The position numbers were made by a program, and so were the translations under genes. Below, piece by piece: positions 1-64,000 of a stretch of DNA of 64,000 nt. The notes under the pieces are model-generated. The model was not told the origin of the DNA. It was given only the letters and a program-made list of their open reading frames with translations, and did no database searches. Source of the stretch: Candidatus Poribacteria bacterium (GTDB lineage Bacteria; Poribacteria; WGA-4E; WGA-3G); contig JAJEAG010000005.1 of assembly GCA_022824265.1 (NCBI GenBank), forward strand, positions 1 to 64,000. The letters are read 5' to 3'. Position 1 is the stretch's first letter. Each line of letters starts with the position of its first letter.

Positions 1-123
1 TTGTTTTTGCCACCTTATTCACCGGACTACAACCCGATTGAACACGACTTTGCGAATATCAAACGCCTCAGAGAATACAATGCTGATAAAACCATTGATG
101 AAGTTATAAACATGTATCATTAA
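1..123 (+). CDS. IS630-type transposase, C-terminal fragment (cut by window edge)
   Basis: The reading frame is open from the first base to the TAA at 121-123. It encodes about 40 residues containing LPPYSPDYNPIEHDFANIK, the C-terminal DDE signature of IS630/Tc1-like transposases (YSPDxNPIExxW/FxxxK), in which the glutamate is the last catalytic acidic residue. Only the end of the protein is in the window, so whether the element is intact cannot be judged. I see no clear terminal inverted repeat between the stop and the next gene at 170. It marks the left edge as a site of past transposition. Confidence 0.8.
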   Translation: MFLPPYSPDYNPIEHDFANIKRLREYNADKTIDEVINMYH

Positions 124-169
124 TTCTAAAGTTTACTATAAATACAACTTCTTTCAATAAGATATACTT

Positions 170-1213
170 ATGAATATCAATGAACTTGACACACCTTCTC
201 TAATTGCAGACTTAGATGTACTTGAGAGAAATATTAGTAGTATGGCAAAACATTGTAATGAGATTGGTATACCGCTTCGTGTTCATACCAAGACTCACAA
301 AGTGCCAGAGATTGCCAAATTACAAGTTGATGCTGGTTCTCAAGGCATAACGTGTCAAAAATTAGGTGAAGCAGAAGTGATGGTTGATGCTGGGATTGAG
401 GATATCCTTATTCCGTATAACATCGTTGGGATACATAAGTTGAAACGGTTAACCAACTTGGTAAACCGTGCTAAGATAATAGTTGCGGTTGATTCTGAAG
501 AGACCGCGTCTGGTATTTCACAACAAGCAATTGTAGATGGAGTTGTTATTCCTATAGTGATTGAACTGGATACAGGCAGTAGACGATGTGGAGTCGAGTC
601 ACCACTGGCTGCACACTATCTTGCTCAAAAGATAGAGAAAATGCCTGGACTTGATATTCAAGGTGTGATGATCTACCCAAGCAATGTAAATGCTAAACCG
701 TTTATAACTGAAACAGTTGATCTATTGAGGAAGGATGGTATTCCAGTGAATATTATCAGCGGCGGGGGTACAGGTTCAGAAACTGCTTCAAAAGAAATAG
801 GATGCACTGAAACGCGTAGTGGTTCTTATGTATATGAAGGAATGACGCGTATAGGAAATTCAGAGATGTTGTCCCCTGAACGATGTGTGCTTAGAGTTCT
901 TGTAACAGTTGTAAGCACCTCGTCTCCAGACAGGATTATCATTGATGGAGGACAGAAGACCTTTACAAGTTACCCACCTACACCCTATGGACATATCATT
1001 GAACATCCTGATGCCAAAATATACGGAATGTCTGTTGAACATGGACATGTTGATGTTAGTGGGTGTACTCATGAGTTTCGGGTCGGTGAAAGATTATCTG
1101 TTATTCCTCTACATCAAGGGATGACAAGTAACTTACACGATGAACTGGTGGGTGTACGTGGACATATAGTTGAAACCAAATGGCAAATTGCTGGAAGAGG
1201 GAAGGTGAAATAA
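170..1213 (+). CDS. DSD1-like PLP enzyme (D-threonine aldolase / D-serine dehydratase family)
   Basis: 347 residues with the fold-type III, alanine-racemase-like N-terminal barrel: the early DTPSLIADLDVLERNI segment, then RVHTKTHK, where Lys41 is the expected PLP Schiff-base lysine. IISGGGTGSE is the phosphate-binding glycine loop. The C-terminal part (VEHGHVDVSG, then IPLHQGMTSNLHDE) matches the D-threonine aldolase / D-serine dehydratase domain. In characterised relatives a His-x-Cys or His-x-Asp pair there binds a divalent metal. Here the His is present but the residue two positions later is Gly, so the exact reaction is uncertain. Likely role: cleavage or deamination of a D-beta-hydroxy amino acid. 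The stop overlaps the start of the next gene by one base (TAATG), suggesting translational coupling with the dioxygenase and amidohydrolase downstream. Confidence 0.82.
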   Translation: MNINELDTPSLIADLDVLERNISSMAKHCNEIGIPLRVHTKTHKVPEIAKLQVDAGSQGITCQKLGEAEVMVDAGIEDILIPYNIVGIHKLKRLTNLVNRAKIIVAVDSEETASGISQQAIVDGVVIPIVIELDTGSRRCGVESPLAAHYLAQKIEKMPGLDIQGVMIYPSNVNAKPFITETVDLLRKDGIPVNIISGGGTGSETASKEIGCTETRSGSYVYEGMTRIGNSEMLSPERCVLRVLVTVVSTSSPDRIIIDGGQKTFTSYPPTPYGHIIEHPDAKIYGMSVEHGHVDVSGCTHEFRVGERLSVIPLHQGMTSNLHDELVGVRGHIVETKWQIAGRGKVK

Positions 1214-1938
1214 TGAAACGACCAACTCCAGAACAGAAAAGACAGTGGGAAGAAGATGGTTATCTCGTTTTTGAAGATGCCATTCAAGGTGATCAGTTGA
1301 AACGGTTGCAATCAGCATTTGATTATTGGGCTGCTGAATGTAAGGATGAATGGTTAGATAGAGTAGAAGCAGGTGAGGCTGCAGCTACGTTTTATGACAT
1401 TCCAAATCCACTTGAAAAAGATACTATTTTCATAGACATAATTGATCATCCGAGTTATTACGGTGCATTGATGGAATTTACTGAAGACGATGTGATTTTA
1501 TTAGGACCACAAGTCAGAACAGTTGCTCCGTTCCCTGTTAGTTATACAGGTTGGCATCCTGATGTAGGTAAAGACAATCCACTTCACATTAAAGTGCAAA
1601 TCTATGTAGGAGATGTTCCTACCAATGGTGGTGAATTCGGATTTGTTCCTGGCAGTCATAAACCAGATTCTGGTCCTTACAAACGTCCACTATTACAAGA
1701 GAGTATGCCGGGTCATAAGACATTTCCGGGTAAAGCAGGGACAGCGATCATGTTCAATTCATGTGGTTGGCATGCATCTATGGATAATGCTACTGATGAA
1801 CCTCGAAAATCGATAATTTTGATTTATGAGAAACGCACTCCAGGACGCATTGGACCAGAACAATACGCTTCAATTTCTGATCATTGTCAAACACCTGAAC
1901 GTCGTAGACTATTTAGTTTACCTGATCTAACATCATAG
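1213..1938 (+). CDS. Phytanoyl-CoA dioxygenase (PhyH) family protein
   Basis: 241 residues from the ATG at 1213, preferred over an in-frame ATG at 1180 because GGAAGAGGGAAGG lies just upstream and the start overlaps the preceding stop. It is a non-heme Fe(II)/2-oxoglutarate dioxygenase. The iron ligands are visible as WHPD (His115, Asp117) and the distal GWHAS (His187), followed by Arg198 (PRKS) for 2-oxoglutarate. The GGEFGFVPGSHK segment is typical of PhyH. The substrate cannot be told from sequence; family members hydroxylate acyl-CoAs, betaines or small metabolites. It sits between a PLP enzyme and an amidohydrolase in the same direction with very short spacing, so it probably acts in a shared catabolic route. 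Confidence 0.88.
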   Translation: MKRPTPEQKRQWEEDGYLVFEDAIQGDQLKRLQSAFDYWAAECKDEWLDRVEAGEAAATFYDIPNPLEKDTIFIDIIDHPSYYGALMEFTEDDVILLGPQVRTVAPFPVSYTGWHPDVGKDNPLHIKVQIYVGDVPTNGGEFGFVPGSHKPDSGPYKRPLLQESMPGHKTFPGKAGTAIMFNSCGWHASMDNATDEPRKSIILIYEKRTPGRIGPEQYASISDHCQTPERRRLFSLPDLTS

Positions 1939-1947
1939 GACAAAATT

Positions 1948-2847
1948 ATGCCAAGAATTGATGCACATCTGCATGTGTTTACTAAAGTAACACCTGAATT
2001 CCCACGTGAAGTTACACCAATATGTCCTGCTGAACGAGAGGAACCTGCTGAAAAACTATTGGATGTAATGGAAAAAAATCAGATTGACCAAGCAGTCCTT
2101 GTTCAGATCGGAGGAACGAGCATAGAATATCACAGTTATCTGCTACATTGTCTGAATAGTTATCCTGACAGGTTTCTCGGTATTGGAGTTGTTCCGATCA
2201 ACCATCCAGATCCTGCTGAGCAAATGTCAGAATTGGCAGATGGAACAGGTATTATCGGGTTTAGGCTATTTGAACTTGGCGGACCGAGAGATATATTTGA
2301 AACAAAAGATGTGCGAGATATTCAAGCATACCACATCTGGAAGTGTGCAGCTGAAAAAGATTATGTGCTGTGGTTATATCCACGTTCAATAGATGCACAC
2401 CTGCTACCGTATCTCATTCAGGAATTTCCACAAGTGCGTGTTGTTCTCAATCATCTCGGTATGACACCGGGTAAAGGTAAGTTCAACTTAGACGAACTTG
2501 GTCGTCCACAGATACAGGTGTCAGGATATAATCTCAATATGCATACAACATACAGGTTGGCAAGGTATGAGAACGTATCGGTTCATCTATCTGGACAGTA
2601 TGCATTTAGTAAACAAGATTACCCATACAAAGATTTAGCAGGATGGCATCACAATTTGCTAAACGATTTTGGTGTCAAGCGATTGATGTGGGCAACAGAT
2701 TTTCCATGGATTTTAGAAGAACCGGGTTACGGTGAACTTACGTCAGTGATTGAAGAATTGTTACCACATTTGTCTGAGTCAGAATTAGCAGATATTATGG
2801 GTGGAAATGCAAAACGTATTTTGCGGTTTCCAAACAGAAATACTTAG
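1948..2847 (+). CDS. Amidohydrolase family protein (amidohydrolase 2, TIM barrel)
   Basis: 299 residues. The N-terminal IDAHLHVF carries the HxH metal motif (His7, His9). VVLNHLGMTPG gives a downstream His, and LMWATDFPWI near residue 250 gives the metal-binding Asp. This is the pattern of the decarboxylase/lactonase branch of the superfamily (PF04909; COG2159 or COG3618). The likely activity is hydrolysis of a lactone or amide, or a non-oxidative decarboxylation. The start lies 9 bp after the dioxygenase stop, and the gene probably belongs to the same transcript. No signal peptide is seen, so it is cytoplasmic. Confidence 0.85.
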   Translation: MPRIDAHLHVFTKVTPEFPREVTPICPAEREEPAEKLLDVMEKNQIDQAVLVQIGGTSIEYHSYLLHCLNSYPDRFLGIGVVPINHPDPAEQMSELADGTGIIGFRLFELGGPRDIFETKDVRDIQAYHIWKCAAEKDYVLWLYPRSIDAHLLPYLIQEFPQVRVVLNHLGMTPGKGKFNLDELGRPQIQVSGYNLNMHTTYRLARYENVSVHLSGQYAFSKQDYPYKDLAGWHHNLLNDFGVKRLMWATDFPWILEEPGYGELTSVIEELLPHLSESELADIMGGNAKRILRFPNRNT

Positions 2848-2897
2848 TTTAACTTATGCTGTGATATACCTTTCGCACTGCATGTGCTTTTACGTTC

Positions 2898-2932
2898 ATG
2901 TCGGAAGTCGCTTTGCTCGCTCCGACCTACAG
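2898..2932. repeat. Dispersed hairpin-forming repeat, copy 1
   Basis: A 35-bp unit flanked by GTCGGA...TCCGAC inverted arms. Its reverse complement matches 6254-6288 at about 30 of 35 positions. It lies between the convergent amidohydrolase and NhaC genes, ending just beyond the NhaC stop, so it could act as a bidirectional transcript end, though there is no T-run. Confidence 0.6.
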
Positions 2933-2934
2933 TG

Positions 2935-4620
2935 CTAATCTGGTCGCAGACGCGATAAGCCTACATATAATAGTATAATCCCTCCTGTTCCGATAAGTAT
3001 TCCGAGCCACGATGGTAGACCGAGAGCTGCTGGTAGATAACCACATATCAATGCAATTACAGCAACGGTAAGTGCGTAAGGCATTTGTGTTCGGACATGA
3101 TGCATTGGATCACAACTACTTACAATCGCACTTAGTATGGTCGTGTCAGATATTGGTGAACAGTGATCCCCAAAAATAGCACCATCCAAGACTGCACCTA
3201 AACAAATGATTGTTGTGATTCCGTACATATTACCGTCAAGGACATAAGCGACTGGAATTGCGGTTGGGATGAGAATCGCCATTGTGCCCCAACTGGTGCC
3301 TGTTGCAAATGATGTAAGTGATGCGACTACAAAAACTAAAGCGGGAAACCAAAGTGGTGATACAACATCGCTAAGAAGTGATGCGATATAAGCATCTGTT
3401 GACAATCTGTCACAACTTGCTTTGATTCCCCAAGCACATAAGATAATTGCTATCGGTAAGAGAGTGCCTGATAGTCCTTCTTTGATTGCTTTACTGATTT
3501 GTGGGATAGACATTTTAGAGAATACTAACCCACATAGGATTGCAGCAACGAATGAAGTTATTGCAGAAGAAGCGAGCACCTTGACATTGTTAGCTTCAAA
3601 AAGTGCGTTTCTCCACGAAGTCAAAGAAAAAACGGATCCACTTCCATTTCCATCAATCCATAAACCCCCTAATATCATGCTAAATAGGAGTGTAAGAGGT
3701 ATGACAGCCGAAAGTATCTGCGTGTTGGTGTTAAGCGTGTTTATGTCCGATGAAATTCCTCCCATAACTTTCGCATCAGGTTCAGAAACATTGCCGGTGT
3801 CGCGGGCACGGTTTTGCGCGCTTTGCATCATTCCGTAATCACGTCCACTGATTGTGTTTATGAGAACGAAGATGATAGTTAAAATACAATAGAAGCGAAA
3901 CGGTAAAGCATCAAAGAACATTGAATATCCATCGCTATTTAAGCCGATATTTTCTGCAACAGCATTAAACAATCCAACCTCGTAACCGATCCATGTGCTA
4001 ACAAATGCAAGTCCGGCAATAGGTGCACTTGTTGAGTCTACAATATATGCTAACTTTTCACGGCTCACTTTGTATTTATCTGTTATAGGTCGCATTGTTG
4101 GACCAACGAGCATCGCGTTGCTATAATCGCCAATGAAGATAATTGTACCCATCACAGCAGTAATGACTTGTGTGGTGCGCGGTCCTTTTGCAAGGTGAGA
4201 TAAGATTGTTATGACGCTTGCTATTCCTCCGGATGCTATTACGACAGAAATCATAGACATCATGAATAGAACAAAAAGGATAACCCAGAAGTTGAATAGG
4301 TCTATACCATCATTACTAACCGTCACAGCACGCACAAACCAAACCACTTCAAATCCTAATGATTTCAATGTTATTTCTTCTTTATTCAATAGAGGGTGAA
4401 TCCATGAGAGTAATAGACCTGCTCCTACTGCGACACCAAGACTTAGAAATAGACGGGTTGTTATTATTGCTAACGTAATTGCAATCAAGGGTGGTAGGAC
4501 GCTAAGCCACCAAACAAGATCACCGTCGTCGGAAATGATATTTGGGAACATCCCCATTAGAACAAAACATATCACGATGAAGATTGGAATACATATCAGT
4601 GCTTTTTGTTTGTAGTTCAA
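2935..4620 (-). CDS. NhaC-family Na+/H+ antiporter
   Basis: 561 residues and about a dozen hydrophobic helices, so an integral inner-membrane protein. GDHCSPISDTTILSA near the C-terminal third is the signature of the NhaC family (PF03553). FATGTSWGTMAILIPTAIP and FIGDYSNAMLVGPTMRPI are further conserved family segments. It should exchange Na+ for H+ (or a malate/lactate couple in some members). A sodium-coupled exchanger fits a marine or host-associated lifestyle. It is monocistronic, convergent with the catabolic trio and followed by the dispersed repeat. Confidence 0.88.
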   Translation of the reverse strand: MNYKQKALICIPIFIVICFVLMGMFPNIISDDGDLVWWLSVLPPLIAITLAIITTRLFLSLGVAVGAGLLLSWIHPLLNKEEITLKSLGFEVVWFVRAVTVSNDGIDLFNFWVILFVLFMMSMISVVIASGGIASVITILSHLAKGPRTTQVITAVMGTIIFIGDYSNAMLVGPTMRPITDKYKVSREKLAYIVDSTSAPIAGLAFVSTWIGYEVGLFNAVAENIGLNSDGYSMFFDALPFRFYCILTIIFVLINTISGRDYGMMQSAQNRARDTGNVSEPDAKVMGGISSDINTLNTNTQILSAVIPLTLLFSMILGGLWIDGNGSGSVFSLTSWRNALFEANNVKVLASSAITSFVAAILCGLVFSKMSIPQISKAIKEGLSGTLLPIAIILCAWGIKASCDRLSTDAYIASLLSDVVSPLWFPALVFVVASLTSFATGTSWGTMAILIPTAIPVAYVLDGNMYGITTIICLGAVLDGAIFGDHCSPISDTTILSAIVSSCDPMHHVRTQMPYALTVAVIALICGYLPAALGLPSWLGILIGTGGIILLYVGLSRLRPD

Positions 4621-4766
4621 GGATTACCTCATGTTAAGTCATATTTCAGGATTTAGATTGACTTTGTTAGCGTATCATATCATGGATTATTATTCAAGAT
4701 TATACTTCTATGACTTTTTAAGGTAAATGACGAATGGCTAAATTGAGATGGGGAGAAACTATCATT

Positions 4767-5498
4767 CTATTGTACTTTCACATAAGTACATAGGTCTCGG
4801 AGTGCGATAACAGTATAGTCATTCTCGGCAAGATATGACATATATGTGTCAAAATCTTTGGGTTCTGTGTGAACCCATGCATGTTCTAAATCTGGCACTC
4901 CATGAAATGTGAGTACCGCAATGTGACCATCTTTAGCTTGTTCAACAGCCCAAACAAAATCATCAAAATTCCAATTGGGTCCAGATGCCCCTGTGGTAGG
5001 TATCAAAAGTGGATGGTGATTAAGTGGGTCATAAGCAGGTCCACGTCCTCCTTCAGAATTGTATGAATACTCTGGAACAACGCCACGACGGGCAAAGTGG
5101 AATCCGTGTGCAGCTATAACCTTGACGGCGGCTTCATTATGACTATATCCTGGGTAACAAAATGTAGTCGGTTGCGAGATACCATATTCCAAACAGCGCG
5201 CATCAATATGTTGTAAGTCGTTCTTCAACTCTTCCTCAGGTTGTTGTGTAACATTACGGTGATGTTGTGTATGATTTCCAATTTCAAAACCATCATTATG
5301 TAATCCTTGGACCTCTTCCCATGTCATATATGCTTCTTTATTCTTTAGAAAACCAAGTCCTTCTGTTATATAAAAGGTTGCCCCAAAACCGTAATGTTTC
5401 AGAATTGGTACTACATAAGTCGATTGGGATTTACATCCATCATCAAATGTAAGGACAACAAGCTTATCTGGAATAGGTTCAGTCTCAATATAACACAC
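4767..5498 (-). CDS. Polysaccharide deacetylase family protein (NodB domain)
   Basis: About 243 residues. LVVLTFDDGCKSQ contains the NodB motif 1 TFDDG (catalytic base and metal Asp), IGNHTQHH is motif 2 (metal-binding His pair), and FCYPGYSHN is motif 3. The family removes N- or O-acetyl groups from chitin-like, peptidoglycan or exopolysaccharide chains. I place the start at a GTG (5498) because AAAGG lies nine bases upstream; a TTG three codons earlier abuts that sequence. No signal peptide is apparent, so a cytoplasmic or non-classically exported enzyme is possible, as in the small-molecule deacetylase branch. Confidence 0.82.
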   Translation of the reverse strand: MCYIETEPIPDKLVVLTFDDGCKSQSTYVVPILKHYGFGATFYITEGLGFLKNKEAYMTWEEVQGLHNDGFEIGNHTQHHRNVTQQPEEELKNDLQHIDARCLEYGISQPTTFCYPGYSHNEAAVKVIAAHGFHFARRGVVPEYSYNSEGGRGPAYDPLNHHPLLIPTTGASGPNWNFDDFVWAVEQAKDGHIAVLTFHGVPDLEHAWVHTEPKDFDTYMSYLAENDYTVIALRDLCTYVKVQ

Positions 5499-5677
5499 AG
5501 TACACAACCTTTCAATATAGATGGAATATAAACAATATTTAATACATAGCGTATTATACAGTAAATTGTAACGTAGGTCAATTGTCAGTCAGAGCCATTC
5601 AGTTTTCCAAATAAAGTCTTCTTCCTATTTAAGAGTATCCTTTTATACTGAAAATTCTGGTTCAGACACCCTCGTAG

Positions 5678-5696
5678 GGGCGAGGTTTCCTCGCCC
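5678..5696. repeat. Perfect GC-rich hairpin
   Basis: GGGCGAGG, a TTT loop, then CCTCGCCC: an 8-bp perfect stem in an AT-rich background, with no following T-run on either strand. It resembles small dispersed palindromic (REP-like) units more than a terminator. Confidence 0.6.
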
Positions 5697-5860
5697 ATCT
5701 CCACCCAACACCCTCTTCTGTAGAAGCAACTCGGGGAAAGCCAAAAGACGACAAATACCTACAGGCATGTGGCGTTGATTCTGTTGATTTGGGGAATGCA
5801 CATAGGCATTCATACCCGTTGATTTAGTGACTTTTCTACTTCAGAAAAAATCCTTTTTGC

Positions 5861-5890
5861 AAACATACATGAAACATACATGAAACATAT
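5861..5890. repeat. Short tandem repeat, 11-bp unit
   Basis: AAACATACATG occurs twice in a row (5861-5871, 5872-5882), followed by a partial third unit (AAACATAT). No function is apparent. Confidence 0.7.
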
Positions 5891-6141
5891 TGTTCCCATC
5901 CCCAGAACCCCTTCACACTCCTCCAAACACCTGTTATAATACTACCACTATGAAAAAAAAAACCGCTTACACCTCACATTCACAACAAAAACCGCAACCC
6001 GTTACCCAACAAACATCCACCCAAAAACCGACCATAATTCAGCACATACAAAAGTTACCAAAATTATTTTTTTCAACGACAAAAAATCGGTTTCAACAAC
6101 CCGCAAACCCAGACAGACACTAACTTCAGACCGATTACACC

Positions 6142-6186
6142 AAAGGTTACCGTTATGTCAAAAAAAGTTACCGTACGGTAACCTTT
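6142..6186. promoter_or_regulatory. GTTACC palindrome cluster, possible operator
   Basis: GTTACCGTACGGTAAC at 6167-6182 is a perfect 16-bp palindrome. AAAGGTTACCG at 6142-6152 is also the exact reverse complement of 6176-6186, so two alternative pairings exist. Two further GTTACC copies lie upstream (6001-6006, 6054-6059). The density suggests a binding site for a dimeric regulator or a small structured RNA; the regulated gene is unclear, and glnD starts about 470 bp downstream. Confidence 0.35.
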
Positions 6187-6253
6187 TAAGGAGAAATAAT
6201 TTTTAGGAAATTTGAAAACAAATGACATCGGGACCCAATGCAAAACATGAACA

Positions 6254-6288
6254 TGTAGGTCGGAACGAATAAAGCAACCTCCGACATG
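6254..6288. repeat. Dispersed hairpin-forming repeat, copy 2
   Basis: A 35-bp unit, inverted relative to 2898-2932, with about five mismatches. It keeps the TCGGA / TCCGA arms at its ends. Confidence 0.6.
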
Positions 6289-6656
6289 TCTATCTGATTC
6301 ACAGAACGCCATGCACAAAAATTAGCGCAATCTGTCAGAATCACAGCTTAACGCAGTTGGGTTTCAGACACTACAAAGAGACATTGATATACTAAAACCC
6401 TTCAGTATCTTCCGCGTCTTCAGTGCTTTCCGTGATTCGGACATTTAGCACTATCAAATACCCTAAACACGATGGCATATTCCTTAAATTAACACCTATA
6501 GGTAGAACGTTTACGAAACCCGACACTACTTATCCTTGTCCGGTGTCGCACATCTCTACACGACCTACAAAGTATCCTATTGAATTGTGAAAAATATATC
6601 AGAAAAACCGAAAACTAAATAACCCTGGAAAATCACTTGTTTATAATGATATGTAG

Positions 6657-9446
6657 ATGTATAATAAACATAATTGGAAAAGTAAAATCTTCCCAACAAT
6701 CCATCGAATTATCAACAATATAAGATATATACCAATGTCTACACAGATAGAAAATCGTCTTACTCAATTTGTTCCTAATCCTAATATCTCCCAACAAGTT
6801 TTACAGGAGCAGTTATCCTCTTTCATAAAAACTGAACGCGAACTATTAAAAGAAAGTATAGTGTCAGGTGAAAGTGGATTTACTGCTTGTGCTACTCACA
6901 CATTAATATGGGATGCAGTGATTCGAAAGGTTTACGAAGTAGCAGCTTTTCAGATTCAAACTGAATACACGAAACAAGTTGAAGAACTACTTAAGATACC
7001 TGATATTGAATCAAGTGAATTACTATCAGATTTACCCGAAGAATGGACTCCTGATGTGGCACTTTACGGAGTTGGGAGTTATGGAAGACATGAACTCTGC
7101 TACTTTTCAGATGTCGATGTCGTGTATACGTCTTCTGTTGATCTTGAGGATGTTTATGATGAAGGCACACTGGAACTGATACGTTGGTTCTATGACTTCT
7201 TTGATAGTCTTCATTCTGTAATTCCAGGCTTTGAGTTTAGCTTCATTTACCGTCCAATGTCTGATATAGCAAAATGGAACTATCAAGATATGACCGCTCT
7301 AATTGATATGCGCTTTATTGCTGGTGCTTCTTCACTGACAGAACAGTTCCGAAAAGCTGTATACAACGAGAAATCCGATATCTCACTTGTATTAGATTTG
7401 CTTCAATCTAAAGCAGATGCATTCAAAGCATCAGAAGATACGATTTATCTCAATCAACCAGATATTAAAACTGGTCGTGGAGGACTAAGGACACTTCAGT
7501 ATGCCCTCTGGATGTGTGGTCTTCCCGAATTTACACCCATTCTTGAACTCTATGAACGTTATGATGATGATCAGTTGAAACCTTCGCTTGACTTCATGTT
7601 TAAGGTAAGAAATTTACTCCATGTATTTGCAGATGCACCTCACGATTCCCTTTCCTATCATCCTGAACAGGAGGATATACTTCAGACAAAAATCGCTACT
7701 ACTATGGGTTATTCCGATAAATCCGACGAATGCAGATATGAATTTATGGCAGACTATTATGCCAAAGCAAAATATCTACACTTTAAAGCAGAATTGTTAA
7801 TTAGAAAGTTTCTTGCCAATGGGATTCCAGTTTCAGACGTTCTTGGTGTGAGAACAGATGTACTCTATTGCATTGATAATAACTTCGGTGAACTTGATAC
7901 AAATGAACTCTTTAAACTGTTCACATATTTCCAACAATATGATTTTGAGATTGATCCATCACTTGCGACCTTTATCTTTGCTTATGCGGATGCATTCGAC
8001 TGGAAATATTTCAAGAATAGAATGGCGGAACTTATCAACACATCCGGTAATGTAGAAAAAAGTTTGACACGTCTACACAGACTCGGAATATTATCTCGTT
8101 TAGGTGAGGGTGGCGAACGCTTTGAAAAAGCAATGATGACCCGTAGCGAAAGAAGTCTTGATCCTTATACCGTAGGCAAACACACATTGGTTGCGATTGG
8201 ATACCTCGATGAAATCCGTCAAACAGAATCAAGCAGTCCTTTTGCAGGACCACGTCTTGGTCAACCGATGACACCTTCTGCTAATTCTGAGTTAGAGGAG
8301 TTGAACACGGCTTTCCGAACACTTTCTGATACCGCACCGCTCTACATGGCTATTTTTCTTCATGATATTGATAAACCAGATCCAACTCATCCTCAAACTG
8401 GTGCAGAAAAAGCAAAACGAATTGCTCCAGAATTTGGGTTTAATCCACAACAAACAGATGAAATATGTTTTCTGATTCGAGAGCATCTCACAATGATTAA
8501 TTTAACAAGGTATCATCAGTGGGATGAAAGCACCATCACTGAATTCTGTGAGAAAGTAAATTCACTTGAACGTCTAACAGCACTCTATTTGCTAACATAT
8601 TGTGATTCAAAAGCGAACGGATCGCAAAACTTTAACAATCTCGTAAAACACAATCTTAAGCGGTTATATGAGGTTGTGCGGGTACGGTTCGTTGGACAAG
8701 AGGAAACACAATGGGGGGTTCACGCACCACCCGAAGAATATCAACAATTTCTACATCAGATGCCGGTTACCTATAGGATTGGAGTAGCACCAGAGGAAAT
8801 CTCTATGCATATGAAGATGATCTCTCAAGCTGAAACTACCTCTACAGAGAATCAGGATCCAAGTGCGGGGGCAGCAATTCTCCAATTTGTTGATAAACCT
8901 GGCTTTACTGAATTACATCTATGTGGTCATAGACGTATTGGGAAGTTACACACTGTAAGTGGTCTGTTTTTTGCAAATAATATTGATGTCCGCGACGCGC
9001 GTGTCTATACAAAACAGGATACTAATGTCGAGTTGGAAATATACCGTCTTGTTCATCAATCACCACATCATACTGCTGAACCATTGCCACTCGATGAGGA
9101 CTTAAAACGAAACCTTGATTTTGATATACGAAGTTTAATGGCTAAAGAGATAACACTTGAACAGATATTTGAAAAGCATTATATAGATCCAACAGGCATT
9201 TGGCGAGTTGATGATGTCACTGTTGAACCAGCAAGAAATTACACTGAAATCGTTGTGACTGGTGAAGAAAAGATGGGATTTCTACACTATTTCAGCGGAA
9301 TTTTGGCAAAATTGGAGTTAAACGTTGAGATGTGCAAATGTTCAGGTTTAGGTGGACAAGCAATTGATCGGTTCTATGTACAAACAGTTACTGATCCTCA
9401 AAAAGTACGTGATAGAATTTTAGCTGAGTTATCTACGGATAAGTAA
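6657..9446 (+). CDS. glnD: [Protein-PII] uridylyltransferase / uridylyl-removing enzyme
   Basis: Up to 929 residues, the usual GlnD length and domain order. The nucleotidyltransferase domain has GSYGRHELCYFSDVDVVY from about residue 138, with the catalytic Asp pair SDVDV. It is followed by the GlnD helical domain (TGRGGLRTLQYALW). The HD domain has FLHDIDKP (His567-Asp568). Two C-terminal ACT domains start near 752 and 862 (YTEIVVTGEEKMGFLHYFSGIL). GlnD reads glutamine and adds or removes UMP on PII, setting the nitrogen status signal. No glnB or glnA lies in the window. The start is uncertain: ATG 6657 and ATG 6735 (MSTQIENRL) both lack a strong ribosome site, and the second gives a more typical N terminus. 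Confidence 0.88.
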   Translation: MYNKHNWKSKIFPTIHRIINNIRYIPMSTQIENRLTQFVPNPNISQQVLQEQLSSFIKTERELLKESIVSGESGFTACATHTLIWDAVIRKVYEVAAFQIQTEYTKQVEELLKIPDIESSELLSDLPEEWTPDVALYGVGSYGRHELCYFSDVDVVYTSSVDLEDVYDEGTLELIRWFYDFFDSLHSVIPGFEFSFIYRPMSDIAKWNYQDMTALIDMRFIAGASSLTEQFRKAVYNEKSDISLVLDLLQSKADAFKASEDTIYLNQPDIKTGRGGLRTLQYALWMCGLPEFTPILELYERYDDDQLKPSLDFMFKVRNLLHVFADAPHDSLSYHPEQEDILQTKIATTMGYSDKSDECRYEFMADYYAKAKYLHFKAELLIRKFLANGIPVSDVLGVRTDVLYCIDNNFGELDTNELFKLFTYFQQYDFEIDPSLATFIFAYADAFDWKYFKNRMAELINTSGNVEKSLTRLHRLGILSRLGEGGERFEKAMMTRSERSLDPYTVGKHTLVAIGYLDEIRQTESSSPFAGPRLGQPMTPSANSELEELNTAFRTLSDTAPLYMAIFLHDIDKPDPTHPQTGAEKAKRIAPEFGFNPQQTDEICFLIREHLTMINLTRYHQWDESTITEFCEKVNSLERLTALYLLTYCDSKANGSQNFNNLVKHNLKRLYEVVRVRFVGQEETQWGVHAPPEEYQQFLHQMPVTYRIGVAPEEISMHMKMISQAETTSTENQDPSAGAAILQFVDKPGFTELHLCGHRRIGKLHTVSGLFFANNIDVRDARVYTKQDTNVELEIYRLVHQSPHHTAEPLPLDEDLKRNLDFDIRSLMAKEITLEQIFEKHYIDPTGIWRVDDVTVEPARNYTEIVVTGEEKMGFLHYFSGILAKLELNVEMCKCSGLGGQAIDRFYVQTVTDPQKVRDRILAELSTDK

Positions 9447-9784
9447 TGCAAGTGCTAATCATCAAATCCGAGAATAGTGGCGTTATTAGATGTTGATTTG
9501 GTTGATATTGGGATGTGTAGAACAACTGTAAGCACAGGACCTAGCCTACAGTCCGAGAAGTGTAAACTTTGACAAATATCTTACACTTTCTGTGATTAAC
9601 TGGCATTGCTATTTTTGTAGTTATGTGGTATATTATGATGTATGCATAAGTGGAAGTAATAATGCTGGATGCACTTTTGCCCGAATAAGACTAAAAAAGT
9701 TATCAGTGCTGGAAGTGGAAATGATCGCAAGTCCTTTGCTGGTAAACCATCATCCAATTAGGGGAGGTACAAGACAACATTACA
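9447..9784. other. Intergenic region upstream of the HerA operon
   Basis: 338 bp without a credible gene; a 66-codon open frame (9592-9792) lacks a ribosome site and recognisable content. It contains a promoter-like element at 9606-9634 and a GGGGAGG stretch around 9756-9762, somewhat far from the HerA start. Confidence 0.5.
9606..9634 (+). promoter_or_regulatory. Putative sigma-70 promoter for the HerA-NurA-methyltransferase operon
   Basis: TTGCTA (9606-9611), a 17-bp spacer, then TATATT (9629-9634), about 150 bp before the HerA start. Both hexamers are near consensus and the spacing is ideal; prediction only. Confidence 0.4.
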
Positions 9785-11866
9785 ATGAATAATTCTGGAT
9801 TACAAAGCGTTATTGACGAAGGACTTGACGAACTACTAGTAGACTACACCGATGAATGGTTTCAGACACTCATTCAAGAAAATCAATATATTGGAGATGT
9901 TTATTCAATCAGTTATGAAACTGCTCGTGTTCTTATTCACGACCACTTCCGTCAAGAAGTTGGAGGAATTCCAAGTCTAAGTTTTTTAATTGCAACGCGT
10001 ATTAAACCGAATCAAACAGACATCAATTATACGCTTGAAGATACTTGCATTATTCTGTTACGAGTTATGGATGCGGTTCCTCTGCCGACTAGTGATGAAG
10101 AACAACGAATACGGGTTGAAACTGCACAACAAGTCAGTGGAGAGCCTAATATGCATTGGGACGATCCCGAAGCGATGGATCCACAAACAAGTCAGCAATT
10201 GTCTTTTGCAGGTATAGGATGCCGCGTGATTGGAACGTTCTTTCTTGGTCTTGATTCTAATGTTCCCCATCGTTTGGCGCCACGTTTTGGTAGTGATCTT
10301 TCCAATTACTATCCAAACCGAGGATTGACAGTTTACAAACCAAACGACAATGCCTTGAAAGAAATTGTGAACTATCAGGATCCTGATCGGCGTGAAAGTT
10401 TGAGAAATCATTCACGTGTTGCAATCGGAGAAGTACGTTATGCTTCAACCAATAGATCGTTTCAAGGCATTAGGAATGTTGAGGTAAGTATCAGTCCTGC
10501 AGATCTGCTTGAACAGAAAACGGCATTGTTCGGTATGACAAGGACGGGTAAATCAAACACAACTAAAATTATCGCAAAATCCGTTTTTGATTTAAGATTC
10601 GATCTAGAAGAAGACGAACCACCCCGTATTGGTCAAATCATTTTCGATCCAGATGGAGAATATGCCAATGAAAACGTCCAAGATAAAACAGCGTTGAAAA
10701 ATGTTTGGCAATCATATAAAAATGGAAGCGAGGATGACATTGTAACTTACGGTATCTCAGAACATCCGGACGATCCAGAACGAAAGTTAATGCTTTTAAA
10801 TTTTTACGAAGATAAGAATCTACAAAATGGTAAAGATATTATTGATGCCTTTCTGGCCGAGGAAGGCTCAGCTTACATCCGTAACTTCCGTCAAATTAGG
10901 TTTGATGAACCCGATTCGAATGATTACAGTGCAACAACCCGATATAAACGCCGTGCGCTTGCATATCGGGCATTGTTAGCGAAAGCAGGATTCACACCAC
11001 CTGACAACTTACAACCAAACCTGAAAAACTTATTTAAAAAAGAATTGCTGGAATGTATGGAAAATAGCGAAGGCAATAACGCACCAATGTACAAATCTGC
11101 TGCAAAAGTTTTTGCTAATCCAAATGCAACATGGGGGCAACTACACACTGCATTTGAGAATTTAGATCGCTTTTTATCAGACAGCGACAGTGGTTACAAA
11201 GAATTCGAGAATTGGTACGTAGATCGTCACAATGCTTCTGGAGATAATTGGGCTGATGAGGATTTGAAGAAAATTCTAACAATGTTCCGTTATCCCAATG
11301 GAGCACGACTTATTGGACAAGCGATACCTCAACATACGAATAGCACGACAGAAGATTACTCTGTTGAAATTTACAACCAACTTCTTGCCGGAAAATTAGT
11401 GATTATTGATCAATCAAGCGGTGATCCAAAGGTAAATGAATCCTCTGCGGAGAGGATTATGTGGGAAATTTTCTATAGAAATCGAGAGCAATTTCGACTA
11501 GGGGAAATCCCATTAGATATTCTCATCTACATTGAAGAAGCACATAATTTATTACCCCATGAATCAGAATCTGATCTTAAAAATGTATGGGTGCGCACTG
11601 CCAAAGAAGGTGCCAAGTACCGTCTTGGTATGGTTTATGTAACTCAAGAAGTGAGCAGTATTCAAAAGAATATACTCAAAAACACCGCAAACTGGTTTAT
11701 TGGCCACTTAAATAACACTGATGAAACGAGGGAACTTTGTAAGTTCTATGACTTTGCCGACTTTGAGAACTCAATTCTCCGCGCTCAAGACAGAGGATTT
11801 CTTAGAGTTAAGACTCTCAGTAATCCATTTATCGTGCCTGTGCAAATTAGAAAATTTGAGGTATAA
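9785..11866 (+). CDS. HerA-like ATPase (FtsK-HerA superfamily, DUF87)
   Basis: 693 residues. An N-terminal HAS-like beta-barrel region is followed by Walker A GMTRTGKSNT (about 250-259), the DPDGEYANE motif after the first core strand, Walker B LDILIYIEEAHNLLP (about 577), and the C-terminal VYVTQEVSSI and FIGHLNN segments typical of HerA. HerA is a hexameric DNA translocase that works with the NurA nuclease on DNA ends. Here the NurA-type gene follows after 2 bp and a DNA methyltransferase follows that, so the three form one operon. In archaea HerA-NurA act in recombination; in bacteria HerA proteins are often found in antiphage loci. A defence or modification-linked role is inferred. It is distinct from FtsK, having no gamma domain. 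Confidence 0.88.
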   Translation: MNNSGLQSVIDEGLDELLVDYTDEWFQTLIQENQYIGDVYSISYETARVLIHDHFRQEVGGIPSLSFLIATRIKPNQTDINYTLEDTCIILLRVMDAVPLPTSDEEQRIRVETAQQVSGEPNMHWDDPEAMDPQTSQQLSFAGIGCRVIGTFFLGLDSNVPHRLAPRFGSDLSNYYPNRGLTVYKPNDNALKEIVNYQDPDRRESLRNHSRVAIGEVRYASTNRSFQGIRNVEVSISPADLLEQKTALFGMTRTGKSNTTKIIAKSVFDLRFDLEEDEPPRIGQIIFDPDGEYANENVQDKTALKNVWQSYKNGSEDDIVTYGISEHPDDPERKLMLLNFYEDKNLQNGKDIIDAFLAEEGSAYIRNFRQIRFDEPDSNDYSATTRYKRRALAYRALLAKAGFTPPDNLQPNLKNLFKKELLECMENSEGNNAPMYKSAAKVFANPNATWGQLHTAFENLDRFLSDSDSGYKEFENWYVDRHNASGDNWADEDLKKILTMFRYPNGARLIGQAIPQHTNSTTEDYSVEIYNQLLAGKLVIIDQSSGDPKVNESSAERIMWEIFYRNREQFRLGEIPLDILIYIEEAHNLLPHESESDLKNVWVRTAKEGAKYRLGMVYVTQEVSSIQKNILKNTANWFIGHLNNTDETRELCKFYDFADFENSILRAQDRGFLRVKTLSNPFIVPVQIRKFEV

Positions 11867-11868
11867 TT

Positions 11869-13239
11869 ATGCCATACGAAGGCGAATTCGCAAAGTACAG
11901 ATCTATTCGGAGACTTGTTAAAAACGAACGCGTAAAAAGCCTAGTGCAGCGTGCCAGGATTCAAGACCATTCTTCAGAAAAAACCAAACTTCCGAAAATA
12001 AAAACTTCAGAGATGCCTACGAGCGAATGGCATCCAAAATGTGTTATTGCCATTGATGGAAGTCACCAAGAAACATTTGTAGAAACTGGTTATCCAGGTG
12101 CTGAAGTTGGATATGTTACCACTGCAGCTGTTGTAATGGATATGGCAAAAATTAAGGAACTTGACCCTTATAGACCAGTTAACCCCAAATTATTTCGAGA
12201 AACTGAGAAAGTTGGATCTATTGATTCTGCCTTTCCTGGTTGTAACATCGTTATTGACTCAGACAAATCTGCCAAACGTTCGTTAAGGAAAATGTTGTTT
12301 GAGACCTTTAAAGAAATTAAACTATTTGAAGGTGAATCGCTTCTTGGAACATACGAAGCATTATTAGAACACAAACCCCATGGGAAAGAACCAGAATGTC
12401 CATACTTTGATGAGGGAGATTGTCAGCAAACTGAACTTGATAACAAGTATCACCGAGAAAACGGGGAATATACATGTAAATGTCCACGTGCAAATGTTCT
12501 TTACTCAACTGATGCCTTGCGAGTCCACGAAAGGATGGTCCCTGATAGTGCAAATGGTGAAATGTTTGGTGAGATTATGCAAGTTTTAGAGCGTATTGTG
12601 GTTATCCATATCTTACGAGCATTTAAACAGCAAAATGCACTTCGTTTACTTAAAGATATAGGAATTGTTATTGACGGTCAACTTGCTGTTTTTGGATCTC
12701 CAGCTTGGCTACATTCTGCAATCCGTGAAGAGCTTTTTCAAATCAATAACGCAGCCAAAGATGCCATGGGGCGAGATTTACTGATAATTGGTATAGAAAA
12801 ATCAGGCACCTTTGTTAATCATTTTCAAAGGATTGACCAAGATAACCACGGTGGACAAGGTAAATTTCCTCCTCAAACTGTTTCCTTATTAGACGACGAA
12901 TATATCAAGAAAAACATAATATTTTCAGATAGCACGAAGCCATATGGTTTAGATACACACTTCGGCCGTAAATTGTTTTATAAAACTGCTTCAGGTGCTC
13001 GTTTGGTTGCCTCACTTCCTTTTCTGGATGAATCACATCGCGATATGACTCGCGCAAATCCTGATCAATTTCCACGATTGACCGATGCACTTGGATTGCT
13101 CGATCAATTAGTGTCATCACGTTATCCAAATTCATTATCGCCGCTTATTACAGCACATGCTGAAGCAGCAATTCCAATGAATATCGGGAGTCGTGTTTTG
13201 GAAGAAATAGCGAAGCTAATTGAAAGAGAGGAAAACTAA
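11869..13239 (+). CDS. NurA-domain nuclease with a Cys-rich insertion
   Basis: 456 residues. VIAIDGSHQE (Asp63), GIVIDGQLAVFG (Asp269) and IIGIEKSGTF (Lys311) match the conserved active-site blocks of NurA, a 5'-3' exonuclease and endonuclease dependent on Mn2+ that pairs with HerA. The C-terminal TAHAEAAI block is also family-like. Between the first and second Asp blocks is an insertion with four cysteines (Cys177, Cys185, Cys203, Cys205), a plausible zinc or iron-sulfur site. The gene starts 2 bp after the HerA stop and its own stop overlaps the methyltransferase start (TAATG), so the stoichiometry is probably coupled. Family assignment is from motifs; activity is inferred. Confidence 0.82.
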   Translation: MPYEGEFAKYRSIRRLVKNERVKSLVQRARIQDHSSEKTKLPKIKTSEMPTSEWHPKCVIAIDGSHQETFVETGYPGAEVGYVTTAAVVMDMAKIKELDPYRPVNPKLFRETEKVGSIDSAFPGCNIVIDSDKSAKRSLRKMLFETFKEIKLFEGESLLGTYEALLEHKPHGKEPECPYFDEGDCQQTELDNKYHRENGEYTCKCPRANVLYSTDALRVHERMVPDSANGEMFGEIMQVLERIVVIHILRAFKQQNALRLLKDIGIVIDGQLAVFGSPAWLHSAIREELFQINNAAKDAMGRDLLIIGIEKSGTFVNHFQRIDQDNHGGQGKFPPQTVSLLDDEYIKKNIIFSDSTKPYGLDTHFGRKLFYKTASGARLVASLPFLDESHRDMTRANPDQFPRLTDALGLLDQLVSSRYPNSLSPLITAHAEAAIPMNIGSRVLEEIAKLIEREEN

Positions 13240-14372
13240 TGAAAATTGATGACAATGGTAAATTCAAGTATAGCCGTAGCAATGCGATAGGACTATGGGC
13301 TGCAGTTGGACCTTATTATGCAATGTTTCCACTTGAATTCGCATTTGATATAGTTAAGGAATATTCTAAACCAGGACAACTGGTGCTTGATCCTTTTGCA
13401 GGACGTGGTTCAAGTATATATGCTGCAGCAACACAAAATAGAATTGGTTTAGGTATTGAAATAAATTCGCTCGGATGGATATACTCTCAAACTAAGTTAC
13501 AACCAGCATCTCTATGGAATGTAGAAAAAAGACTAATATCACTTATTGAAAAAAGTAAAGCAAATGTTCAAGCATTAATGGAATTGCCTGAATTTTTCAG
13601 TATGTGTTATTCTGAGACAGTATTAAATTTTTTGATTACTGCAAGGAATGAATTAAATTGGAAGAAAAGCAAGGTAGACCGAACTCTCATGGGATTGCTT
13701 CTTATTCATTTGCATGGGAAGTTGGGAGAGGGTCTTTCCAACCAAATGCGACAAACAAAGGCAATGGGTCCTAAATATTCGATCGACTGGTGGCAAAAAA
13801 TGAATTATATTACTCCACCTGAGATACCAATTGAAGACTTTCTACTTGATCGAATACGAAGACGATATAGCAAAGGTAAACCGAAGGTAACAGAAGAAAG
13901 CATTGTGAAATTAGGAGATTGTACTCAATTATTGCCGAAGATTGCGAAATTGGTAGATAATAATAAAAAGAAACCTTGTTCGTTACTTTTTACATCACCA
14001 CCATATCAAGGAGTCACAAATTACCATGATGATCAATGGTTAAGGTTATGGATGCTGGGAGGAGATCCTAAACCAGGATATCGTGTGGAAAAATATAAAG
14101 ATAAATTTTCTTCAAAAGAAGTATATCATGGTCTATTGGATTCTGTTTTCAAGTATGTGTCAAGAATTATGAGTGAGGATGGCACGGTATATGTGCGAAC
14201 TTCTGCTAGGGAATTCACATTTGATACTACCATAGAAATATTGGATAAATATTTTCCAACATGGAATAAAGAAATTAAAGAAAAACCTTTTCCACAAAAA
14301 ACTCAAACGCACCTATTTGGTGATTCTGAAAAAAAACCAGGGGAGAAGGATATAATTCTTACTCAGAAATAA
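13239..14372 (+). CDS. DNA methyltransferase (N6-adenine or N4-cytosine, TSPPY type)
   Basis: 377 residues from an ATG overlapping the NurA stop, with GAGAGG upstream. The AdoMet-binding motif I, LVLDPFAGRGSSI (Asp51 onward), comes first. The catalytic motif IV, FTSPPYQGVTNYHDDQW, follows about 200 residues later, so the order is I then IV. TSPPY is most common in N4-cytosine enzymes but also occurs in N6-adenine ones. The middle region (about 90-230) is probably the target-recognition part. As the third gene of the HerA-NurA operon it could mark self DNA while HerA-NurA attack unmodified DNA, or it could prime DNA for processing. No conventional restriction endonuclease gene is next to it. 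Confidence 0.85.
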   Translation: MKIDDNGKFKYSRSNAIGLWAAVGPYYAMFPLEFAFDIVKEYSKPGQLVLDPFAGRGSSIYAAATQNRIGLGIEINSLGWIYSQTKLQPASLWNVEKRLISLIEKSKANVQALMELPEFFSMCYSETVLNFLITARNELNWKKSKVDRTLMGLLLIHLHGKLGEGLSNQMRQTKAMGPKYSIDWWQKMNYITPPEIPIEDFLLDRIRRRYSKGKPKVTEESIVKLGDCTQLLPKIAKLVDNNKKKPCSLLFTSPPYQGVTNYHDDQWLRLWMLGGDPKPGYRVEKYKDKFSSKEVYHGLLDSVFKYVSRIMSEDGTVYVRTSAREFTFDTTIEILDKYFPTWNKEIKEKPFPQKTQTHLFGDSEKKPGEKDIILTQK

Positions 14373-14634
14373 TTCTGTTGAATAGAAATTTCATATTAAG
14401 TACTCTCCACTAACACTGTCCTACCCAAAATGCTTCTAAACTTGCTTGATGCTTGCTTATTTTCTGGTAACAAAATGCATAATATAAACCGTAGATCAAA
14501 ACCAATACCTATTTTCACACATTTCAAGGCAAAGGAGAAGCACTAATGGCGATTTATCTAATAGTACTTGGTATTTTTTACACTCCGTCAGATACACCAA
14601 ATAATTATTATATTCATCCTTCAAATAGATAACA

Positions 14635-15396
14635 ATGAAAAAACGAGTATTACTTACAGGTGCTGCGGGAACAGTAGGTTCTTCCCTATGGCAAGCATGG
14701 GAACAGCAGGATATCTACTCACTTACCTTGATGGATATAAATCCGATTGAAGGGGCAAAATCACGTGTAGTACAGTCGGATATTCGTGACTATGCTGCAA
14801 TGCAGGAGTTGTGTCAAGGGCATGATATCCTTGTTCACCTTGCATACATACGACAAAATACAATCGGCAAAGTTCCTCGTGAAGTTAGCGATATAGACGT
14901 ATCAATGAACTTATTTGAGGCTGCACGGGAAGCTGGTATACAAAAGATTGTATATGCAAGCACCAATCATGTGTCTGGTTGGAATGAACGGTTGAGTTCA
15001 CCACCACGGTTCTCAACAGGTGATCAGTTTCGTCCTGATGGATGGTATGGGGCAATGAAAGGAATGGCAGAGATTGCAGGACGATACCTTGTTGATGCAT
15101 ACAATATGCGTTTCATTAGCATCCGTATTGGCAGCTATAACGGTACTTATGAACCAAATGACATACGTCACTGCAGCACACTGCTGACACCTCGCGATTG
15201 TGTACAACTGTTCACATTGGCTGTGGATTATGACGGACCCGTTCAATATCTAATCACCTACGGTCGTTCTGCGAACACAGATGGGTATCAGCAGAGTTAC
15301 CTTGATATAAGTGGTGCTGTTGAGGTATTAGGGTATGAGCCGCAGGACAACTTGATAAAGACACATCTGCATAAGTTTACAAAAAGTGAGTCATGA
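14635..15396 (+). CDS. NAD-dependent epimerase/dehydratase (extended SDR) family
   Basis: 253 residues. RVLLTGAAGTVGSSLW is the GxxGxxG nucleotide-binding loop, and DINP at the end of beta-2 suggests NAD. DILVHLAYI and YASTNHVSG are conserved core strands, and YGAMKGMAE supplies the catalytic YxxxK. The length and the NHV...SG block resemble uronate dehydrogenase-like members, but substrate assignment is a guess. Its ATGA overlap with trmB suggests co-transcription. Confidence 0.82.
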   Translation: MKKRVLLTGAAGTVGSSLWQAWEQQDIYSLTLMDINPIEGAKSRVVQSDIRDYAAMQELCQGHDILVHLAYIRQNTIGKVPREVSDIDVSMNLFEAAREAGIQKIVYASTNHVSGWNERLSSPPRFSTGDQFRPDGWYGAMKGMAEIAGRYLVDAYNMRFISIRIGSYNGTYEPNDIRHCSTLLTPRDCVQLFTLAVDYDGPVQYLITYGRSANTDGYQQSYLDISGAVEVLGYEPQDNLIKTHLHKFTKSES

Positions 15397-16091
15397 ATGC
15401 CGAACCACGTTACAACGACATATACTATAAAAACACGACTTTTAATTCTCGGATATTTGATGTTGTAAATAGTAATGTAGAATCATTACACGATCTGCCT
15501 ACACCTGTTGACTGGGAACAACTTTTTGAGAATAAACATCCCGTGGAAATAGAGGTAGGTCCTGGTAAAGGAAGATTCCTGCTTGAAGCATCAAAACAGT
15601 ATCCCAATATAAACTATGTTGGTGTTGAACGCGCACAAAAATACGTGGAAATCACACGATTCCGTTTTGAAAAATACATTAGACATTTCTCGGTAGATGA
15701 AAAATCGGGTATGTTCACGAATGTCCGTCTTGTATGGACTGATGCCAACTACTTTTTAACAAGGTATGTCCCCGATACATCTGTGCAAGCCTACCATATA
15801 TATTTTCCAGACCCTTGGCCCAAAGTACGTCAACAGAAACGGAGAATTTTTCGTAATAAGGATTTTCTGAAAGCTATTGCACGCACCCTTATATCGGGTT
15901 ATGGTAAGTTATATATTATGACGGATTATGCAGAGTATTACAACGAAATCCAAGAGCGGTTGAGTCAATATAAAACGTTGAAACCTGTTCTGTCAGATCA
16001 AGAACCCTATAAGAATATCACTACCAACTTTGAAATGAAATATCAATCAGATGGTAGAGAAATATACCGTGCAGTCTATGAAAAAGTGTGA
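15393..16091 (+). CDS. trmB: tRNA (guanine-N7-)-methyltransferase
   Basis: 232 residues. The AdoMet motif is VEIEVGPGKGRFLLEA, GVERAQKY is the acidic loop after beta-2, and IYFPDPWPKVRQQKRRIF is the diagnostic PDPWPKxRHxKRR block of TrmB. YIMTDYAEYYNEI is also conserved. It makes m7G46 in the variable loop of tRNAs. The N terminus carries about 45 residues before the core, as in some family members. The start overlaps the SDR stop by four bases. Confidence 0.92.
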   Translation: MNAEPRYNDIYYKNTTFNSRIFDVVNSNVESLHDLPTPVDWEQLFENKHPVEIEVGPGKGRFLLEASKQYPNINYVGVERAQKYVEITRFRFEKYIRHFSVDEKSGMFTNVRLVWTDANYFLTRYVPDTSVQAYHIYFPDPWPKVRQQKRRIFRNKDFLKAIARTLISGYGKLYIMTDYAEYYNEIQERLSQYKTLKPVLSDQEPYKNITTNFEMKYQSDGREIYRAVYEKV

Positions 16092-16104
16092 CATTGGAGA
16101 AATT

Positions 16105-16677
16105 ATGGCAACCCATCCTGCAAAACTTTTACTAACACCTGAAGAATATCTTGTAATGGAACGAGAAGCTGATTTCAAAAGTGAATTTCGTAACGGAAAT
16201 ATTGTTATGATGCCCGGGGCAAGTCGCCAGCATAATCTAATTGCAGGGAATATATTCGGTGAGATTTATGTACAATTACTAAATAGAACTTGTGAAGTTT
16301 ATATCAATGATATGCGTGTAAAAGTAAGTGAAACAGGATTATACACATATCCAGATGTAGTTGTTGTATGTGATGAACCAAGGTTTGAGGATGGCTACTT
16401 TGATACACTTCTAAATCCAACTGTAATAGTAGAAGTACTTTCTCCATCAACGGAAAATTATGATCGAAATGAGAAATTTATGTCCTATCAGGCTCTTGAA
16501 TCGTTACAGGAATATATTCTCATTTCGCAACACGGTATACATGTAGAACAGTATATGCGTCAGGAGGATGGATGGATTCTCAGGGAATACTCTTCTTTGG
16601 ATGATATGTTTCAGATAGCTTCAATAGAGTGTAAATTGGCATTACGAGCAATCTATGCAAAAGTGCAATTTTCGTAG
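16105..16677 (+). CDS. Uma2-family (DUF820) putative nuclease
   Basis: 190 residues from the ATG at 16105, chosen because GGAGA precedes it; a longer frame overlaps trmB. PDVVVVCDEPRF, TVIVEVLSPSTENYDRNEKF and EYILISQ match the PD-(D/E)xK core of the Uma2 family (PF05685): Asp in PDVVV, Glu in VEVLSP and the downstream Lys. The biochemical role of this family is unknown; it is abundant in cyanobacteria, Chloroflexi and planctomycete-like genomes and often multicopy. It lies between trmB and uvrC. Confidence 0.88.
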   Translation: MATHPAKLLLTPEEYLVMEREADFKSEFRNGNIVMMPGASRQHNLIAGNIFGEIYVQLLNRTCEVYINDMRVKVSETGLYTYPDVVVVCDEPRFEDGYFDTLLNPTVIVEVLSPSTENYDRNEKFMSYQALESLQEYILISQHGIHVEQYMRQEDGWILREYSSLDDMFQIASIECKLALRAIYAKVQFS

Positions 16678-16688
16678 AAGGTCGTAAA

Positions 16689-18560
16689 ATGAAGGAAAAC
16701 CAACCTAAACTTTGGCAATCATTACCTAAATCTCCAGGCGTTTATCTAATGAAAGCCTCGGATGGATCGTCTATTTATATCGGTAAGGCTGTCAACCTTC
16801 GTAATCGTGTTCGCTCTTATTTTCAGCAGAGAGGGCTTACTGATAACCCGTTAACTGCTCAAATGATGCGTTATGTGACAGAGATAGATTATATCGTTAC
16901 AAGTACAGAGATTGAGGCACTTATTCTGGAAAATAATCTAATAAAATCGCATCAACCACGATATAATGTTAAACTGAAAGATGATAAACGTTATCCTTTC
17001 CTGCGGGTTACGACGAATGAACCATTTCCTCGGATAATGATTACTCGCAAAACTGATAATGACGGAACACGATATTTCGGTCCATTTGTCCGAGTTAGAT
17101 CAACAAGACAGGTTCTAAAACAGCTTACTAAGTTGTTTCCGATAAGAACCTGTACTTTGCCATTAAAAGAATCGTATAACAAGTATCGTGCTTGTCTTGA
17201 TTATCACATTGGAAGGTGTCCTGCACCATGTGCGAATAAAATAGATGTACAGGAATATAAAAAGATAGTTCGCAAAGTGTGTCAGTTTTTAGGGGGTAAT
17301 ACAAATGCAGTCGTCAAGGAACTAAAACAGCAAATGCAAGCAGCATCTAAATCACTTGATTTTGAAACAGCAGCGAAATATAGGGATATGCTTAATGATG
17401 TTCAACAAGCTATTTCTACACAACAGAGCCTTGATAATGTGTCCTCTGTAGATGAAGATGTAATCGGTATAGCAACTGCATTTCAGCACGATTTACAAAG
17501 CCGTCTGGGTGATATTGCTTGTGTTCAGGTATTACATATCCGAGATGGTAAGTTACTTGAACGCGAACACTATTACCTTAACGATGTACATCCAGAACTG
17601 ATACCAACAGCACTAAGTGCTTTTATATCACAATATTACCAAAATGCTGTTTTAGTACCAAAAACTATTGTATTACCAATGCAGATTGAAACAGTAGAAT
17701 TGATAGAAAAATGGTTAAGTGAGAAACGCGGAAACCACGTTTCATTGCATGTACCAAGGGCAGGAAGACTTAGACGATTACAGAATTTAGCGATGAAAAA
17801 TGCTGAAGTACTTCTCATTCAACGGGAGCAAACCGTAGTTTATAGTAGCGATGTGGATCCAGCATTGGTCGAGTTACAGGAACTTATTGAGATAAATCAT
17901 CCACTTAGACGTATTGAAGCGTATGATATTTCTAATCTCGGTGATAGGTACGCAGTAGGTTCTATGGTAGTACTTGAAGATGGAAAACCAGCATCAAGTG
18001 AATACCGACAGTTTCGAATTCGAGACGTTGTTGGACAGAACGATTATGCAATGATGCAAGAAGTCATCACCCGTCGTTTTAGACGTGCAGAAACAGGTGA
18101 CATCAAATTTAGCAAGTTACCTGATTTAATGCTAATTGATGGTGGTAAAGGACAATTAAGTAGTGTTCAAACAGCATTACAAACCTTTGCTAATGCAAAT
18201 TTAGACCCAGTTCCGACACAGATTCCGTTAATTGCGTTGGCAAAACGAATAGAAGAAATATTCGTTCCGGGAAATCCGGAACCAATTGTATTGCGAGAAG
18301 ATAACCCTACACTCCACTTAATTCAGCGATTACGAGATGAAGCACACCGTTTTGCAATAACTTACCATCGCAAATTAAGACATAAGGCATTGAGCGAATC
18401 CGTACTTGACGAAATACCAAACATCGGTCCAAAAAGGAAACAAGCGTTACTGAAACAATTCGGTTCAATAGATGCAATACGGCAGGCAAGTTTAGATGAA
18501 CTTCTCTCTGTGAAAGGTATACCCCGCAACGTCGCTGAGAACATCCGTAAAAACCTTTAA
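16689..18560 (+). CDS. uvrC: UvrABC excinuclease subunit C
   Basis: 623 residues, the normal UvrC length. The N-terminal GIY-YIG domain (SPGVYLMKASDGSSIYIGKA) cuts 3' of the lesion. The UVR motif near 205-240 (AAKYRDMLNDVQQAI) binds UvrB. The RNase H-like UvrC domain (RIEAYDISNLGDRYAVGSMV, PDLMLIDGGKGQL) cuts 5'. Tandem helix-hairpin-helix motifs end the protein (IPNIGPKRKQALLKQFGS). All parts of nucleotide excision repair visible in UvrC are intact. It starts 11 bp after the Uma2 gene with GAAGG upstream. Confidence 0.95.
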   Translation: MKENQPKLWQSLPKSPGVYLMKASDGSSIYIGKAVNLRNRVRSYFQQRGLTDNPLTAQMMRYVTEIDYIVTSTEIEALILENNLIKSHQPRYNVKLKDDKRYPFLRVTTNEPFPRIMITRKTDNDGTRYFGPFVRVRSTRQVLKQLTKLFPIRTCTLPLKESYNKYRACLDYHIGRCPAPCANKIDVQEYKKIVRKVCQFLGGNTNAVVKELKQQMQAASKSLDFETAAKYRDMLNDVQQAISTQQSLDNVSSVDEDVIGIATAFQHDLQSRLGDIACVQVLHIRDGKLLEREHYYLNDVHPELIPTALSAFISQYYQNAVLVPKTIVLPMQIETVELIEKWLSEKRGNHVSLHVPRAGRLRRLQNLAMKNAEVLLIQREQTVVYSSDVDPALVELQELIEINHPLRRIEAYDISNLGDRYAVGSMVVLEDGKPASSEYRQFRIRDVVGQNDYAMMQEVITRRFRRAETGDIKFSKLPDLMLIDGGKGQLSSVQTALQTFANANLDPVPTQIPLIALAKRIEEIFVPGNPEPIVLREDNPTLHLIQRLRDEAHRFAITYHRKLRHKALSESVLDEIPNIGPKRKQALLKQFGSIDAIRQASLDELLSVKGIPRNVAENIRKNL

Positions 18561-18659
18561 ATATGTGAATGCAATCCAATTGATCCTATTGCAACGGGCT
18601 GCCCAATTACGTACACAGATTATCAATAGTTGCACTATATCGTGCAGCAATAAAATGAT

Positions 18660-18679
18660 ACTATGTTCTATTACATAGT
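18660..18679. promoter_or_regulatory. Inverted repeat upstream of the YibE/F gene promoter
   Basis: ACTATGT, six bases, ACATAGT: a perfect 7-bp inverted repeat ending about 17 bp before the predicted -35 box. It could be an operator; there is no T-run, so a terminator for uvrC is unlikely. Confidence 0.3.
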
Positions 18680-18696
18680 GACAGGGTATTACTATC

Positions 18697-18724
18697 TTGG
18701 CATATTATTTGCTGTAAGTATATT
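18697..18724 (+). promoter_or_regulatory. Putative sigma-70 promoter of the YibE/F fusion gene
   Basis: TTGGCA (18697-18702), a 16-bp spacer, TATATT (18719-18724), about 48 bp before the start codon at 18773. Confidence 0.4.
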
Positions 18725-18772
18725 CACTTGATCCGTATAGTATTAGTAATCTGTAATATAAGAGCGTAGAAT

Positions 18773-21430
18773 ATGCGAGAAAGAAATATAAAAATCGTTG
18801 GAATCATATTTATTCTATTGAGTGTTACCTTTTTGCACTTTAAACTCTATCGTTTTGCCGAAATTACACAAGAAGGGGCATTACAGGTTTTGGTGTGCTT
18901 AGGTCGTGTTATAGAAATAGATACCAGCGAAGAAGTAGATCAAATTCTAACACTACAGATTCTATCAGGACAGTTCCGTGGTGAAGAAGTCAATGTTGAT
19001 AATATCTGGATTGGTCGTGCCTATGGAGACCGAGTATTCAGTAAAGACGACATATTGTTTCTGCAAATCCAGATCCGAGACCCATCAAATCCAAAGATAT
19101 ATTCTGTTTCATTAGGAGATTATTTTCGCACACCATTTTTGCTATATCTTGCTGGCGCGTTAGGTATCCTAATGTTACTTGTTGCAGGAATGAAGGGTGT
19201 TCGTGCAATACTAACATTGTTCGTAACTGCATTCTCTATCCTGTATATACTTGTTCCACTTACTATCAAGGGTTTCAACCCAATCGCAATCGCATTACTC
19301 ATAGCAGCCTTTCTAACATTAGTCACTTTCCTTTTTATTACAGGATTTAGTTACAAAGTTATATCTGGTGTTCTCGGTACACTCGGAGGATTAGCCGCTG
19401 TAGGAATCCTGTCTGTTCTTAGTCAAAACTTGATGGCACTGACGGGATTAGCACAAGAATTTGGATTTTTGGAACTCGGTATTGCGTTATGGCGCACACC
19501 GAGTTCACATCATTGGGATTTTACAGGTATCCTATCCGCAGGTATCATCTTAGGTGCGGTCGGTGCTATGATGGATGTGAGTATGTCAATATCCTCAAGT
19601 GTTCATGAAGTTAAGCAGGTAAATCCAAACATCAGCGTTAGACAATCAATACGAGCAGGATTGAATGTTGGACGAGATATTATGGGGACAATGGCAGACA
19701 CACTCATATTCGCATACCTTGGTGCACACATGATAACTATGTTGTTACCACGTATTGAATTTCCGGAATCGGGTATGCTGTATCCATTTTTACGTTTAGT
19801 AAATGAAGAAACAACCGCAGTGGCAATTATTCAAGCAGTAGTTGGAACAATTGGATTAGTACTTACCGTACCTATTGCAGCCACGGTTGCTGGGTTTCTA
19901 ACAAAATATACGACAGTAAGCAGAACAGATATACACGAGAACATACCAACTGAAGAGGAACTTGAAGAATTATTCGGAAGTGAGTCAACCCTAAGTGGGA
20001 ATCGTAACTATACCAAACGATTTGCTGTTCCGTTTGCATTGATGCTGGTGTTGATCGGTACAATGTTTGTCTACCATAGATCACAAAACTTGTCTGCGAC
20101 AATCTCAGAGGATAGAGACGAACAAGGTCAACTGATAACAAAGTCAGAATATGCCAAAGGTAAAGTTCTCAGATTACTTGAATCAAGTGGCACCTTTCTA
20201 TTTAAAATAGACCAATCCAGTGTCTCTGAGTTAGACATGAAATTAGTTCCGCAAGCATTACAAGATGCTTTTACTGAGAATGAACTTTCGTTATCAGATA
20301 ATGTAACTGTTTCAATTAAACCGTGGAAAGATAGCAGATGGTTGATATCTGACCATGAATATGAACAGACTTACAGCATTCGGGTTTCAACAGATGGATC
20401 AAATAGCCTTGACGTATATGATTCTGAAACTGAACATCATGTACTTGAAGTAGAGATGCTTGGTGGTTTGTATAAAGGAAAGAAATTAGTTCTGCGAAAT
20501 ATCGTAAATCATAGCATGTCCTTACTGAGCGTTCCTGCCGAACCCGGTGATATTGTCCTGTGTCGTGTTGGCGGTGATGCAGAACAGGTTAGCCTTGTTA
20601 AAATCATACAAGAATATGGACGCGATAGATTTCTGATATGGTTTGTTGGTGGGATGTTCCTATTAATCATTTTGGTAGGCAGGATGGAAGGAATCCGCAC
20701 TGTATGTGCTATGTTGATATCCGGTGCAGTGATATATTTCTTTATGTTGCCCTTGATTTCACAAGGGATGAACGCAGTCTTTGTTGTGACTCTTACGTCA
20801 GGTGCTGTGGCTTTCGTTTCACTGGTATTTGTAATAGGTCCAAGTCGTAAGACATTTTCTGCTGTGTTGGGAACAATGGGTGGTATCCTTGTAGCGGGAA
20901 TGATTGTGTTATTTGCACAAAATCAACTACATTTTACAGGTTTAGAAAACGCTATTGCAGCCGATATTGTTGAAGCAACGCGAACGCCACCATTTGATTT
21001 TGTGCAGATCTTGTTAGCTGGTATGTTGATGGGTGTATTAGGTGTTGCGGTCGATGGGGCAATTGAAGTCGCATCAAGTATGGAGGAGATTCGTCGGGCA
21101 AACCCAAATATGCCAACATGGAGATTGATCGCTTCTGGTCTCAATGTCGGCACAGATATCCTCGGAACAATGGTGAATACCTTGGTGTTTGCTTACCTTG
21201 GGGTAGAGTTATTACTGGTAATCACTGTAGCAGCAGAAAATAATTTATTAAATTTTATTAATATGGGTGCGCCAAATCTGGAATTATTTAAGGAACCAAC
21301 GGTACAATTACTCAGTATCGGTGTTATTTCAGCGGAAATTGTTAGATTACTGGCGGGTACACTCGGTTTAGTGTTAGCAATTCCAATTACTGCGGTGATC
21401 TGTGCTTTCTGGAATCCCAAGAAGATGTAG
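18773..21430 (+). CDS. Tandem YibE/F-family membrane protein (two domains fused)
   Basis: 885 residues. Two homologous halves are visible. The first has a short extracytoplasmic region and a multi-helix block (about 120-395) with GVLGTLGGLAAVG, GAVGAMMDVSMSISSSVHEV and GLNVGRDIMGTMADTLIFAYLG. The second (about 625-880) repeats these as AVLGTMGGILVAG, GVLGVAVDGAIEVASSMEEI and GLNVGTDILGTMVNTLVFAYLG. A soluble linker (about 430-620) repeats the N-terminal small domain (EVEMLGGLYKGKKL corresponds to the first-half TLQILSGQFRGEEV). YibE/F proteins (PF07907) are usually about 350-400 residues with unknown transport function. The fusion implies a fixed dimer. Confidence 0.85.
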   Translation: MRERNIKIVGIIFILLSVTFLHFKLYRFAEITQEGALQVLVCLGRVIEIDTSEEVDQILTLQILSGQFRGEEVNVDNIWIGRAYGDRVFSKDDILFLQIQIRDPSNPKIYSVSLGDYFRTPFLLYLAGALGILMLLVAGMKGVRAILTLFVTAFSILYILVPLTIKGFNPIAIALLIAAFLTLVTFLFITGFSYKVISGVLGTLGGLAAVGILSVLSQNLMALTGLAQEFGFLELGIALWRTPSSHHWDFTGILSAGIILGAVGAMMDVSMSISSSVHEVKQVNPNISVRQSIRAGLNVGRDIMGTMADTLIFAYLGAHMITMLLPRIEFPESGMLYPFLRLVNEETTAVAIIQAVVGTIGLVLTVPIAATVAGFLTKYTTVSRTDIHENIPTEEELEELFGSESTLSGNRNYTKRFAVPFALMLVLIGTMFVYHRSQNLSATISEDRDEQGQLITKSEYAKGKVLRLLESSGTFLFKIDQSSVSELDMKLVPQALQDAFTENELSLSDNVTVSIKPWKDSRWLISDHEYEQTYSIRVSTDGSNSLDVYDSETEHHVLEVEMLGGLYKGKKLVLRNIVNHSMSLLSVPAEPGDIVLCRVGGDAEQVSLVKIIQEYGRDRFLIWFVGGMFLLIILVGRMEGIRTVCAMLISGAVIYFFMLPLISQGMNAVFVVTLTSGAVAFVSLVFVIGPSRKTFSAVLGTMGGILVAGMIVLFAQNQLHFTGLENAIAADIVEATRTPPFDFVQILLAGMLMGVLGVAVDGAIEVASSMEEIRRANPNMPTWRLIASGLNVGTDILGTMVNTLVFAYLGVELLLVITVAAENNLLNFINMGAPNLELFKEPTVQLLSIGVISAEIVRLLAGTLGLVLAIPITAVICAFWNPKKM

Positions 21431-21453
21431 AATTGACAAATAACAGAAGGTTT

Positions 21454-22626
21454 TCAGTTTCTATATAATGAACGCATCTGCTTAATTACATTAGGCAATT
21501 TGGTAATTACCGTATCAATTTCTTCCTCAGTGGTGTTTCTACCGAGTGAAAACCGAACTGTTCCTTGTGCCAATCTCGGTGGTAACCCAAGTGCAGCAAG
21601 GACATGTGATGGTTCCATTGATCCTGAAGTACATGCAGAACCGGTTGAGACACAGATTCCCTCCATATCCAATCGCAGTATAAGACTTTCACCTTCTACT
21701 GATTCAAAGGATACATTTAGAGTACCGGGAGCACAGTATTCGGGATGACCATTATAATGTAGACGATCTATATTAGCATCAAGTCCATCACGTAGTCGTT
21801 TGGTTAATTTGTACAAGTGTTGTGTATAATCGTCCCGTTCCTTCCTTGACAGTTCAGATGCGACTCCAAGACCAACAATAGCTGGGACGTTTTCAGAACC
21901 TGCACGTCTATTACGTTCATGTGATCCTCCGTGAACAAGATTCGCTAATCTTGATCCACGACGAATGTAAAGAACACCAATACCTTTTGGGGCATATATT
22001 TTATGTCCAGAAAGTGCTAACAGATTTACACCGAGTTCCTGCACATTAACATCTAACTTACCAATTGACTGGACTGCATCGGTATGTACTGGGATTTCAT
22101 GTTCCTGTGCAACCTGACAGATTTCTTCAATAGGTTGGATTGTGCCATTCTCGTTATTGACATGCATAATAGTGATCAGAATGGTCGTATCACGAATAGC
22201 GGAACGGAGTTGGTCAATTTGTATACGTCCATATCGGTTTACGGGTAGATATGTTACTTCAAAACCACGTTGTTCCAAATATTGACATGTATGCAAAACA
22301 GCGTGATGTTCAACCGATGAGGTGATGATATGGTTACCTTCTCCACGGCTTTTTTGCAGTTCGGTTAATCCTTTGATGGCATGGTTATCTGCCTCGGTAC
22401 CACTACCTGTGAACACGATTTCACTTGAACTTTTTGCACCAATCAGTTCAGCGACTTGTTCGCGTGCAGTATCTATAGCATTTCTTGCTTCTCTACCATA
22501 AGCATGGATACTGGAGCCATTGCCGTATGCTTCAGTAAGATAAGGCATCATTGCCTCTCTCACTTCAGGACGGAGTGGGGTTGTAGCATTGTAATCAAGG
22601 TAGATTCTTTGCATGTCTTTACTCAT
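21454..22626 (-). CDS. Cysteine desulfurase (NifS/IscS type)
   Basis: 390 residues. IYLDYNATTPLRPEV opens the fold-type I PLP domain. VEHHAVL and HTDAVQSIGK carry cofactor-binding residues, LSGHKIYAPKG contains the PLP lysine (Lys209), and STGSACTSGSMEPS contains the catalytic Cys332 on the active-site loop. It releases sulfur from cysteine for Fe-S clusters and thionucleosides; family members can also mobilise selenium. No iscU or sufE gene is adjacent. It is convergent with the YibE/F gene, 23 bp between stops. An internal ATG at 22614 is an alternative start. Confidence 0.92.
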   Translation of the reverse strand: MSKDMQRIYLDYNATTPLRPEVREAMMPYLTEAYGNGSSIHAYGREARNAIDTAREQVAELIGAKSSSEIVFTGSGTEADNHAIKGLTELQKSRGEGNHIITSSVEHHAVLHTCQYLEQRGFEVTYLPVNRYGRIQIDQLRSAIRDTTILITIMHVNNENGTIQPIEEICQVAQEHEIPVHTDAVQSIGKLDVNVQELGVNLLALSGHKIYAPKGIGVLYIRRGSRLANLVHGGSHERNRRAGSENVPAIVGLGVASELSRKERDDYTQHLYKLTKRLRDGLDANIDRLHYNGHPEYCAPGTLNVSFESVEGESLILRLDMEGICVSTGSACTSGSMEPSHVLAALGLPPRLAQGTVRFSLGRNTTEEEIDTVITKLPNVIKQMRSLYRN

Positions 22627-22665
22627 CTCAATATCTGTTTTTTGATCTAACTTCAGGACAAGGTC

Positions 22666-24018
22666 TCAATCGTAAGTGCGGTAATTTAGTATGGAGATCT
22701 GATTTTGTACAATCTTAACATTAGGGAGAGTCTTACTACCACTCACTCGTCCGTTTGCATTTAGGAATGATAGTTTTAGGTTATGATTTCCTTCAGGTAA
22801 TGGTGTGCGCACAATAAAAATACGATTCGGTAACGTTTGCCAAGAGCGGGTATCTGCACTTTCTGTGAGTATTCCGGCAAGATTCACAAGTGCCCCAGCA
22901 ATTTTATTTTCCTTTCTTGCTTTTCTGAAGATCAAGTATTTCCCAAGGGCACGTACTAACGTTCGGATGAGTATTACAGTTCGTTCTGCTTCAAGTGTTT
23001 CAATCGCCATTACCTCTACGTCTGCAATTAGTTGACCTTGAGTCGTTATTTCTCCTGCAGTAACTTCTATTCCAGATAATCGTGGACGATTAGACTTGAT
23101 AGTTGGCATTGCTACGTGTAGCAGATATTCTAATTCAATATCTTCTACGACCATTCCTTCACGTTTTCTCAGCGTTCGAGCAAAATTGATATTGTCTTTA
23201 TTGTCGTCCTCACCAAATCTATCAACCTTTAGAATTGGAAATGTTAATGTCTGTTCTTTCTTACGTGGAACAAAACCTGTTTCATAAAACAGGATCAGTT
23301 CACCAGAGTCATTGGAATGGCTTGGTGGATTTCCATATTGCCTTCGGTATCGTTCATATTCATCGCTGAATCCGAGATAATTTGATACGCGCACTAAAGA
23401 ATGTCCTACATCCTTAGGCATTGCTATCCCTGTTTTTTGTGATGCTTTCTGATAGTTATCTGCAGCTTGTTTGTATGAGATAAAGGCATCATTCATTTCT
23501 CCTGCTGCCTCAAATACTATTCCACAAAAATGAGAAAGAAATCCTGTGCCGAAGAAATCGTATTGTTCGTCCTCACCTTTGAAATATTGAATTAAGTTGG
23601 TTGCACGACGACATTCAACTTGTGCTCCGTCTAAATTACCTGCATAGATATAATTCAATGCACTATAATAGTGACTCAATAATCTTTCATAATGAGTCCC
23701 TGCATACGGACGTAGGTTATCAGTAGTTATGAGCGATAGTGCTTCTTTTGAAACGCTTTTTGTATATCTTTCTTCAGCAATGCTTTCTGCATTTTCAAAT
23801 GCTTTACTACTATCAGTAAATAGGTTAGCGTAATGTCCAGTCATTCCTAATTCGTATAGATGCGGAATATCCGGATTTTTGGGTGAATGCTTCTTAAGGT
23901 AATTATAGGCATCTTCTGACTTACCAGTAGACATGCCCATTTCGACCTGTTCAAACTTATATCCGCCACAACCAACTATCAGACATGAAATAAATAAAGC
24001 ACAAAGATATTTTGACAT
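22666..24018 (-). CDS. COG3014-like outer-membrane lipoprotein with TPR-like repeats
   Basis: 450 residues from the ATG at 24018; an in-frame TTG seven codons upstream is less likely because it would delay the signal. MSKYLCALFISCLIVGCGG is a lipoprotein signal with lipobox LIVGC, so Cys17 should be acylated. The next 200 residues are helical and TPR-like (AYNYLKKHSPKNPDIPHLYELG; HYYSALNYIYAGNLDGAQVECRRA is split by short loops). The C-terminal half is beta-rich. I recall COG3014 proteins being encoded beside LpoB-like genes in diverse bacteria, as here, which suggests a shared cell-envelope task; the family name is from memory of the architecture and is not verified. Confidence 0.6.
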   Translation of the reverse strand: MSKYLCALFISCLIVGCGGYKFEQVEMGMSTGKSEDAYNYLKKHSPKNPDIPHLYELGMTGHYANLFTDSSKAFENAESIAEERYTKSVSKEALSLITTDNLRPYAGTHYERLLSHYYSALNYIYAGNLDGAQVECRRATNLIQYFKGEDEQYDFFGTGFLSHFCGIVFEAAGEMNDAFISYKQAADNYQKASQKTGIAMPKDVGHSLVRVSNYLGFSDEYERYRRQYGNPPSHSNDSGELILFYETGFVPRKKEQTLTFPILKVDRFGEDDNKDNINFARTLRKREGMVVEDIELEYLLHVAMPTIKSNRPRLSGIEVTAGEITTQGQLIADVEVMAIETLEAERTVILIRTLVRALGKYLIFRKARKENKIAGALVNLAGILTESADTRSWQTLPNRIFIVRTPLPEGNHNLKLSFLNANGRVSGSKTLPNVKIVQNQISILNYRTYD

Positions 24019-24098
24019 AAGATTACATACTCTAAACAATAAGAGTGGGCGGGAGTCAATACCCGCCCAATAATATCTTAGATATGGATAAAATAAGA

Positions 24099-24701
24099 TT
24101 ACATTTTAAATTTAGACCGACCAATGAATTTTTTAATTTTCTTTGTACCGATCCATACTTTTTCATTATTTTCTATTTTGGTTAAAGTGAGATCTGTCTG
24201 ATAAAACATGATCTGTTTACCACCTTCGCGATCCTCAATAGTGTTGATCTCACCAGTCATCATATAATCTGCTCCGAGTTCGCGCCCCATCCGTTTTATT
24301 GTTTCAATAGATGCGTTGGCACTCTGATCAGCGCGTTCTTCACGGATTTCACCACGTTCTTCTTTACTGGAAACAGTTCTGACTTTTCCAGAATTAATAA
24401 ATGCCATTTCAATATCGGTTACAAAAGTTTGTGTTGGAATATGTTCATTACTCTTATTTCTAATAGCCCCAACAATCACAACAGGTTTACTACCAGTGTC
24501 AATACCATGGTCGTTGATCCAAGGACGGTTCAAACAATCATCAATAATCTGTTCTGCGACCATTCGTGAATCTGAGTCGTTCCAACGACCAGACAGATCA
24601 ACGGTGATGTCACTATCAATTCGTGTAACCTGCTTTGTTGGTCCACATCCCATAACAGCGATGGTTCCAACGAGAAGAATGCACGACAATATTCTATACA
24701 T
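24099..24701 (-). CDS. LpoB-like penicillin-binding protein activator lipoprotein
   Basis: 200 residues from the ATG at 24701, preceded by AGGAG at 8-bp spacing; the open frame extends further upstream but without a ribosome site. The lipobox is AVMGC (Cys19). Family-like segments: DLSGRWNDSDSRMVAEQIID, VVIVGAIRNKSNEHIPTQTF, IKRMGRELGADYMMTGEINT and YQTDLTLTKIENNEKVW. LpoB (COG3417) is an outer-membrane lipoprotein that reaches through the peptidoglycan to activate PBP1b in enterobacteria. Here the partner synthase is not in the window. It is probably co-transcribed with the COG3014-like gene downstream. Confidence 0.8.
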   Translation of the reverse strand: MYRILSCILLVGTIAVMGCGPTKQVTRIDSDITVDLSGRWNDSDSRMVAEQIIDDCLNRPWINDHGIDTGSKPVVIVGAIRNKSNEHIPTQTFVTDIEMAFINSGKVRTVSSKEERGEIREERADQSANASIETIKRMGRELGADYMMTGEINTIEDREGGKQIMFYQTDLTLTKIENNEKVWIGTKKIKKFIGRSKFKM

Positions 24702-24784
24702 TTGATTCGCTCCTATTTGTTTATAGTAGGTAAAAATACCTTGACATGTAGCAGGAGAATAATCCTGCGTCAACAAATGATATT

Positions 24785-26578
24785 TTAAAAATCTAAATCT
24801 ACTTCATGTGAAATTTTTTCAACAAAACTATCAAGGTCCATCGCACCAATATCTCCTTCATCACGGCTTCGGACACTGACAGTTCGGTTTTGTTGTTCTC
24901 GTTCACCAATAATTAACATATATGGAACCCGTTGAAGACGAGCTTGGCGTATTTTCGCTCCAATTTTGTCATCACTATTATCTAATATAACACGACAATT
25001 TTTCTGCGTTAGAAGTCGTTGCACTTCTGTAGCGTAATCTACGAATTTCTGACTAATTGTCATCACAACACATTGTACTGGAGAAAGCCATGTTGGAAAT
25101 GCTCCAGCATAGTGTTCAATTAACATAGCAATGAATCTTTCAAAGCTGCCACAAATAGCACGATGAATCACCACAGGTCTCTTTTCTGATCCATCTGGTG
25201 CGATATATGTCAATTCAAACCTTTCGGGTAATTGAAAATCGAGTTGAACTGTAGCACATTGCACATCTCTATTTAAAGAATCGCGAACCTGAAAGTCAAG
25301 TTTAGGACCGTAAAATGCCGCTTCGCCAGGTTCAACAGCATATTCAATCTTGTTGTTCTTTAGCACAGATTCAAGTATGTCTTCAGCCTTATTCCATACC
25401 TCTAAATCTCCCATATACTTTTCTGGGTTGCGAGTACTGAAATCACATCGGAAAGGCAGATCGAATGCTCCATAGATTTTTCCAAAAAGTTCAAGGATTC
25501 TTTCGTATTCATCTGCTATCTCGTTTTGATCCTCAGGAATAAATATGTGGGCATCATCTTGACATAATTGACGTACACGAGATAAACCGCTCAAAGTTCC
25601 TGTTGCTTCATTGCGATGTAGCACGCCTTGGTCATGAAGACGGTATGGTAAATCACGATAACTGTGTAACGTGCTTTTGTATATCAACATGTGTGCGGGA
25701 CAATTCATCGGTTTTAGCGCACTTGTCGGTTCACCTTCCTCATTTTCAATAAGAAACATATCGTCTTTAAAGTGTTCCCAATGACCAGAAGTTTGCCATA
25801 GACTACTGTCATAAATAAGGGGAGTACGCACCTCTTGGTAGCCTTCACTGAGATATAATTTTCTTACTTTTTCAGATAAATGGTTATAGATGAATGCCCC
25901 TTTTGGTAACCAAAATACGCTACCTGGTGCTTCAGGATGCATCTGGAAGAGTTCCAATTCACGTCCTAATTTTCTATGGTCTCGCTTTGCTGCCTCTTCC
26001 CGCTGTTTGAGGTACGCTTGCAGATCATCTTTTGTTTCCCATGCGGTGCCGTATATCCGTTGCAACTGCTCACGGTTGCTATCTCCTCGCCAATACGCTC
26101 CTGAAACACGTAGAAGCTTAAAATGTCTACATTCACGTGTTTTTTCAACGTGCGGACCCTTACATAGATCTGTGAAATCTCCATTATGGTAGATAGAGAC
26201 ACCCTCGTCCGCAACGCCTTCCTCTGAAGCATTCACAGCTTGGTCAGAAATACCGTCTATTAGTTCAAGCTTAAATTTCTGGTTACGTTCAGCGAACCAT
26301 TCTTGTGCCTGTTCATAAGACCATGTTTCCTGCACGAATGGCACATTGGATTTAATCATAGCCTTCATGTGCTTTTCTATCTCAGGAAAATCGTCTGGTG
26401 TAATTGGACGTGGCACTTCCATATCGTAATAGAATTCGTTCTCAATAGGGGGACCAATTGCTAATTTGACGGTATGTTCACCATCAGGAAACAGTTGCTG
26501 AACTGCATAAGCCATGATATGTGCAGTTGAATGACGTAGTCGTTGTAGATAGTCTTCTGGTTGATTCGGTTCGTTCAT
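24785..26578 (-). CDS. thrS: Threonine--tRNA ligase lacking the TGS domain
   Basis: 597 residues from the ATG at 26578 (GAGAG upstream). The protein begins almost at once with the editing domain (HSTAHIMA at residues 16-23; TDLCKGPHV completes the HxxxH/CxxxH site). Then come class II motif 2 (HRNEATGTLSGLSRVR), the zinc Cys in NCPAHM, motif 3 (HRAICGSFERFIAML) and the anticodon-binding domain. Full-length bacterial ThrRS is about 640 residues with an N-terminal TGS (N1) domain; that roughly 60-residue domain is missing here. TGS-less ThrRS is known in some lineages and should stay active with editing. Confidence 0.93.
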   Translation of the reverse strand: MNEPNQPEDYLQRLRHSTAHIMAYAVQQLFPDGEHTVKLAIGPPIENEFYYDMEVPRPITPDDFPEIEKHMKAMIKSNVPFVQETWSYEQAQEWFAERNQKFKLELIDGISDQAVNASEEGVADEGVSIYHNGDFTDLCKGPHVEKTRECRHFKLLRVSGAYWRGDSNREQLQRIYGTAWETKDDLQAYLKQREEAAKRDHRKLGRELELFQMHPEAPGSVFWLPKGAFIYNHLSEKVRKLYLSEGYQEVRTPLIYDSSLWQTSGHWEHFKDDMFLIENEEGEPTSALKPMNCPAHMLIYKSTLHSYRDLPYRLHDQGVLHRNEATGTLSGLSRVRQLCQDDAHIFIPEDQNEIADEYERILELFGKIYGAFDLPFRCDFSTRNPEKYMGDLEVWNKAEDILESVLKNNKIEYAVEPGEAAFYGPKLDFQVRDSLNRDVQCATVQLDFQLPERFELTYIAPDGSEKRPVVIHRAICGSFERFIAMLIEHYAGAFPTWLSPVQCVVMTISQKFVDYATEVQRLLTQKNCRVILDNSDDKIGAKIRQARLQRVPYMLIIGEREQQNRTVSVRSRDEGDIGAMDLDSFVEKISHEVDLDF

Positions 26579-26593
26579 TTGATGTGCTCTCAA

Positions 26594-26975
26594 TTCTGTA
26601 TGTATAATCTATCTATTGATTAATTCTTTGTTTAATTGCAAATAATATGAGTCAAGGATTCAGAGTTTTCAGAGTCAACACGAAAATTGAAGAATTTTGT
26701 GAAATGCTACTAATACATACCCTGATTGACATTACAGCCTATTTATGACTAATATGGTCAGGAACGACTCTGAAAATTCGGAGATTTTATTTTATTCACT
26801 CTGATGTTTTCTTATACACATAAACGTAACGTATTTTTGTTGAGAATAGGTTACAATATTTATGTGTCTGGTCAATATAAGAATTGTGTTCCATTAGATG
26901 TTGACGCGCAGCGAATTATGTTAAGGTGACAAGTCTTCTACTTTCATATAGTTGACGTTACAACGAAATAACACC
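26594..26975. other. Intergenic region between thrS and the BNR lipoprotein gene
   Basis: About 380 bp, AT-rich, with no credible gene. It must hold the thrS promoter. I see no T-box-like leader. A weak hairpin with arms CTCTGAA / TTCGGAG (26781-26796) is followed by a T-rich stretch on the + strand, where no gene ends, so I assign it no role. Confidence 0.4.
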
Positions 26976-29900
26976 TCATCGGGTTGACGCATGTAATGTA
27001 GTTTCTAATTTACGTTTGAGTATTACACCCCATTGACCCACTACCCAGAGTGAATTCCCCTCTTTTGCTCGTGTTATAACATATAGGTTGTTGTCAATAT
27101 CAGTATGTTCTTGTTCCCATGTTTCACCTCCATCAGTTGAACGTATAATAGTCCCTTCATCTCCGACAGCATATATGACATCTTCTGAAAGAGCAAGAAT
27201 ACTGTTTAATGTTTTGGCATTGACGGATAATTGTGGTTGCCAAGTAAAACCGCCATCCACAGTCTTTAGAATAATTCCATCTTCTCCTACAGCCCATCCT
27301 TTTCTCTTAGTGGCAAATGATACTGCAAGTAAGTCAGACAGAGTAGTAGATTCGTGATATTTCCAATATTCACCACCGTTGATAGTTCTTTGGATTGCTC
27401 CACCTTGTCCAACTGCCCATCCAAGTGGTGCGAATTTCATATCAACACTTGTGAGTGTGTCGTTGACTGTGGTCCGTTGTAGCGTCCATGTGGGACCTCC
27501 GTCTTTGTTGTGAATGATGTCCCCAAATCTACCAACCGCCCATCCTTCTGAAAACTTACCAAAAACAACATCGTTCATTGAGTAGTTTCCTGGAGCCTCA
27601 CCTTCATAGAATGGAGGTCTTTCAGGGGTGTCACCTGCTGTCCAAGTATTTCCATCTGTGGTATATAGTACGGTTCCGTCACGACGCATCGTCCAACTCC
27701 ATTTTGGTTCAAGACTTGCGAAGTGAATACCGATAAGGCGTTGCCGTGGTTGGATTGCCAGTTTTTCCCATGTTTTTCCGCCATCCTGTGTTTCCATTAA
27801 TGTTCCATCATTATTTCCAATCCATCCAATCTTGTCATTGTAAAAAAGCACTTCACGGAAATCATTACGATCTTGCTCACCGAGTTGACGTTCCCATGTT
27901 TCGCCGCCATCTGTGGTGCGATATATACTCCCTGCACCTCCAACTGCCCATGCATGTTGTGTATCAAGAAAGAATACATTTGCAATTCCAGAAGCCGCTC
28001 TACTTCTAAACCGTCTTCTCGGTTCACGGGGTGGAGTAGGTTGTTGTCTTGATTGATCAGTCTGTTCAACGTTAGGTGGGATTGTCCCTTCAGGCGCAAG
28101 GCTGCCTGGTTGTTGCCGTTGCTGGCTTAACTGCCGTTGCAGTACATCAAATGGGGAGAATTCAGGTGATGTAGTTGATACTTCTTGATCGTCTGATTCA
28201 TCGTTTTCTGTTTCTACAGGAGTTTGTTCTACTGGTTGTTGTAACGCAACTCTACCATCACCAGTATTTATGAAAATGGGTTTCCAATTTAATCCTTGGT
28301 CCTTCGTAATATAAACGCTACCACCACCAATACCCCAGGCATCTGTATGCGAATTGAATGTAATATTGCGTAACCCTCGTGTGCTCTGAGATGCAGCTTG
28401 CATTTTCCATGTTTCTCCGCCATCACCTGTTAGCAAAGAGTTTCCATCCCCAAGTATTACCCAACCATTCATTTCATCTTGAAAGTGTACTGCTATGCCT
28501 GCTTGATTAGTTTTTGTTTGTATTTTCCAGTAATTTCCACCATCTACAGTGTGTAGAATGAAACCACCATCTCGTCGTTGTGGAGCAACTGCCCATCCTT
28601 CTAAACTATTAATAAAATGAAGGTCTGTTATGTTAGCATTTGTCGTCCCAGTTTTCTGGACTTTCCAAGTTTTTCCACCGTCGTTTGTGTGTACTATTTG
28701 TCCAATTGATGCCCCAAGCCATCCTTCATCTTTACTGATGAACTGCATCATAGTCATCCGTGGTAAGTTTTGTTGAGTTGTTCTTACCATTGGTTTCCAC
28801 GATTCGCCACCGTTGTTTGTTTGAAGTAGAATACCTGATCCAAGAATAAATCCATTTTGTTTATCTATAAATTCAACTTCTCGTAAATTGGCACTAACCC
28901 CACTATGTTGAGGTAGCCATGTTTCTCCACCATCAGTTGTACGTGCAATTACTCCACCAGAACCGACTGTCCATCCATTTGCTTCATCTATAAAATGTGT
29001 GTCTGCAAAATTTGTTCTCCAAGTTGCCTGTCGAATTATATCCCAGTGGTAGACAACCGGAACAATAGGTGTCTCCTCTTCAGCAACTATAATTTCTGGT
29101 TCGGTAGCCACAGGTGGTAAGTTTGTCGGCAATTGAACATTATCAACTGTATATCGCATTGCGATTCCACCTTTACCTACAGCGACCACTCCATCAGGTG
29201 AAAGAGCTAATCCGTAAAGATCGTTCTCTGTACCGCTTTTTTGAAGTTCCCATTTTTTACCGCTGTTTATAGTGGTTAACATGACTCCGTCATCACCGAC
29301 AATTAAACCGTGCTGTGTATCTGAAAAATAGAGTTTATTTAGGTTTTTTTGTGTCCCGCTGTGTTGGACATTCCAATCTTTACCACCATTTTTTGTGTGT
29401 AGTATTTCACCAAATTGACCAACAATCCATCCGTTGTTTTCATCAACGAAGTATACAGCATATAGTTCATTAAAAGTATCTGTATCTTGTTTATTCCAAG
29501 TCAGACCCCCATCTTCGGTTGCAAGGCATACACCGGGCCAACCGATTGTCCATCCTCTTTTTTCATCAAGGAAAAACACGCCTTTTAACATAATTGCATG
29601 AAAATCACCGATAGGAATTTGTGGAAGCCAAGTATTTCCACCATTTATTGTGTGCATTATTGTGCCGACATCTCCAACAATCCATCCGACTTTTTCATTG
29701 ACAAAATGCACAGCCCGAAGTGTAAATTGTGAAGAACCACGTTGTGGTTCCCATTTTGTACCTCCATCTGTAGTATGGATAATAAGTCCACGATCACCAA
29801 CTGCCCAACCGTGTTTATCGGTTGCAAAGTAGATATTCCAAATTCCATCCCAGATTTCTGAATCCAATTCTGTCCATGTTTCTCCACCATCATTGGTTGT

Positions 29901-31013
29901 CACCATCGTTCCACCCTTACCCACAGCAATAGCACGGTTAGCATCTGTAAACTGTACATTCTGTAGGTCATTTGCTGTTGTACCGCTAACCATCTCCCAG
30001 GTCTTACCTGCGTCCTTGGTGTGCATAATGGTGCCTGACCAACCGATTGCCCATGCCTCATTTCGTGTGGTGAACTGGACACCAGTCAAATTATTTTCTA
30101 TACCGCTCTCCATCAATTGCCAGTTATCGCCACCGTCTTCTGTGCGTGTAATGAATCCTATATCTGACACAGCAATACCGAAATTTCTATCTGCAAAATG
30201 GATAGAGTTAATAGTCTCTCGGACGTGTCCATTGATCAGTGGAATACGACTATCCTGTTTCTCCCAATTTACACCCGCTGATGTGGTATGGAAAATCGAT
30301 CCATCACTCCCAGCAATCCACCCTACATTATCACTGATGAAAAACACATGTTTGTTGTCATTAATTAATCGGTCACGTTCACCTTCAAAGCGGTTGCTCT
30401 GTTCTTGCCATGATTCACCACCGTTTGTGGTATGAAAAATTCTATCATAGGTGCCAACCGTCCATCCTCTGTAATTATCAGCGAAGTAGACACCGTTTAG
30501 TGGGAATTCACTTACATGTTGATATCGATTCCATGATCTCCCACCATTTTTTGTGTAAAGGACATCAGAATCTTCACCAACAACCCATCCTTGTTTCCCG
30601 TTTGAAAAGAAGACATCACGTAACATCGCAGAAGAACCACTTTTTTGCAAACTCCAGAATCTACCACCATCATCGGTTGTTGCGATAAGTCCATTATCTC
30701 CGACCGCCCATCCATCTTTTTCATTTGCAAAATAGACAGCCTTGAAATCACCAGTAGTATTTACTTCCTGCTTCTGCCATGTTTTTCCACCGTCTGGAGT
30801 ATGTACAATTGTACCACCAAGTCCAACTAACCATCCTTTATTAGCGTTTACAAAGTGTAGATCGGTGAAGTTTGTTTCCCAATCGGCTTTACGTACTGCT
30901 TCCATCTTTACACAACCGTTGATAAGGATCATAACTCCAAGAATAAAGAGAGCTGTAGTTGTAATAAGAGTTGTGTTGTTTCTTAGTGACATCTTCTGGT
31001 ATTTAAATTGCAT
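26976..31013 (-). CDS. Giant Ycf48/BNR-repeat lipoprotein (about 26 Asp-box-like repeats)
   Basis: 1345 residues; the ATG at 31013 has GGAGG upstream. A signal peptide ends in lipobox LINGC (Cys34), so it is a surface or periplasmic lipoprotein. The rest consists of about 45-residue repeats of the form GWxVGxxGxIxHTxDGGxTW. I count about 26 DGGxTW-like boxes, 13 before a short Pro-rich break near 640, six in a second block and seven after a Gln/Pro/Arg-rich linker near 955-1010. The segment after the first break (ATWRTNFADTHF) repeats the mature N terminus (ADWETNFTDLHF), indicating propeller duplication. Ycf48 helps assemble photosystem II; in non-phototrophs such proteins are of unknown function, plausibly adhesion or glycan binding. 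Confidence 0.85.
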   Translation of the reverse strand: MQFKYQKMSLRNNTTLITTTALFILGVMILINGCVKMEAVRKADWETNFTDLHFVNANKGWLVGLGGTIVHTPDGGKTWQKQEVNTTGDFKAVYFANEKDGWAVGDNGLIATTDDGGRFWSLQKSGSSAMLRDVFFSNGKQGWVVGEDSDVLYTKNGGRSWNRYQHVSEFPLNGVYFADNYRGWTVGTYDRIFHTTNGGESWQEQSNRFEGERDRLINDNKHVFFISDNVGWIAGSDGSIFHTTSAGVNWEKQDSRIPLINGHVRETINSIHFADRNFGIAVSDIGFITRTEDGGDNWQLMESGIENNLTGVQFTTRNEAWAIGWSGTIMHTKDAGKTWEMVSGTTANDLQNVQFTDANRAIAVGKGGTMVTTNDGGETWTELDSEIWDGIWNIYFATDKHGWAVGDRGLIIHTTDGGTKWEPQRGSSQFTLRAVHFVNEKVGWIVGDVGTIMHTINGGNTWLPQIPIGDFHAIMLKGVFFLDEKRGWTIGWPGVCLATEDGGLTWNKQDTDTFNELYAVYFVDENNGWIVGQFGEILHTKNGGKDWNVQHSGTQKNLNKLYFSDTQHGLIVGDDGVMLTTINSGKKWELQKSGTENDLYGLALSPDGVVAVGKGGIAMRYTVDNVQLPTNLPPVATEPEIIVAEEETPIVPVVYHWDIIRQATWRTNFADTHFIDEANGWTVGSGGVIARTTDGGETWLPQHSGVSANLREVEFIDKQNGFILGSGILLQTNNGGESWKPMVRTTQQNLPRMTMMQFISKDEGWLGASIGQIVHTNDGGKTWKVQKTGTTNANITDLHFINSLEGWAVAPQRRDGGFILHTVDGGNYWKIQTKTNQAGIAVHFQDEMNGWVILGDGNSLLTGDGGETWKMQAASQSTRGLRNITFNSHTDAWGIGGGSVYITKDQGLNWKPIFINTGDGRVALQQPVEQTPVETENDESDDQEVSTTSPEFSPFDVLQRQLSQQRQQPGSLAPEGTIPPNVEQTDQSRQQPTPPREPRRRFRSRAASGIANVFFLDTQHAWAVGGAGSIYRTTDGGETWERQLGEQDRNDFREVLFYNDKIGWIGNNDGTLMETQDGGKTWEKLAIQPRQRLIGIHFASLEPKWSWTMRRDGTVLYTTDGNTWTAGDTPERPPFYEGEAPGNYSMNDVVFGKFSEGWAVGRFGDIIHNKDGGPTWTLQRTTVNDTLTSVDMKFAPLGWAVGQGGAIQRTINGGEYWKYHESTTLSDLLAVSFATKRKGWAVGEDGIILKTVDGGFTWQPQLSVNAKTLNSILALSEDVIYAVGDEGTIIRSTDGGETWEQEHTDIDNNLYVITRAKEGNSLWVVGQWGVILKRKLETTLHASTR

Positions 31014-31036
31014 TCTGATCTACCTCCGCTTGTATA

Positions 31037-31924
31037 TTAATATGCGTCTTGACCGAATAATCCTGAGCGTACGACTGCTATAATAAGTGCTATACTTACG
31101 CATAGGGCAATGAGTCCAATCTGAATTGACATCGTTTTACGTTCTCCCAACCTTTTAACCACATCTACACGTCCAACCAATACAAAGATGGGGGCAATTA
31201 CTAACAGCAATGCACTTATTGAAGGCACTTCTGCGTAAAAATATCCGTTTATCCAGGTACCAACAAAAAGGAATGTAACTAGAGGTGATACACTATTAGC
31301 AAAAATTTGGAACCTGAATTCATCAGCGGATATTACTCGCCGGTGTAGAACAACTGCAAGAACCCAAATTGTTGCAAATAGTGCTACTAATATTCCAGCA
31401 TGTAGTGCTATAACTACACTTCCCGACAAGGCAGTAATCAAAGCTGTTCCGAAAGAAACACCCATGTGCACAAATGGAACTGAACCTCCAGAAGGCAGTG
31501 TGGAAATACTCTGCAGCACAATATGCCAATATATATATATCCCAATTGCAAGACAAATCCACCAGATTAGAGCTTCAATTGGTCCCCATATATGCTGAAA
31601 GTAGGAATCTAATAGTAGACGAGGTATAACAATTGAATATATGATTTTGGTTATCAATTGAACCCATCGTGAAGAATCCCAATAGATACTTGTAAGAATT
31701 GCCAATATTGTGAAATAAAAAAGCCAGTGAATACTTTCTTTGGGTAAAAAAGATGGTTTACCCTCTATAGCAATATGTCCGATGATATATCCAATTCCGA
31801 GTGCTGCAGCAGTTAACCACTGAAAATGATCTTTCTTTCTTAAATATACATTGGCTGCAAAAATCACACCACAGGTAATGGCAGGTAGAAGCATAGCGAA
31901 GAACAAATGATTGAAAGTTAACAC
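31037..31924 (-). CDS. Polytopic membrane protein of unknown function
   Basis: 295 residues with about nine hydrophobic helices and short polar loops (for example ANVYLRKKDHFQW and LHRRVISADEFRF). I do not recognise a family signature. It sits 23 bp upstream of the BNR lipoprotein gene on the same strand and may be co-transcribed, which would fit an envelope role. Confidence 0.6.
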   Translation of the reverse strand: MLTFNHLFFAMLLPAITCGVIFAANVYLRKKDHFQWLTAAALGIGYIIGHIAIEGKPSFLPKESIHWLFYFTILAILTSIYWDSSRWVQLITKIIYSIVIPRLLLDSYFQHIWGPIEALIWWICLAIGIYIYWHIVLQSISTLPSGGSVPFVHMGVSFGTALITALSGSVVIALHAGILVALFATIWVLAVVLHRRVISADEFRFQIFANSVSPLVTFLFVGTWINGYFYAEVPSISALLLVIAPIFVLVGRVDVVKRLGERKTMSIQIGLIALCVSIALIIAVVRSGLFGQDAY

Positions 31925-31970
31925 TGATGAATCTCCGCATTAAAATAAAACCTAACAATTTATCGGATGT

Positions 31971-32588
31971 CTATTTATGTGCTGCTTCAATACTCACTGT
32001 AATACGAATATCATCACTTACGTTTTTCAATTCATAGTCTATTCCGAAATCACTTCGTTTAATTGCAAAGATTGTTTCAAATCCAATCAATTCTCCTGCT
32101 CGTGGATGTTCTCCTTTTCCTGTAATTTCAGCATCTATCGTCACGGATTTTTTTACGCCGTGCAGTTCAAAATCACCTGTAACTTCAAGGATATTTTCTT
32201 GTCCTACTTTTTGTTTGACGCTTGTGCTGTTGAAAGTTATAACTGGAAACTGTTTTGCGTTAAAAAAATCGGGACTTCTGAGGTGCTGGTCACGCTTTGC
32301 ATTAGCAGTATCTACGCTTGCTGCTTTCACGACTAATTCAACTTTGCTCTTGGAAATATCGGATTCGTCCAATGTGATATTACCTGAGAATTCGTTGAAC
32401 CGACCATAATTATAACTGACTCCCAAGTGTTTTGCTCGGAAAATGACGGCTGAATGTACTGCATCAATATTGTAGGTTTGTGCTGTATCTTGTGATTCAG
32501 TTTTATTTGAAAAAGTGATGATAAATAGACTGAAAAGTAAAATGGTTATGATGGATATGTGTATGTATTGCTTCCATGCTCTTTCCAT
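31971..32588 (-). CDS. YceI family periplasmic protein
   Basis: 205 residues with an N-terminal signal or anchor helix (SIITILLFSLFIITF). The mature part starts YNIDAVHSAVIFRAKHLGVSY, the hallmark of YceI (PF04264): a lipocalin-like barrel that binds polyisoprenoid lipids. It continues with SGNITLDESDISKSKVELVV, LRSPDFFNAKQFPVITF and the C-terminal ITVSIEA strand. The role is probably isoprenoid-quinone or lipid binding in the periplasm. It is first of a minus-strand run and divergent from the selenoprotein gene. Confidence 0.9.
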   Translation of the reverse strand: MERAWKQYIHISIITILLFSLFIITFSNKTESQDTAQTYNIDAVHSAVIFRAKHLGVSYNYGRFNEFSGNITLDESDISKSKVELVVKAASVDTANAKRDQHLRSPDFFNAKQFPVITFNSTSVKQKVGQENILEVTGDFELHGVKKSVTIDAEITGKGEHPRAGELIGFETIFAIKRSDFGIDYELKNVSDDIRITVSIEAAHK

Positions 32589-32911
32589 AAATACGACACC
32601 TCAATTGTGATTATTGTTAAATGTTAATATGTATGTTCTATCAAAATATAATCAAGTATACATTAATATTTGATAGGTGTCAACGAAAAAGAGAAGTGTT
32701 GCGCTTCTACAACTTGTTGGACTTACAAAGATTGAAGGTAAGGAGAGATACCTCACATTATAATACAAGTTCATATAATCACCAGATAATATAATTTTCT
32801 TGAATTCTATTGAAGAATTGTTGTATAATTACGTAAAAATATATCTTAAAATAATAGTGACGCAGAATACATGAGATTATAACCGTTTCTTGCTGGAGGG
32901 TTTTCATCAAT
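32589..32911. other. Divergent intergenic region between yceI and the selenoprotein gene
   Basis: 323 bp, strongly AT-rich, with no gene seen. It contains a good + strand promoter candidate at 32800-32829. Confidence 0.5.
32800..32829 (+). promoter_or_regulatory. Putative sigma-70 promoter of the cytochrome c-WD40-HMA gene
   Basis: TTGAAT (32800-32805), an 18-bp spacer and a consensus TATAAT (32824-32829), about 83 bp before the ATG at 32912. GGAGGG lies near the start. Confidence 0.45.
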
Positions 32912-34510
32912 ATGGACATATTGAGATTAACGTTCTTGAAGTATTTTGGGATTATTCTATTCTGTTTTGTCTTGTGGAGTCCACTTGTGGTAGCAGACAA
33001 TCATGGAAAAGAAGAACCCGTGAGTTATTATAAACAGATTCTTCCGTTGCTCAAACGGAGTTGTCAAGGATGCCATCATCCCGGTGATCCAAATGGTGAC
33101 TTGATTGTGACATCTTATGATGAACTGAAACGGGGAGGAATGGCAGGGGAAGCGATTATCCCTGGAAAACCTGATGAAAGTCTCATCATTGAGCTCATTT
33201 CTGGCGACCCTCCCGCAATGCCCCAGAACCAAGAACCACTTACTATAGATGAGATAGACCTATTCAAACGTTGGATTCTTGAGGGGGCAAAAGACGATAC
33301 ACCTGAGAAAACTAACGATGTTGGAGAGGGAAACTATCCGAAATATACTGTGCCACCGGTAGTTTCTGCGATGGCATTTTCTCCTGATGGTACTACACTT
33401 GCTGTATCAGGCGTTGGTGAAGTATTGTTGTATGATTCTGTTACTTTGGAAATCAAAGCACGATTGGTAGGCAATGCCCGTCGCATACAATCCATTGTAT
33501 ATACAAATGAGGGCAAAATACTCGGTATTGCTGGTGGATCTCCCGCACAATTTGGTGAAGTACAGTTGTGGGATACTACTACAAACAAACTTGTCAAAGC
33601 AATTCGATCTACTTTTGATACTATCTACGGACTCTCATTCTCACCAAATTCCAGTCGTGTCGCATTCGGATCATCTGATCATACGGTGCGAGTTATTTCT
33701 ATTGCGGATGAAAAGGAACTTGTGAAATTCGACAATCACAGTGACTGGGTTTTTGGTACGGTTTTTTCTACGGATGGATCACACTTTGTCAGTTGTAGTC
33801 GTGACACAGCACTTAAGTTGGTGGAGGTAGATACAGGTTCGTTTGTTGATGATGTGAACTCAAGCAATAAAGGCTATGGAGAAATCAATGCAATTGCACG
33901 ACATCCGAATGCAGACCAAGTTTTGAGTGTCGGAGAAGACAGAATTCCACGGTTATACAAAATGTTCCGTGAAACTCGGAGAGATGTAGGGAATACAGAT
34001 TTCAACCTAATTAGAGCGTATGAAGCACAAGGTGGGTCAATTGATGCTGTTGCGTTTTCTACAGATGGCAATAAATTTGCAGTGGGAAGTTCCGCAGGTG
34101 AAGCACGTATATATAATGTATCAGACGGAAAACGTCTATTATCTATGCAAGGTGATACCGTAGGAATATTTGCTCTTGCGTTTCATCCTGATGGAACGAA
34201 ACTCGCTACGGGTGGATTTGATGGTAAGATCCGTGTGTTTGACGCTAACTCAGGCAAACAACTACATATTTTTATGTCAGTGCCAATAGAAACTGATGCA
34301 AGTGAAGAACTTACTTTAGCTGTATCGGGTATGACGTGAGGGGTTTGTGTTGAAAAAGTGCAGGATGCACTTACAAAACATCAGAATGTGATTAGTGCTG
34401 AAGTTTCTCTACCAGATCAAGCGGTCATTAAGGTACGGAAGGATAGTGTTTCGGTTGATGAACTTACGAATGTAATTAAGACAGCGGGATTTACTGCTAC
34501 TGCTAAGTAA
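32912..34510 (+). CDS. Probable selenoprotein: cytochrome c - WD40 - HMA (UxxC) fusion
   Basis: 532 residues if the TGA at 34337 is read as selenocysteine (Sec476); standard gene callers would stop at 34339. Domains in order: signal peptide (about 1-28), planctomycete-type cytochrome c with CQGCH at 51-55 and distal Met in PAMPQNQ, a WD40-like propeller (about 150-440; AFSPDGTTLAVSG, SFSPNSSRVAFGS, AFHPDGTKLATGG), then an HMA domain. The HMA reads LAVSGMT, TGA, GVCVEKVQDAL, and continues through ISAEVSLPDQAVIKV to IKTAGFTATAK before TAA. The TGA lies exactly at the first Cys of GMTCxxC, giving UxxC with Cys479. A hairpin fits SECIS spacing. Expected role: periplasmic heme protein with a metal- or redox-active C terminus. 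TGA ends three other genes in the window normally, so this is not a reassigned code. A recent nonsense mutation is the main alternative. Confidence 0.8.
34344..34377 (+). promoter_or_regulatory. Putative bacterial SECIS element
   Basis: AAGTGCA (34356-34362), loop GGA (34363-34365), TGCACTT (34366-34372): a perfect 7-bp stem with G at the start of the apical loop. There are 23 nt between the TGA and the loop, inside the 16-37 nt window known for bacterial SECIS elements. A lower stem TTTGT / ACAAA (34344-34348 / 34373-34377) encloses it with a seven-base bulge on the 5' side only. It lies wholly inside the coding frame of the HMA domain. Confidence 0.65.
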
Positions 34511-34520
34511 TAACCTAAAT

Positions 34521-35975
34521 ATGTCTGTTGAAACACCAAATATCTTATGGATATGCACTGATCAACAGCGTTATGATACAATAGGAGCATTAGGTAATCC
34601 TTACGTATCCACACCTAATATTGATAGTTTGGTTGCTGAAGGTGTAACGTTTACGCATGCGTATTGTCAAAGTCCTATTTGCACTCCGAGTCGTGCAAGT
34701 TTCTTGACAGGTATGTATCCGAGTGCAGTTCATGTAAATGGCAACGGTAATGATTATTTTCCGGGTACATTTCCACTTGTCACACGCACACTTGCAGACA
34801 TTGGATACGATTGTGGATTGATTGGAAAATTACATCTTGCGAGTGCTTTTCGTAGAATAGAGCCGCGTGCAGATGATGGTTACCGATATTGGCAATATAG
34901 CCATGCACCACGAGATGACTGGGAGGAAGGACACGATTACGCTGATTGGGTTCGTTCAAAAGGATATATACTTCGCGAGTTAACCCAAAACCCGGAAGGT
35001 GTCCCAGCAGAATTACATCAAACAACTTGGTGTGCTGAAAAGACGATAGAGTTTATCTGTGAGAAACGAGATGTCCCTTGGCTTGCAAGTGTTAACATTT
35101 ATGATCCACATCCTCCGTTCAACCCACCTCAGTCATATAGGGAACAGTTTAATCCGGAAGACATGCCAGGACCGCTTTTCAAGGAGAGTGATTTAGAACA
35201 ACAATCTCAACTCAGTAAAATTGATTTTCAGTCAAAAGTTCGTACACCTGATGAATTGGATATACGAAATCCTATTATACCACAGGCACCGCGAGGCAAG
35301 ACAAAACCTGAATTGGTAGGACAAAGGGATGCAAAGACACTGACGGCTGCGTATTATGCCATGATTAAACTGATTGACGATCAATTGGGACGAATACTGA
35401 ATGTATTGAATGAAACAGGACAACGAGAGAATACCGTTATCATTTTCACAAGCGATCACGGGGAAATGTTAGGGGATCATGGACTTATTCAAAAAGGTTG
35501 TCGGTTTTATGAAGGTTTGGTCAGAGTGCCTTTGATTTTCTCGTGGCAAGGACATTTTGAAGACGGTTTAAAAAGCGAAGCACTCGTTGAACTTGTTGAC
35601 AAAACACCAACTCTATTGGAATTAGCAGGTTTACCTATTCCTGAGCAGATGCACGGACGTTCGCTATTATCTATCCTCCGAGGTGAATCAGATGCAAATC
35701 ATCATCGTGACTTTGTAAGGTGTGAATATTATGATGCACTTGATCAACGTGACCATACTTTCGCAACAATGTATCGGGATAAGCGTTATAAGTTAGTAGT
35801 GTATCATGGACATCAAGAAGGAGAACTCTACGATTTGGTTGATGATCCTGATGAGTTCCATAATCTCTGGAATGATAGCAATATGCAAGATATTAAATTG
35901 GACTTGTTAAAAAGAAGTTTTGATGCTTCAATGGTTTCTATGGACAGAGGTCCACAACGTGTCGGACCAATGTAA
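34521..35975 (+). CDS. Type I sulfatase (arylsulfatase A-like)
   Basis: 484 residues. PNILWICTDQQRYDT begins the alkaline-phosphatase-like core with metal ligand Asp14. PICTPSRASFLTG is the CxPSR signature; Cys54 would be converted to formylglycine by a maturase. FTSDHGEMLGDHG (about 310) supplies further metal ligands. It hydrolyses sulfate esters, in this kind of genome typically on algal or host glycans. No signal peptide is visible, so it is either cytoplasmic or the true start lies elsewhere; the annotated ATG follows the selenoprotein stop by 10 bp, suggesting one transcript. Confidence 0.9.
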   Translation: MSVETPNILWICTDQQRYDTIGALGNPYVSTPNIDSLVAEGVTFTHAYCQSPICTPSRASFLTGMYPSAVHVNGNGNDYFPGTFPLVTRTLADIGYDCGLIGKLHLASAFRRIEPRADDGYRYWQYSHAPRDDWEEGHDYADWVRSKGYILRELTQNPEGVPAELHQTTWCAEKTIEFICEKRDVPWLASVNIYDPHPPFNPPQSYREQFNPEDMPGPLFKESDLEQQSQLSKIDFQSKVRTPDELDIRNPIIPQAPRGKTKPELVGQRDAKTLTAAYYAMIKLIDDQLGRILNVLNETGQRENTVIIFTSDHGEMLGDHGLIQKGCRFYEGLVRVPLIFSWQGHFEDGLKSEALVELVDKTPTLLELAGLPIPEQMHGRSLLSILRGESDANHHRDFVRCEYYDALDQRDHTFATMYRDKRYKLVVYHGHQEGELYDLVDDPDEFHNLWNDSNMQDIKLDLLKRSFDASMVSMDRGPQRVGPM

Positions 35976-36063
35976 TTGGATCCAATACAATTTATTTGTT
36001 GATTAATTGTAAATGTGAGATAATAAAGAAAATGTGACTACTTCTTCAATGAAGGTGGACATA

Positions 36064-36891
36064 ATGTTTCGAAAATTTGTATTCTTCTTGACTTTAATTC
36101 TATTATGTGGTTTAACTATAACTATAGGAAATGCTGTGGTTGTTGAGGTGGGTTTTCTCTATCTCGGAGAAAATGGACCGTTTTCTAAACCTGCACTGGA
36201 ATTCGCAAAAGACACATTTAGCACAACCGAATTGGGTAAAGGTGATATAAAGAGTGCCAAGTTCAAGAAGTATGCTGTTGTGTGGTGGAACGAAGGAGAT
36301 ACCGATCCTGGTGAGTTGTCCAATGCAGAAATTGATGCGTTCTTGGATTATGCCGAAAGTGGCGGTGCAATTTTGTTGACAGGTAGTGCTGTCCGTTATG
36401 CTACAACAATTGGCTTGGAAGATGCTCAACCGCGTGGGTTCGCGCCTGTTGCTGATGATGGAAGCAATGTCGGCATCATTGTCCTCCAAAAGACACTTGA
36501 TCTGGGTTTGGTTGAAGGGCTCGAGAATGTTGATGGAAATACCCCACAAGTGGATGATTGGATTCAGCTCAATTCGACTGGGTATCCAAGAATTGCTGAC
36601 TATTTTGACAGTCTTGCGAAGAATTTTACCACCCTTGCACATGTTTGGGAACGTGGCACAAATTATACGGACAGAATTGCCGCGTTCGGTTATTGGGAAG
36701 CAGGTGATGGAAAGGTTTTTAGTATGAATTGGCGTCTTCCAAACTTTCATGCAAATAACAAAAGTATTGATCAATTACATCAAGTTACAGATAACGTAAT
36801 CAATTGGTTAGCAAGTGAATCAGCATATTTAGATGTATCCTCACACGGTAAATTACCCGTTGTCTGGGGAAATTTGAAAAATCAGAGGTAA
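36064..36891 (+). CDS. Secreted protein of unknown function, GATase-like fold suspected
   Basis: 275 residues from the ATG at 36064 (AAGGTGG upstream). A signal peptide (FRKFVFFLTLILLCGLTITIG) leads to VVEVGFLYLG, then KKYAVVWWNEG, LDYAESGGAILLTGSAV and GDGKVFSMNWRLPNFHA. The alternation of strands and the AESGGAILLTG turn resemble class I glutamine amidotransferase / ThuA-like folds, but I see no catalytic Cys-His pair. It is followed by the DUF1549 gene in the same direction, so an envelope or extracellular role in glycan use is conceivable. Confidence 0.5.
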   Translation: MFRKFVFFLTLILLCGLTITIGNAVVVEVGFLYLGENGPFSKPALEFAKDTFSTTELGKGDIKSAKFKKYAVVWWNEGDTDPGELSNAEIDAFLDYAESGGAILLTGSAVRYATTIGLEDAQPRGFAPVADDGSNVGIIVLQKTLDLGLVEGLENVDGNTPQVDDWIQLNSTGYPRIADYFDSLAKNFTTLAHVWERGTNYTDRIAAFGYWEAGDGKVFSMNWRLPNFHANNKSIDQLHQVTDNVINWLASESAYLDVSSHGKLPVVWGNLKNQR

Positions 36892-36967
36892 AAAGCAAAA
36901 CAAAGTTAATTTTTAAATTAGCGGTCTACCGCAATGAACAAGTTTCATACCACATTTGGAGGTTAAT

Positions 36968-39445
36968 GTGAAACTCAGTTTTAACTTGGTTGTTACACTT
37001 CTTGTCGTGCTCTCATGCTGTTTTGTATTTCAGCAGATAAGTTGGAGTCAGATGGAGGAGACTACACCGAGTGTTGAAGTACCCGAAATCAAAGCATTGA
37101 AGATTCATCCTGAGTCGTTGGCATTAGAGCATGCGCGAGATGGTCGTCGTGTACTTGTTTCGGGACAAACGAAAGATGGAAAATGGGTAGATGTAACATC
37201 TTGGGCAGTGTTAAAACCTGCTTCAGAAGGTGTTAAATTACATGAAGATGGTTATATCTTTCCGAATACAGTTGGCACAACAAAGATAACGGTATCTGTT
37301 AAGGGAGTCACTACTGAATTACCAGTGGCTGTAAATAGTATGGATGCCCCACCAGTGAGTTTTGTACGTGACGTTATGCCGATTCTAAGCCATGCGGGTT
37401 GTAATAATGGCACATGTCATGGTGGTGCAAAAGGCAAAAATGGTTTTAAACTGTCGCTACGCGGTTATGATCCAGATTTCGACTATGAACTCTTGATTGA
37501 AGATATAACTGGTCGGCGGTTTAATCGTGCGTTTCCGGAACAGAGTCTTATGCTTCTCAAACCGACATCTGAAGTTCCACATAAGGGTGGTCAGGTGATT
37601 GTGCCAGATTCCCGTGATTACAATCTTATTCATCAGTGGATTAGTGAAGGTGTTGCCTCAGATGTTGAAAAAACACAACGGGTTGAAAGGTTGGAAGTAT
37701 TTCCAAATTCAGCAGAATTGTCTATGCCTGGGACTAAACAGCAATTATTAGTCATTGCTCATTATCCCGATGGCACAACACGCGATGTAACCCGTGAAGC
37801 AAAATTCACAAGCAGTATGAATGAAGTCGCTAAGGTAACGGATGATGGGGTCGTGACTGCAGAACGTCGTGGAGAAACTGCCATACTAACCCGCTATGAA
37901 GGCGCGTATAGCACAAACGGTATCATCGTTATGGGTGATCGTAGTGGGTATGAATGGGTTGAAACTCCTGAATACAACTACATTGATACTCATGTCCACA
38001 ATAAACTGAAACGGCTGAAAATTCTACCGTCTGAACTCTGTACGGATGAAGAGTTTGTTAGAAGAATTTACTTTGATATGACAGGGCTCCCACCAGCACC
38101 TGAAAAGGTGCGTAGTTTTCTTATGGATGAAACACCATCTAAGGAGAAACGTGAAAAACTGATTGATGCTTTGGTTGGAACAACCAAATATGTTGATCAT
38201 TGGACACATAAATGGGGAGATCTGTTACAATCAAACCGTAAATTCCTCGGTGAACGCGGTATGTGGCTTTTCCAACAGTGGATACACGAGTCAATTACAG
38301 ATAATCGTCCGTACGATAAATTTGTTCATGACTTGATTACGGCAACAGGCAGTGCGTATCAAAACCCCGCAGCGAATTATTTTCGTGTTTCACGTGAATA
38401 TACTGCTGCTGTGGAAAACACAACACAACTGTTCCTTGGTGTTCGTTTCTCATGTAACAAATGTCATGACCATCCATTTGAGGTATGGACTCAAAATCAA
38501 TATTATGAATTCGGAGCATTTTTCTCTGATGTTAAGTTGAAAAATGGGCGATTACCGGGTGAAGAGGTGGTTTATGCAAGTTTCAGTCCTACTCCAGTGA
38601 AACACCCAAGAACGTTAGCCGTTGTTCCAGCATCTGTCCCATTTGGTGAAACAAAGCAAGATATTACCAATAAACGTGAATCTCTTGCGGAATGGCTTAC
38701 GTCCTCTGAGAATCCAATGTTCGCAAAAGCTGGTGTGAACCGAATCTGGAGCTACTTCATGGGACGCGGTATCATTGAACCTGTTGATGATATTCGGACA
38801 AGTAACCCACCCAGCAATCCGGAACTACTTGATGCCCTGACCAAAGACTTTATTGAAAGCGGTTTTGATATTAAACATATCATGAAAACGATTACTCGTT
38901 CTCACACCTATCAACAGAGTATCAAAACTAACAAGTGGAACAAAGAAGACACGATTAATTTCTCACATGGAATTGCACGTCGTTTGACAGCTGAACAACT
39001 GTTAGATGCGATTGGTATTGCGACGGGAAGCCAACCGAAGTTTCAAGGTGTGCCAAAAGACTTCCGTGCTGTCCAATTACCCGACAGCAAAGTGAAGGAT
39101 GATGGTTTTTTGAAATTGTTCGGACGACCCGAACGTGAAAGTTCATGTGAATGTGAACGAACAACTGAAGTAAGCCTTGCTCATGCAATGAACCTAATCA
39201 ACGGACCGACAGTTGCCAACGCAATTATAGATCCAAAAGGACGAATTGCCAAACTTATCAAAGAGAACACTGAAGATCGTGCTCTTATTGAAGAGTTATA
39301 TCTTGCAACATTTGCTCGGTTACCGATGGAAAACGAATATAAGATAGCGGTTGAACACCTTGCCAGTGCTGAATCTAAGGAAGAAGGCGCGCAAGATTTG
39401 ATGTGGGCATTACTTAACAGTCCCGCGTTCTTATTCAACCGATAA
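36968..39445 (+). CDS. DUF1549/DUF1553 planctomycete-type cytochrome protein with Ig-like domains
   Basis: 825 residues from a GTG at 36968 (GGAGG five bases upstream); an in-frame TTG four codons earlier is inside the ribosome site. Signal peptide, then a Big_2-like Ig domain (about 40-120), a heme-type motif CNNGTCHGG near 144, a second Ig-like domain (about 240-325), the DUF1549 region (EEFVRRIYFDMTGLPPAPEKV) with a CNKCHDHP motif near 495, and DUF1553 (GVNRIWSYFMGRGIIEP to the end). These proteins are hallmarks of Planctomycetes, Verrucomicrobia and Poribacteria and nearly always precede a DUF1501 gene, as here. Function is unproven; extracytoplasmic redox or glycan work has been proposed. 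Confidence 0.88.
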   Translation: MKLSFNLVVTLLVVLSCCFVFQQISWSQMEETTPSVEVPEIKALKIHPESLALEHARDGRRVLVSGQTKDGKWVDVTSWAVLKPASEGVKLHEDGYIFPNTVGTTKITVSVKGVTTELPVAVNSMDAPPVSFVRDVMPILSHAGCNNGTCHGGAKGKNGFKLSLRGYDPDFDYELLIEDITGRRFNRAFPEQSLMLLKPTSEVPHKGGQVIVPDSRDYNLIHQWISEGVASDVEKTQRVERLEVFPNSAELSMPGTKQQLLVIAHYPDGTTRDVTREAKFTSSMNEVAKVTDDGVVTAERRGETAILTRYEGAYSTNGIIVMGDRSGYEWVETPEYNYIDTHVHNKLKRLKILPSELCTDEEFVRRIYFDMTGLPPAPEKVRSFLMDETPSKEKREKLIDALVGTTKYVDHWTHKWGDLLQSNRKFLGERGMWLFQQWIHESITDNRPYDKFVHDLITATGSAYQNPAANYFRVSREYTAAVENTTQLFLGVRFSCNKCHDHPFEVWTQNQYYEFGAFFSDVKLKNGRLPGEEVVYASFSPTPVKHPRTLAVVPASVPFGETKQDITNKRESLAEWLTSSENPMFAKAGVNRIWSYFMGRGIIEPVDDIRTSNPPSNPELLDALTKDFIESGFDIKHIMKTITRSHTYQQSIKTNKWNKEDTINFSHGIARRLTAEQLLDAIGIATGSQPKFQGVPKDFRAVQLPDSKVKDDGFLKLFGRPERESSCECERTTEVSLAHAMNLINGPTVANAIIDPKGRIAKLIKENTEDRALIEELYLATFARLPMENEYKIAVEHLASAESKEEGAQDLMWALLNSPAFLFNR

Positions 39446-39509
39446 GCCTATACCTATTTATGTGCAACTAAAATGAAAGTTAGCACAAACAATATGGAGG
39501 AAATAATTG

Positions 39510-40955
39510 ATGATATCGTTACCACAAGCCCCCGGAAGATTATGTGATGGGTTCTCACGTAGAGAATTTCTCCGCGTGGGTGGCGCGGCGATGCTGGGCA
39601 TTAGCCTTCCGCAAGTATTGTCACTCCAAGCCAAGGCAAGCACGACAGTTGACCCCGCGAAGCCTCTAAATGGTTGGGGCAAAGCCAATTCTGTCATTCT
39701 TCTTTTCTTGCAAGGTGGACCGAGTCACATTGATATCTGGGATCCAAAACCGGATGCACCGTCAAACATACGTGGTGAATTTAATCCAATTCCGACAAAT
39801 GTTCCGGGCATTCAGTTGTCAGAAACAATGCCGCGTTTGGCACAACAGATGGATAAAGCATGTCTTATCCGTTCAGTAAGTTATACACCTGCCGGACTAT
39901 TCAATCACACTGCTGCGATGTATCAGATGGTTACTGGAGAAACACCGGACAAGGTTGCTCCTTCCGGACAACTTGATCCACCATCCCCTGCTGATCATCC
40001 TAACGCTGCAGCACATATCTCCAAGTTCAGACCGCCTGAAGAACCGATGTTAGCAGCCGTCCAACTTCCGCGTCCAATGCAGGAGAGTGGTATTATCGGT
40101 AAAGGTGGAAATGCAGGATTCCTTGGTAGAGCTTATGACCCATATTTTCTATTCCAAGATCCTAATACGGAAATTAACCTTGATGATTTGAAACTCAGAC
40201 CGGAAGTGCCACCGAAGCGGTTGCAGCGTCGGAAGACACTCCTTGAAACAATTAACGCCAATATGCCAGAAATTGACAAAGTGGCAGATTCCTTTGCGCT
40301 GAACGAATACTATGAAAAAGCGTATAACCTCATCTTGTCTCAAAAGGCACGCAACGCGTTTGATTTATCTCAGGAAACTGATGAGATACGTGACAAATAT
40401 GGTCGTCATACATTCGGTCAGAGTGCGTTACTTGCCCGTCGATTAGTCGAAGCAGGTACCCGTTTCGTACAGGTGAACTGGCCCTCCGTTGCTAACGGTA
40501 ACCCAAATACTACGGCATGGGATACGCACGCAGCTAACTTCGGTCCACTGAAAAACCTCCACTGTCCAAAATTAGATAGTGCGGTTTCTTCACTGCTTGA
40601 AGATTTAGATCAGAAGGGCATGTTAGAGGAAACGCTTGTACTCGCAATAGGTGAATTTGGTCGTTCACCGCGGATGGGTATTAGCACATCTGGAAACGGA
40701 AACGCACCTGATGGACGTGACCATTGGCCCTACTGTTACACTGGTCTTATTGCAGGTGCTGGTGTTAAAGGTGGTCAGGTTTACGGTAAGTCTGATGCTA
40801 CGGGTTCAACACCACTTGAAAAACCGGTACATCCGCGGGATATCCTCGCTACAATTTACCATACGCTTGGTATAGATCCGCATACTATCGTAATGAATCA
40901 CTTAGATCAACCGCGTGAATTGGTAAAAGGTGAGGTAATTACTGGAATATTCTAG
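39510..40955 (+). CDS. DUF1501 family protein with Tat signal
   Basis: 481 residues from the ATG at 39510 (GGAGG nine bases upstream). The twin-arginine signal SRREFLRVGGAAMLG (Arg17-Arg18) predicts folded export. SVILLFLQGGPSHIDIWDPK and LAIGEFGRSPRMG belong to the DUF1501 domain (PF07394), which has a sulfatase/phosphatase-like fold. The partner of the DUF1549 protein just upstream, 64 bp apart. Catalytic activity is not established for the family. Confidence 0.9.
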   Translation: MISLPQAPGRLCDGFSRREFLRVGGAAMLGISLPQVLSLQAKASTTVDPAKPLNGWGKANSVILLFLQGGPSHIDIWDPKPDAPSNIRGEFNPIPTNVPGIQLSETMPRLAQQMDKACLIRSVSYTPAGLFNHTAAMYQMVTGETPDKVAPSGQLDPPSPADHPNAAAHISKFRPPEEPMLAAVQLPRPMQESGIIGKGGNAGFLGRAYDPYFLFQDPNTEINLDDLKLRPEVPPKRLQRRKTLLETINANMPEIDKVADSFALNEYYEKAYNLILSQKARNAFDLSQETDEIRDKYGRHTFGQSALLARRLVEAGTRFVQVNWPSVANGNPNTTAWDTHAANFGPLKNLHCPKLDSAVSSLLEDLDQKGMLEETLVLAIGEFGRSPRMGISTSGNGNAPDGRDHWPYCYTGLIAGAGVKGGQVYGKSDATGSTPLEKPVHPRDILATIYHTLGIDPHTIVMNHLDQPRELVKGEVITGIF

Positions 40956-40971
40956 TTTTAACTCTATTCTA

Positions 40972-41012
40972 AAACCTGCACTTGGAAAATAATTGATTTC
41001 AGGTGCAGGTTT
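40972..41012 (+). terminator. Stem-loop after the DUF1549-DUF1501 operon
   Basis: AAACCTGCAC (40972-40981) pairs perfectly with GTGCAGGTTT (41003-41012) across a 21-base loop, 16 bp after the DUF1501 stop. The following sequence is only modestly T-rich, so it may be a processing or rho-assisted end. Confidence 0.45.
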
Positions 41013-41081
41013 CTAATATTTGAAATAGATTCAGTTGGTTACGTTAACCGTATAGTTTGCTTAATTTAAAGAGTCTAATAT

Positions 41082-41110
41082 TTGACAAGGTTTTACTTCT
41101 GTAGTATTAA
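41082..41110 (+). promoter_or_regulatory. Putative sigma-70 promoter of the PPC-domain gene
   Basis: TTGACA (41082-41087, perfect consensus), a 17-bp spacer, TATTAA (41105-41110), 27 bp before the ATG at 41138. Confidence 0.5.
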
Positions 41111-41137
41111 TTTACCTTTTGCTGAGGTAATGGAGAA

Positions 41138-43636
41138 ATGCCAAAAATTTTATTATATAAACATGAAGATATAGAAAACAAACACAATAGACCGTTTCTG
41201 ATACCGATATTCATGATTCTCTCTCTAATTGTCAGCTTAGCACATGCTCAAGTTGCTCCGCAATTGACAGGTATATCCCCGCGCGCTGCACAACGTGGAC
41301 AAACCATAGATGTAATGTTAGATGGAAAAAACATTAATGAAAGTGCAACGGTATGGTTCAATAAAGAAGGTATAAAAGCAGAAATTAAGCAAAAATCTCC
41401 TGTAGCAACGGTCCGTGTTACAGGTTCTGGAATATCAGCGAATATTCCAAACGATCCACGATTAGTTCTTTCTTTTCAAATTGCCCCTAACGCACCACTC
41501 GGTAACCACCAAATACGACTTATCACACCAAACGGTGTTTCCAATCCACAAAACTTTATTGTCGGTGACCTACCAGAGATTAAGGAACAGGAACCAAATA
41601 CAACAATAGATAAAGCAAACATGCTTGAGTTGCCAGTTACTGTTAATGGCACGATATCCTCTATTGATGATGTGGATAGGTTTCGTTTTAAACTTAGAAA
41701 AGGCGCACGACTTATATGTGACATACACGCGCAACGAATCGGATCGCCATTAGATACCTACCTTGTGCTTTATGACCCAAATGGCACTGAGATATTGAAA
41801 AGTCAGGATGGAAATGGATTAGATTCATTTATTGATTATACAACACAAATGGAAGGTGAATATACGCTTTATCTACGTGATGTCCGCTATCAAGGTGGAG
41901 GAAATTATTTATACAGACTTAACATAGGCGAGTTACCTTACCTTCAAAGTGTTTTTCCTCTCGGTGGGAAACGTGGTGCTGCGAACAATGTTAATGTTGC
42001 TGGGGCAAATTTAGGTTCAGTCAATGCCATACAACTGGATATTTCTCCGGACGCATCACTTGGAATTCAGGAACTGCGAGTCAGCACACCAAACGGTTTA
42101 GAGACAAACCCATATCCATTTGCAATTGGAGAATTCAACGAGACGAATGAAACAGAACCGAATGACGTTTTAGCACAAGAAAACAAAATCGGCACACCGA
42201 TAACAGTGAACGGTAGAATAGAGAAAACTGGTGATGTAGATAGGTTCTCTATCAAGGTAGAAAAAGGAACGAATTTAGTATTTGATGTACAAGCACGACA
42301 GTTTCGTTCACAACTGGATCCAGTGTTAACCATTTATTCTCATAAAAAGGGTGAAGCTGAAGGTAGCGTTGAAGAACAGGTCTTAAGAGTGAATGATGAT
42401 GCAAGTGGTACCGATGCAAGGATAGGGTTTGCATTTCCTGAAGCAGGTGATTACGGTATTTCCGTGCGTGACCTTAACAGTGCAGGTGGTGCGGATTTTC
42501 CATACAGACTTACCATCAGACCTTTGAATCAAGGTTTTCGTCTTAATGTTAATGCGGATAACCCACGTATAAGTCGTGGTGGTACTTTTACAATGACTGC
42601 CTCTGTTGCTCGATTAGATGGGTTTAATGGTGCCCTTCGCTTCTACTCTCCTGACCTACCAAAAGGATTTGTGGTAAGTTCAACAATCCTTTATCCAAGT
42701 CAAAATCAAGCATTATTAACGATAACTGCTCCCACTGATGCACCTCTTGGACTCCATCCTTTCTCTATTGTTGGGGTCAGTGCAGTCGGAGGTAATCGTA
42801 TAGAAGAAACTGCCTCACCGAAGGAAATACTCTTGACAGTGATGGAAGCCCCTCCGTTTACACTAACATTTGCTGATGTAGGTGTTAATGTAGTTCACAA
42901 TAAAGCCACAAACTTCCATGTTATTGCGGATCGGAGAGTGGACTTTAATGGTCCCATTGCTCTTACTGTTCAGGGAGTTCCAGCGCGTATTACAGGTGGA
43001 AAAGCCACTATTGCTGCTGGACAAAATAGTGCGGTTATATCACTTAGAGCGGGAACCGTTGAAAGACGAGAACAGTTTTCTGTTGTTCCTACACCGGGTA
43101 CAAGTTATATCTCTGTTAGTGGTTCTGCAACCGTAAATCGAGAAAACTATATCGAATCATCTCCTGTTATCCCTCTGACAGTTGTTGAAGCACCATTTAT
43201 CGTTACGATAGAACCGCTGCGGTTTAGTATTGTTTTTCCAAAACCAGCAAATGAAACTGAACCTGCGGAAGCTGCAGGTGAAGGTGAAACTGTTGCAGTC
43301 TCAAATCCAAGTCCAGCGGAGAATACACAGACAGAACAGACAGAAACAGAGGAAAAAGTTGAACCGTTAACCAAAACTGCAAAACTGACCATGAGCATTG
43401 TTCGGAGAGGAAGTTTTACTGACATCGTTACCATTACGCCTATTACAGTACCAGAAGGCATCTCCATACCGGAAGCAACGATACCTATCAATGAAAACGA
43501 TGTAGAGGTAGATCTTAAAGCAATCAGTTCTCTTGAACCCAAGACTTATCAGGTTAAATTTAGAGCAACCGCAGTAATTAACGGTAAGACATTTCAACAG
43601 GATAGTCCTGTTATCAATGTGAAGATTATTAGATAA
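41138..43636 (+). CDS. Secreted PPC-domain and Ig-like protein
   Basis: 832 residues. Signal peptide ending near 38 (SLIVSLAHAQ), an IPT-like domain (PQLTGISPRAAQRGQTIDV), then two bacterial pre-peptidase C-terminal (PPC) domains: EQEPNTTIDKANML...DVDRFRFKLRKG (about 150-270) and ETEPNDVLAQENKI...DVDRFSIKVEKG (about 335-465). The remainder is Ig-like beta-rich sequence with an acidic Thr/Glu linker near 700-745. This type of protein is often encoded beside DUF1549/DUF1501 pairs in planctomycete-like genomes. It is exported and probably binds other envelope proteins or glycans; no catalytic motif is seen. Confidence 0.8.
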   Translation: MPKILLYKHEDIENKHNRPFLIPIFMILSLIVSLAHAQVAPQLTGISPRAAQRGQTIDVMLDGKNINESATVWFNKEGIKAEIKQKSPVATVRVTGSGISANIPNDPRLVLSFQIAPNAPLGNHQIRLITPNGVSNPQNFIVGDLPEIKEQEPNTTIDKANMLELPVTVNGTISSIDDVDRFRFKLRKGARLICDIHAQRIGSPLDTYLVLYDPNGTEILKSQDGNGLDSFIDYTTQMEGEYTLYLRDVRYQGGGNYLYRLNIGELPYLQSVFPLGGKRGAANNVNVAGANLGSVNAIQLDISPDASLGIQELRVSTPNGLETNPYPFAIGEFNETNETEPNDVLAQENKIGTPITVNGRIEKTGDVDRFSIKVEKGTNLVFDVQARQFRSQLDPVLTIYSHKKGEAEGSVEEQVLRVNDDASGTDARIGFAFPEAGDYGISVRDLNSAGGADFPYRLTIRPLNQGFRLNVNADNPRISRGGTFTMTASVARLDGFNGALRFYSPDLPKGFVVSSTILYPSQNQALLTITAPTDAPLGLHPFSIVGVSAVGGNRIEETASPKEILLTVMEAPPFTLTFADVGVNVVHNKATNFHVIADRRVDFNGPIALTVQGVPARITGGKATIAAGQNSAVISLRAGTVERREQFSVVPTPGTSYISVSGSATVNRENYIESSPVIPLTVVEAPFIVTIEPLRFSIVFPKPANETEPAEAAGEGETVAVSNPSPAENTQTEQTETEEKVEPLTKTAKLTMSIVRRGSFTDIVTITPITVPEGISIPEATIPINENDVEVDLKAISSLEPKTYQVKFRATAVINGKTFQQDSPVINVKIIR

Positions 43637-43676
43637 ACAACACAAGTATTTTGCAGTTGTTAATTACGTTAAATAT

Positions 43677-43704
43677 AGGGCGGGTTGGTGCCCGTCCCTT
43701 TTTC
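43677..43704 (+). terminator. Rho-independent terminator after the PPC-domain gene
   Basis: AGGG and GGG arms pair with CCC and CCCT (AGGGcGGGttggtgCCCgtCCC T), followed by TTTTT. It sits 40 bp after the PPC stop and before the respiratory island. Confidence 0.65.
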
Positions 43705-43812
43705 TGTACAGCATGACGATGTAAAATGACTTGTCTGTCTTTTTTGTTGTTTCTCCAAAAGTATGTGAAGATAAGTTTCTGTCAATTACACCAATATTTT
43801 ACCGGTGAAAAT

Positions 43813-43828
43813 TCACGGATATCCGTGA
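43813..43828. repeat. 16-bp perfect palindrome upstream of the Rieske gene
   Basis: TCACGGATATCCGTGA is self-complementary. Its core CACGGATATCCGTGA recurs at 49856-49870 at the end of the reductase genes. Here no T-run follows, so it may be a binding site or a dispersed repeat. Confidence 0.5.
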
Positions 43829-43929
43829 TAAAGCAATTTTAAAACAGTCAATATTCATGCAAAGAAACTTATTCTGTGATATACTTTTACAAAATCAACT
43901 ATGTGATTCGTAAATAGGGAGTATTAGCG

Positions 43930-44415
43930 TTGTCTCGACGTAAGTTTTTCTCATTCCTCGGTTGGGGAAGTTTCACAGGTGCACTCGGATTATGTTTCGG
44001 ACCAGGATTAGTCCGGTATCTATATCCGCGTGTTCTATATGAACCGTCATCTGTCTTTAAAGCAGGTTTCCCGGCAGAATATCCTGCGGGAAGTGTAAGT
44101 GAAAAATATAAGAAAGAACCTTTTGGTGTTTGGATAGTTCGGCGTGAAGATGGAGAATTTTACGCACTTCTAACAACCTGTACACACTTAGGGTGTACCC
44201 CGCGTTGGCTTTCCTCAGAGAACAAATTCAAATGTCCATGCCATGGCAGTGGATTTGACCGTGACGGTATCAATTATGAAGGTCCTGCACCACGTCCTCT
44301 TGAGCGAGTGAAGATAACTTTAGCAGAGGATGGTCAACTACAAATTGATAAGTCCGTAAAGTTTTTGGGTGAAAAAGGTCAATGGGGTGACGTTGGGGCA
44401 TCATTAAAAGTCTAA
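43930..44415 (+). CDS. Rieske iron-sulfur protein of a bc-type complex
   Basis: 161 residues from a TTG start (GGGAG upstream). The Tat-like start SRRKFFSFLGWGS also forms the single membrane anchor. CTHLGC (Cys84, His86) and CPCHGSGF (Cys102, His105) bind the 2Fe-2S cluster, and Cys89 and Cys104 form the expected disulfide. GPAPRPLERV is the Pro-loop. It accepts electrons from quinol at the Qo site and passes them to a cytochrome c. It is the first gene of the reductase cluster: Rieske, cytochrome b N-terminal half, C-terminal half, octaheme cytochrome c. Confidence 0.93.
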   Translation: MSRRKFFSFLGWGSFTGALGLCFGPGLVRYLYPRVLYEPSSVFKAGFPAEYPAGSVSEKYKKEPFGVWIVRREDGEFYALLTTCTHLGCTPRWLSSENKFKCPCHGSGFDRDGINYEGPAPRPLERVKITLAEDGQLQIDKSVKFLGEKGQWGDVGASLKV

Positions 44416-44477
44416 CATAAGGGGGAACATTGCGTCTGAACGTATGTCATGCATCATCAGACTGAAAAAGGATAATA

Positions 44478-45251
44478 ATGAACGAAGAACGTAAAGGATT
44501 AATAGACAAGATTACAAATTCCGATATTTGGAAATCAATTTTTCGACATGGATACGAAAAAACAGGTCGTCGTTACACTTTGCAAGTTCTGCAAAACGTA
44601 TGGCTGCATTTACACCCGCCTCGAATTTCTCGTCACGCATTAAACTTCCGTTTCACATGGTGTATGGGTGGTATCACCTTCCTAATGTTTCTTGTAACAG
44701 CGGTCACAGGTGTACTTCTCATGTTCTACTATAGACCTGTTGCCGAATACGCTTTCCGTGATGTCCAGGCACTTGAATTTGACATACCATTCGGTATGCT
44801 ACTACGCAACATGCATCGTTGGGCTGCACACGGTATGGTCATTTCTGTGATGCTCCATATGTTCAGGGTTTTTTTGACTGGGTCATATAAAAAACCCCGT
44901 GAATTCAACTGGGCTGTTGGAGTAATACTGTTGCTCATCACATTTTTTCTGAGTTTCACTGGCTATCTGCTTCCGTGGGACCAACTTGCATATTGGGCAG
45001 TTACAGTTGGAACGAATATGGCACGTGCTACACCAGTTTTAGGACATGAAGGACCTTTCGCACCCGCTGATATAATTACACAATCAAACGATGTTCGATT
45101 TGCATTACTCGGTGGTACAATAGTTGGACCCTCAACACTTTTAAGGTTTTATATATTGCATTGTATTGCTGTACCGTTGGTTGCAAGTCTGTTGATGGCA
45201 CTGCATTTTTGGCGTGTCCGTAAAGATGGTGGAATTTCCGGACCTCTATAA
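44478..45251 (+). CDS. Cytochrome b6-like subunit (N-terminal half of split cytochrome b)
   Basis: 257 residues with four core helices. Helix B has the His pair NMHRW...MLHMFRVFLTG with 13 residues between. Helix D has ILHC...MALHFW with 14 between, the b6-type spacing rather than the 13 of mitochondrial bc1. The end VRKDGGISGPL matches the b6 ending RKQGISGPL. GYLLPWDQ is the conserved helix C motif. It holds both b hemes of the quinol-oxidising complex. The partner C-terminal half is the next gene. Confidence 0.92.
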   Translation: MNEERKGLIDKITNSDIWKSIFRHGYEKTGRRYTLQVLQNVWLHLHPPRISRHALNFRFTWCMGGITFLMFLVTAVTGVLLMFYYRPVAEYAFRDVQALEFDIPFGMLLRNMHRWAAHGMVISVMLHMFRVFLTGSYKKPREFNWAVGVILLLITFFLSFTGYLLPWDQLAYWAVTVGTNMARATPVLGHEGPFAPADIITQSNDVRFALLGGTIVGPSTLLRFYILHCIAVPLVASLLMALHFWRVRKDGGISGPL

Positions 45252-45364
45252 ACCTCTATTCTATGTGAATGGATATATCAGTCTTGAGTATACAAACATC
45301 TCACATGTCAAAAGTTATTGACGATGATTGTTGTTTCACTTTCTGAAGGAGATTGGATTAAGAT

Positions 45365-46231
45365 ATGGACAATTTTCTACTGCTGATAACGAAACCCGAT
45401 AATGTTCCTATATTGGCTATGCTCTTTTTGATACCATTTTTTATCTGGTTAGCTTATAAGCAGGCGCGCCAAACAGACCTGACAGGTGTTCCATCGGATG
45501 CTGCGTTAAACGACAAGGTCTACGTTTGGCCATATCTTTGTCGGAATGAGTTTATATGTGCAATAATCATTATGTTGATTCTGGGTGTTTGGTCAATTAT
45601 GATTGACGCGCCACTTGAGGAGATGAGTGATCCCGCCAAAACACCGAATCCATCCAAGGCTCCTTGGTATTTCCTTGCACTTCAAGAGATGTTAGTATAT
45701 TTTGATCCGTGGATTGCAGGTGTCGTATTACCCGGTCTCATAATCGTTGGTCTAATTGCTATTCCATACATTGACATCAATCCAAAAGGAAAAGGGTACT
45801 ATACAATCAAGGAACGACCTTTCGCACTTGCTGTATTTAGTTTCGGATTTATCGTTCTGTGGATTGTCTTGATGATTGTTGGTACATTCCTAAGAGGACC
45901 TGGATGGAACATATTTATGCCATGGGAGTACTGGGATCCGCATAAGCTTGTACCGCTAACAAATGTGAACTTGTCGTATCTATTTGGAATTCGCGACGAT
46001 ATGACTGCGAATTTCTTTGGATTTGCTGTTGTCGCGGGCTATTTTGCACTCGGTCCAATTTTCTATTTTTGGAAACTTAAAAGTAGCAAATTCCTGCAAG
46101 AACTTGGACTTGTTCGTTATGTAATCGTCTCGTCATTATTTTTGTGTATGATGGCATTGCCAATTAAAATGATCTTGCGTTTGGCAATGAATGTGAAATA
46201 TGTTTGGGTTTCACCTTGGTTCAATATCTAA
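45365..46231 (+). CDS. Subunit IV-like cytochrome b C-terminal half
   Basis: 288 residues. PSKAPWYFLALQEMLVYFDPW is the Qo ef-loop of split cytochrome b (corresponding to PEWY; here APWY). VLPGLIIVGLIAIPYID is helix F. It is longer than cyanobacterial PetD (about 160), with about 120 extra C-terminal residues including two or three more helices, as seen in other bacterial b6c-type complexes. An N-terminal helix (VPILAMLFLIPFFIWLAY) adds another. It completes the quinol site with the b6-like subunit upstream. Confidence 0.88.
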   Translation: MDNFLLLITKPDNVPILAMLFLIPFFIWLAYKQARQTDLTGVPSDAALNDKVYVWPYLCRNEFICAIIIMLILGVWSIMIDAPLEEMSDPAKTPNPSKAPWYFLALQEMLVYFDPWIAGVVLPGLIIVGLIAIPYIDINPKGKGYYTIKERPFALAVFSFGFIVLWIVLMIVGTFLRGPGWNIFMPWEYWDPHKLVPLTNVNLSYLFGIRDDMTANFFGFAVVAGYFALGPIFYFWKLKSSKFLQELGLVRYVIVSSLFLCMMALPIKMILRLAMNVKYVWVSPWFNI

Positions 46232-46316
46232 TTCCTACGACTTATGGTTAGACAATAGCAAGTCTGTTCTCAATGTGCTCTTATAAAATTTGATTGACTT
46301 GGAGGTAATACATTTC

Positions 46317-49300
46317 GTGAGCAGCAAAAAAGAGATTCCTGCTGAAAATAAATCATATTCTGCTTTGTTCTTTATTCTCTCTGCTTTGTTGGGTTTAGTG
46401 ACTATATGGGGCTTCTGGGATGAAATGATTACACGTCGTCCATGGAAAGAAATCCAACAAGAGTTTTACCAATATGAATATGAAAAGACAAAGGTAGAAT
46501 TAGAACATGCAAAGAATTACTTACCTGAAAAACCCTCCGAACCTCAGGTTGATGAAAAAGAGTTGAAAAGTTTGGAGAAAAACGTTGCAACCAAAAAAGT
46601 AACGTTAGATGAAGCAATGCAAGAACGGAAGTTTGAGCAGAGTAAATCCGATGCAATCAACTATAAATATCAACATAGTTTACACGAAGCACATGGAACT
46701 CAAACTGATACAGTCGAAAAGTGGAAAGAGAAATTAGACGAGTATGAAAAGCGAATTGAAGGGGAATTAACCGCTGCTGTGATAACAGCACAGAACGAAT
46801 ATGCTGATGCCAACAAGACACTTGCTGATTTTTATCAAACCAGTGGTGACCCGGCGAATGCACTTTCTACCTACCTAATCGCACAAAAATATAAACCGAC
46901 AGATACTATTATTTCAGATGCAATTAAAACTGCTCAAGATTCACTTGCTTCGCTTGATGCCAATAAGGCTCAATATGAAGCAGTCGCACGTCTTGAAGAG
47001 AAGTTAGCAGACGTTGGCGGAATAAAGCGTACTTTCCTCGGTAGTCTCCTTGAAAACCCATTTAGAGAAACTCGAACTATTGTACAGTATTATCTTGAAG
47101 AATTTGATTATACTGCGGATCGATGTGCAACATGTCATTTCTCGGTTGACAGAAGTGGTTATGATCTCGAAGCCGATGAGATATTTGAAGTAGAAGGTGA
47201 TGGTGAAAACCTTGTCAAATATCAACTCAAACATCCGAAAGTAAAACCCGGTAGTGAAACAATTCTAATTGATGGTTTTGATGCAGAAACTGATGAATAT
47301 GAATTGTCTGAAGATGGACTATTAACTTTTACAGATCCTGATGTGTTTGGAGAGGTAGAAATATCTTATGAAACTGGTTACCGCTCAGTCCTTCAAACAC
47401 ATCCAGAACGTGATGTTCTACTTGGGAAACACCCAGTTGAAAGATTCGGTTGTACGCCGTGCCACGGTGGACAAGGACACGGTTTGACAGCAAAATCTGC
47501 ACACGCGCTAACACACTCCGAATACTGGTTGACACCTGTCCTGGGTTTAGATGAACACACAGGCAGAAAATCGGATGAATTAAAAGGATATATGGAATCC
47601 AATTGTAGACGTTGTCACGATGGAGTGATGCAGTTGGACCACGGTTTTATACCTGATACAGACATTCCCGAAGACTATGCCCAAAATCTTACCAAAGGAA
47701 TGGAGTTATTCGAAAACCTTGGATGTCATGGATGCCATGCAGTAGAAGGATATAGTGCACTGGAGAAAATAGATAAGGTCGGTCCGTCTCTGGCTAAGAT
47801 TGGAAGTAAAGTTAAAGATATAACTTGGCTTGAAAGTTGGATAAAAAAACCTGAAGCGTTTCTCCCAGACACAACTATGCCAAACTTCTTCCCAGTTGAA
47901 GGAATGACACAACTTGTTTACTTCAAAAATGGAGGAACACGTACTGGTGTTGTCTCTGAGACAAACACAGAATACAAGATCAAGGCAGACGATGGAACTG
48001 AATACCTTTATGCCAAAGATGATGTTATACGCGTTGTTGACGAGGTAAAGTCTATTTCCGCGTACCTTATGCAGATGAACGATCAATCCTTGGATGAATC
48101 GCAAGTAACATATTCACAATCTGAAAGTGCAATTAAAGCAGGTGAAGAAACAGTAAAAACAGTAGGATGTCTTTCGTGTCATACCGTTGACGGTATGGGT
48201 AGTGATTTTGCCCCTGCCTTGGATAGTGTCGGTACAAAAGTCAAACCAACTTATTTGCGACAATGGATAGAAAATCCAAGATCGTATGACCCAGAAACGG
48301 CTATGCCCAGTTTACGATTAAGCAATCAGGAACTTGACAATGTAGTTGCTTATTTGATGGATCTACAGAAGCCAACTCCTTCTCCTTTGTCAGATTCAAT
48401 CGGTGAAGCCGACGTAGACGAAGGTAAAAAACTTGTAAGAACTTACGGTTGTTTCGGTTGCCACGAAATACCGAGTTTCGAGAATGAATCCAAAGTAGGA
48501 GCAGATCTTGGTGAATTCGGTGCCAAATTGGCAGATGAACTTGATTTTGGTGACACTGTTGATATAGACCATAGTTGGCATGGATGGACAATTGGCAAGA
48601 TTACGGATCCACGACGTTTCCAAACACGCCGCATTGTTTCCCGTATGCCTGTGTTCCCGATTGATCATGAGGAAGCGAAGTCTATCGCTGTGTTATTGAA
48701 GAGTTTCCAACCCCAACCATACCCACTTAATTATATCTACGATCATGCAGTTGAGTCTCATCGTGTAGAGAGAAAAAACCAAATTGATGCTGGTAGACGT
48801 GTAGTCCAAAAATATAATTGTAACGGATGCCACGTAATTGAAGGTGTAGGTGGAGATTATAGCAATGTGATAACAGCACATGAAGGTTTAGATCCTATTA
48901 CGACAAAGCAATTATCACCACCACCCCTACAAGCAGAAGGTGCAAGAGTTTATCCAGATTGGTTGTTCGATTTTCTCAAAGCACCATCCGATATTCGGTA
49001 TGGACTAAAGGTACGTATGCCCACATTTGATATGTCGGATGAGGAAGCAACGACACTTGTCAAGTACTTCTCTGCATTAGACAACGAACCCTTCCCTTAT
49101 GAGACCATAGAAACACCGATGTCTACTCAGGCTGAAATTAGGGTAGGGAAACAGATCTTTGACGAACTAAAATGTGACTCATGCCATCCTTCGCAAGGTG
49201 AAGTAATTCCCGCAGGTAGTGATAAAGCGGGAAGACCTGACTTATCCTTAGCGAAGCAGCGACTTAAAGCAGATTGGTTAATTGATTGGATGAAAAATCC

Positions 49301-49445
49301 GCAGCAATTCCAACGCGGCACAGCGATGCCACAGGCGTGGCCACTCGTTGGCGGACAACACATGCCAGTTGAGGGTTATGCTGACGATGACGCAGAACAA
49401 CAGATTAGGTTGGTTCGTGATTATTTGATTTCGTTAGGTCGTTAG
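46317..49445 (+). CDS. Membrane-anchored octaheme c-type cytochrome of the bc-type complex
   Basis: 1042 residues from a GTG at 46317 (GGAGG upstream). One N-terminal membrane helix (SALFFILSALLGLVTIWGF) and a long charged coiled-coil region (about 45-235) precede the heme part. Eight CxxCH motifs: CATCH (about 270), CTPCH (377), CRRCH (429), CHGCH (469), CLSCH (617), CFGCH (711), CNGCH (835) and CDSCH (952). Several carry a later MP distal ligand (TTMPNFF, TAMPSLR, VRMPTFD, TAMPQAW). Between CHGCH and CLSCH is a small beta module (GTRTGVVSETNTEYKIKADD). Its place after subunit IV suggests that it replaces cytochrome c1 as electron exit. The last genes of the operon are this and a small cytochrome c. 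Confidence 0.88.
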   Translation: MSSKKEIPAENKSYSALFFILSALLGLVTIWGFWDEMITRRPWKEIQQEFYQYEYEKTKVELEHAKNYLPEKPSEPQVDEKELKSLEKNVATKKVTLDEAMQERKFEQSKSDAINYKYQHSLHEAHGTQTDTVEKWKEKLDEYEKRIEGELTAAVITAQNEYADANKTLADFYQTSGDPANALSTYLIAQKYKPTDTIISDAIKTAQDSLASLDANKAQYEAVARLEEKLADVGGIKRTFLGSLLENPFRETRTIVQYYLEEFDYTADRCATCHFSVDRSGYDLEADEIFEVEGDGENLVKYQLKHPKVKPGSETILIDGFDAETDEYELSEDGLLTFTDPDVFGEVEISYETGYRSVLQTHPERDVLLGKHPVERFGCTPCHGGQGHGLTAKSAHALTHSEYWLTPVLGLDEHTGRKSDELKGYMESNCRRCHDGVMQLDHGFIPDTDIPEDYAQNLTKGMELFENLGCHGCHAVEGYSALEKIDKVGPSLAKIGSKVKDITWLESWIKKPEAFLPDTTMPNFFPVEGMTQLVYFKNGGTRTGVVSETNTEYKIKADDGTEYLYAKDDVIRVVDEVKSISAYLMQMNDQSLDESQVTYSQSESAIKAGEETVKTVGCLSCHTVDGMGSDFAPALDSVGTKVKPTYLRQWIENPRSYDPETAMPSLRLSNQELDNVVAYLMDLQKPTPSPLSDSIGEADVDEGKKLVRTYGCFGCHEIPSFENESKVGADLGEFGAKLADELDFGDTVDIDHSWHGWTIGKITDPRRFQTRRIVSRMPVFPIDHEEAKSIAVLLKSFQPQPYPLNYIYDHAVESHRVERKNQIDAGRRVVQKYNCNGCHVIEGVGGDYSNVITAHEGLDPITTKQLSPPPLQAEGARVYPDWLFDFLKAPSDIRYGLKVRMPTFDMSDEEATTLVKYFSALDNEPFPYETIETPMSTQAEIRVGKQIFDELKCDSCHPSQGEVIPAGSDKAGRPDLSLAKQRLKADWLIDWMKNPQQFQRGTAMPQAWPLVGGQHMPVEGYADDDAEQQIRLVRDYLISLGR

Positions 49446-49493
49446 TGTAGGATCGGATTCCATTCGTCCCTGCAAATGGAGTTTCCGTTCTAA

Positions 49494-49850
49494 ATGAAAC
49501 ATCTACTGATCGTAATCGTCATGATCCTTATTTGGATCAATGGGTTCATTTGGCTATGTAAACAAATTGATCCTCGCTCCAGGTATCAAACAGATGTTGA
49601 ATACAGATATGCAAGATACTGCGCTGGATGTCATGGAAACAGTGGCGAAGGAAATGGTCGTATTGGTCGGTTCAAGAAATTAGATCCAGCTGACCTGACA
49701 GATAACAATTTATGGTCAATGCACAACGATACGCAGTTGCTGGAAAGCATAAGTGATGGAAAAAACGATATGCCAGCATTTCACTATTATCTCAACCCAA
49801 AGGAACAAAAAGAACTTCTCGGTTATATCAAGAATACCTTCCGACCTTAA
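49494..49850 (+). CDS. Small membrane-anchored cytochrome c
   Basis: 118 residues. An uncleaved or cleaved N-terminal helix (LLIVIVMILIWINGFIWL), CAGCHGNSGEGNG heme site and Met in NDMPAFHYY. A class I monoheme cytochrome likely to carry electrons from the reductase to an oxidase. It is followed directly by a terminator-like hairpin, so it ends the reductase operon. Confidence 0.88.
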   Translation: MKHLLIVIVMILIWINGFIWLCKQIDPRSRYQTDVEYRYARYCAGCHGNSGEGNGRIGRFKKLDPADLTDNNLWSMHNDTQLLESISDGKNDMPAFHYYLNPKEQKELLGYIKNTFRP

Positions 49851-49882
49851 ACAAACACGGATATCCGTGATGTTTGTTTTTT
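49851..49882 (+). terminator. Rho-independent terminator of the reductase operon
   Basis: Inner arms CACGG / CCGTG around ATAT, outer arms ACAAA / TTTGT with a three-base bulge on the right, ending in a run of six T. It begins one base after the cytochrome c stop. It contains the CACGGATATCCGTGA palindrome also found at 43813-43828. Confidence 0.7.
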
Positions 49883-49949
49883 ACGGGTTGCCTTTTCAAA
49901 ACTTTAGGTGTTAACATAATAAAAAAGAATATTATTAAGGAGAAAAACC

Positions 49950-50717
49950 ATGAATAATCTAAAGACCATACTCGCTTTATTTATTTTTCTATCTATGACA
50001 AGTATTGCATTCGCTGGAAATATCACTGGTGCAGTTACCTATGAAGGTGAAGTTCCTGCACGTCCTGCACTAACGATCAATACACAGGAACAACACTGTA
50101 TCACTGCAACCGAAGGGGCAAAATCAGAGGCACTTGTGGTATCCAAAAGTAAAGGAATCAAAAATGTTGTGATATCTGTACGCACTCGTGGAAGAGAAGA
50201 GTTAAAGATGCCAAAAGAAAATCCTAAAGTTGACCAATTAGGATGCAGATATCTTCCTCATGTTCTTGTAGTGCCAGTCGGTGTTACAGTTACAGTTACT
50301 TCCAGTGATCCAGTTGCACACAATGTTCATTCTCATGCAGCGAAGAATGAGGCACCGAACGTACAGATTGCTTCTAAAGGGAAAACTTACCCATATACCA
50401 TTACCAAAGCGGAAGCTATCAAGTTGACTTGCGATATTCATGCTTGGATGTCTGGTTATATCGTTGCTGTTGATAGTAACTACTATACTGTAACAGGTCA
50501 AAAGGATAAAGAAGGAAAATATATCCACCCCGATGATTATGAAAAGTCAACGGATACAGGAAAATATACGATTAAAGATGTTCCTGAAGGAAGAGCACGT
50601 GTTATCGCATGGCATGAAGAACTTGGTTCTGCTAACAAGACTATTGAAGTGCCAGCGGATGGCGATATTTCAGTTGACTTCAAAAGCACGGATTTCAAGA
50701 AGCCTAAGACCAAGTAG
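49950..50717 (+). CDS. Secreted cupredoxin-like protein, copy 1
   Basis: 255 residues; AAGGAG precedes the ATG. Signal peptide (ALFIFLSMTSIAFA), an early GAVTYEGEVPARP strand, then plastocyanin-like copper-ligand candidates: His in AHNVHSH and the cluster CDIHAWM (Cys, His, Met). The C-terminal part (KYTIKDVPEGRARVIAWHE) is a carboxypeptidase-regulatory-like beta domain. It is homologous to the protein at 57010-57804, and both lie among cytochrome genes, so a periplasmic electron carrier or copper donor is likely. The type 1 copper assignment is inferred from residue pattern. Confidence 0.78.
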   Translation: MNNLKTILALFIFLSMTSIAFAGNITGAVTYEGEVPARPALTINTQEQHCITATEGAKSEALVVSKSKGIKNVVISVRTRGREELKMPKENPKVDQLGCRYLPHVLVVPVGVTVTVTSSDPVAHNVHSHAAKNEAPNVQIASKGKTYPYTITKAEAIKLTCDIHAWMSGYIVAVDSNYYTVTGQKDKEGKYIHPDDYEKSTDTGKYTIKDVPEGRARVIAWHEELGSANKTIEVPADGDISVDFKSTDFKKPKTK

Positions 50718-50792
50718 TTAATGCTGCTTTATTTTACAAGGATAGTAAATTTCACTTGTTGAAGATATTACCTAACAATTGAGAGAAATGAA

Positions 50793-52724
50793 ATGAGTTG
50801 TTGTGCTTCACATACATTTAAGAGAATCTACCTGATTCTCGCGCTTGTGCTACTCGGTTTTGTACTATTTTCAGTATTGCCAGCATTTGCACAAGACATG
50901 ACTGATGAAGAATACCGTCCATTTCCTTTGATAGGGAGCCGTAACGCAGCTTGGATAGCCGCACAACTTCATCTGCTGTTTGGTTCTTTTATCCTCGGTG
51001 TGCCAATGTTTGCTGTTATCATTGAGTTCATCGGTTGGAAAACCAAGGAAGAACGGTATGATCGGATGGCGTATGAGTTCATCAAACTCTGTATGGGAGC
51101 ATTTTCAACAACTGCCTTACTTGGTGGTGTTCTCGTCTTTGTCTTGGTATGGTGCTACCCTAAAGTTTTGAGCAAGTTAAGCGGTATATTCGGTCCAACC
51201 ATGATTTTTTACGTCATACTGTTCTTTGGTGAAACCTTTACACTCTACATCTATTACTACGGTTGGGATAAGATGAAGGGTCGGTTTAAATGGGTGCACC
51301 TTTTCCTCGGAGTTCTCTTAAATATCTGGGGTACAGCGATTATGTTTGTGTCAAACACTTGGCTTACCTATCAGACGAGTCCTGCAACACAGTTCAGAAA
51401 GTTATCAGATTCTACCAAGGAAAAATTAACAGATTTTAATAAGGAAGAGATGGTGGCTGAGATGTTAGCTCATGATCCAGAGTTAACGTCAGCAGAAGCC
51501 GCAGCAAAGGTTGATGCAACTGTAATCTCGCTCCATGACGAAACTACCGGCGAATTTTTGGGTACGGTATGGGATGCTATAAACAATTTCACTTGGATGC
51601 CAGTCAATATACACCGACTCATCGGGAACATCGCTTTTGGTGGATCTATTGTAGCAGCCTATGCAGCATTTCGATTTCTCGTGGCAAAATCCAAAGAAGA
51701 TAAAGCACACTACGATTGGATGGGTTACAATGGAAATTTCATCGCTTTGATCGGATTGATCCCTTTACCATTTGCGGGTTATTGGTTAGGTAAAGAAATC
51801 TACGATTTCAATAATACAATGGGTATTAACATGATGGGGAGTCTCTTCTCGTGGTTATTTATCCTACAAGCAGTGATGATTGGAGTGCTGTTTATTGGTG
51901 CAAACTACTATCTTTGGTCTGGTATGGGACGTATTAAGGGGGCAGAGATTTATGCACGGTATCGTCCTTATATGATTACAGTGATTGTTATCTGTGTAGC
52001 AATATGGATGACCCCGCGTACGTTATCCAAGATATCATCCGCATCAGAACTTAGTGCGATGGGAGGGTCAAACCATCCACATCTCGGCTTTTTTGGGTTG
52101 ATGACAGCAAAAAATACTGTTGTTAATATTGTTATTCTAACCACTTTTCTCAGTTTTCTCTTTTATAGACGATCTGGTAAGACACCTATTGTAGGTTGGA
52201 AAGGTGTAGGAAATATCCTTATTTCGGCTATTTTCTTTTTAGGTGTGGTTGTAATTGTTGTTATAGGTATTGTTGGGTTTACAGTCGAAACTAATGTACG
52301 CGTAAATGTACTGACCCCGTGGCAAGTTTTAGTAGCACTCGGCGTAATGGTTGTGGTAACAATCCTTGATATAATCATGTATCGAAAAGCCACTATGTCC
52401 GGAACGATCAATTGGGGGCAAATGACAGATCGGTCTCAGTACGTTCTAATACTACTTGCGATTACGTTTACATCACTAATGGGTTTGATGGGATATGCAC
52501 GTTCAGGTCTACGCGAAGGGTGGCACATCTTCGGTGTAATGAAAGATACCTCTGTAGATGCATTTACACCGTCACTTAGTAGTGCTGTAAACATGGTTTC
52601 AATCATAATGGTTATATTCTTTGCTCTTGTTGGATTTATATTCTGGCTCGGACTCTGGGGAGATAAGAAAAAACAAGCTGCAGTACCAGTTGAAGCAGAA
52701 GCAACTGCGGAAAGTGATGCTTAA
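50793..52724 (+). CDS. CydA-like membrane protein (cytochrome bd quinol oxidase subunit I family)
   Basis: 643 residues, signal-like N terminus (LPAFAQ near 35), then about 14 helices. FFGETFTLYIYYYGWDKM and MFVSNTWLTY match the CydA core (E-TF...GWDR, ANxW), and NIHRLIGNIAFGGS matches the next conserved His helix. AAQLHLLFGSFILG gives a His in the first core helix. The C-terminal third adds further helices not in canonical CydA. No cydB gene is next to it; instead three cytochrome c genes follow. It may form a cytochrome bd-like complex that uses cytochrome c or acts in quinone reduction. Heme ligands cannot all be assigned by eye. Confidence 0.78.
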   Translation: MSCCASHTFKRIYLILALVLLGFVLFSVLPAFAQDMTDEEYRPFPLIGSRNAAWIAAQLHLLFGSFILGVPMFAVIIEFIGWKTKEERYDRMAYEFIKLCMGAFSTTALLGGVLVFVLVWCYPKVLSKLSGIFGPTMIFYVILFFGETFTLYIYYYGWDKMKGRFKWVHLFLGVLLNIWGTAIMFVSNTWLTYQTSPATQFRKLSDSTKEKLTDFNKEEMVAEMLAHDPELTSAEAAAKVDATVISLHDETTGEFLGTVWDAINNFTWMPVNIHRLIGNIAFGGSIVAAYAAFRFLVAKSKEDKAHYDWMGYNGNFIALIGLIPLPFAGYWLGKEIYDFNNTMGINMMGSLFSWLFILQAVMIGVLFIGANYYLWSGMGRIKGAEIYARYRPYMITVIVICVAIWMTPRTLSKISSASELSAMGGSNHPHLGFFGLMTAKNTVVNIVILTTFLSFLFYRRSGKTPIVGWKGVGNILISAIFFLGVVVIVVIGIVGFTVETNVRVNVLTPWQVLVALGVMVVVTILDIIMYRKATMSGTINWGQMTDRSQYVLILLAITFTSLMGLMGYARSGLREGWHIFGVMKDTSVDAFTPSLSSAVNMVSIIMVIFFALVGFIFWLGLWGDKKKQAAVPVEAEATAESDA

Positions 52725-52827
52725 CCGTTAAAAGAGCAAATTGCGTAAAAAAAGATACAGTATTGTTCACACCTAAATACTTTTTAGAAATATTGTTCTC
52801 TCAATGTCTTTATCGGAGGACAGAAGA

Positions 52828-54357
52828 ATGTCAAAAAATACAATCATAAAAATCGCAGGTCTAATATTAATGTTAGTGAGTTTTATTGCATTTGTTGCGA
52901 AGGCTCCAGCATTTCCAATAGAGTCTGAAAAATTGCTGCCTTGGTCTGTCTGGTTTCTAATTGCTGTTCTGATTAATATGGTTGTATGGGGAATTGTTAT
53001 GAAATTGATGACATTTGCTTTGTCAATTATCTGGTTTTTTGCACTTATAGCTGCATGGGTTCCAAGTACAGCTATTGGAACTGGAACTGTAACCGAGTTA
53101 GATTGGAGTGACCCAGATGCAGTTGTTGAAATCGGTGAAAGTATTTTTAATACTAAAGGGCAGTGTAGTGCTTGCCACACCTTGGATACTTCAGCACCAA
53201 AGGGACGATGTCCAGATTTGACAGACATTGGCGTACTCGCAGCGACCAGACAACCCGGTTTAGATGCAAAACAATACCTTATTGAATCTCTATATGAACC
53301 GAGTAAGTACTTGGTTCCTGGATACGGCAGTATCATGCCAGAGATATGGAAAAATCCGATTGCACTTACAAAGGTTGAAATCCAAGCAGTCATAGCTTTT
53401 CTACAAAGTCAAGGTGGTGAAATTGATTCAGAACCGTTTGACGAACCGATAGATAGAGCCGATGTAGGCACAACTGCAGAAGAACTTGCCCCGTTACTTT
53501 CTGGAGATCTTGAAAAAGGAAAACAGGTATTTATAGATGCAGCATGTATTTCATGTCATGTTGTGCAAGGTCTTGAAAATCCGAAAGCAGGTGAGGTAAA
53601 TGAAGATTTTGAAGTTGTCACCGCACCAGAATTAACAGACATTGCAGCTCTAAACAGCATGCGTTATATTGAAGAGTCAATACTATTACCTAATGCATTA
53701 ATTGTTGCTGGCTACGGCACAGTCAAGGTGAAAGCAAATGGTATAACCTATGAAGGAACACTTGTGTCAGAGGATACCGATAAGGTTATAGTCCGAACAA
53801 AAGATGCAGACGGTACTGAACAAGAACACACTATCCTCTTTAGTGATTTTGATGAGGAACCTATTGATGAAGAGGACATTGTAAATCTAATTGATAACGG
53901 GTATTTCACGTTAACAATTACACCCATGGAATCTGACACGTCCATAAGTGGCGATATCGTTAAGGAAACTACAGACACAGTTACACTCAAGGTAGGAGAG
54001 GAAACAGTAACAGTATCTAAGACCGAAGTTAAAAAGATGATGACACTTACCGACTTTGACGGTGTACGGACCGTTGGCGAACATATATCAGGTACCATGG
54101 ATGATGACGAAATCGTCTTGATGATTGATGGAAGTGAAGAAAGTTTTGATCCGTTTGACATTGAAGAAGCTATTATAATGGTTGCATCCGGTAAAAAACT
54201 GCATGATACATCACCAATGCCAGTGAACTTCCCCGATACATTAACTGTAGTTGAAATGGCAAATTTACTTGCATACTTGAGTACATTAACTGGCGTTACT
54301 ACAGAAGAAACAAGTGATACAACATCAGAAAATCCATCAGAGGAAACTGCTGAATAA
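52828..54357 (+). CDS. Membrane-anchored diheme cytochrome c with inserted beta modules
   Basis: 509 residues from the ATG at 52828 (GGAGG upstream). Three N-terminal helices (about 8-25, 38-60, 62-80), then cytochrome domain 1: CSACH 113-117 with Met170 (SIMPEI), and domain 2: CISCH 240-244 with its Met only at 464 (TSPMPVNF). The roughly 190 residues between motif and Met contain three similar short beta modules (GTLVSEDTDKVIVRT; GDIVKETTDTVTLKV; GTMDDDEIVLMID), each followed by an acidic (D/E)IE-like turn. This is the layout of planctomycete-type heme-binding domains with one such module, here expanded to three. The acidic C-terminal tail is Thr/Glu/Ser-rich. It follows the CydA-like gene and probably feeds electrons to or from it. 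Confidence 0.85.
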   Translation: MSKNTIIKIAGLILMLVSFIAFVAKAPAFPIESEKLLPWSVWFLIAVLINMVVWGIVMKLMTFALSIIWFFALIAAWVPSTAIGTGTVTELDWSDPDAVVEIGESIFNTKGQCSACHTLDTSAPKGRCPDLTDIGVLAATRQPGLDAKQYLIESLYEPSKYLVPGYGSIMPEIWKNPIALTKVEIQAVIAFLQSQGGEIDSEPFDEPIDRADVGTTAEELAPLLSGDLEKGKQVFIDAACISCHVVQGLENPKAGEVNEDFEVVTAPELTDIAALNSMRYIEESILLPNALIVAGYGTVKVKANGITYEGTLVSEDTDKVIVRTKDADGTEQEHTILFSDFDEEPIDEEDIVNLIDNGYFTLTITPMESDTSISGDIVKETTDTVTLKVGEETVTVSKTEVKKMMTLTDFDGVRTVGEHISGTMDDDEIVLMIDGSEESFDPFDIEEAIIMVASGKKLHDTSPMPVNFPDTLTVVEMANLLAYLSTLTGVTTEETSDTTSENPSEETAE

Positions 54358-54399
54358 TCAATCATATATCGGTATTGTTAGACCTAAAAGAGGTAAACC

Positions 54400-55161
54400 A
54401 TGAGAAAACCATCGCTTTTCACGATATGTTTTGTTATTTTTATCGCATCATGGATATTCTTAAGGTATATCGTTGGTAGTCTAATCTCAGTTCCTATACC
54501 GAACAGTGTCATTGTGATGTATATGGCGTTGATTCTCATTGCCATTTTAGTCCACATATCTGTTGAAGACTCAAGATTAAGTGAATTCCTTCGTCCAATT
54601 ATTGAAACGCTTGTTGATGAAAATAAAAAAGTACGACGGATAGTTTTGGTGGTGTTGATTCCGCTATTTATGCTGGGATATACCTATACAAATATAGCAC
54701 AAAAAGCGGGTCCTCCAGGAGATCCACGGGATGCACATCCGTCACCACCGTTAGAATTAACGTACAAGGATGAAGTTATTGAAGATGTTGAAAATCCTTA
54801 TAGACACTTGGAAAAAGACAATCCAGAAGAATTTAAATCACACGTAGAAAATGGTAGACGTGTTTATTATGATAACTGTTTTTATTGTCATGGAGATCAT
54901 CTTGATGGTCAAGGACATTTTGCTAGCGCGTTAAATCCGTTACCAGCGAATTTTCAGGACCCAGGAATTATTCCCAATTTCCAAGAATCTTTCTTCTTTT
55001 GGCGTATTAGTAAAGGTGGTCCAGGATTACCCAAAGAAGGCACACCGTGGAATTCAGCAATGCCTATTTGGGAAGATCATCTTGAAAAAGAAGAAATTTG
55101 GGATGTTATACTTTTTTTATCCGAATATACCGGTTATTCATACCGTGAGGTTGGACATTAA
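54400..55161 (+). CDS. Membrane-anchored cytochrome c
   Basis: 253 residues with three N-terminal helices (10-30, 38-55, 80-98) and a C-terminal cytochrome domain: CFYCHGDHLDGQGH near 159 and Met in NSAMPIWEDHL. The domain is of the type seen in electron-transfer partners of oxidoreductases. It starts 42 bp after the previous cytochrome gene and ends 2 bp before the next. Confidence 0.87.
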   Translation: MRKPSLFTICFVIFIASWIFLRYIVGSLISVPIPNSVIVMYMALILIAILVHISVEDSRLSEFLRPIIETLVDENKKVRRIVLVVLIPLFMLGYTYTNIAQKAGPPGDPRDAHPSPPLELTYKDEVIEDVENPYRHLEKDNPEEFKSHVENGRRVYYDNCFYCHGDHLDGQGHFASALNPLPANFQDPGIIPNFQESFFFWRISKGGPGLPKEGTPWNSAMPIWEDHLEKEEIWDVILFLSEYTGYSYREVGH

Positions 55162-55163
55162 TC

Positions 55164-56861
55164 ATGAGAACATCAATTTTTGTCTTGTCCATCATAATCT
55201 TTCTTCTATTTTCTGTTATTTTCATATCTTATGCTCAGGAGGCACCGGAAGTTTCTGAGCGAGGAAAAGAGGTATATGAGGAAAGTTGCGCACATTGTCA
55301 TGGGGTTGAAGGAAGAGGAGATGGTAGTGCGGCAAAGAACCTCCTGCCCCAACCAAGAGATTTCACTGGAGGAATATATAAAATTCGTTCAACAGCAAGT
55401 GGCGAACTACCTACAGATAAAGACTTATTTGACATCATTTCCAAGGGAATGCCCGGATCGTCAATGCCAGAATGGGAATCTGCACTAAGTGCTGATGATC
55501 GTTGGGAAGTTGTATCATATATCAAAACTTTTTATGAAGGTTTCAAAGAGAATGAATCACCTCCAAAAGAAATTAGTTTGGACGGTAAAATACCATATTC
55601 TGAAGAGAGTGTTGAAATTGGTAAATTCTTTTATACACAATTTGCGTGTTTTGAATGCCATGGAAATGCAGGACGCGGTGACGGTACATCAGCACCAACC
55701 TTGCAAGATGAATGGGGTTTCAAAAGTTGGCCTGCAAATCTAACAGAAAACTGGAATTTCAGAGGCGGTAGCAGTACAGAGGATATTTACAAGCGGTTCA
55801 TTGGTGGTATTGCAGGATCCGCTATGCCAATGTTTGAGGATGCCTCTTTTGGCTTAACTATAGAAGAAGCACAACGATACGGTCAATTGGAGAATAAGGT
55901 CGAAATGACTGATACTGAGGATGAAGAATTTAACACACTTGATGAAAAAATGGGAAATGCTTATGACATTTTAGATATGATGACGGAAGGATTAGCAAAC
56001 GAAGAACAGAAACAAAAACATGCTGAAGCAATGAAAATATTTCAAGAAAAAAGTTGGCATATTACCAATTATGTCAAATCCCTTGCCCCAGAAAAAAGAC
56101 CGGAACCGGCAATCGGTAAAAATGCCCTTCGGTCACAATATACAGTAGACACCTTACCGACAATTGATGATGCCGCGTGGGGTACTCTGGAAGCAAGTTA
56201 CTTTCCACTGGTTGGTCAAATTATTGTTGAACCTCGTCAATTTAATCCAACAATAGATTCAGTAAATGTTAAGTCATTTTACAATGACACTGAGGTAGCA
56301 TTTCTTTTTATATGGGACGACAGGACCAATAATACTGAGGAACAAGAGAACGAGGATTTTGGCAAAACCTATGAAGACGCAATTGCTATCCAATTTCCAG
56401 TGAAGATTCCACAAGATCCAACCGCACCAAAACCATATTTTCTTTGGGGTGGTAAAAAGGCAGTCTACTTATGGCAGTGGAAAGCTTCTGCAGTTAACTC
56501 GGTAACAGAACTTACAGCAAAAGGTATCACAAATGCGGAAGTTCAAGAAGTACAAGGGGACATACAAGCGGAAGGTAAATATACCGATGGACAATATAGA
56601 CTGTGGGTTAAACGAGCATTAAAAACCGACGATAAAAAAGATTTACAAATTGAACCAGGTGTATTTGTTCCAATCGCATTCTCGGTTTGGGATGGCGCAA
56701 ACGGTGATATTGACACAAAACGTGTGATCTCAAGTTGGTATTCCTTCGTCTTGGAGCCTGTTCCTTCATCCAGAAGGTTTATCTATCCCCCGATAGTTGC
56801 TTTACTCTCGTTAGGAATATTGGTCGGTCTACGAGGGTTCGTGTATCGGAGAAATTCATAA
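55164..56861 (+). CDS. Diheme cytochrome c fused to an ethylbenzene-dehydrogenase-like heme b domain
   Basis: 565 residues. Signal peptide (FVLSIIIFLLFSVIFISYAQ), cytochrome c 1 (CAHCHGVEGRGDG near 42; Met in SSMPEWES), cytochrome c 2 (CFECHGNAGRGDG near 161; Met in SAMPMFED), then a beta-rich region (about 345-535: VEPRQFNPTIDSVNVKSF, FLFIWDDRTNN, IAIQFPVKI, YFLWGGKKAVYLWQWKAS) resembling the heme b-binding gamma-subunit domain of ethylbenzene dehydrogenase/DMSO reductase type II enzymes (PF09459). A C-terminal helix (IVALLSLGILVGLRGFVY) anchors it. In such enzymes this domain carries a heme b with Met/Lys ligands; no molybdoenzyme alpha subunit is in the window. Confidence 0.8.
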   Translation: MRTSIFVLSIIIFLLFSVIFISYAQEAPEVSERGKEVYEESCAHCHGVEGRGDGSAAKNLLPQPRDFTGGIYKIRSTASGELPTDKDLFDIISKGMPGSSMPEWESALSADDRWEVVSYIKTFYEGFKENESPPKEISLDGKIPYSEESVEIGKFFYTQFACFECHGNAGRGDGTSAPTLQDEWGFKSWPANLTENWNFRGGSSTEDIYKRFIGGIAGSAMPMFEDASFGLTIEEAQRYGQLENKVEMTDTEDEEFNTLDEKMGNAYDILDMMTEGLANEEQKQKHAEAMKIFQEKSWHITNYVKSLAPEKRPEPAIGKNALRSQYTVDTLPTIDDAAWGTLEASYFPLVGQIIVEPRQFNPTIDSVNVKSFYNDTEVAFLFIWDDRTNNTEEQENEDFGKTYEDAIAIQFPVKIPQDPTAPKPYFLWGGKKAVYLWQWKASAVNSVTELTAKGITNAEVQEVQGDIQAEGKYTDGQYRLWVKRALKTDDKKDLQIEPGVFVPIAFSVWDGANGDIDTKRVISSWYSFVLEPVPSSRRFIYPPIVALLSLGILVGLRGFVYRRNS

Positions 56862-57009
56862 AGTTATAGATTAAAATAATTGTGACAGTAATGTCCTTTT
56901 ACCAGATATTTTATATTTACTCATAAAGACATAACATTAGAGGTTGTTTATCCGTGAGGATGTTGTAATAAATCACCTCAAAATTGTATGTCTATAAAGG
57001 AGAAAAAAG

Positions 57010-57804
57010 ATGAAAACTAAAATGTTGATATGTTTCGCACTGCTTATTGCTTGTGGTTTCGGCCTGTTCGTGTTTGCAGACGACCACGAAGAAGAGGAAA
57101 TGAATAAACTCGTTTTTTCTAAAGAAACGTATAAAACCATGAAGGTTAACAACGGTGGAAAAATAAGTGGTGTCGTAAAGTTTGAAGGTGAAGTGCCTGA
57201 AAAGAAAAAACTTGCAATAAATAAAGATCCCGCTGTTTGTGGTGTAGTAGATAAATTTGACGAATCACTTGTCGTAGGTGAAAATATGGCATTGAAAAAT
57301 ACAATTGTCTACCTGATGGATATTACGCAAGGAAAAGATTTCGACAAGGATGCGAAGGTAGAACTTGATCAGAAGGAATGCCGATTCAATCCGCATGTGC
57401 AGATCATTCCTGTTGGTACAGCTCTAACGGTGTTGAACAACGACAAGGCGACACATAATGTACATATTTTTGGCACAAAAAAGAATGGTACATCAATCAA
57501 CAAACAACAGACAAGAAACCGAAAAAGAATGAAACTCGCAGCAGCAAAAGGGGCTGAGGGACCAGTCGAAGTGAAATGCGACATCCACGGATGGATGAAA
57601 GCATGGGTCGCTTATGTTCCGCATCCGTATTTCGCAGTGACTAACGAAAAGGGTGAATTCACTCTTGAAGATGTTCCCCCTGGTGAATATAAGTTAGGGT
57701 ACTGGCACGAAACCTGCGGAAATAATAACAAAGAACCTGTTGTTGTTACAGTCGCTGCTGGTGGTGAACTCAAACAAGATTTCACATTGAAAATCAAGAA
57801 GTAG
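57010..57804 (+). CDS. Secreted cupredoxin-like protein, copy 2
   Basis: 264 residues; AAAGGAG precedes the ATG. Signal peptide, then GKISGVVKFEGEVPEKKKL, aligned with GAVTYEGEVPARP of the first copy. Copper-ligand candidates are His in THNVHIFG and CDIHGWM. FTLEDVPPGEYKLGYWHE is the C-terminal carboxypeptidase-regulatory-like domain. Extra Cys (AVCGV, ETCGN) are particular to this copy. It lies between the cytochrome genes and the ABC exporter plus oxidase, consistent with electron delivery or copper supply to the CuA site. Confidence 0.78.
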   Translation: MKTKMLICFALLIACGFGLFVFADDHEEEEMNKLVFSKETYKTMKVNNGGKISGVVKFEGEVPEKKKLAINKDPAVCGVVDKFDESLVVGENMALKNTIVYLMDITQGKDFDKDAKVELDQKECRFNPHVQIIPVGTALTVLNNDKATHNVHIFGTKKNGTSINKQQTRNRKRMKLAAAKGAEGPVEVKCDIHGWMKAWVAYVPHPYFAVTNEKGEFTLEDVPPGEYKLGYWHETCGNNNKEPVVVTVAAGGELKQDFTLKIKK

Positions 57805-57810
57805 TAAGAT

Positions 57811-58728
57811 GTGAACGATAAAATTACGGTTGAAAATCTAACGCACACTTATGGTACAAGATGTGCGTTAGATAACATAAGTTTCACCGTATCATGTGGA
57901 GAGATTTTTTGTCTACTTGGTCCGAACGGTAGTGGAAAAACAACACTTTTTAAGATTTTGTCAACACTCATGAAACCTACCTCCGGGAATGTTGACATTC
58001 TCGGCTTTGATTTAAATACAAAGTCAAAAGCCATACGAAAATTACTCGGTGTTGTTTTTCAACATCCTGGACTTGATATCAAGCTTACTGTGACAGAGAA
58101 TTTAAGACATCACGGTCATCTCTACGGACTCAAAGGTAAGACTCTTAAACATAGAATTTCTGAATTATTGGAACGGTTTGGAATAATTGACAGAACGCAT
58201 GACATTGTAGAAGAATTATCTGGAGGATTAAGAAGAAGAGTAGAAATCGCAAAGGCAATGCTTCATTCACCGAGTGTTTTGCTGCTTGATGAACCAAGTA
58301 GTGGGTTAGATGTTGGTGCTCGCAGACAACTCAGCGATAATCTGAATTCACTTGCCACAACAGAAAACATACTTATTCTTCTGACAACACATCATCTGGA
58401 TGAGGCTGATTTATCTACCCGCGTCGGAATGTTGGATTCAGGTAGGTTAGTGACAGTCGGAACACCCGATGAACTCAAAGATATTATTACCGGTAATGTT
58501 GTGTTGATTGAGACAACAAATGGTGATACGCTCAGTCAGGCAATTGCAGAGAAATTTGAGGTTTCTCATACATTAATTGGTAATCATATACATATTGAAT
58601 GTAAACAGGGTCATGAATTTGTGAAGGAGGTAGCTGCAGCGTTTCCCAACGATATTCGGTCTATTCGTGTAGGTAAAGCCTCATTAGAGGACGTTTTCAC
58701 CAAGTTAACAGGAAACCCATTTGTATAG
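57811..58728 (+). CDS. ABC transporter ATP-binding protein
   Basis: 305 residues from a GTG start 6 bp after the cupredoxin stop. Walker A GPNGSGKTT, signature LSGGLRRRVEIAKAM, Walker B VLLLDEPSSGLD and the switch His in LTTHHLDEAD are all present. The C-terminal 80 residues are an added regulatory-like domain, as in DrrA/CcmA-type exporters. With the permease that follows it forms an ABC-2 exporter. Because it lies between electron carrier and oxidase genes, a role in cytochrome oxidase maturation (as NosFY or CcmAB do for other enzymes) is possible but not shown. Confidence 0.92.
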   Translation: MNDKITVENLTHTYGTRCALDNISFTVSCGEIFCLLGPNGSGKTTLFKILSTLMKPTSGNVDILGFDLNTKSKAIRKLLGVVFQHPGLDIKLTVTENLRHHGHLYGLKGKTLKHRISELLERFGIIDRTHDIVEELSGGLRRRVEIAKAMLHSPSVLLLDEPSSGLDVGARRQLSDNLNSLATTENILILLTTHHLDEADLSTRVGMLDSGRLVTVGTPDELKDIITGNVVLIETTNGDTLSQAIAEKFEVSHTLIGNHIHIECKQGHEFVKEVAAAFPNDIRSIRVGKASLEDVFTKLTGNPFV

Positions 58729-58739
58729 GGAAGAATGAA

Positions 58740-59522
58740 ATGGTGAACGTTCTATTACCTGTTTCAACAATTTGGTGGCGTGAAATAATCCGCTTTTATC
58801 GACAACGGAGTCGTCTATTAAGTGCATTTGCACAGCCATTAGTATTCTGGATTCTAATCGGTAGCGGATTGGGGGCATCATTTCAGCCATCTGGAACATC
58901 GGAGGAAACTACTTATATTGAATACTTTTATCCGGGTATTGTCGTTTTAGTCTTGCTTTTTACTGCTATATTCGCTACAATCTCCGTTGTGAATGAACGA
59001 CGTGAAGGTTTCCTTCAAGGTGTGCTAATTGCACCTGTTGCGAGATGGAGCATTGTACTCGGACAAGCATTGGGAGGGACAACGTTAGCACTACTACAAG
59101 GTGTACTACTACTATTCCTTGCCCCACTGATTGGTATACGTTTTGGACTATCATCTCTATGCTTAACGATAGGTGTGATGGTTATTTTAGCGTTCGGGTT
59201 AACGAACCTCGGTCTCATCATCGCTTGGAGAATGGACTCAACACAAGGTTTTCATGCGATAATGAACCTAATACTCATTCCAATTTGGTTGTTATCTGGC
59301 GCGTTCTTTCCAAGTATAGGAGCACCAAGTTGGTTAGGTTGGGTAATGAAACTAAATCCTTTGACTTACGGGGTTACTGCATTTAGAAACAGTCTATATC
59401 TTGATACTGCAACTATTAACGGCAATATGCCGACGTTGGGATTTTCTATATTGATAATATCTTTGTTTTGTATTTTGACCTGTTTAGGTGCAACGTATAC
59501 TGCCTCTACAAAAACAGTGTAA
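58740..59522 (+). CDS. ABC-2 type transporter permease
   Basis: 260 residues with six hydrophobic helices. IWWREIIRFYRQRSRLLSAF is the typical amphipathic start. FYPGIVVLVLLFTAIFA, NERREGFLQGVLIAPV, PIWLLSGAFFP and LNPLTYGVTAFRN are conserved in ABC-2 permeases (PF01061). It partners the ATPase immediately upstream (11-bp gap). Substrate unknown. Confidence 0.9.
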   Translation: MVNVLLPVSTIWWREIIRFYRQRSRLLSAFAQPLVFWILIGSGLGASFQPSGTSEETTYIEYFYPGIVVLVLLFTAIFATISVVNERREGFLQGVLIAPVARWSIVLGQALGGTTLALLQGVLLLFLAPLIGIRFGLSSLCLTIGVMVILAFGLTNLGLIIAWRMDSTQGFHAIMNLILIPIWLLSGAFFPSIGAPSWLGWVMKLNPLTYGVTAFRNSLYLDTATINGNMPTLGFSILIISLFCILTCLGATYTASTKTV

Positions 59523-59575
59523 AAAGGTGTACCTAATGACTATTTATGTCTACGATTTTGGAAAAGGAGGAATGA

Positions 59576-60235
59576 ATGCTAGGATGGCTTCCAGAAAATA
59601 TATCAGAGTATGCACAAGGTATTGATACACTTTTTGCTCTTATTTATTGGATTACTGTGGTGGTCTTTGTGCTTGTGATGGGTACACTGATTGCATTCCT
59701 GATAATGTACCGTCACCGAGAAGGACACCGTGCTGAATACATTGAAGGAAGCACGAAACTTGAAATCGTCTGGACAACAGCAACTACGGTAATTGTGTTT
59801 GGCTTGGCAATGTTAAGTTTTCCACAATGGAATAATCTGAAGTCTGCACCAGATAATCCTGATTATGTTGTTCAAGTCCGAGGAGAACAATTTAACTGGT
59901 ATATGATATATCCTGGTCCAGATAATGAAATAGGAACTGAAGATGATCTGGAATTAGAAAACGAATTACATGTACCTGAGGATAAACTCATACAGATAAT
60001 TCTAACCTCAAAAGATGTGATTCATAGTTTCTTTATACCTAATTTACGATTGAAACAGGACGCATTACCGAATCGGTTCCTTGATAACATCAAGTTTCAG
60101 GCAACAAAGCCAGGAACGTATGAAATACCGTGTGCCGAACTCTGTGGATTTGGACACACAACTATGGTCGGATTTCTTCATGTGCACACACAAGAAGAAT
60201 ATGATGCTTGGGTCAAGGAACAGTGGTCTGAATAA
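59576..60235 (+). CDS. coxB: Cytochrome c oxidase subunit II
   Basis: 219 residues; AAAAGGAGG precedes the ATG at 59576. Two N-terminal helices (about 17-45, 62-82) then the CuA domain: His150 (DVIHSFF), Cys186, Glu188, Cys190 (CAELC), His194 and Met197, all CuA ligands present. FNWYMIYPG is the conserved aromatic electron-entry region. There is no fused cytochrome c, so an external cytochrome or cupredoxin must donate electrons, and many candidates are encoded just upstream. An acidic loop (PGPDNEIGTEDDLELENE) is inserted before the CuA strands. Confidence 0.95.
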   Translation: MLGWLPENISEYAQGIDTLFALIYWITVVVFVLVMGTLIAFLIMYRHREGHRAEYIEGSTKLEIVWTTATTVIVFGLAMLSFPQWNNLKSAPDNPDYVVQVRGEQFNWYMIYPGPDNEIGTEDDLELENELHVPEDKLIQIILTSKDVIHSFFIPNLRLKQDALPNRFLDNIKFQATKPGTYEIPCAELCGFGHTTMVGFLHVHTQEEYDAWVKEQWSE

Positions 60236-60298
60236 GGCACTGGAGCGGCAATAACAAGCAATTCAACTTTGCTGGTCGCGAAAGGAGTAAGAATAAAG

Positions 60299-62221
60299 AT
60301 GCAAGAAAATGAAAATATTTCACATGAGCATGACGATGATGAACAGCACGAGCATGCACATGACGATAACGATACACCGCAACATACACATGAGCATGAT
60401 GATGGACAGCATGAGCATGAACACCATCATGAAGAGAGTTTTATTCGTAAATATATCTTCTCACTTGACCACAAGATGATCGGAAAACAGTTCCTGGTAT
60501 ACGGATTGATCATGTTATTTGTCGGTGGAGGGCTTGCGCTGCTCTTTAGATGGCAGCTGGCATATCCAGGAAGACCATTGCCTATCATTGGTGCTTCTCA
60601 ACAATATATTGATGAAGGAGAAATCGTCACAAGTAATGATAAAAGGTGGGATAAGATATTCGAATCGGAAAAAGAGGAGTTGATGGAAACTCACTTTCCA
60701 AACGGAGTAATTGAAGACAAAACATATAACATGCTATTTACGATGCATGCCACTATAATGGTGTTTTTTGTCGTTGTTCCGATACTGGTAGGTGCATTTG
60801 GAAATTTCCTGATTCCGCTAATGATTGGCACACGAGATATGGCATTTCCTATCCTGAATATGCTCTCTTTTTGGCTTGCTGTCCTTGCAGCAATTGTCAT
60901 GGCAGCAGGATTTTTTGTTCCGGGAGGGCATGCTGGAGCGGGATGGACAGGTTACGCACCCTTATCTGTTGATCCACAATGGACAGATGTTGGGTGGGGG
61001 CAAAACTTATGGGCAATCAGCTTGTTGATACAAGGTTTTTCCTCATTGGTTGGATCAATAAATTATATTACAACAGTGATCAACATGCGTGCCCCAGGGA
61101 TGACATTCTTTAGATTACCATTGGTTATCTGGTCCCTCTTCATCGTTGCCATTTTGTTATTACTTGCTTTCCCAGTCCTATCATCCGCTTTAGCATTACT
61201 TATCTTTGATAGACTCGCGGGAACGACATTCTTTACCACGACAACTGAAGGTGGTGGTGATCCGCTGCTATGGCAACATCTGTTCTGGTTCTTCGGTCAT
61301 CCAGAGGTATATATACTTATATTACCGGGGATGGGAATTGCATCCGAATTGATCGCAGTTAACTCACGTAAACCGATATTCGGGTACCGATCTATGGTCT
61401 ACGCTATGATTGCAATAGCATTCTTAGGTTGGATTGTTTGGGGACACCATATGTTCCAAAGTGGAATGCGTCCAGGAATGGGATCATTCTTCATGACAAC
61501 AACAATGCTTATTGCTGTTCCATCTGCTATAAAAACATTCAACTGGCTTGGAACTATGTTCCGCGGTTCAATACGATTTACAACACCTATGCTTCACGGA
61601 ATCGCTTTTGTATCTATGTTTGTAATAGGTGGACTTAGCGGAATCTATATGGCAAACACACCAGTTGACATATACATACATGATACATATTACATCGTAG
61701 CACACATACACTATGTCGTTTTTGGTGGAAGTCTGTTTGCTATGTTCGGTGGTATTGTTTTCTGGTACCCGAAAATGTATGGACGTTATATGAACGATAC
61801 ATTATCCAAAATACATTTTTGGATAACATTTATTGCATTTAACTGCACATTCTTCCCAATGCATATCCTCGGTGTAGGTGGACATATGCGCCGTATTGCT
61901 AACCCACAGTTTTATGATTTCTTGCAAGGGTTTGAGGGAATGAATATCTTTATTACAATGAGTGCATTCACTCTCGGTTTTGCACAATTGATACTCGTGT
62001 TCAACTTCTTCTGGAGTATGAAACTTGGTAAAGTCGCTGAGAAGAACCCGTGGAATGTTACCACATTAGAATGGGAAGCTCCGACACCTGTACCACATGG
62101 CAATTTTGCACAGATCCCCACTGTCTATCGTGGTCCTTATGAATACAGTGTTCCGGGCGAAGAATCTGATTGGATACCACAGGCACAGCCTGAACATGCA
62201 CCCGCGAGTGCAGGAGATTAA
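60299..62221 (+). CDS. coxA: Cytochrome c oxidase subunit I with a His-rich N terminus
   Basis: 640 residues from the ATG at 60299 (AAAGGAG upstream); an in-frame start ten codons earlier lacks support. About 12 helices. The low-spin heme His lies in FTMHATIMVFF, CuB His in WFFGHPEVYILILPG (with the crosslinked Tyr motif HPEVY), the His pair VWGHHMF, and heme a3/a ligands in AHIHYVVFGG, so it is a type A heme-copper oxidase. An N-terminal extension (residues 9-44) has 13 His among Asp/Glu, a likely copper or zinc-binding tail. No subunit III gene is between it and ctaA within the window. It follows coxB by 63 bp. Confidence 0.95.
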   Translation: MQENENISHEHDDDEQHEHAHDDNDTPQHTHEHDDGQHEHEHHHEESFIRKYIFSLDHKMIGKQFLVYGLIMLFVGGGLALLFRWQLAYPGRPLPIIGASQQYIDEGEIVTSNDKRWDKIFESEKEELMETHFPNGVIEDKTYNMLFTMHATIMVFFVVVPILVGAFGNFLIPLMIGTRDMAFPILNMLSFWLAVLAAIVMAAGFFVPGGHAGAGWTGYAPLSVDPQWTDVGWGQNLWAISLLIQGFSSLVGSINYITTVINMRAPGMTFFRLPLVIWSLFIVAILLLLAFPVLSSALALLIFDRLAGTTFFTTTTEGGGDPLLWQHLFWFFGHPEVYILILPGMGIASELIAVNSRKPIFGYRSMVYAMIAIAFLGWIVWGHHMFQSGMRPGMGSFFMTTTMLIAVPSAIKTFNWLGTMFRGSIRFTTPMLHGIAFVSMFVIGGLSGIYMANTPVDIYIHDTYYIVAHIHYVVFGGSLFAMFGGIVFWYPKMYGRYMNDTLSKIHFWITFIAFNCTFFPMHILGVGGHMRRIANPQFYDFLQGFEGMNIFITMSAFTLGFAQLILVFNFFWSMKLGKVAEKNPWNVTTLEWEAPTPVPHGNFAQIPTVYRGPYEYSVPGEESDWIPQAQPEHAPASAGD

Positions 62222-62286
62222 TTGAGTCAAGACTTGATGAATGATAGGTGTAGATTAGACCACACCTATCAACATAGGTCACCTCT

Positions 62287-63246
62287 GTGGCATTTAGTAT
62301 GATGAAGCAAATCAGTTATAGTTCTTGGCTCCATCGGATTGCACTCATCACTGCAGGGGCAACATTCTTACTTATCGTAATTGGAGGTATTGTAACAAGC
62401 ACTGAATCAGGATTAGCAGTCCCGGATTGGCCCACAACCTTCGGATATAATATGTTTCTGTATCCACTATCAGAGATGGTAGGTGGTATCCTATATGAGC
62501 ATAGCCATCGTTTAATGGGTTCATTGGTTGGGATGTTGACGATAGCTCTGTTAGTCATGCTGTTTGTTAAGGAAACCCGTAAATGGGTAATATGGCTCGG
62601 AATAGCTGCTCTAATCGGGGTTAGTGTGCAAGGGGTTCTCGGTGGACTTCGGGTAACAGAACTCAATCTCAATTTTGCTATATTACATGCATGTTTGGCA
62701 CAAGCATTCTTTGCGCTTTTGTGCGGAATATGTTTATTTACATCGTCTGATTGGATTGAAAATCAGCACCAGTCTGAAACGAATGTTGATAACGTTACAG
62801 CAAAAAAATTGCGCAGATTAAGTTTGATTACGACTTGCCTGATATATATTCAACTCATTTTCGGGGCAGTTTTACGACATACAGGTAATAGACTTGACGC
62901 GCACCTATTATTTGCTTTCTTGGTAGCACTGCATATATTCTTGTTGATGAGACGTTTCCTAAGTTTAGGTGAGGTTTCTCAAGATTTTGGTTTGCAAATA
63001 CCGTTGGCATTATTTGGATTGCTTTTAGTTCAGTTACTGCTTGGGTTTGGTGCCTACATTACAAAACTAACTGTATTTGGAGAAGCTGTATCAACTCTAC
63101 TTACAGATATTATAACAACTTCACATGTAGCAGTTGGTGCTCTCATGTTAGTAAGTAGTTTTGTTTTGACATTGAAACTATATAGATTTACTAAAGAAAC
63201 AATTACTGAAAATATACCGGTCAATACTACACTGGTAACCGAATGA
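62287..63246 (+). CDS. ctaA: Heme A synthase (COX15/CtaA)
   Basis: 319 residues, eight helices in two related halves. GGIVTSTESGLAVPDWPTTF and EHSHRLMGSLVG, then FGAVLRHTGN and TTSHVAVGAL, contain the four conserved His that bind heme. It oxidises the C8 methyl group of heme O to give heme A for the oxidase encoded just upstream. The start is uncertain: GTG 62287, ATG 62299 or ATG 62302, none with a strong ribosome site. The stop is TGA, 9 bp before ctaB. Confidence 0.92.
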   Translation: MAFSMMKQISYSSWLHRIALITAGATFLLIVIGGIVTSTESGLAVPDWPTTFGYNMFLYPLSEMVGGILYEHSHRLMGSLVGMLTIALLVMLFVKETRKWVIWLGIAALIGVSVQGVLGGLRVTELNLNFAILHACLAQAFFALLCGICLFTSSDWIENQHQSETNVDNVTAKKLRRLSLITTCLIYIQLIFGAVLRHTGNRLDAHLLFAFLVALHIFLLMRRFLSLGEVSQDFGLQIPLALFGLLLVQLLLGFGAYITKLTVFGEAVSTLLTDIITTSHVAVGALMLVSSFVLTLKLYRFTKETITENIPVNTTLVTE

Positions 63247-63255
63247 GATTACAAA

Positions 63256-64000
63256 ATGTCATTTAACACAGCAGCATTACCAAATAACAGTGATGCAGCA
63301 AACTCTCAGACAAAAACATCAGCTTTGGTTCAGCGGGTAGAGGGTTATATTGAACTCACTAAACCGCGTATGGTCCTGATGATATTGATTACTACCGCTG
63401 CTGGATTCTATCTCAGCACACAGGGCGCGGTTAATTGGATACTGTTTCTACATACTTTAATCGGTTCAGGATTAACTGCAGGCGGGGTATTAGGTCTTAA
63501 TCAATATTTAGAAAGAGATATTGATTCCCTGATGTCCAGAACACAGCAAAGACCATTACCCGCGGGTAGATTACATGCTACTGAAGCATTGCTGTTCTGT
63601 GTGATTCTAACATGCGGTGGAATGCTATATCTAACGTTTATTGTCAATCCATTAAGCGGTTTTGTCATCTCACTTATTGTAGTAAGTTATCTGTTTGCAT
63701 ATACACCGATGAAGCGAAGCACGTCATTATGCACTCTGGTTGGTGCTATACCGGGGGCATTACCACCGGTTGTTGGATGGGTTGCAGCACAAAATACACT
63801 TACAGGATCAGTCTGGGTATTGTTTGCAATTCTCTTTCTATGGCAACTACCACATTCTCTTGCAATAGCATATATCTATCGTGAAGATTATGCAAATGCA
63901 GGATTAAAATTATTACCCGTAATACATCCAGATGGAACAAGTACACGTCATCAGGTTGTCATCAACTGTTTGGCATTGTTTGGGGTCGGTCTACTTCCAA
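63256..64000 (+). CDS. ctaB: Heme O synthase (protoheme IX farnesyltransferase), cut by window end
   Basis: The frame is open from ATG 63256 to the end of the window, about 248 residues. YIELTKPRMVLMILITTAAG is the typical first helix. NQYLERDIDSLMSRTQQRPL is the Asp-rich prenyl-diphosphate site (NxxxDxxxD plus MxRTxxRPLP) of UbiA-type enzymes, and YTPMKRST and REDYANAGLKLLP give the second acidic site. It adds farnesyl to heme B, the step before CtaA. The C terminus lies outside the window. Confidence 0.95.
   Translation, partial: MSFNTAALPNNSDAANSQTKTSALVQRVEGYIELTKPRMVLMILITTAAGFYLSTQGAVNWILFLHTLIGSGLTAGGVLGLNQYLERDIDSLMSRTQQRPLPAGRLHATEALLFCVILTCGGMLYLTFIVNPLSGFVISLIVVSYLFAYTPMKRSTSLCTLVGAIPGALPPVVGWVAAQNTLTGSVWVLFAILFLWQLPHSLAIAYIYREDYANAGLKLLPVIHPDGTSTRHQVVINCLALFGVGLLP

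Follow-up and report, generated by a model that had tools for sequence, protein, structure and literature searches.

A predicted selenocysteine in the heavy-metal-associated domain of a haem c-WD40 propeller protein of Poribacteria

Described relatives of the domain and of the propeller

Selenocysteine (Sec) has been recorded before in domains with the heavy-metal-associated (HMA) fold. A Sec-containing 'Mercuric transport protein MerP' is listed in the GOS survey (PMC2398784). Together with the NCBIfam models NF041115 and NF045683 this agrees with the preliminary description of the present locus, which had pointed to Sec forms of HMA/MerP-like domains in marine surveys. By its name, the listed MerP is an HMA-fold protein. 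The MerP model TIGR02052 gave 31.6-32.6 bits with our protein, below its cut-off of 92.55.

NF041115 (UxxU_metal_bind, a metal-binding (seleno)protein) is entered in a table of PMC13188914 as 'putative mercuric reductase' with a UxxU motif and two Sec residues. Like the protein described here, it combines an HMA-like domain with a Sec residue in the metal-binding motif. However, the model covers 74 positions and has UxxU, whereas in our protein UxxC follows a haem domain and a WD40 propeller, and the scores of 37.1 bits for the full protein and 39.8 bits for the tail stayed below the cut-off of 95. In NF045683 (MerT/CopZ fusion-like heavy metal transport selenoprotein) a CopZ/HMA-like part also belongs to a selenoprotein fusion, but the partner is, by name, the MerT transporter. 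The WD40-HMA protein is not among the matches of this model; two lipoprotein-like sister proteins from the same genome match its CopZ/HMA-like part with 44.4 and 29.3 bits (cut-off 375). With three CopZ models 34.1-41.5 bits were obtained against cut-offs of 85-95, and among the 13 NCBIfam families listed for the haem-WD40-HMA protein no cut-off was reached. The HMA domains of CopZ, MerP and copper ATPases share the fold and the position of the metal motif, but there the motif is CxxC.

The amino-terminal part resembles proteins with a planctomycete-type cytochrome c (PSCyt1) and WD40 repeats, of which PSCyt genes of Verrucomicrobia are described in PMC5615132. Such proteins were found at the loci L081-L101, mostly from Verrucomicrobia, and have the same haem domain and propeller at about 40-47% identity. 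Their match to the query ends at residue 468 at the latest, so it does not extend to the HMA/Sec tail. Our protein has both PF07635 and CxxCH, the features that define this cytochrome type.

The accessible part of the 2026 catalogue PMC13188914 makes no mention of WD40, HMA, PF00403, PF00400 or Poribacteri. A literature search returned nothing that joins selenoprotein with Poribacteria, or selenocysteine with WD40 and heavy metal-associated. Work on selenoprotein with heavy-metal-associated domain (honey bee genes) does not describe the haem-WD40-HMA protein, and neither does that on selenocysteine with Poribacteria, of which one paper names SelA/SelB. Sec in HMA-like domains is already known, whereas these searches gave no description of the predicted haem c-propeller-Sec-HMA architecture.

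The reading frame and the codon at residue 476

The window, i.e. the whole stretch of DNA that was analysed, comprises 64,000 nucleotides (64 kb). The gene has the following features.

32912..34510, + strand: full predicted selenoprotein gene, 532 residues including Sec476; the standard-code ORF 32912-34339 has 475 residues
32912..32998, + strand: N-terminal hydrophobic segment, predicted export signal, approximate boundary (sequence; AlphaFold2 helix 2-28)
33062..33076, + strand: CQGCH covalent haem c motif of the planctomycete-type cytochrome c domain PF07635 (alignment; precomputed annotation)
33350..34276, + strand: WD40 beta-propeller, approximate boundaries (Pfam WD40 repeats; model matches PDB propellers)
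34313..34492, + strand: HMA domain PF00403, interrupted by the TGA (profile score; predicted beta-alpha-beta-beta-alpha-beta)
34337..34339, + strand: TGA predicted to be read as Sec476, which opens the UxxC metal motif (codon comparison over 56 related loci)
34346..34348, + strand: second metal-motif cysteine, Cys479 (TGT); the codon is TGT or TGC in all 54 distinct TGA sequences, own included
34356..34372, + strand: bacterial SECIS-like stem-loop of 7 bp with the apical loop GGA at 34363-34365 (folding, conservation, bSECIS constraints)
34508..34510, + strand: TAA stop codon of the full-length frame (reading frame)

The TGA at 34337-34339 closes the ORF, and the same frame then runs for 56 sense codons to the TAA, exactly as the preliminary description had it. 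Around residue 476 the readthrough protein reads ...LAVSGMT-U-GVCVEKV..., and the frame bore out the claim that the TGA falls precisely on the first cysteine of GMTCxxC with the second cysteine intact. A complete HMA domain had been proposed to lie beyond the TGA. The 65-residue tail with Cys for the TGA scored 41.6 bits against PF00403 (Pfam cut-off 24.8), and 31.8 bits were reached with the one TGA inside the domain. Score and motif thus place the tail among the HMA domains, with U-x-x-C as the encoded motif.

The AlphaFold2 model, calculated with Cys replacing Sec, had a mean pLDDT of 85.9 and gave the tail an HMA fold with a strand at 464-472, a helix at 477-489, strands at 493-499 and 503-509, a helix at 515-524 and a strand at 528-531; residue 476 immediately precedes the first helix. 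The model is poor at residues 52-58 of the haem motif (pLDDT < 50). The best PDB match found by Foldseek was the propeller 5yzv_B (E 1e-24), and the matches listed were propellers only, with nothing on the HMA part. By sequence, the solved chains nearest to the tail are the HMA domains of copper ATPases, MerP and CopZ. The cytochrome domain PF07635 is the precomputed domain of P0002, a protein identical to the 475-residue form, and C51, C54 and H55 of the CxxCH motif are invariant in 34 of 34 aligned sequences.

The UGA might be read as another amino acid, either by a reassigned code or by general readthrough. Of 42 ORFs picked from 58 in the window, however, 24 end with TAA, 12 with TAG and 6 with TGA, which shows that TGA is a working stop here. 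The ordinary TGA stops at 15396, 16091 and 63246, cited earlier against a reassigned code, are real. No evidence favouring another amino acid was found; Cys is the only alternative codon in the relatives, and tRNA-Sec, selA, selB and selD are present in the genome. A reassigned code was rejected on these grounds and is extremely improbable.

The codon was then compared between relatives. A scan of one genome per species for close relatives of the full protein gave 87 loci, of which 80 were retained. The codon count covers the 59 Poribacteria loci among them (L022-L080), and here the HMA tail was present in 56, with TGA at the position of residue 476 in 54, TGT in L072 and TGC in L073. An in-frame TGA that aligns with Cys in homologues is a mark of bacterial selenoproteins, and the Cys/Sec pairs that the preliminary description had expected from such an alignment were thus observed. 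The nearest relative is a Candidatus Poribacteria MAG with 96% identity, and the identity of the tail-bearing loci reaches down to 52-53%.

A sequencing or assembly error at one base could be suspected in a sequence taken from one draft assembly of 100 contigs, but the same TGA occurs in 54 related loci of other records. This explanation was rejected and its probability is practically negligible. The outcome that had been named as a refutation, a normal Cys codon in the relatives beside a lone erroneous TGA, did not occur, with TGA in 54 of the 56 loci.

If the TGA were a true stop, the tail would be a decaying remnant or a separate reading frame. The use of TGA as an ordinary stop in 6 of the 42 ORFs fits this reading. 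Against it, the median dN/dS beyond the TGA was 0.145 at a median dS of about 1, computed over 1167 of 1326 pairs after those with an unusable or saturated synonymous distance were dropped. In addition, 54 of 56 loci retain TGA and the other two have Cys, the stem-loop behind this codon is conserved, and the stretch from the TGA to the second metal cysteine offers no ATG, GTG or TTG in frame. The pseudogene or true-stop reading is contradicted by dN/dS, codon pattern and stem-loop comparison; it was rejected and we regard it as very improbable.

Automated annotation had been expected to truncate the gene. When 7997 candidates from the protein collection were scored, the best 120 of 3893 matches were 440-494 residues long and covered at most 89% of the query, and the tail was absent from all of these 120. 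A database search with residues 440-532 found 11 proteins, in each of which the coverage stops before the TGA, and no Cys-form fusion with the tail.

The loci L078-L080 of Poribacteria encode proteins that stop shortly after the propeller and have no HMA domain. They bear on the possibility that the UGA is a leaky selenium-dependent switch, in which the 475-residue propeller form and the 532-residue selenoprotein are both normal products and selenium sets their ratio. The short form is plausible as a working protein in view of L078-L080 and of the Verrucomicrobia, Acidobacteria and Chthonomonadaceae MAG matches, which all end by residue 468. In bacteria, UGA decoding competes with termination, which also favours a switch. 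The purifying selection on the tail argues that the long form matters, although it is compatible with a short form as well. We consider such a switch somewhat unlikely. As to whether Sec or Cys is the ancestral state, a tree of 34 propeller sequences, on which the three states require 4 changes, favours neither; its deepest forks are open and the outgroup branches are long.

Two observations concern the frames of individual relatives. In the divergent TGA forms L074-L076 a second TGA serves as the stop, which puts a predicted Sec TGA and a stop TGA into one frame. Another relative, L157 (G070:C53), has the WD40-HMA end with its TGA twice, at a distance of about 1 kb.

The SECIS-like stem-loop and the selenocysteine machinery

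The RNA codons from the UGA onwards are UGA GGG GUU UGU GUU GAA AAA GUG CAG GAU GCA CUU. Bases 20-26 pair with bases 30-36 around GGA, and the stem-loop has the form AGUGCA-GGN-UGCACU. The loop begins with GG, 23 nt after the UGA, and the folding energy is -10.8 kcal/mol over 46 nt. The constraints for a bacterial SECIS given in PMC13188914 are a loop of 3-9 nt with a G in the first two positions, a stem of 4-16 bp, a spacing of 16-37 nt and an energy of <= -7.5 kcal/mol, and the stem-loop of this gene agrees with all four. Many relatives had stem-loops of only -7.4 kcal/mol or weaker in a 32-nt window. Compared with shuffles, the folding of the single sequence was modestly lower and depended on the window, with z values of -2.1, -1.0 and -0.1 for 46, 76 and 84 nt, respectively; against synonymous shuffles the mean z was -1.7 over 55 sequences. 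The Rfam scan of the 64-kb window at gathering thresholds gave no match.

The conservation of the stem was examined at the codon level. The codons GUG, CAG and GCA are invariant in 54 distinct TGA sequences, while Val, Gln and Ala codons vary elsewhere. On the tree of 52 of the 55 TGA sequences, with L074-L076 left out as divergent, no synonymous third-base change was counted at codons +6 to +10. The 60 other codons had a mean of 7.1 synonymous changes with two codons at zero, and codon +11 at the foot of the stem had 6. Codon +9 encodes Asp, Gly or Ala, in the WD40 genes through its middle base, which is the last base of the loop.

For covariation, 70 distinct TGA sites were compared, sister HMA genes included, after merging of identical 45-mers and removal of frames that meet a stop less than 45 residues downstream. 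In this set 96.5% of the cells pair. Two-sided changes occur in 10 cells, a number reached by 0 of 500 shuffles, though such counts may be inflated by the relatedness of the sites; controls slid along the sequence gave 6-7 two-sided cells against the 10 at the true stem. Three of the covariation measures exceed all 500 shuffles and two do not (201/500 and 29/500), the number of pairs with a two-sided change being unremarkable (201 of 500 shuffles). The outermost pair fails in 13 of the 70 sites. The loop-closing A-U is replaced by a compensatory G-C in five sequences, and these changes come from sister HMA genes, since the five inner pairs never vary in the WD40 genes.

Both Cys forms have GCG in place of the conserved GCA, and their loops lack the GG, although one of them, L072, can still make six pairs with wobbles. 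In the array protein L156 the stem of the one domain with Cys is closed at the loop by a mismatched A-C pair.

The search of the organism's own genome for selA, selB, selC (tRNA-Sec) and selD, which the preliminary description had suggested, found all four above the family cut-offs. The assembly is a draft of 4.45 Mb in 100 contigs and is 96.66% complete. The tRNA-Sec scored 78.1 bits and was given the anticodon tca by ARAGORN. The selB match (353.8 bits) is on the same contig and ends about 60 bases before the tRNA, and selA and selD scored 608.8 and 361.8 bits. A genome that encodes tRNA-Sec, SelA, SelB and SelD has the set expected of a bacterium with selenoproteins. The selD gene has an in-frame TGA of its own in CAG-U-ASK (L107:2754-2756, contig C8).

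For the related genomes, 50 of the 59 Poribacteria loci were taken in and 49 genomes were searched, with L036 left out. tRNA-Sec was found in 42 of the 49, namely in 38 of the 44 genomes with the TGA form, in both genomes with the Cys form and in 2 of the 3 that lack the tail. The six TGA genomes that gave no tRNA-Sec are possibly incomplete. Six of the genomes searched are recorded as 'chromosome: 1' (L031, L039, L051, L053, L058, L070), and all of them have tRNA-Sec.

The reading frame, the domains, the Cys/TGA pairs, the full Sec gene set and a conserved stem-loop at the right distance make Sec decoding very likely. Judged from the sequence, we are highly confident that the TGA at 34337-34339 is read as selenocysteine, and the earlier proposal of Sec at this codon is supported by the sel genes, the pairs and the stem-loop. 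The stem-loop would recruit SelB, which would deliver Sec-tRNA at the UGA.

Sister HMA genes, gene neighbourhood and proposed role

Three of the four HMA matches in the own genome contain one TGA. The fourth keeps Cys (GMHCENC); judged by eye on its motifs, it is a P-type ATPase-like protein. On contig C70 two small HMA genes with a lipoprotein-like start lie in tandem (L106:4657-5040 and 5132-5473, + strand); both have the TGA at the first metal cysteine, i.e. U-x-x-C, and a similar SECIS-like stem-loop. A further frame of this locus (L106:660-1397, - strand) is redoxin-like with one TGA in GG-U-PFC and was judged by eye to be a candidate selenoprotein.

The distribution of such sites was followed with the nucleotide pattern TGA-N6-TGY-N9-GTGCRGNNNGCAC. 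It gave 123 sites by summation, as matches at the nucleotide level, and these are spread over 49 of 59 genomes including the own one; the reversed control gave 0 sites. In the family to which the window belongs, 30 of 35 genomes have two sites 390-620 bases apart, counted by hand. G068 and G069 of the same family have three sites about 220 bases apart within one array protein, and the ten 'same class' genomes have no pattern site. The array proteins L156 (310-1257, + strand) and L168 each contain three U-x-x-C and one C-x-x-C HMA domain. The scanned part of L156 passes several curated cut-offs, including that of NF041115 (147.2 bits, cut-off 95), because the scores of the four domains add up.

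Among the HMA matches listed in the relatives, a hand count gave at least 41 with one TGA only, one with TGA and TAG, one with TAG and none with TAA. Some relatives (e.g. L117 and L123) have stop-free HMA domains in short frames, so the Sec form is not the sole small HMA protein in the group. Under the strict pattern eight of 30 HMA regions (L138, L139, L142, L155, L162, L163, L165, L167) had no site. A looser pattern showed TGA at the metal cysteine in L138, L139, L142, L162 and L167 and Cys in L165, and L155 and L163 had no site even then. In L162 (G100:C129) the HMA frame has the TGA at the metal cysteine and a TAG eight codons on, inside the expected stem region.

The neighbourhood of the WD40-HMA gene is partly conserved. 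Among those of the 51 main-clade loci that have enough flank, 43 of 46 have a sulfatase downstream of the gene and 29 of 40 have YceI on its upstream side. A YCF48/BNR-type repeat protein lies nearby in 23 of the 40 main-clade loci whose upstream flank is long enough, and in the window a 1345-residue protein of such repeats (PF14870, 13 stretches) is encoded at 26976-31013 on the - strand. At the 8 divergent loci a DUF1549/DUF1553 gene follows in 6 of 7, and sulfatase (0/7) and YceI (0/6) were not seen. Genes of these kinds, sulfatase and DUF1549/DUF1553 (PSCyt2/PSD1), are described in PMC5615132 from the vicinity of planctomycete-type cytochromes. Among the annotated neighbours no metal-resistance gene was recognised, and a role with metals rests accordingly on the HMA domain alone. 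The neighbours do not name the function.

Readthrough would join a predicted exported haem c and WD40 propeller protein to a C-terminal U-x-x-C HMA domain. The finished protein would act outside the cytoplasm, a place to which the N-terminus and the haem motif point. In HMA domains soft metals are held by the two cysteines, and the affinity of a selenolate for Cu(I) and Hg(II) exceeds that of a thiolate. The selenolate-thiolate pair may therefore bind a soft metal ion (Cu(I), Hg(II) or similar) tighter than two thiols, with the haem domain and the propeller as redox partner and scaffold.

Alternatively, Sec is used but the U-x-x-C forms a selenenylsulphide redox centre in electron exchange with the haem and is not a metal site. 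UxxC is common in the redox selenoproteins tabulated in PMC13188914, and here it stands in the same chain as an invariant CxxCH haem motif. On the other side, the domain has the HMA fold, whose solved representatives carry metals, and models of metal chaperones match it, although below their cut-offs. We regard the redox centre as a real possibility that falls short of an even chance. Metal capture or hand-over is taken as likelier than pure redox catalysis because HMA domains bind soft metals and selenolate does so more strongly. Fold and motif suggest a metal-binding role for the Sec-HMA domain, which we consider an evenly balanced call.

As a speculative proposal that we think unlikely, Poribacteria may have a lineage-wide selenium metal-handling system outside the cytoplasm. 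In such a system the predicted exported HMA domains (the WD40-haem fusion, the tandem lipoproteins and the three-Sec arrays of relatives) would use Sec-x-x-Cys with one shared SECIS type, the P-type ATPase would keep Cys, and the UGA of the WD40 gene would be a selenium-dependent switch between a propeller-only and a metal-binding form.

Protein prediction cuts the haem c-propeller-Sec-HMA architecture at the UGA, as the tail-less best 120 homologues illustrate. Together with its sister genes, the locus suggests that Poribacteria possess a set of metal domains that use selenium and are probably exported, and the HMA-TGA genes are concrete candidates for the purpose of the Sec machinery in these bacteria.
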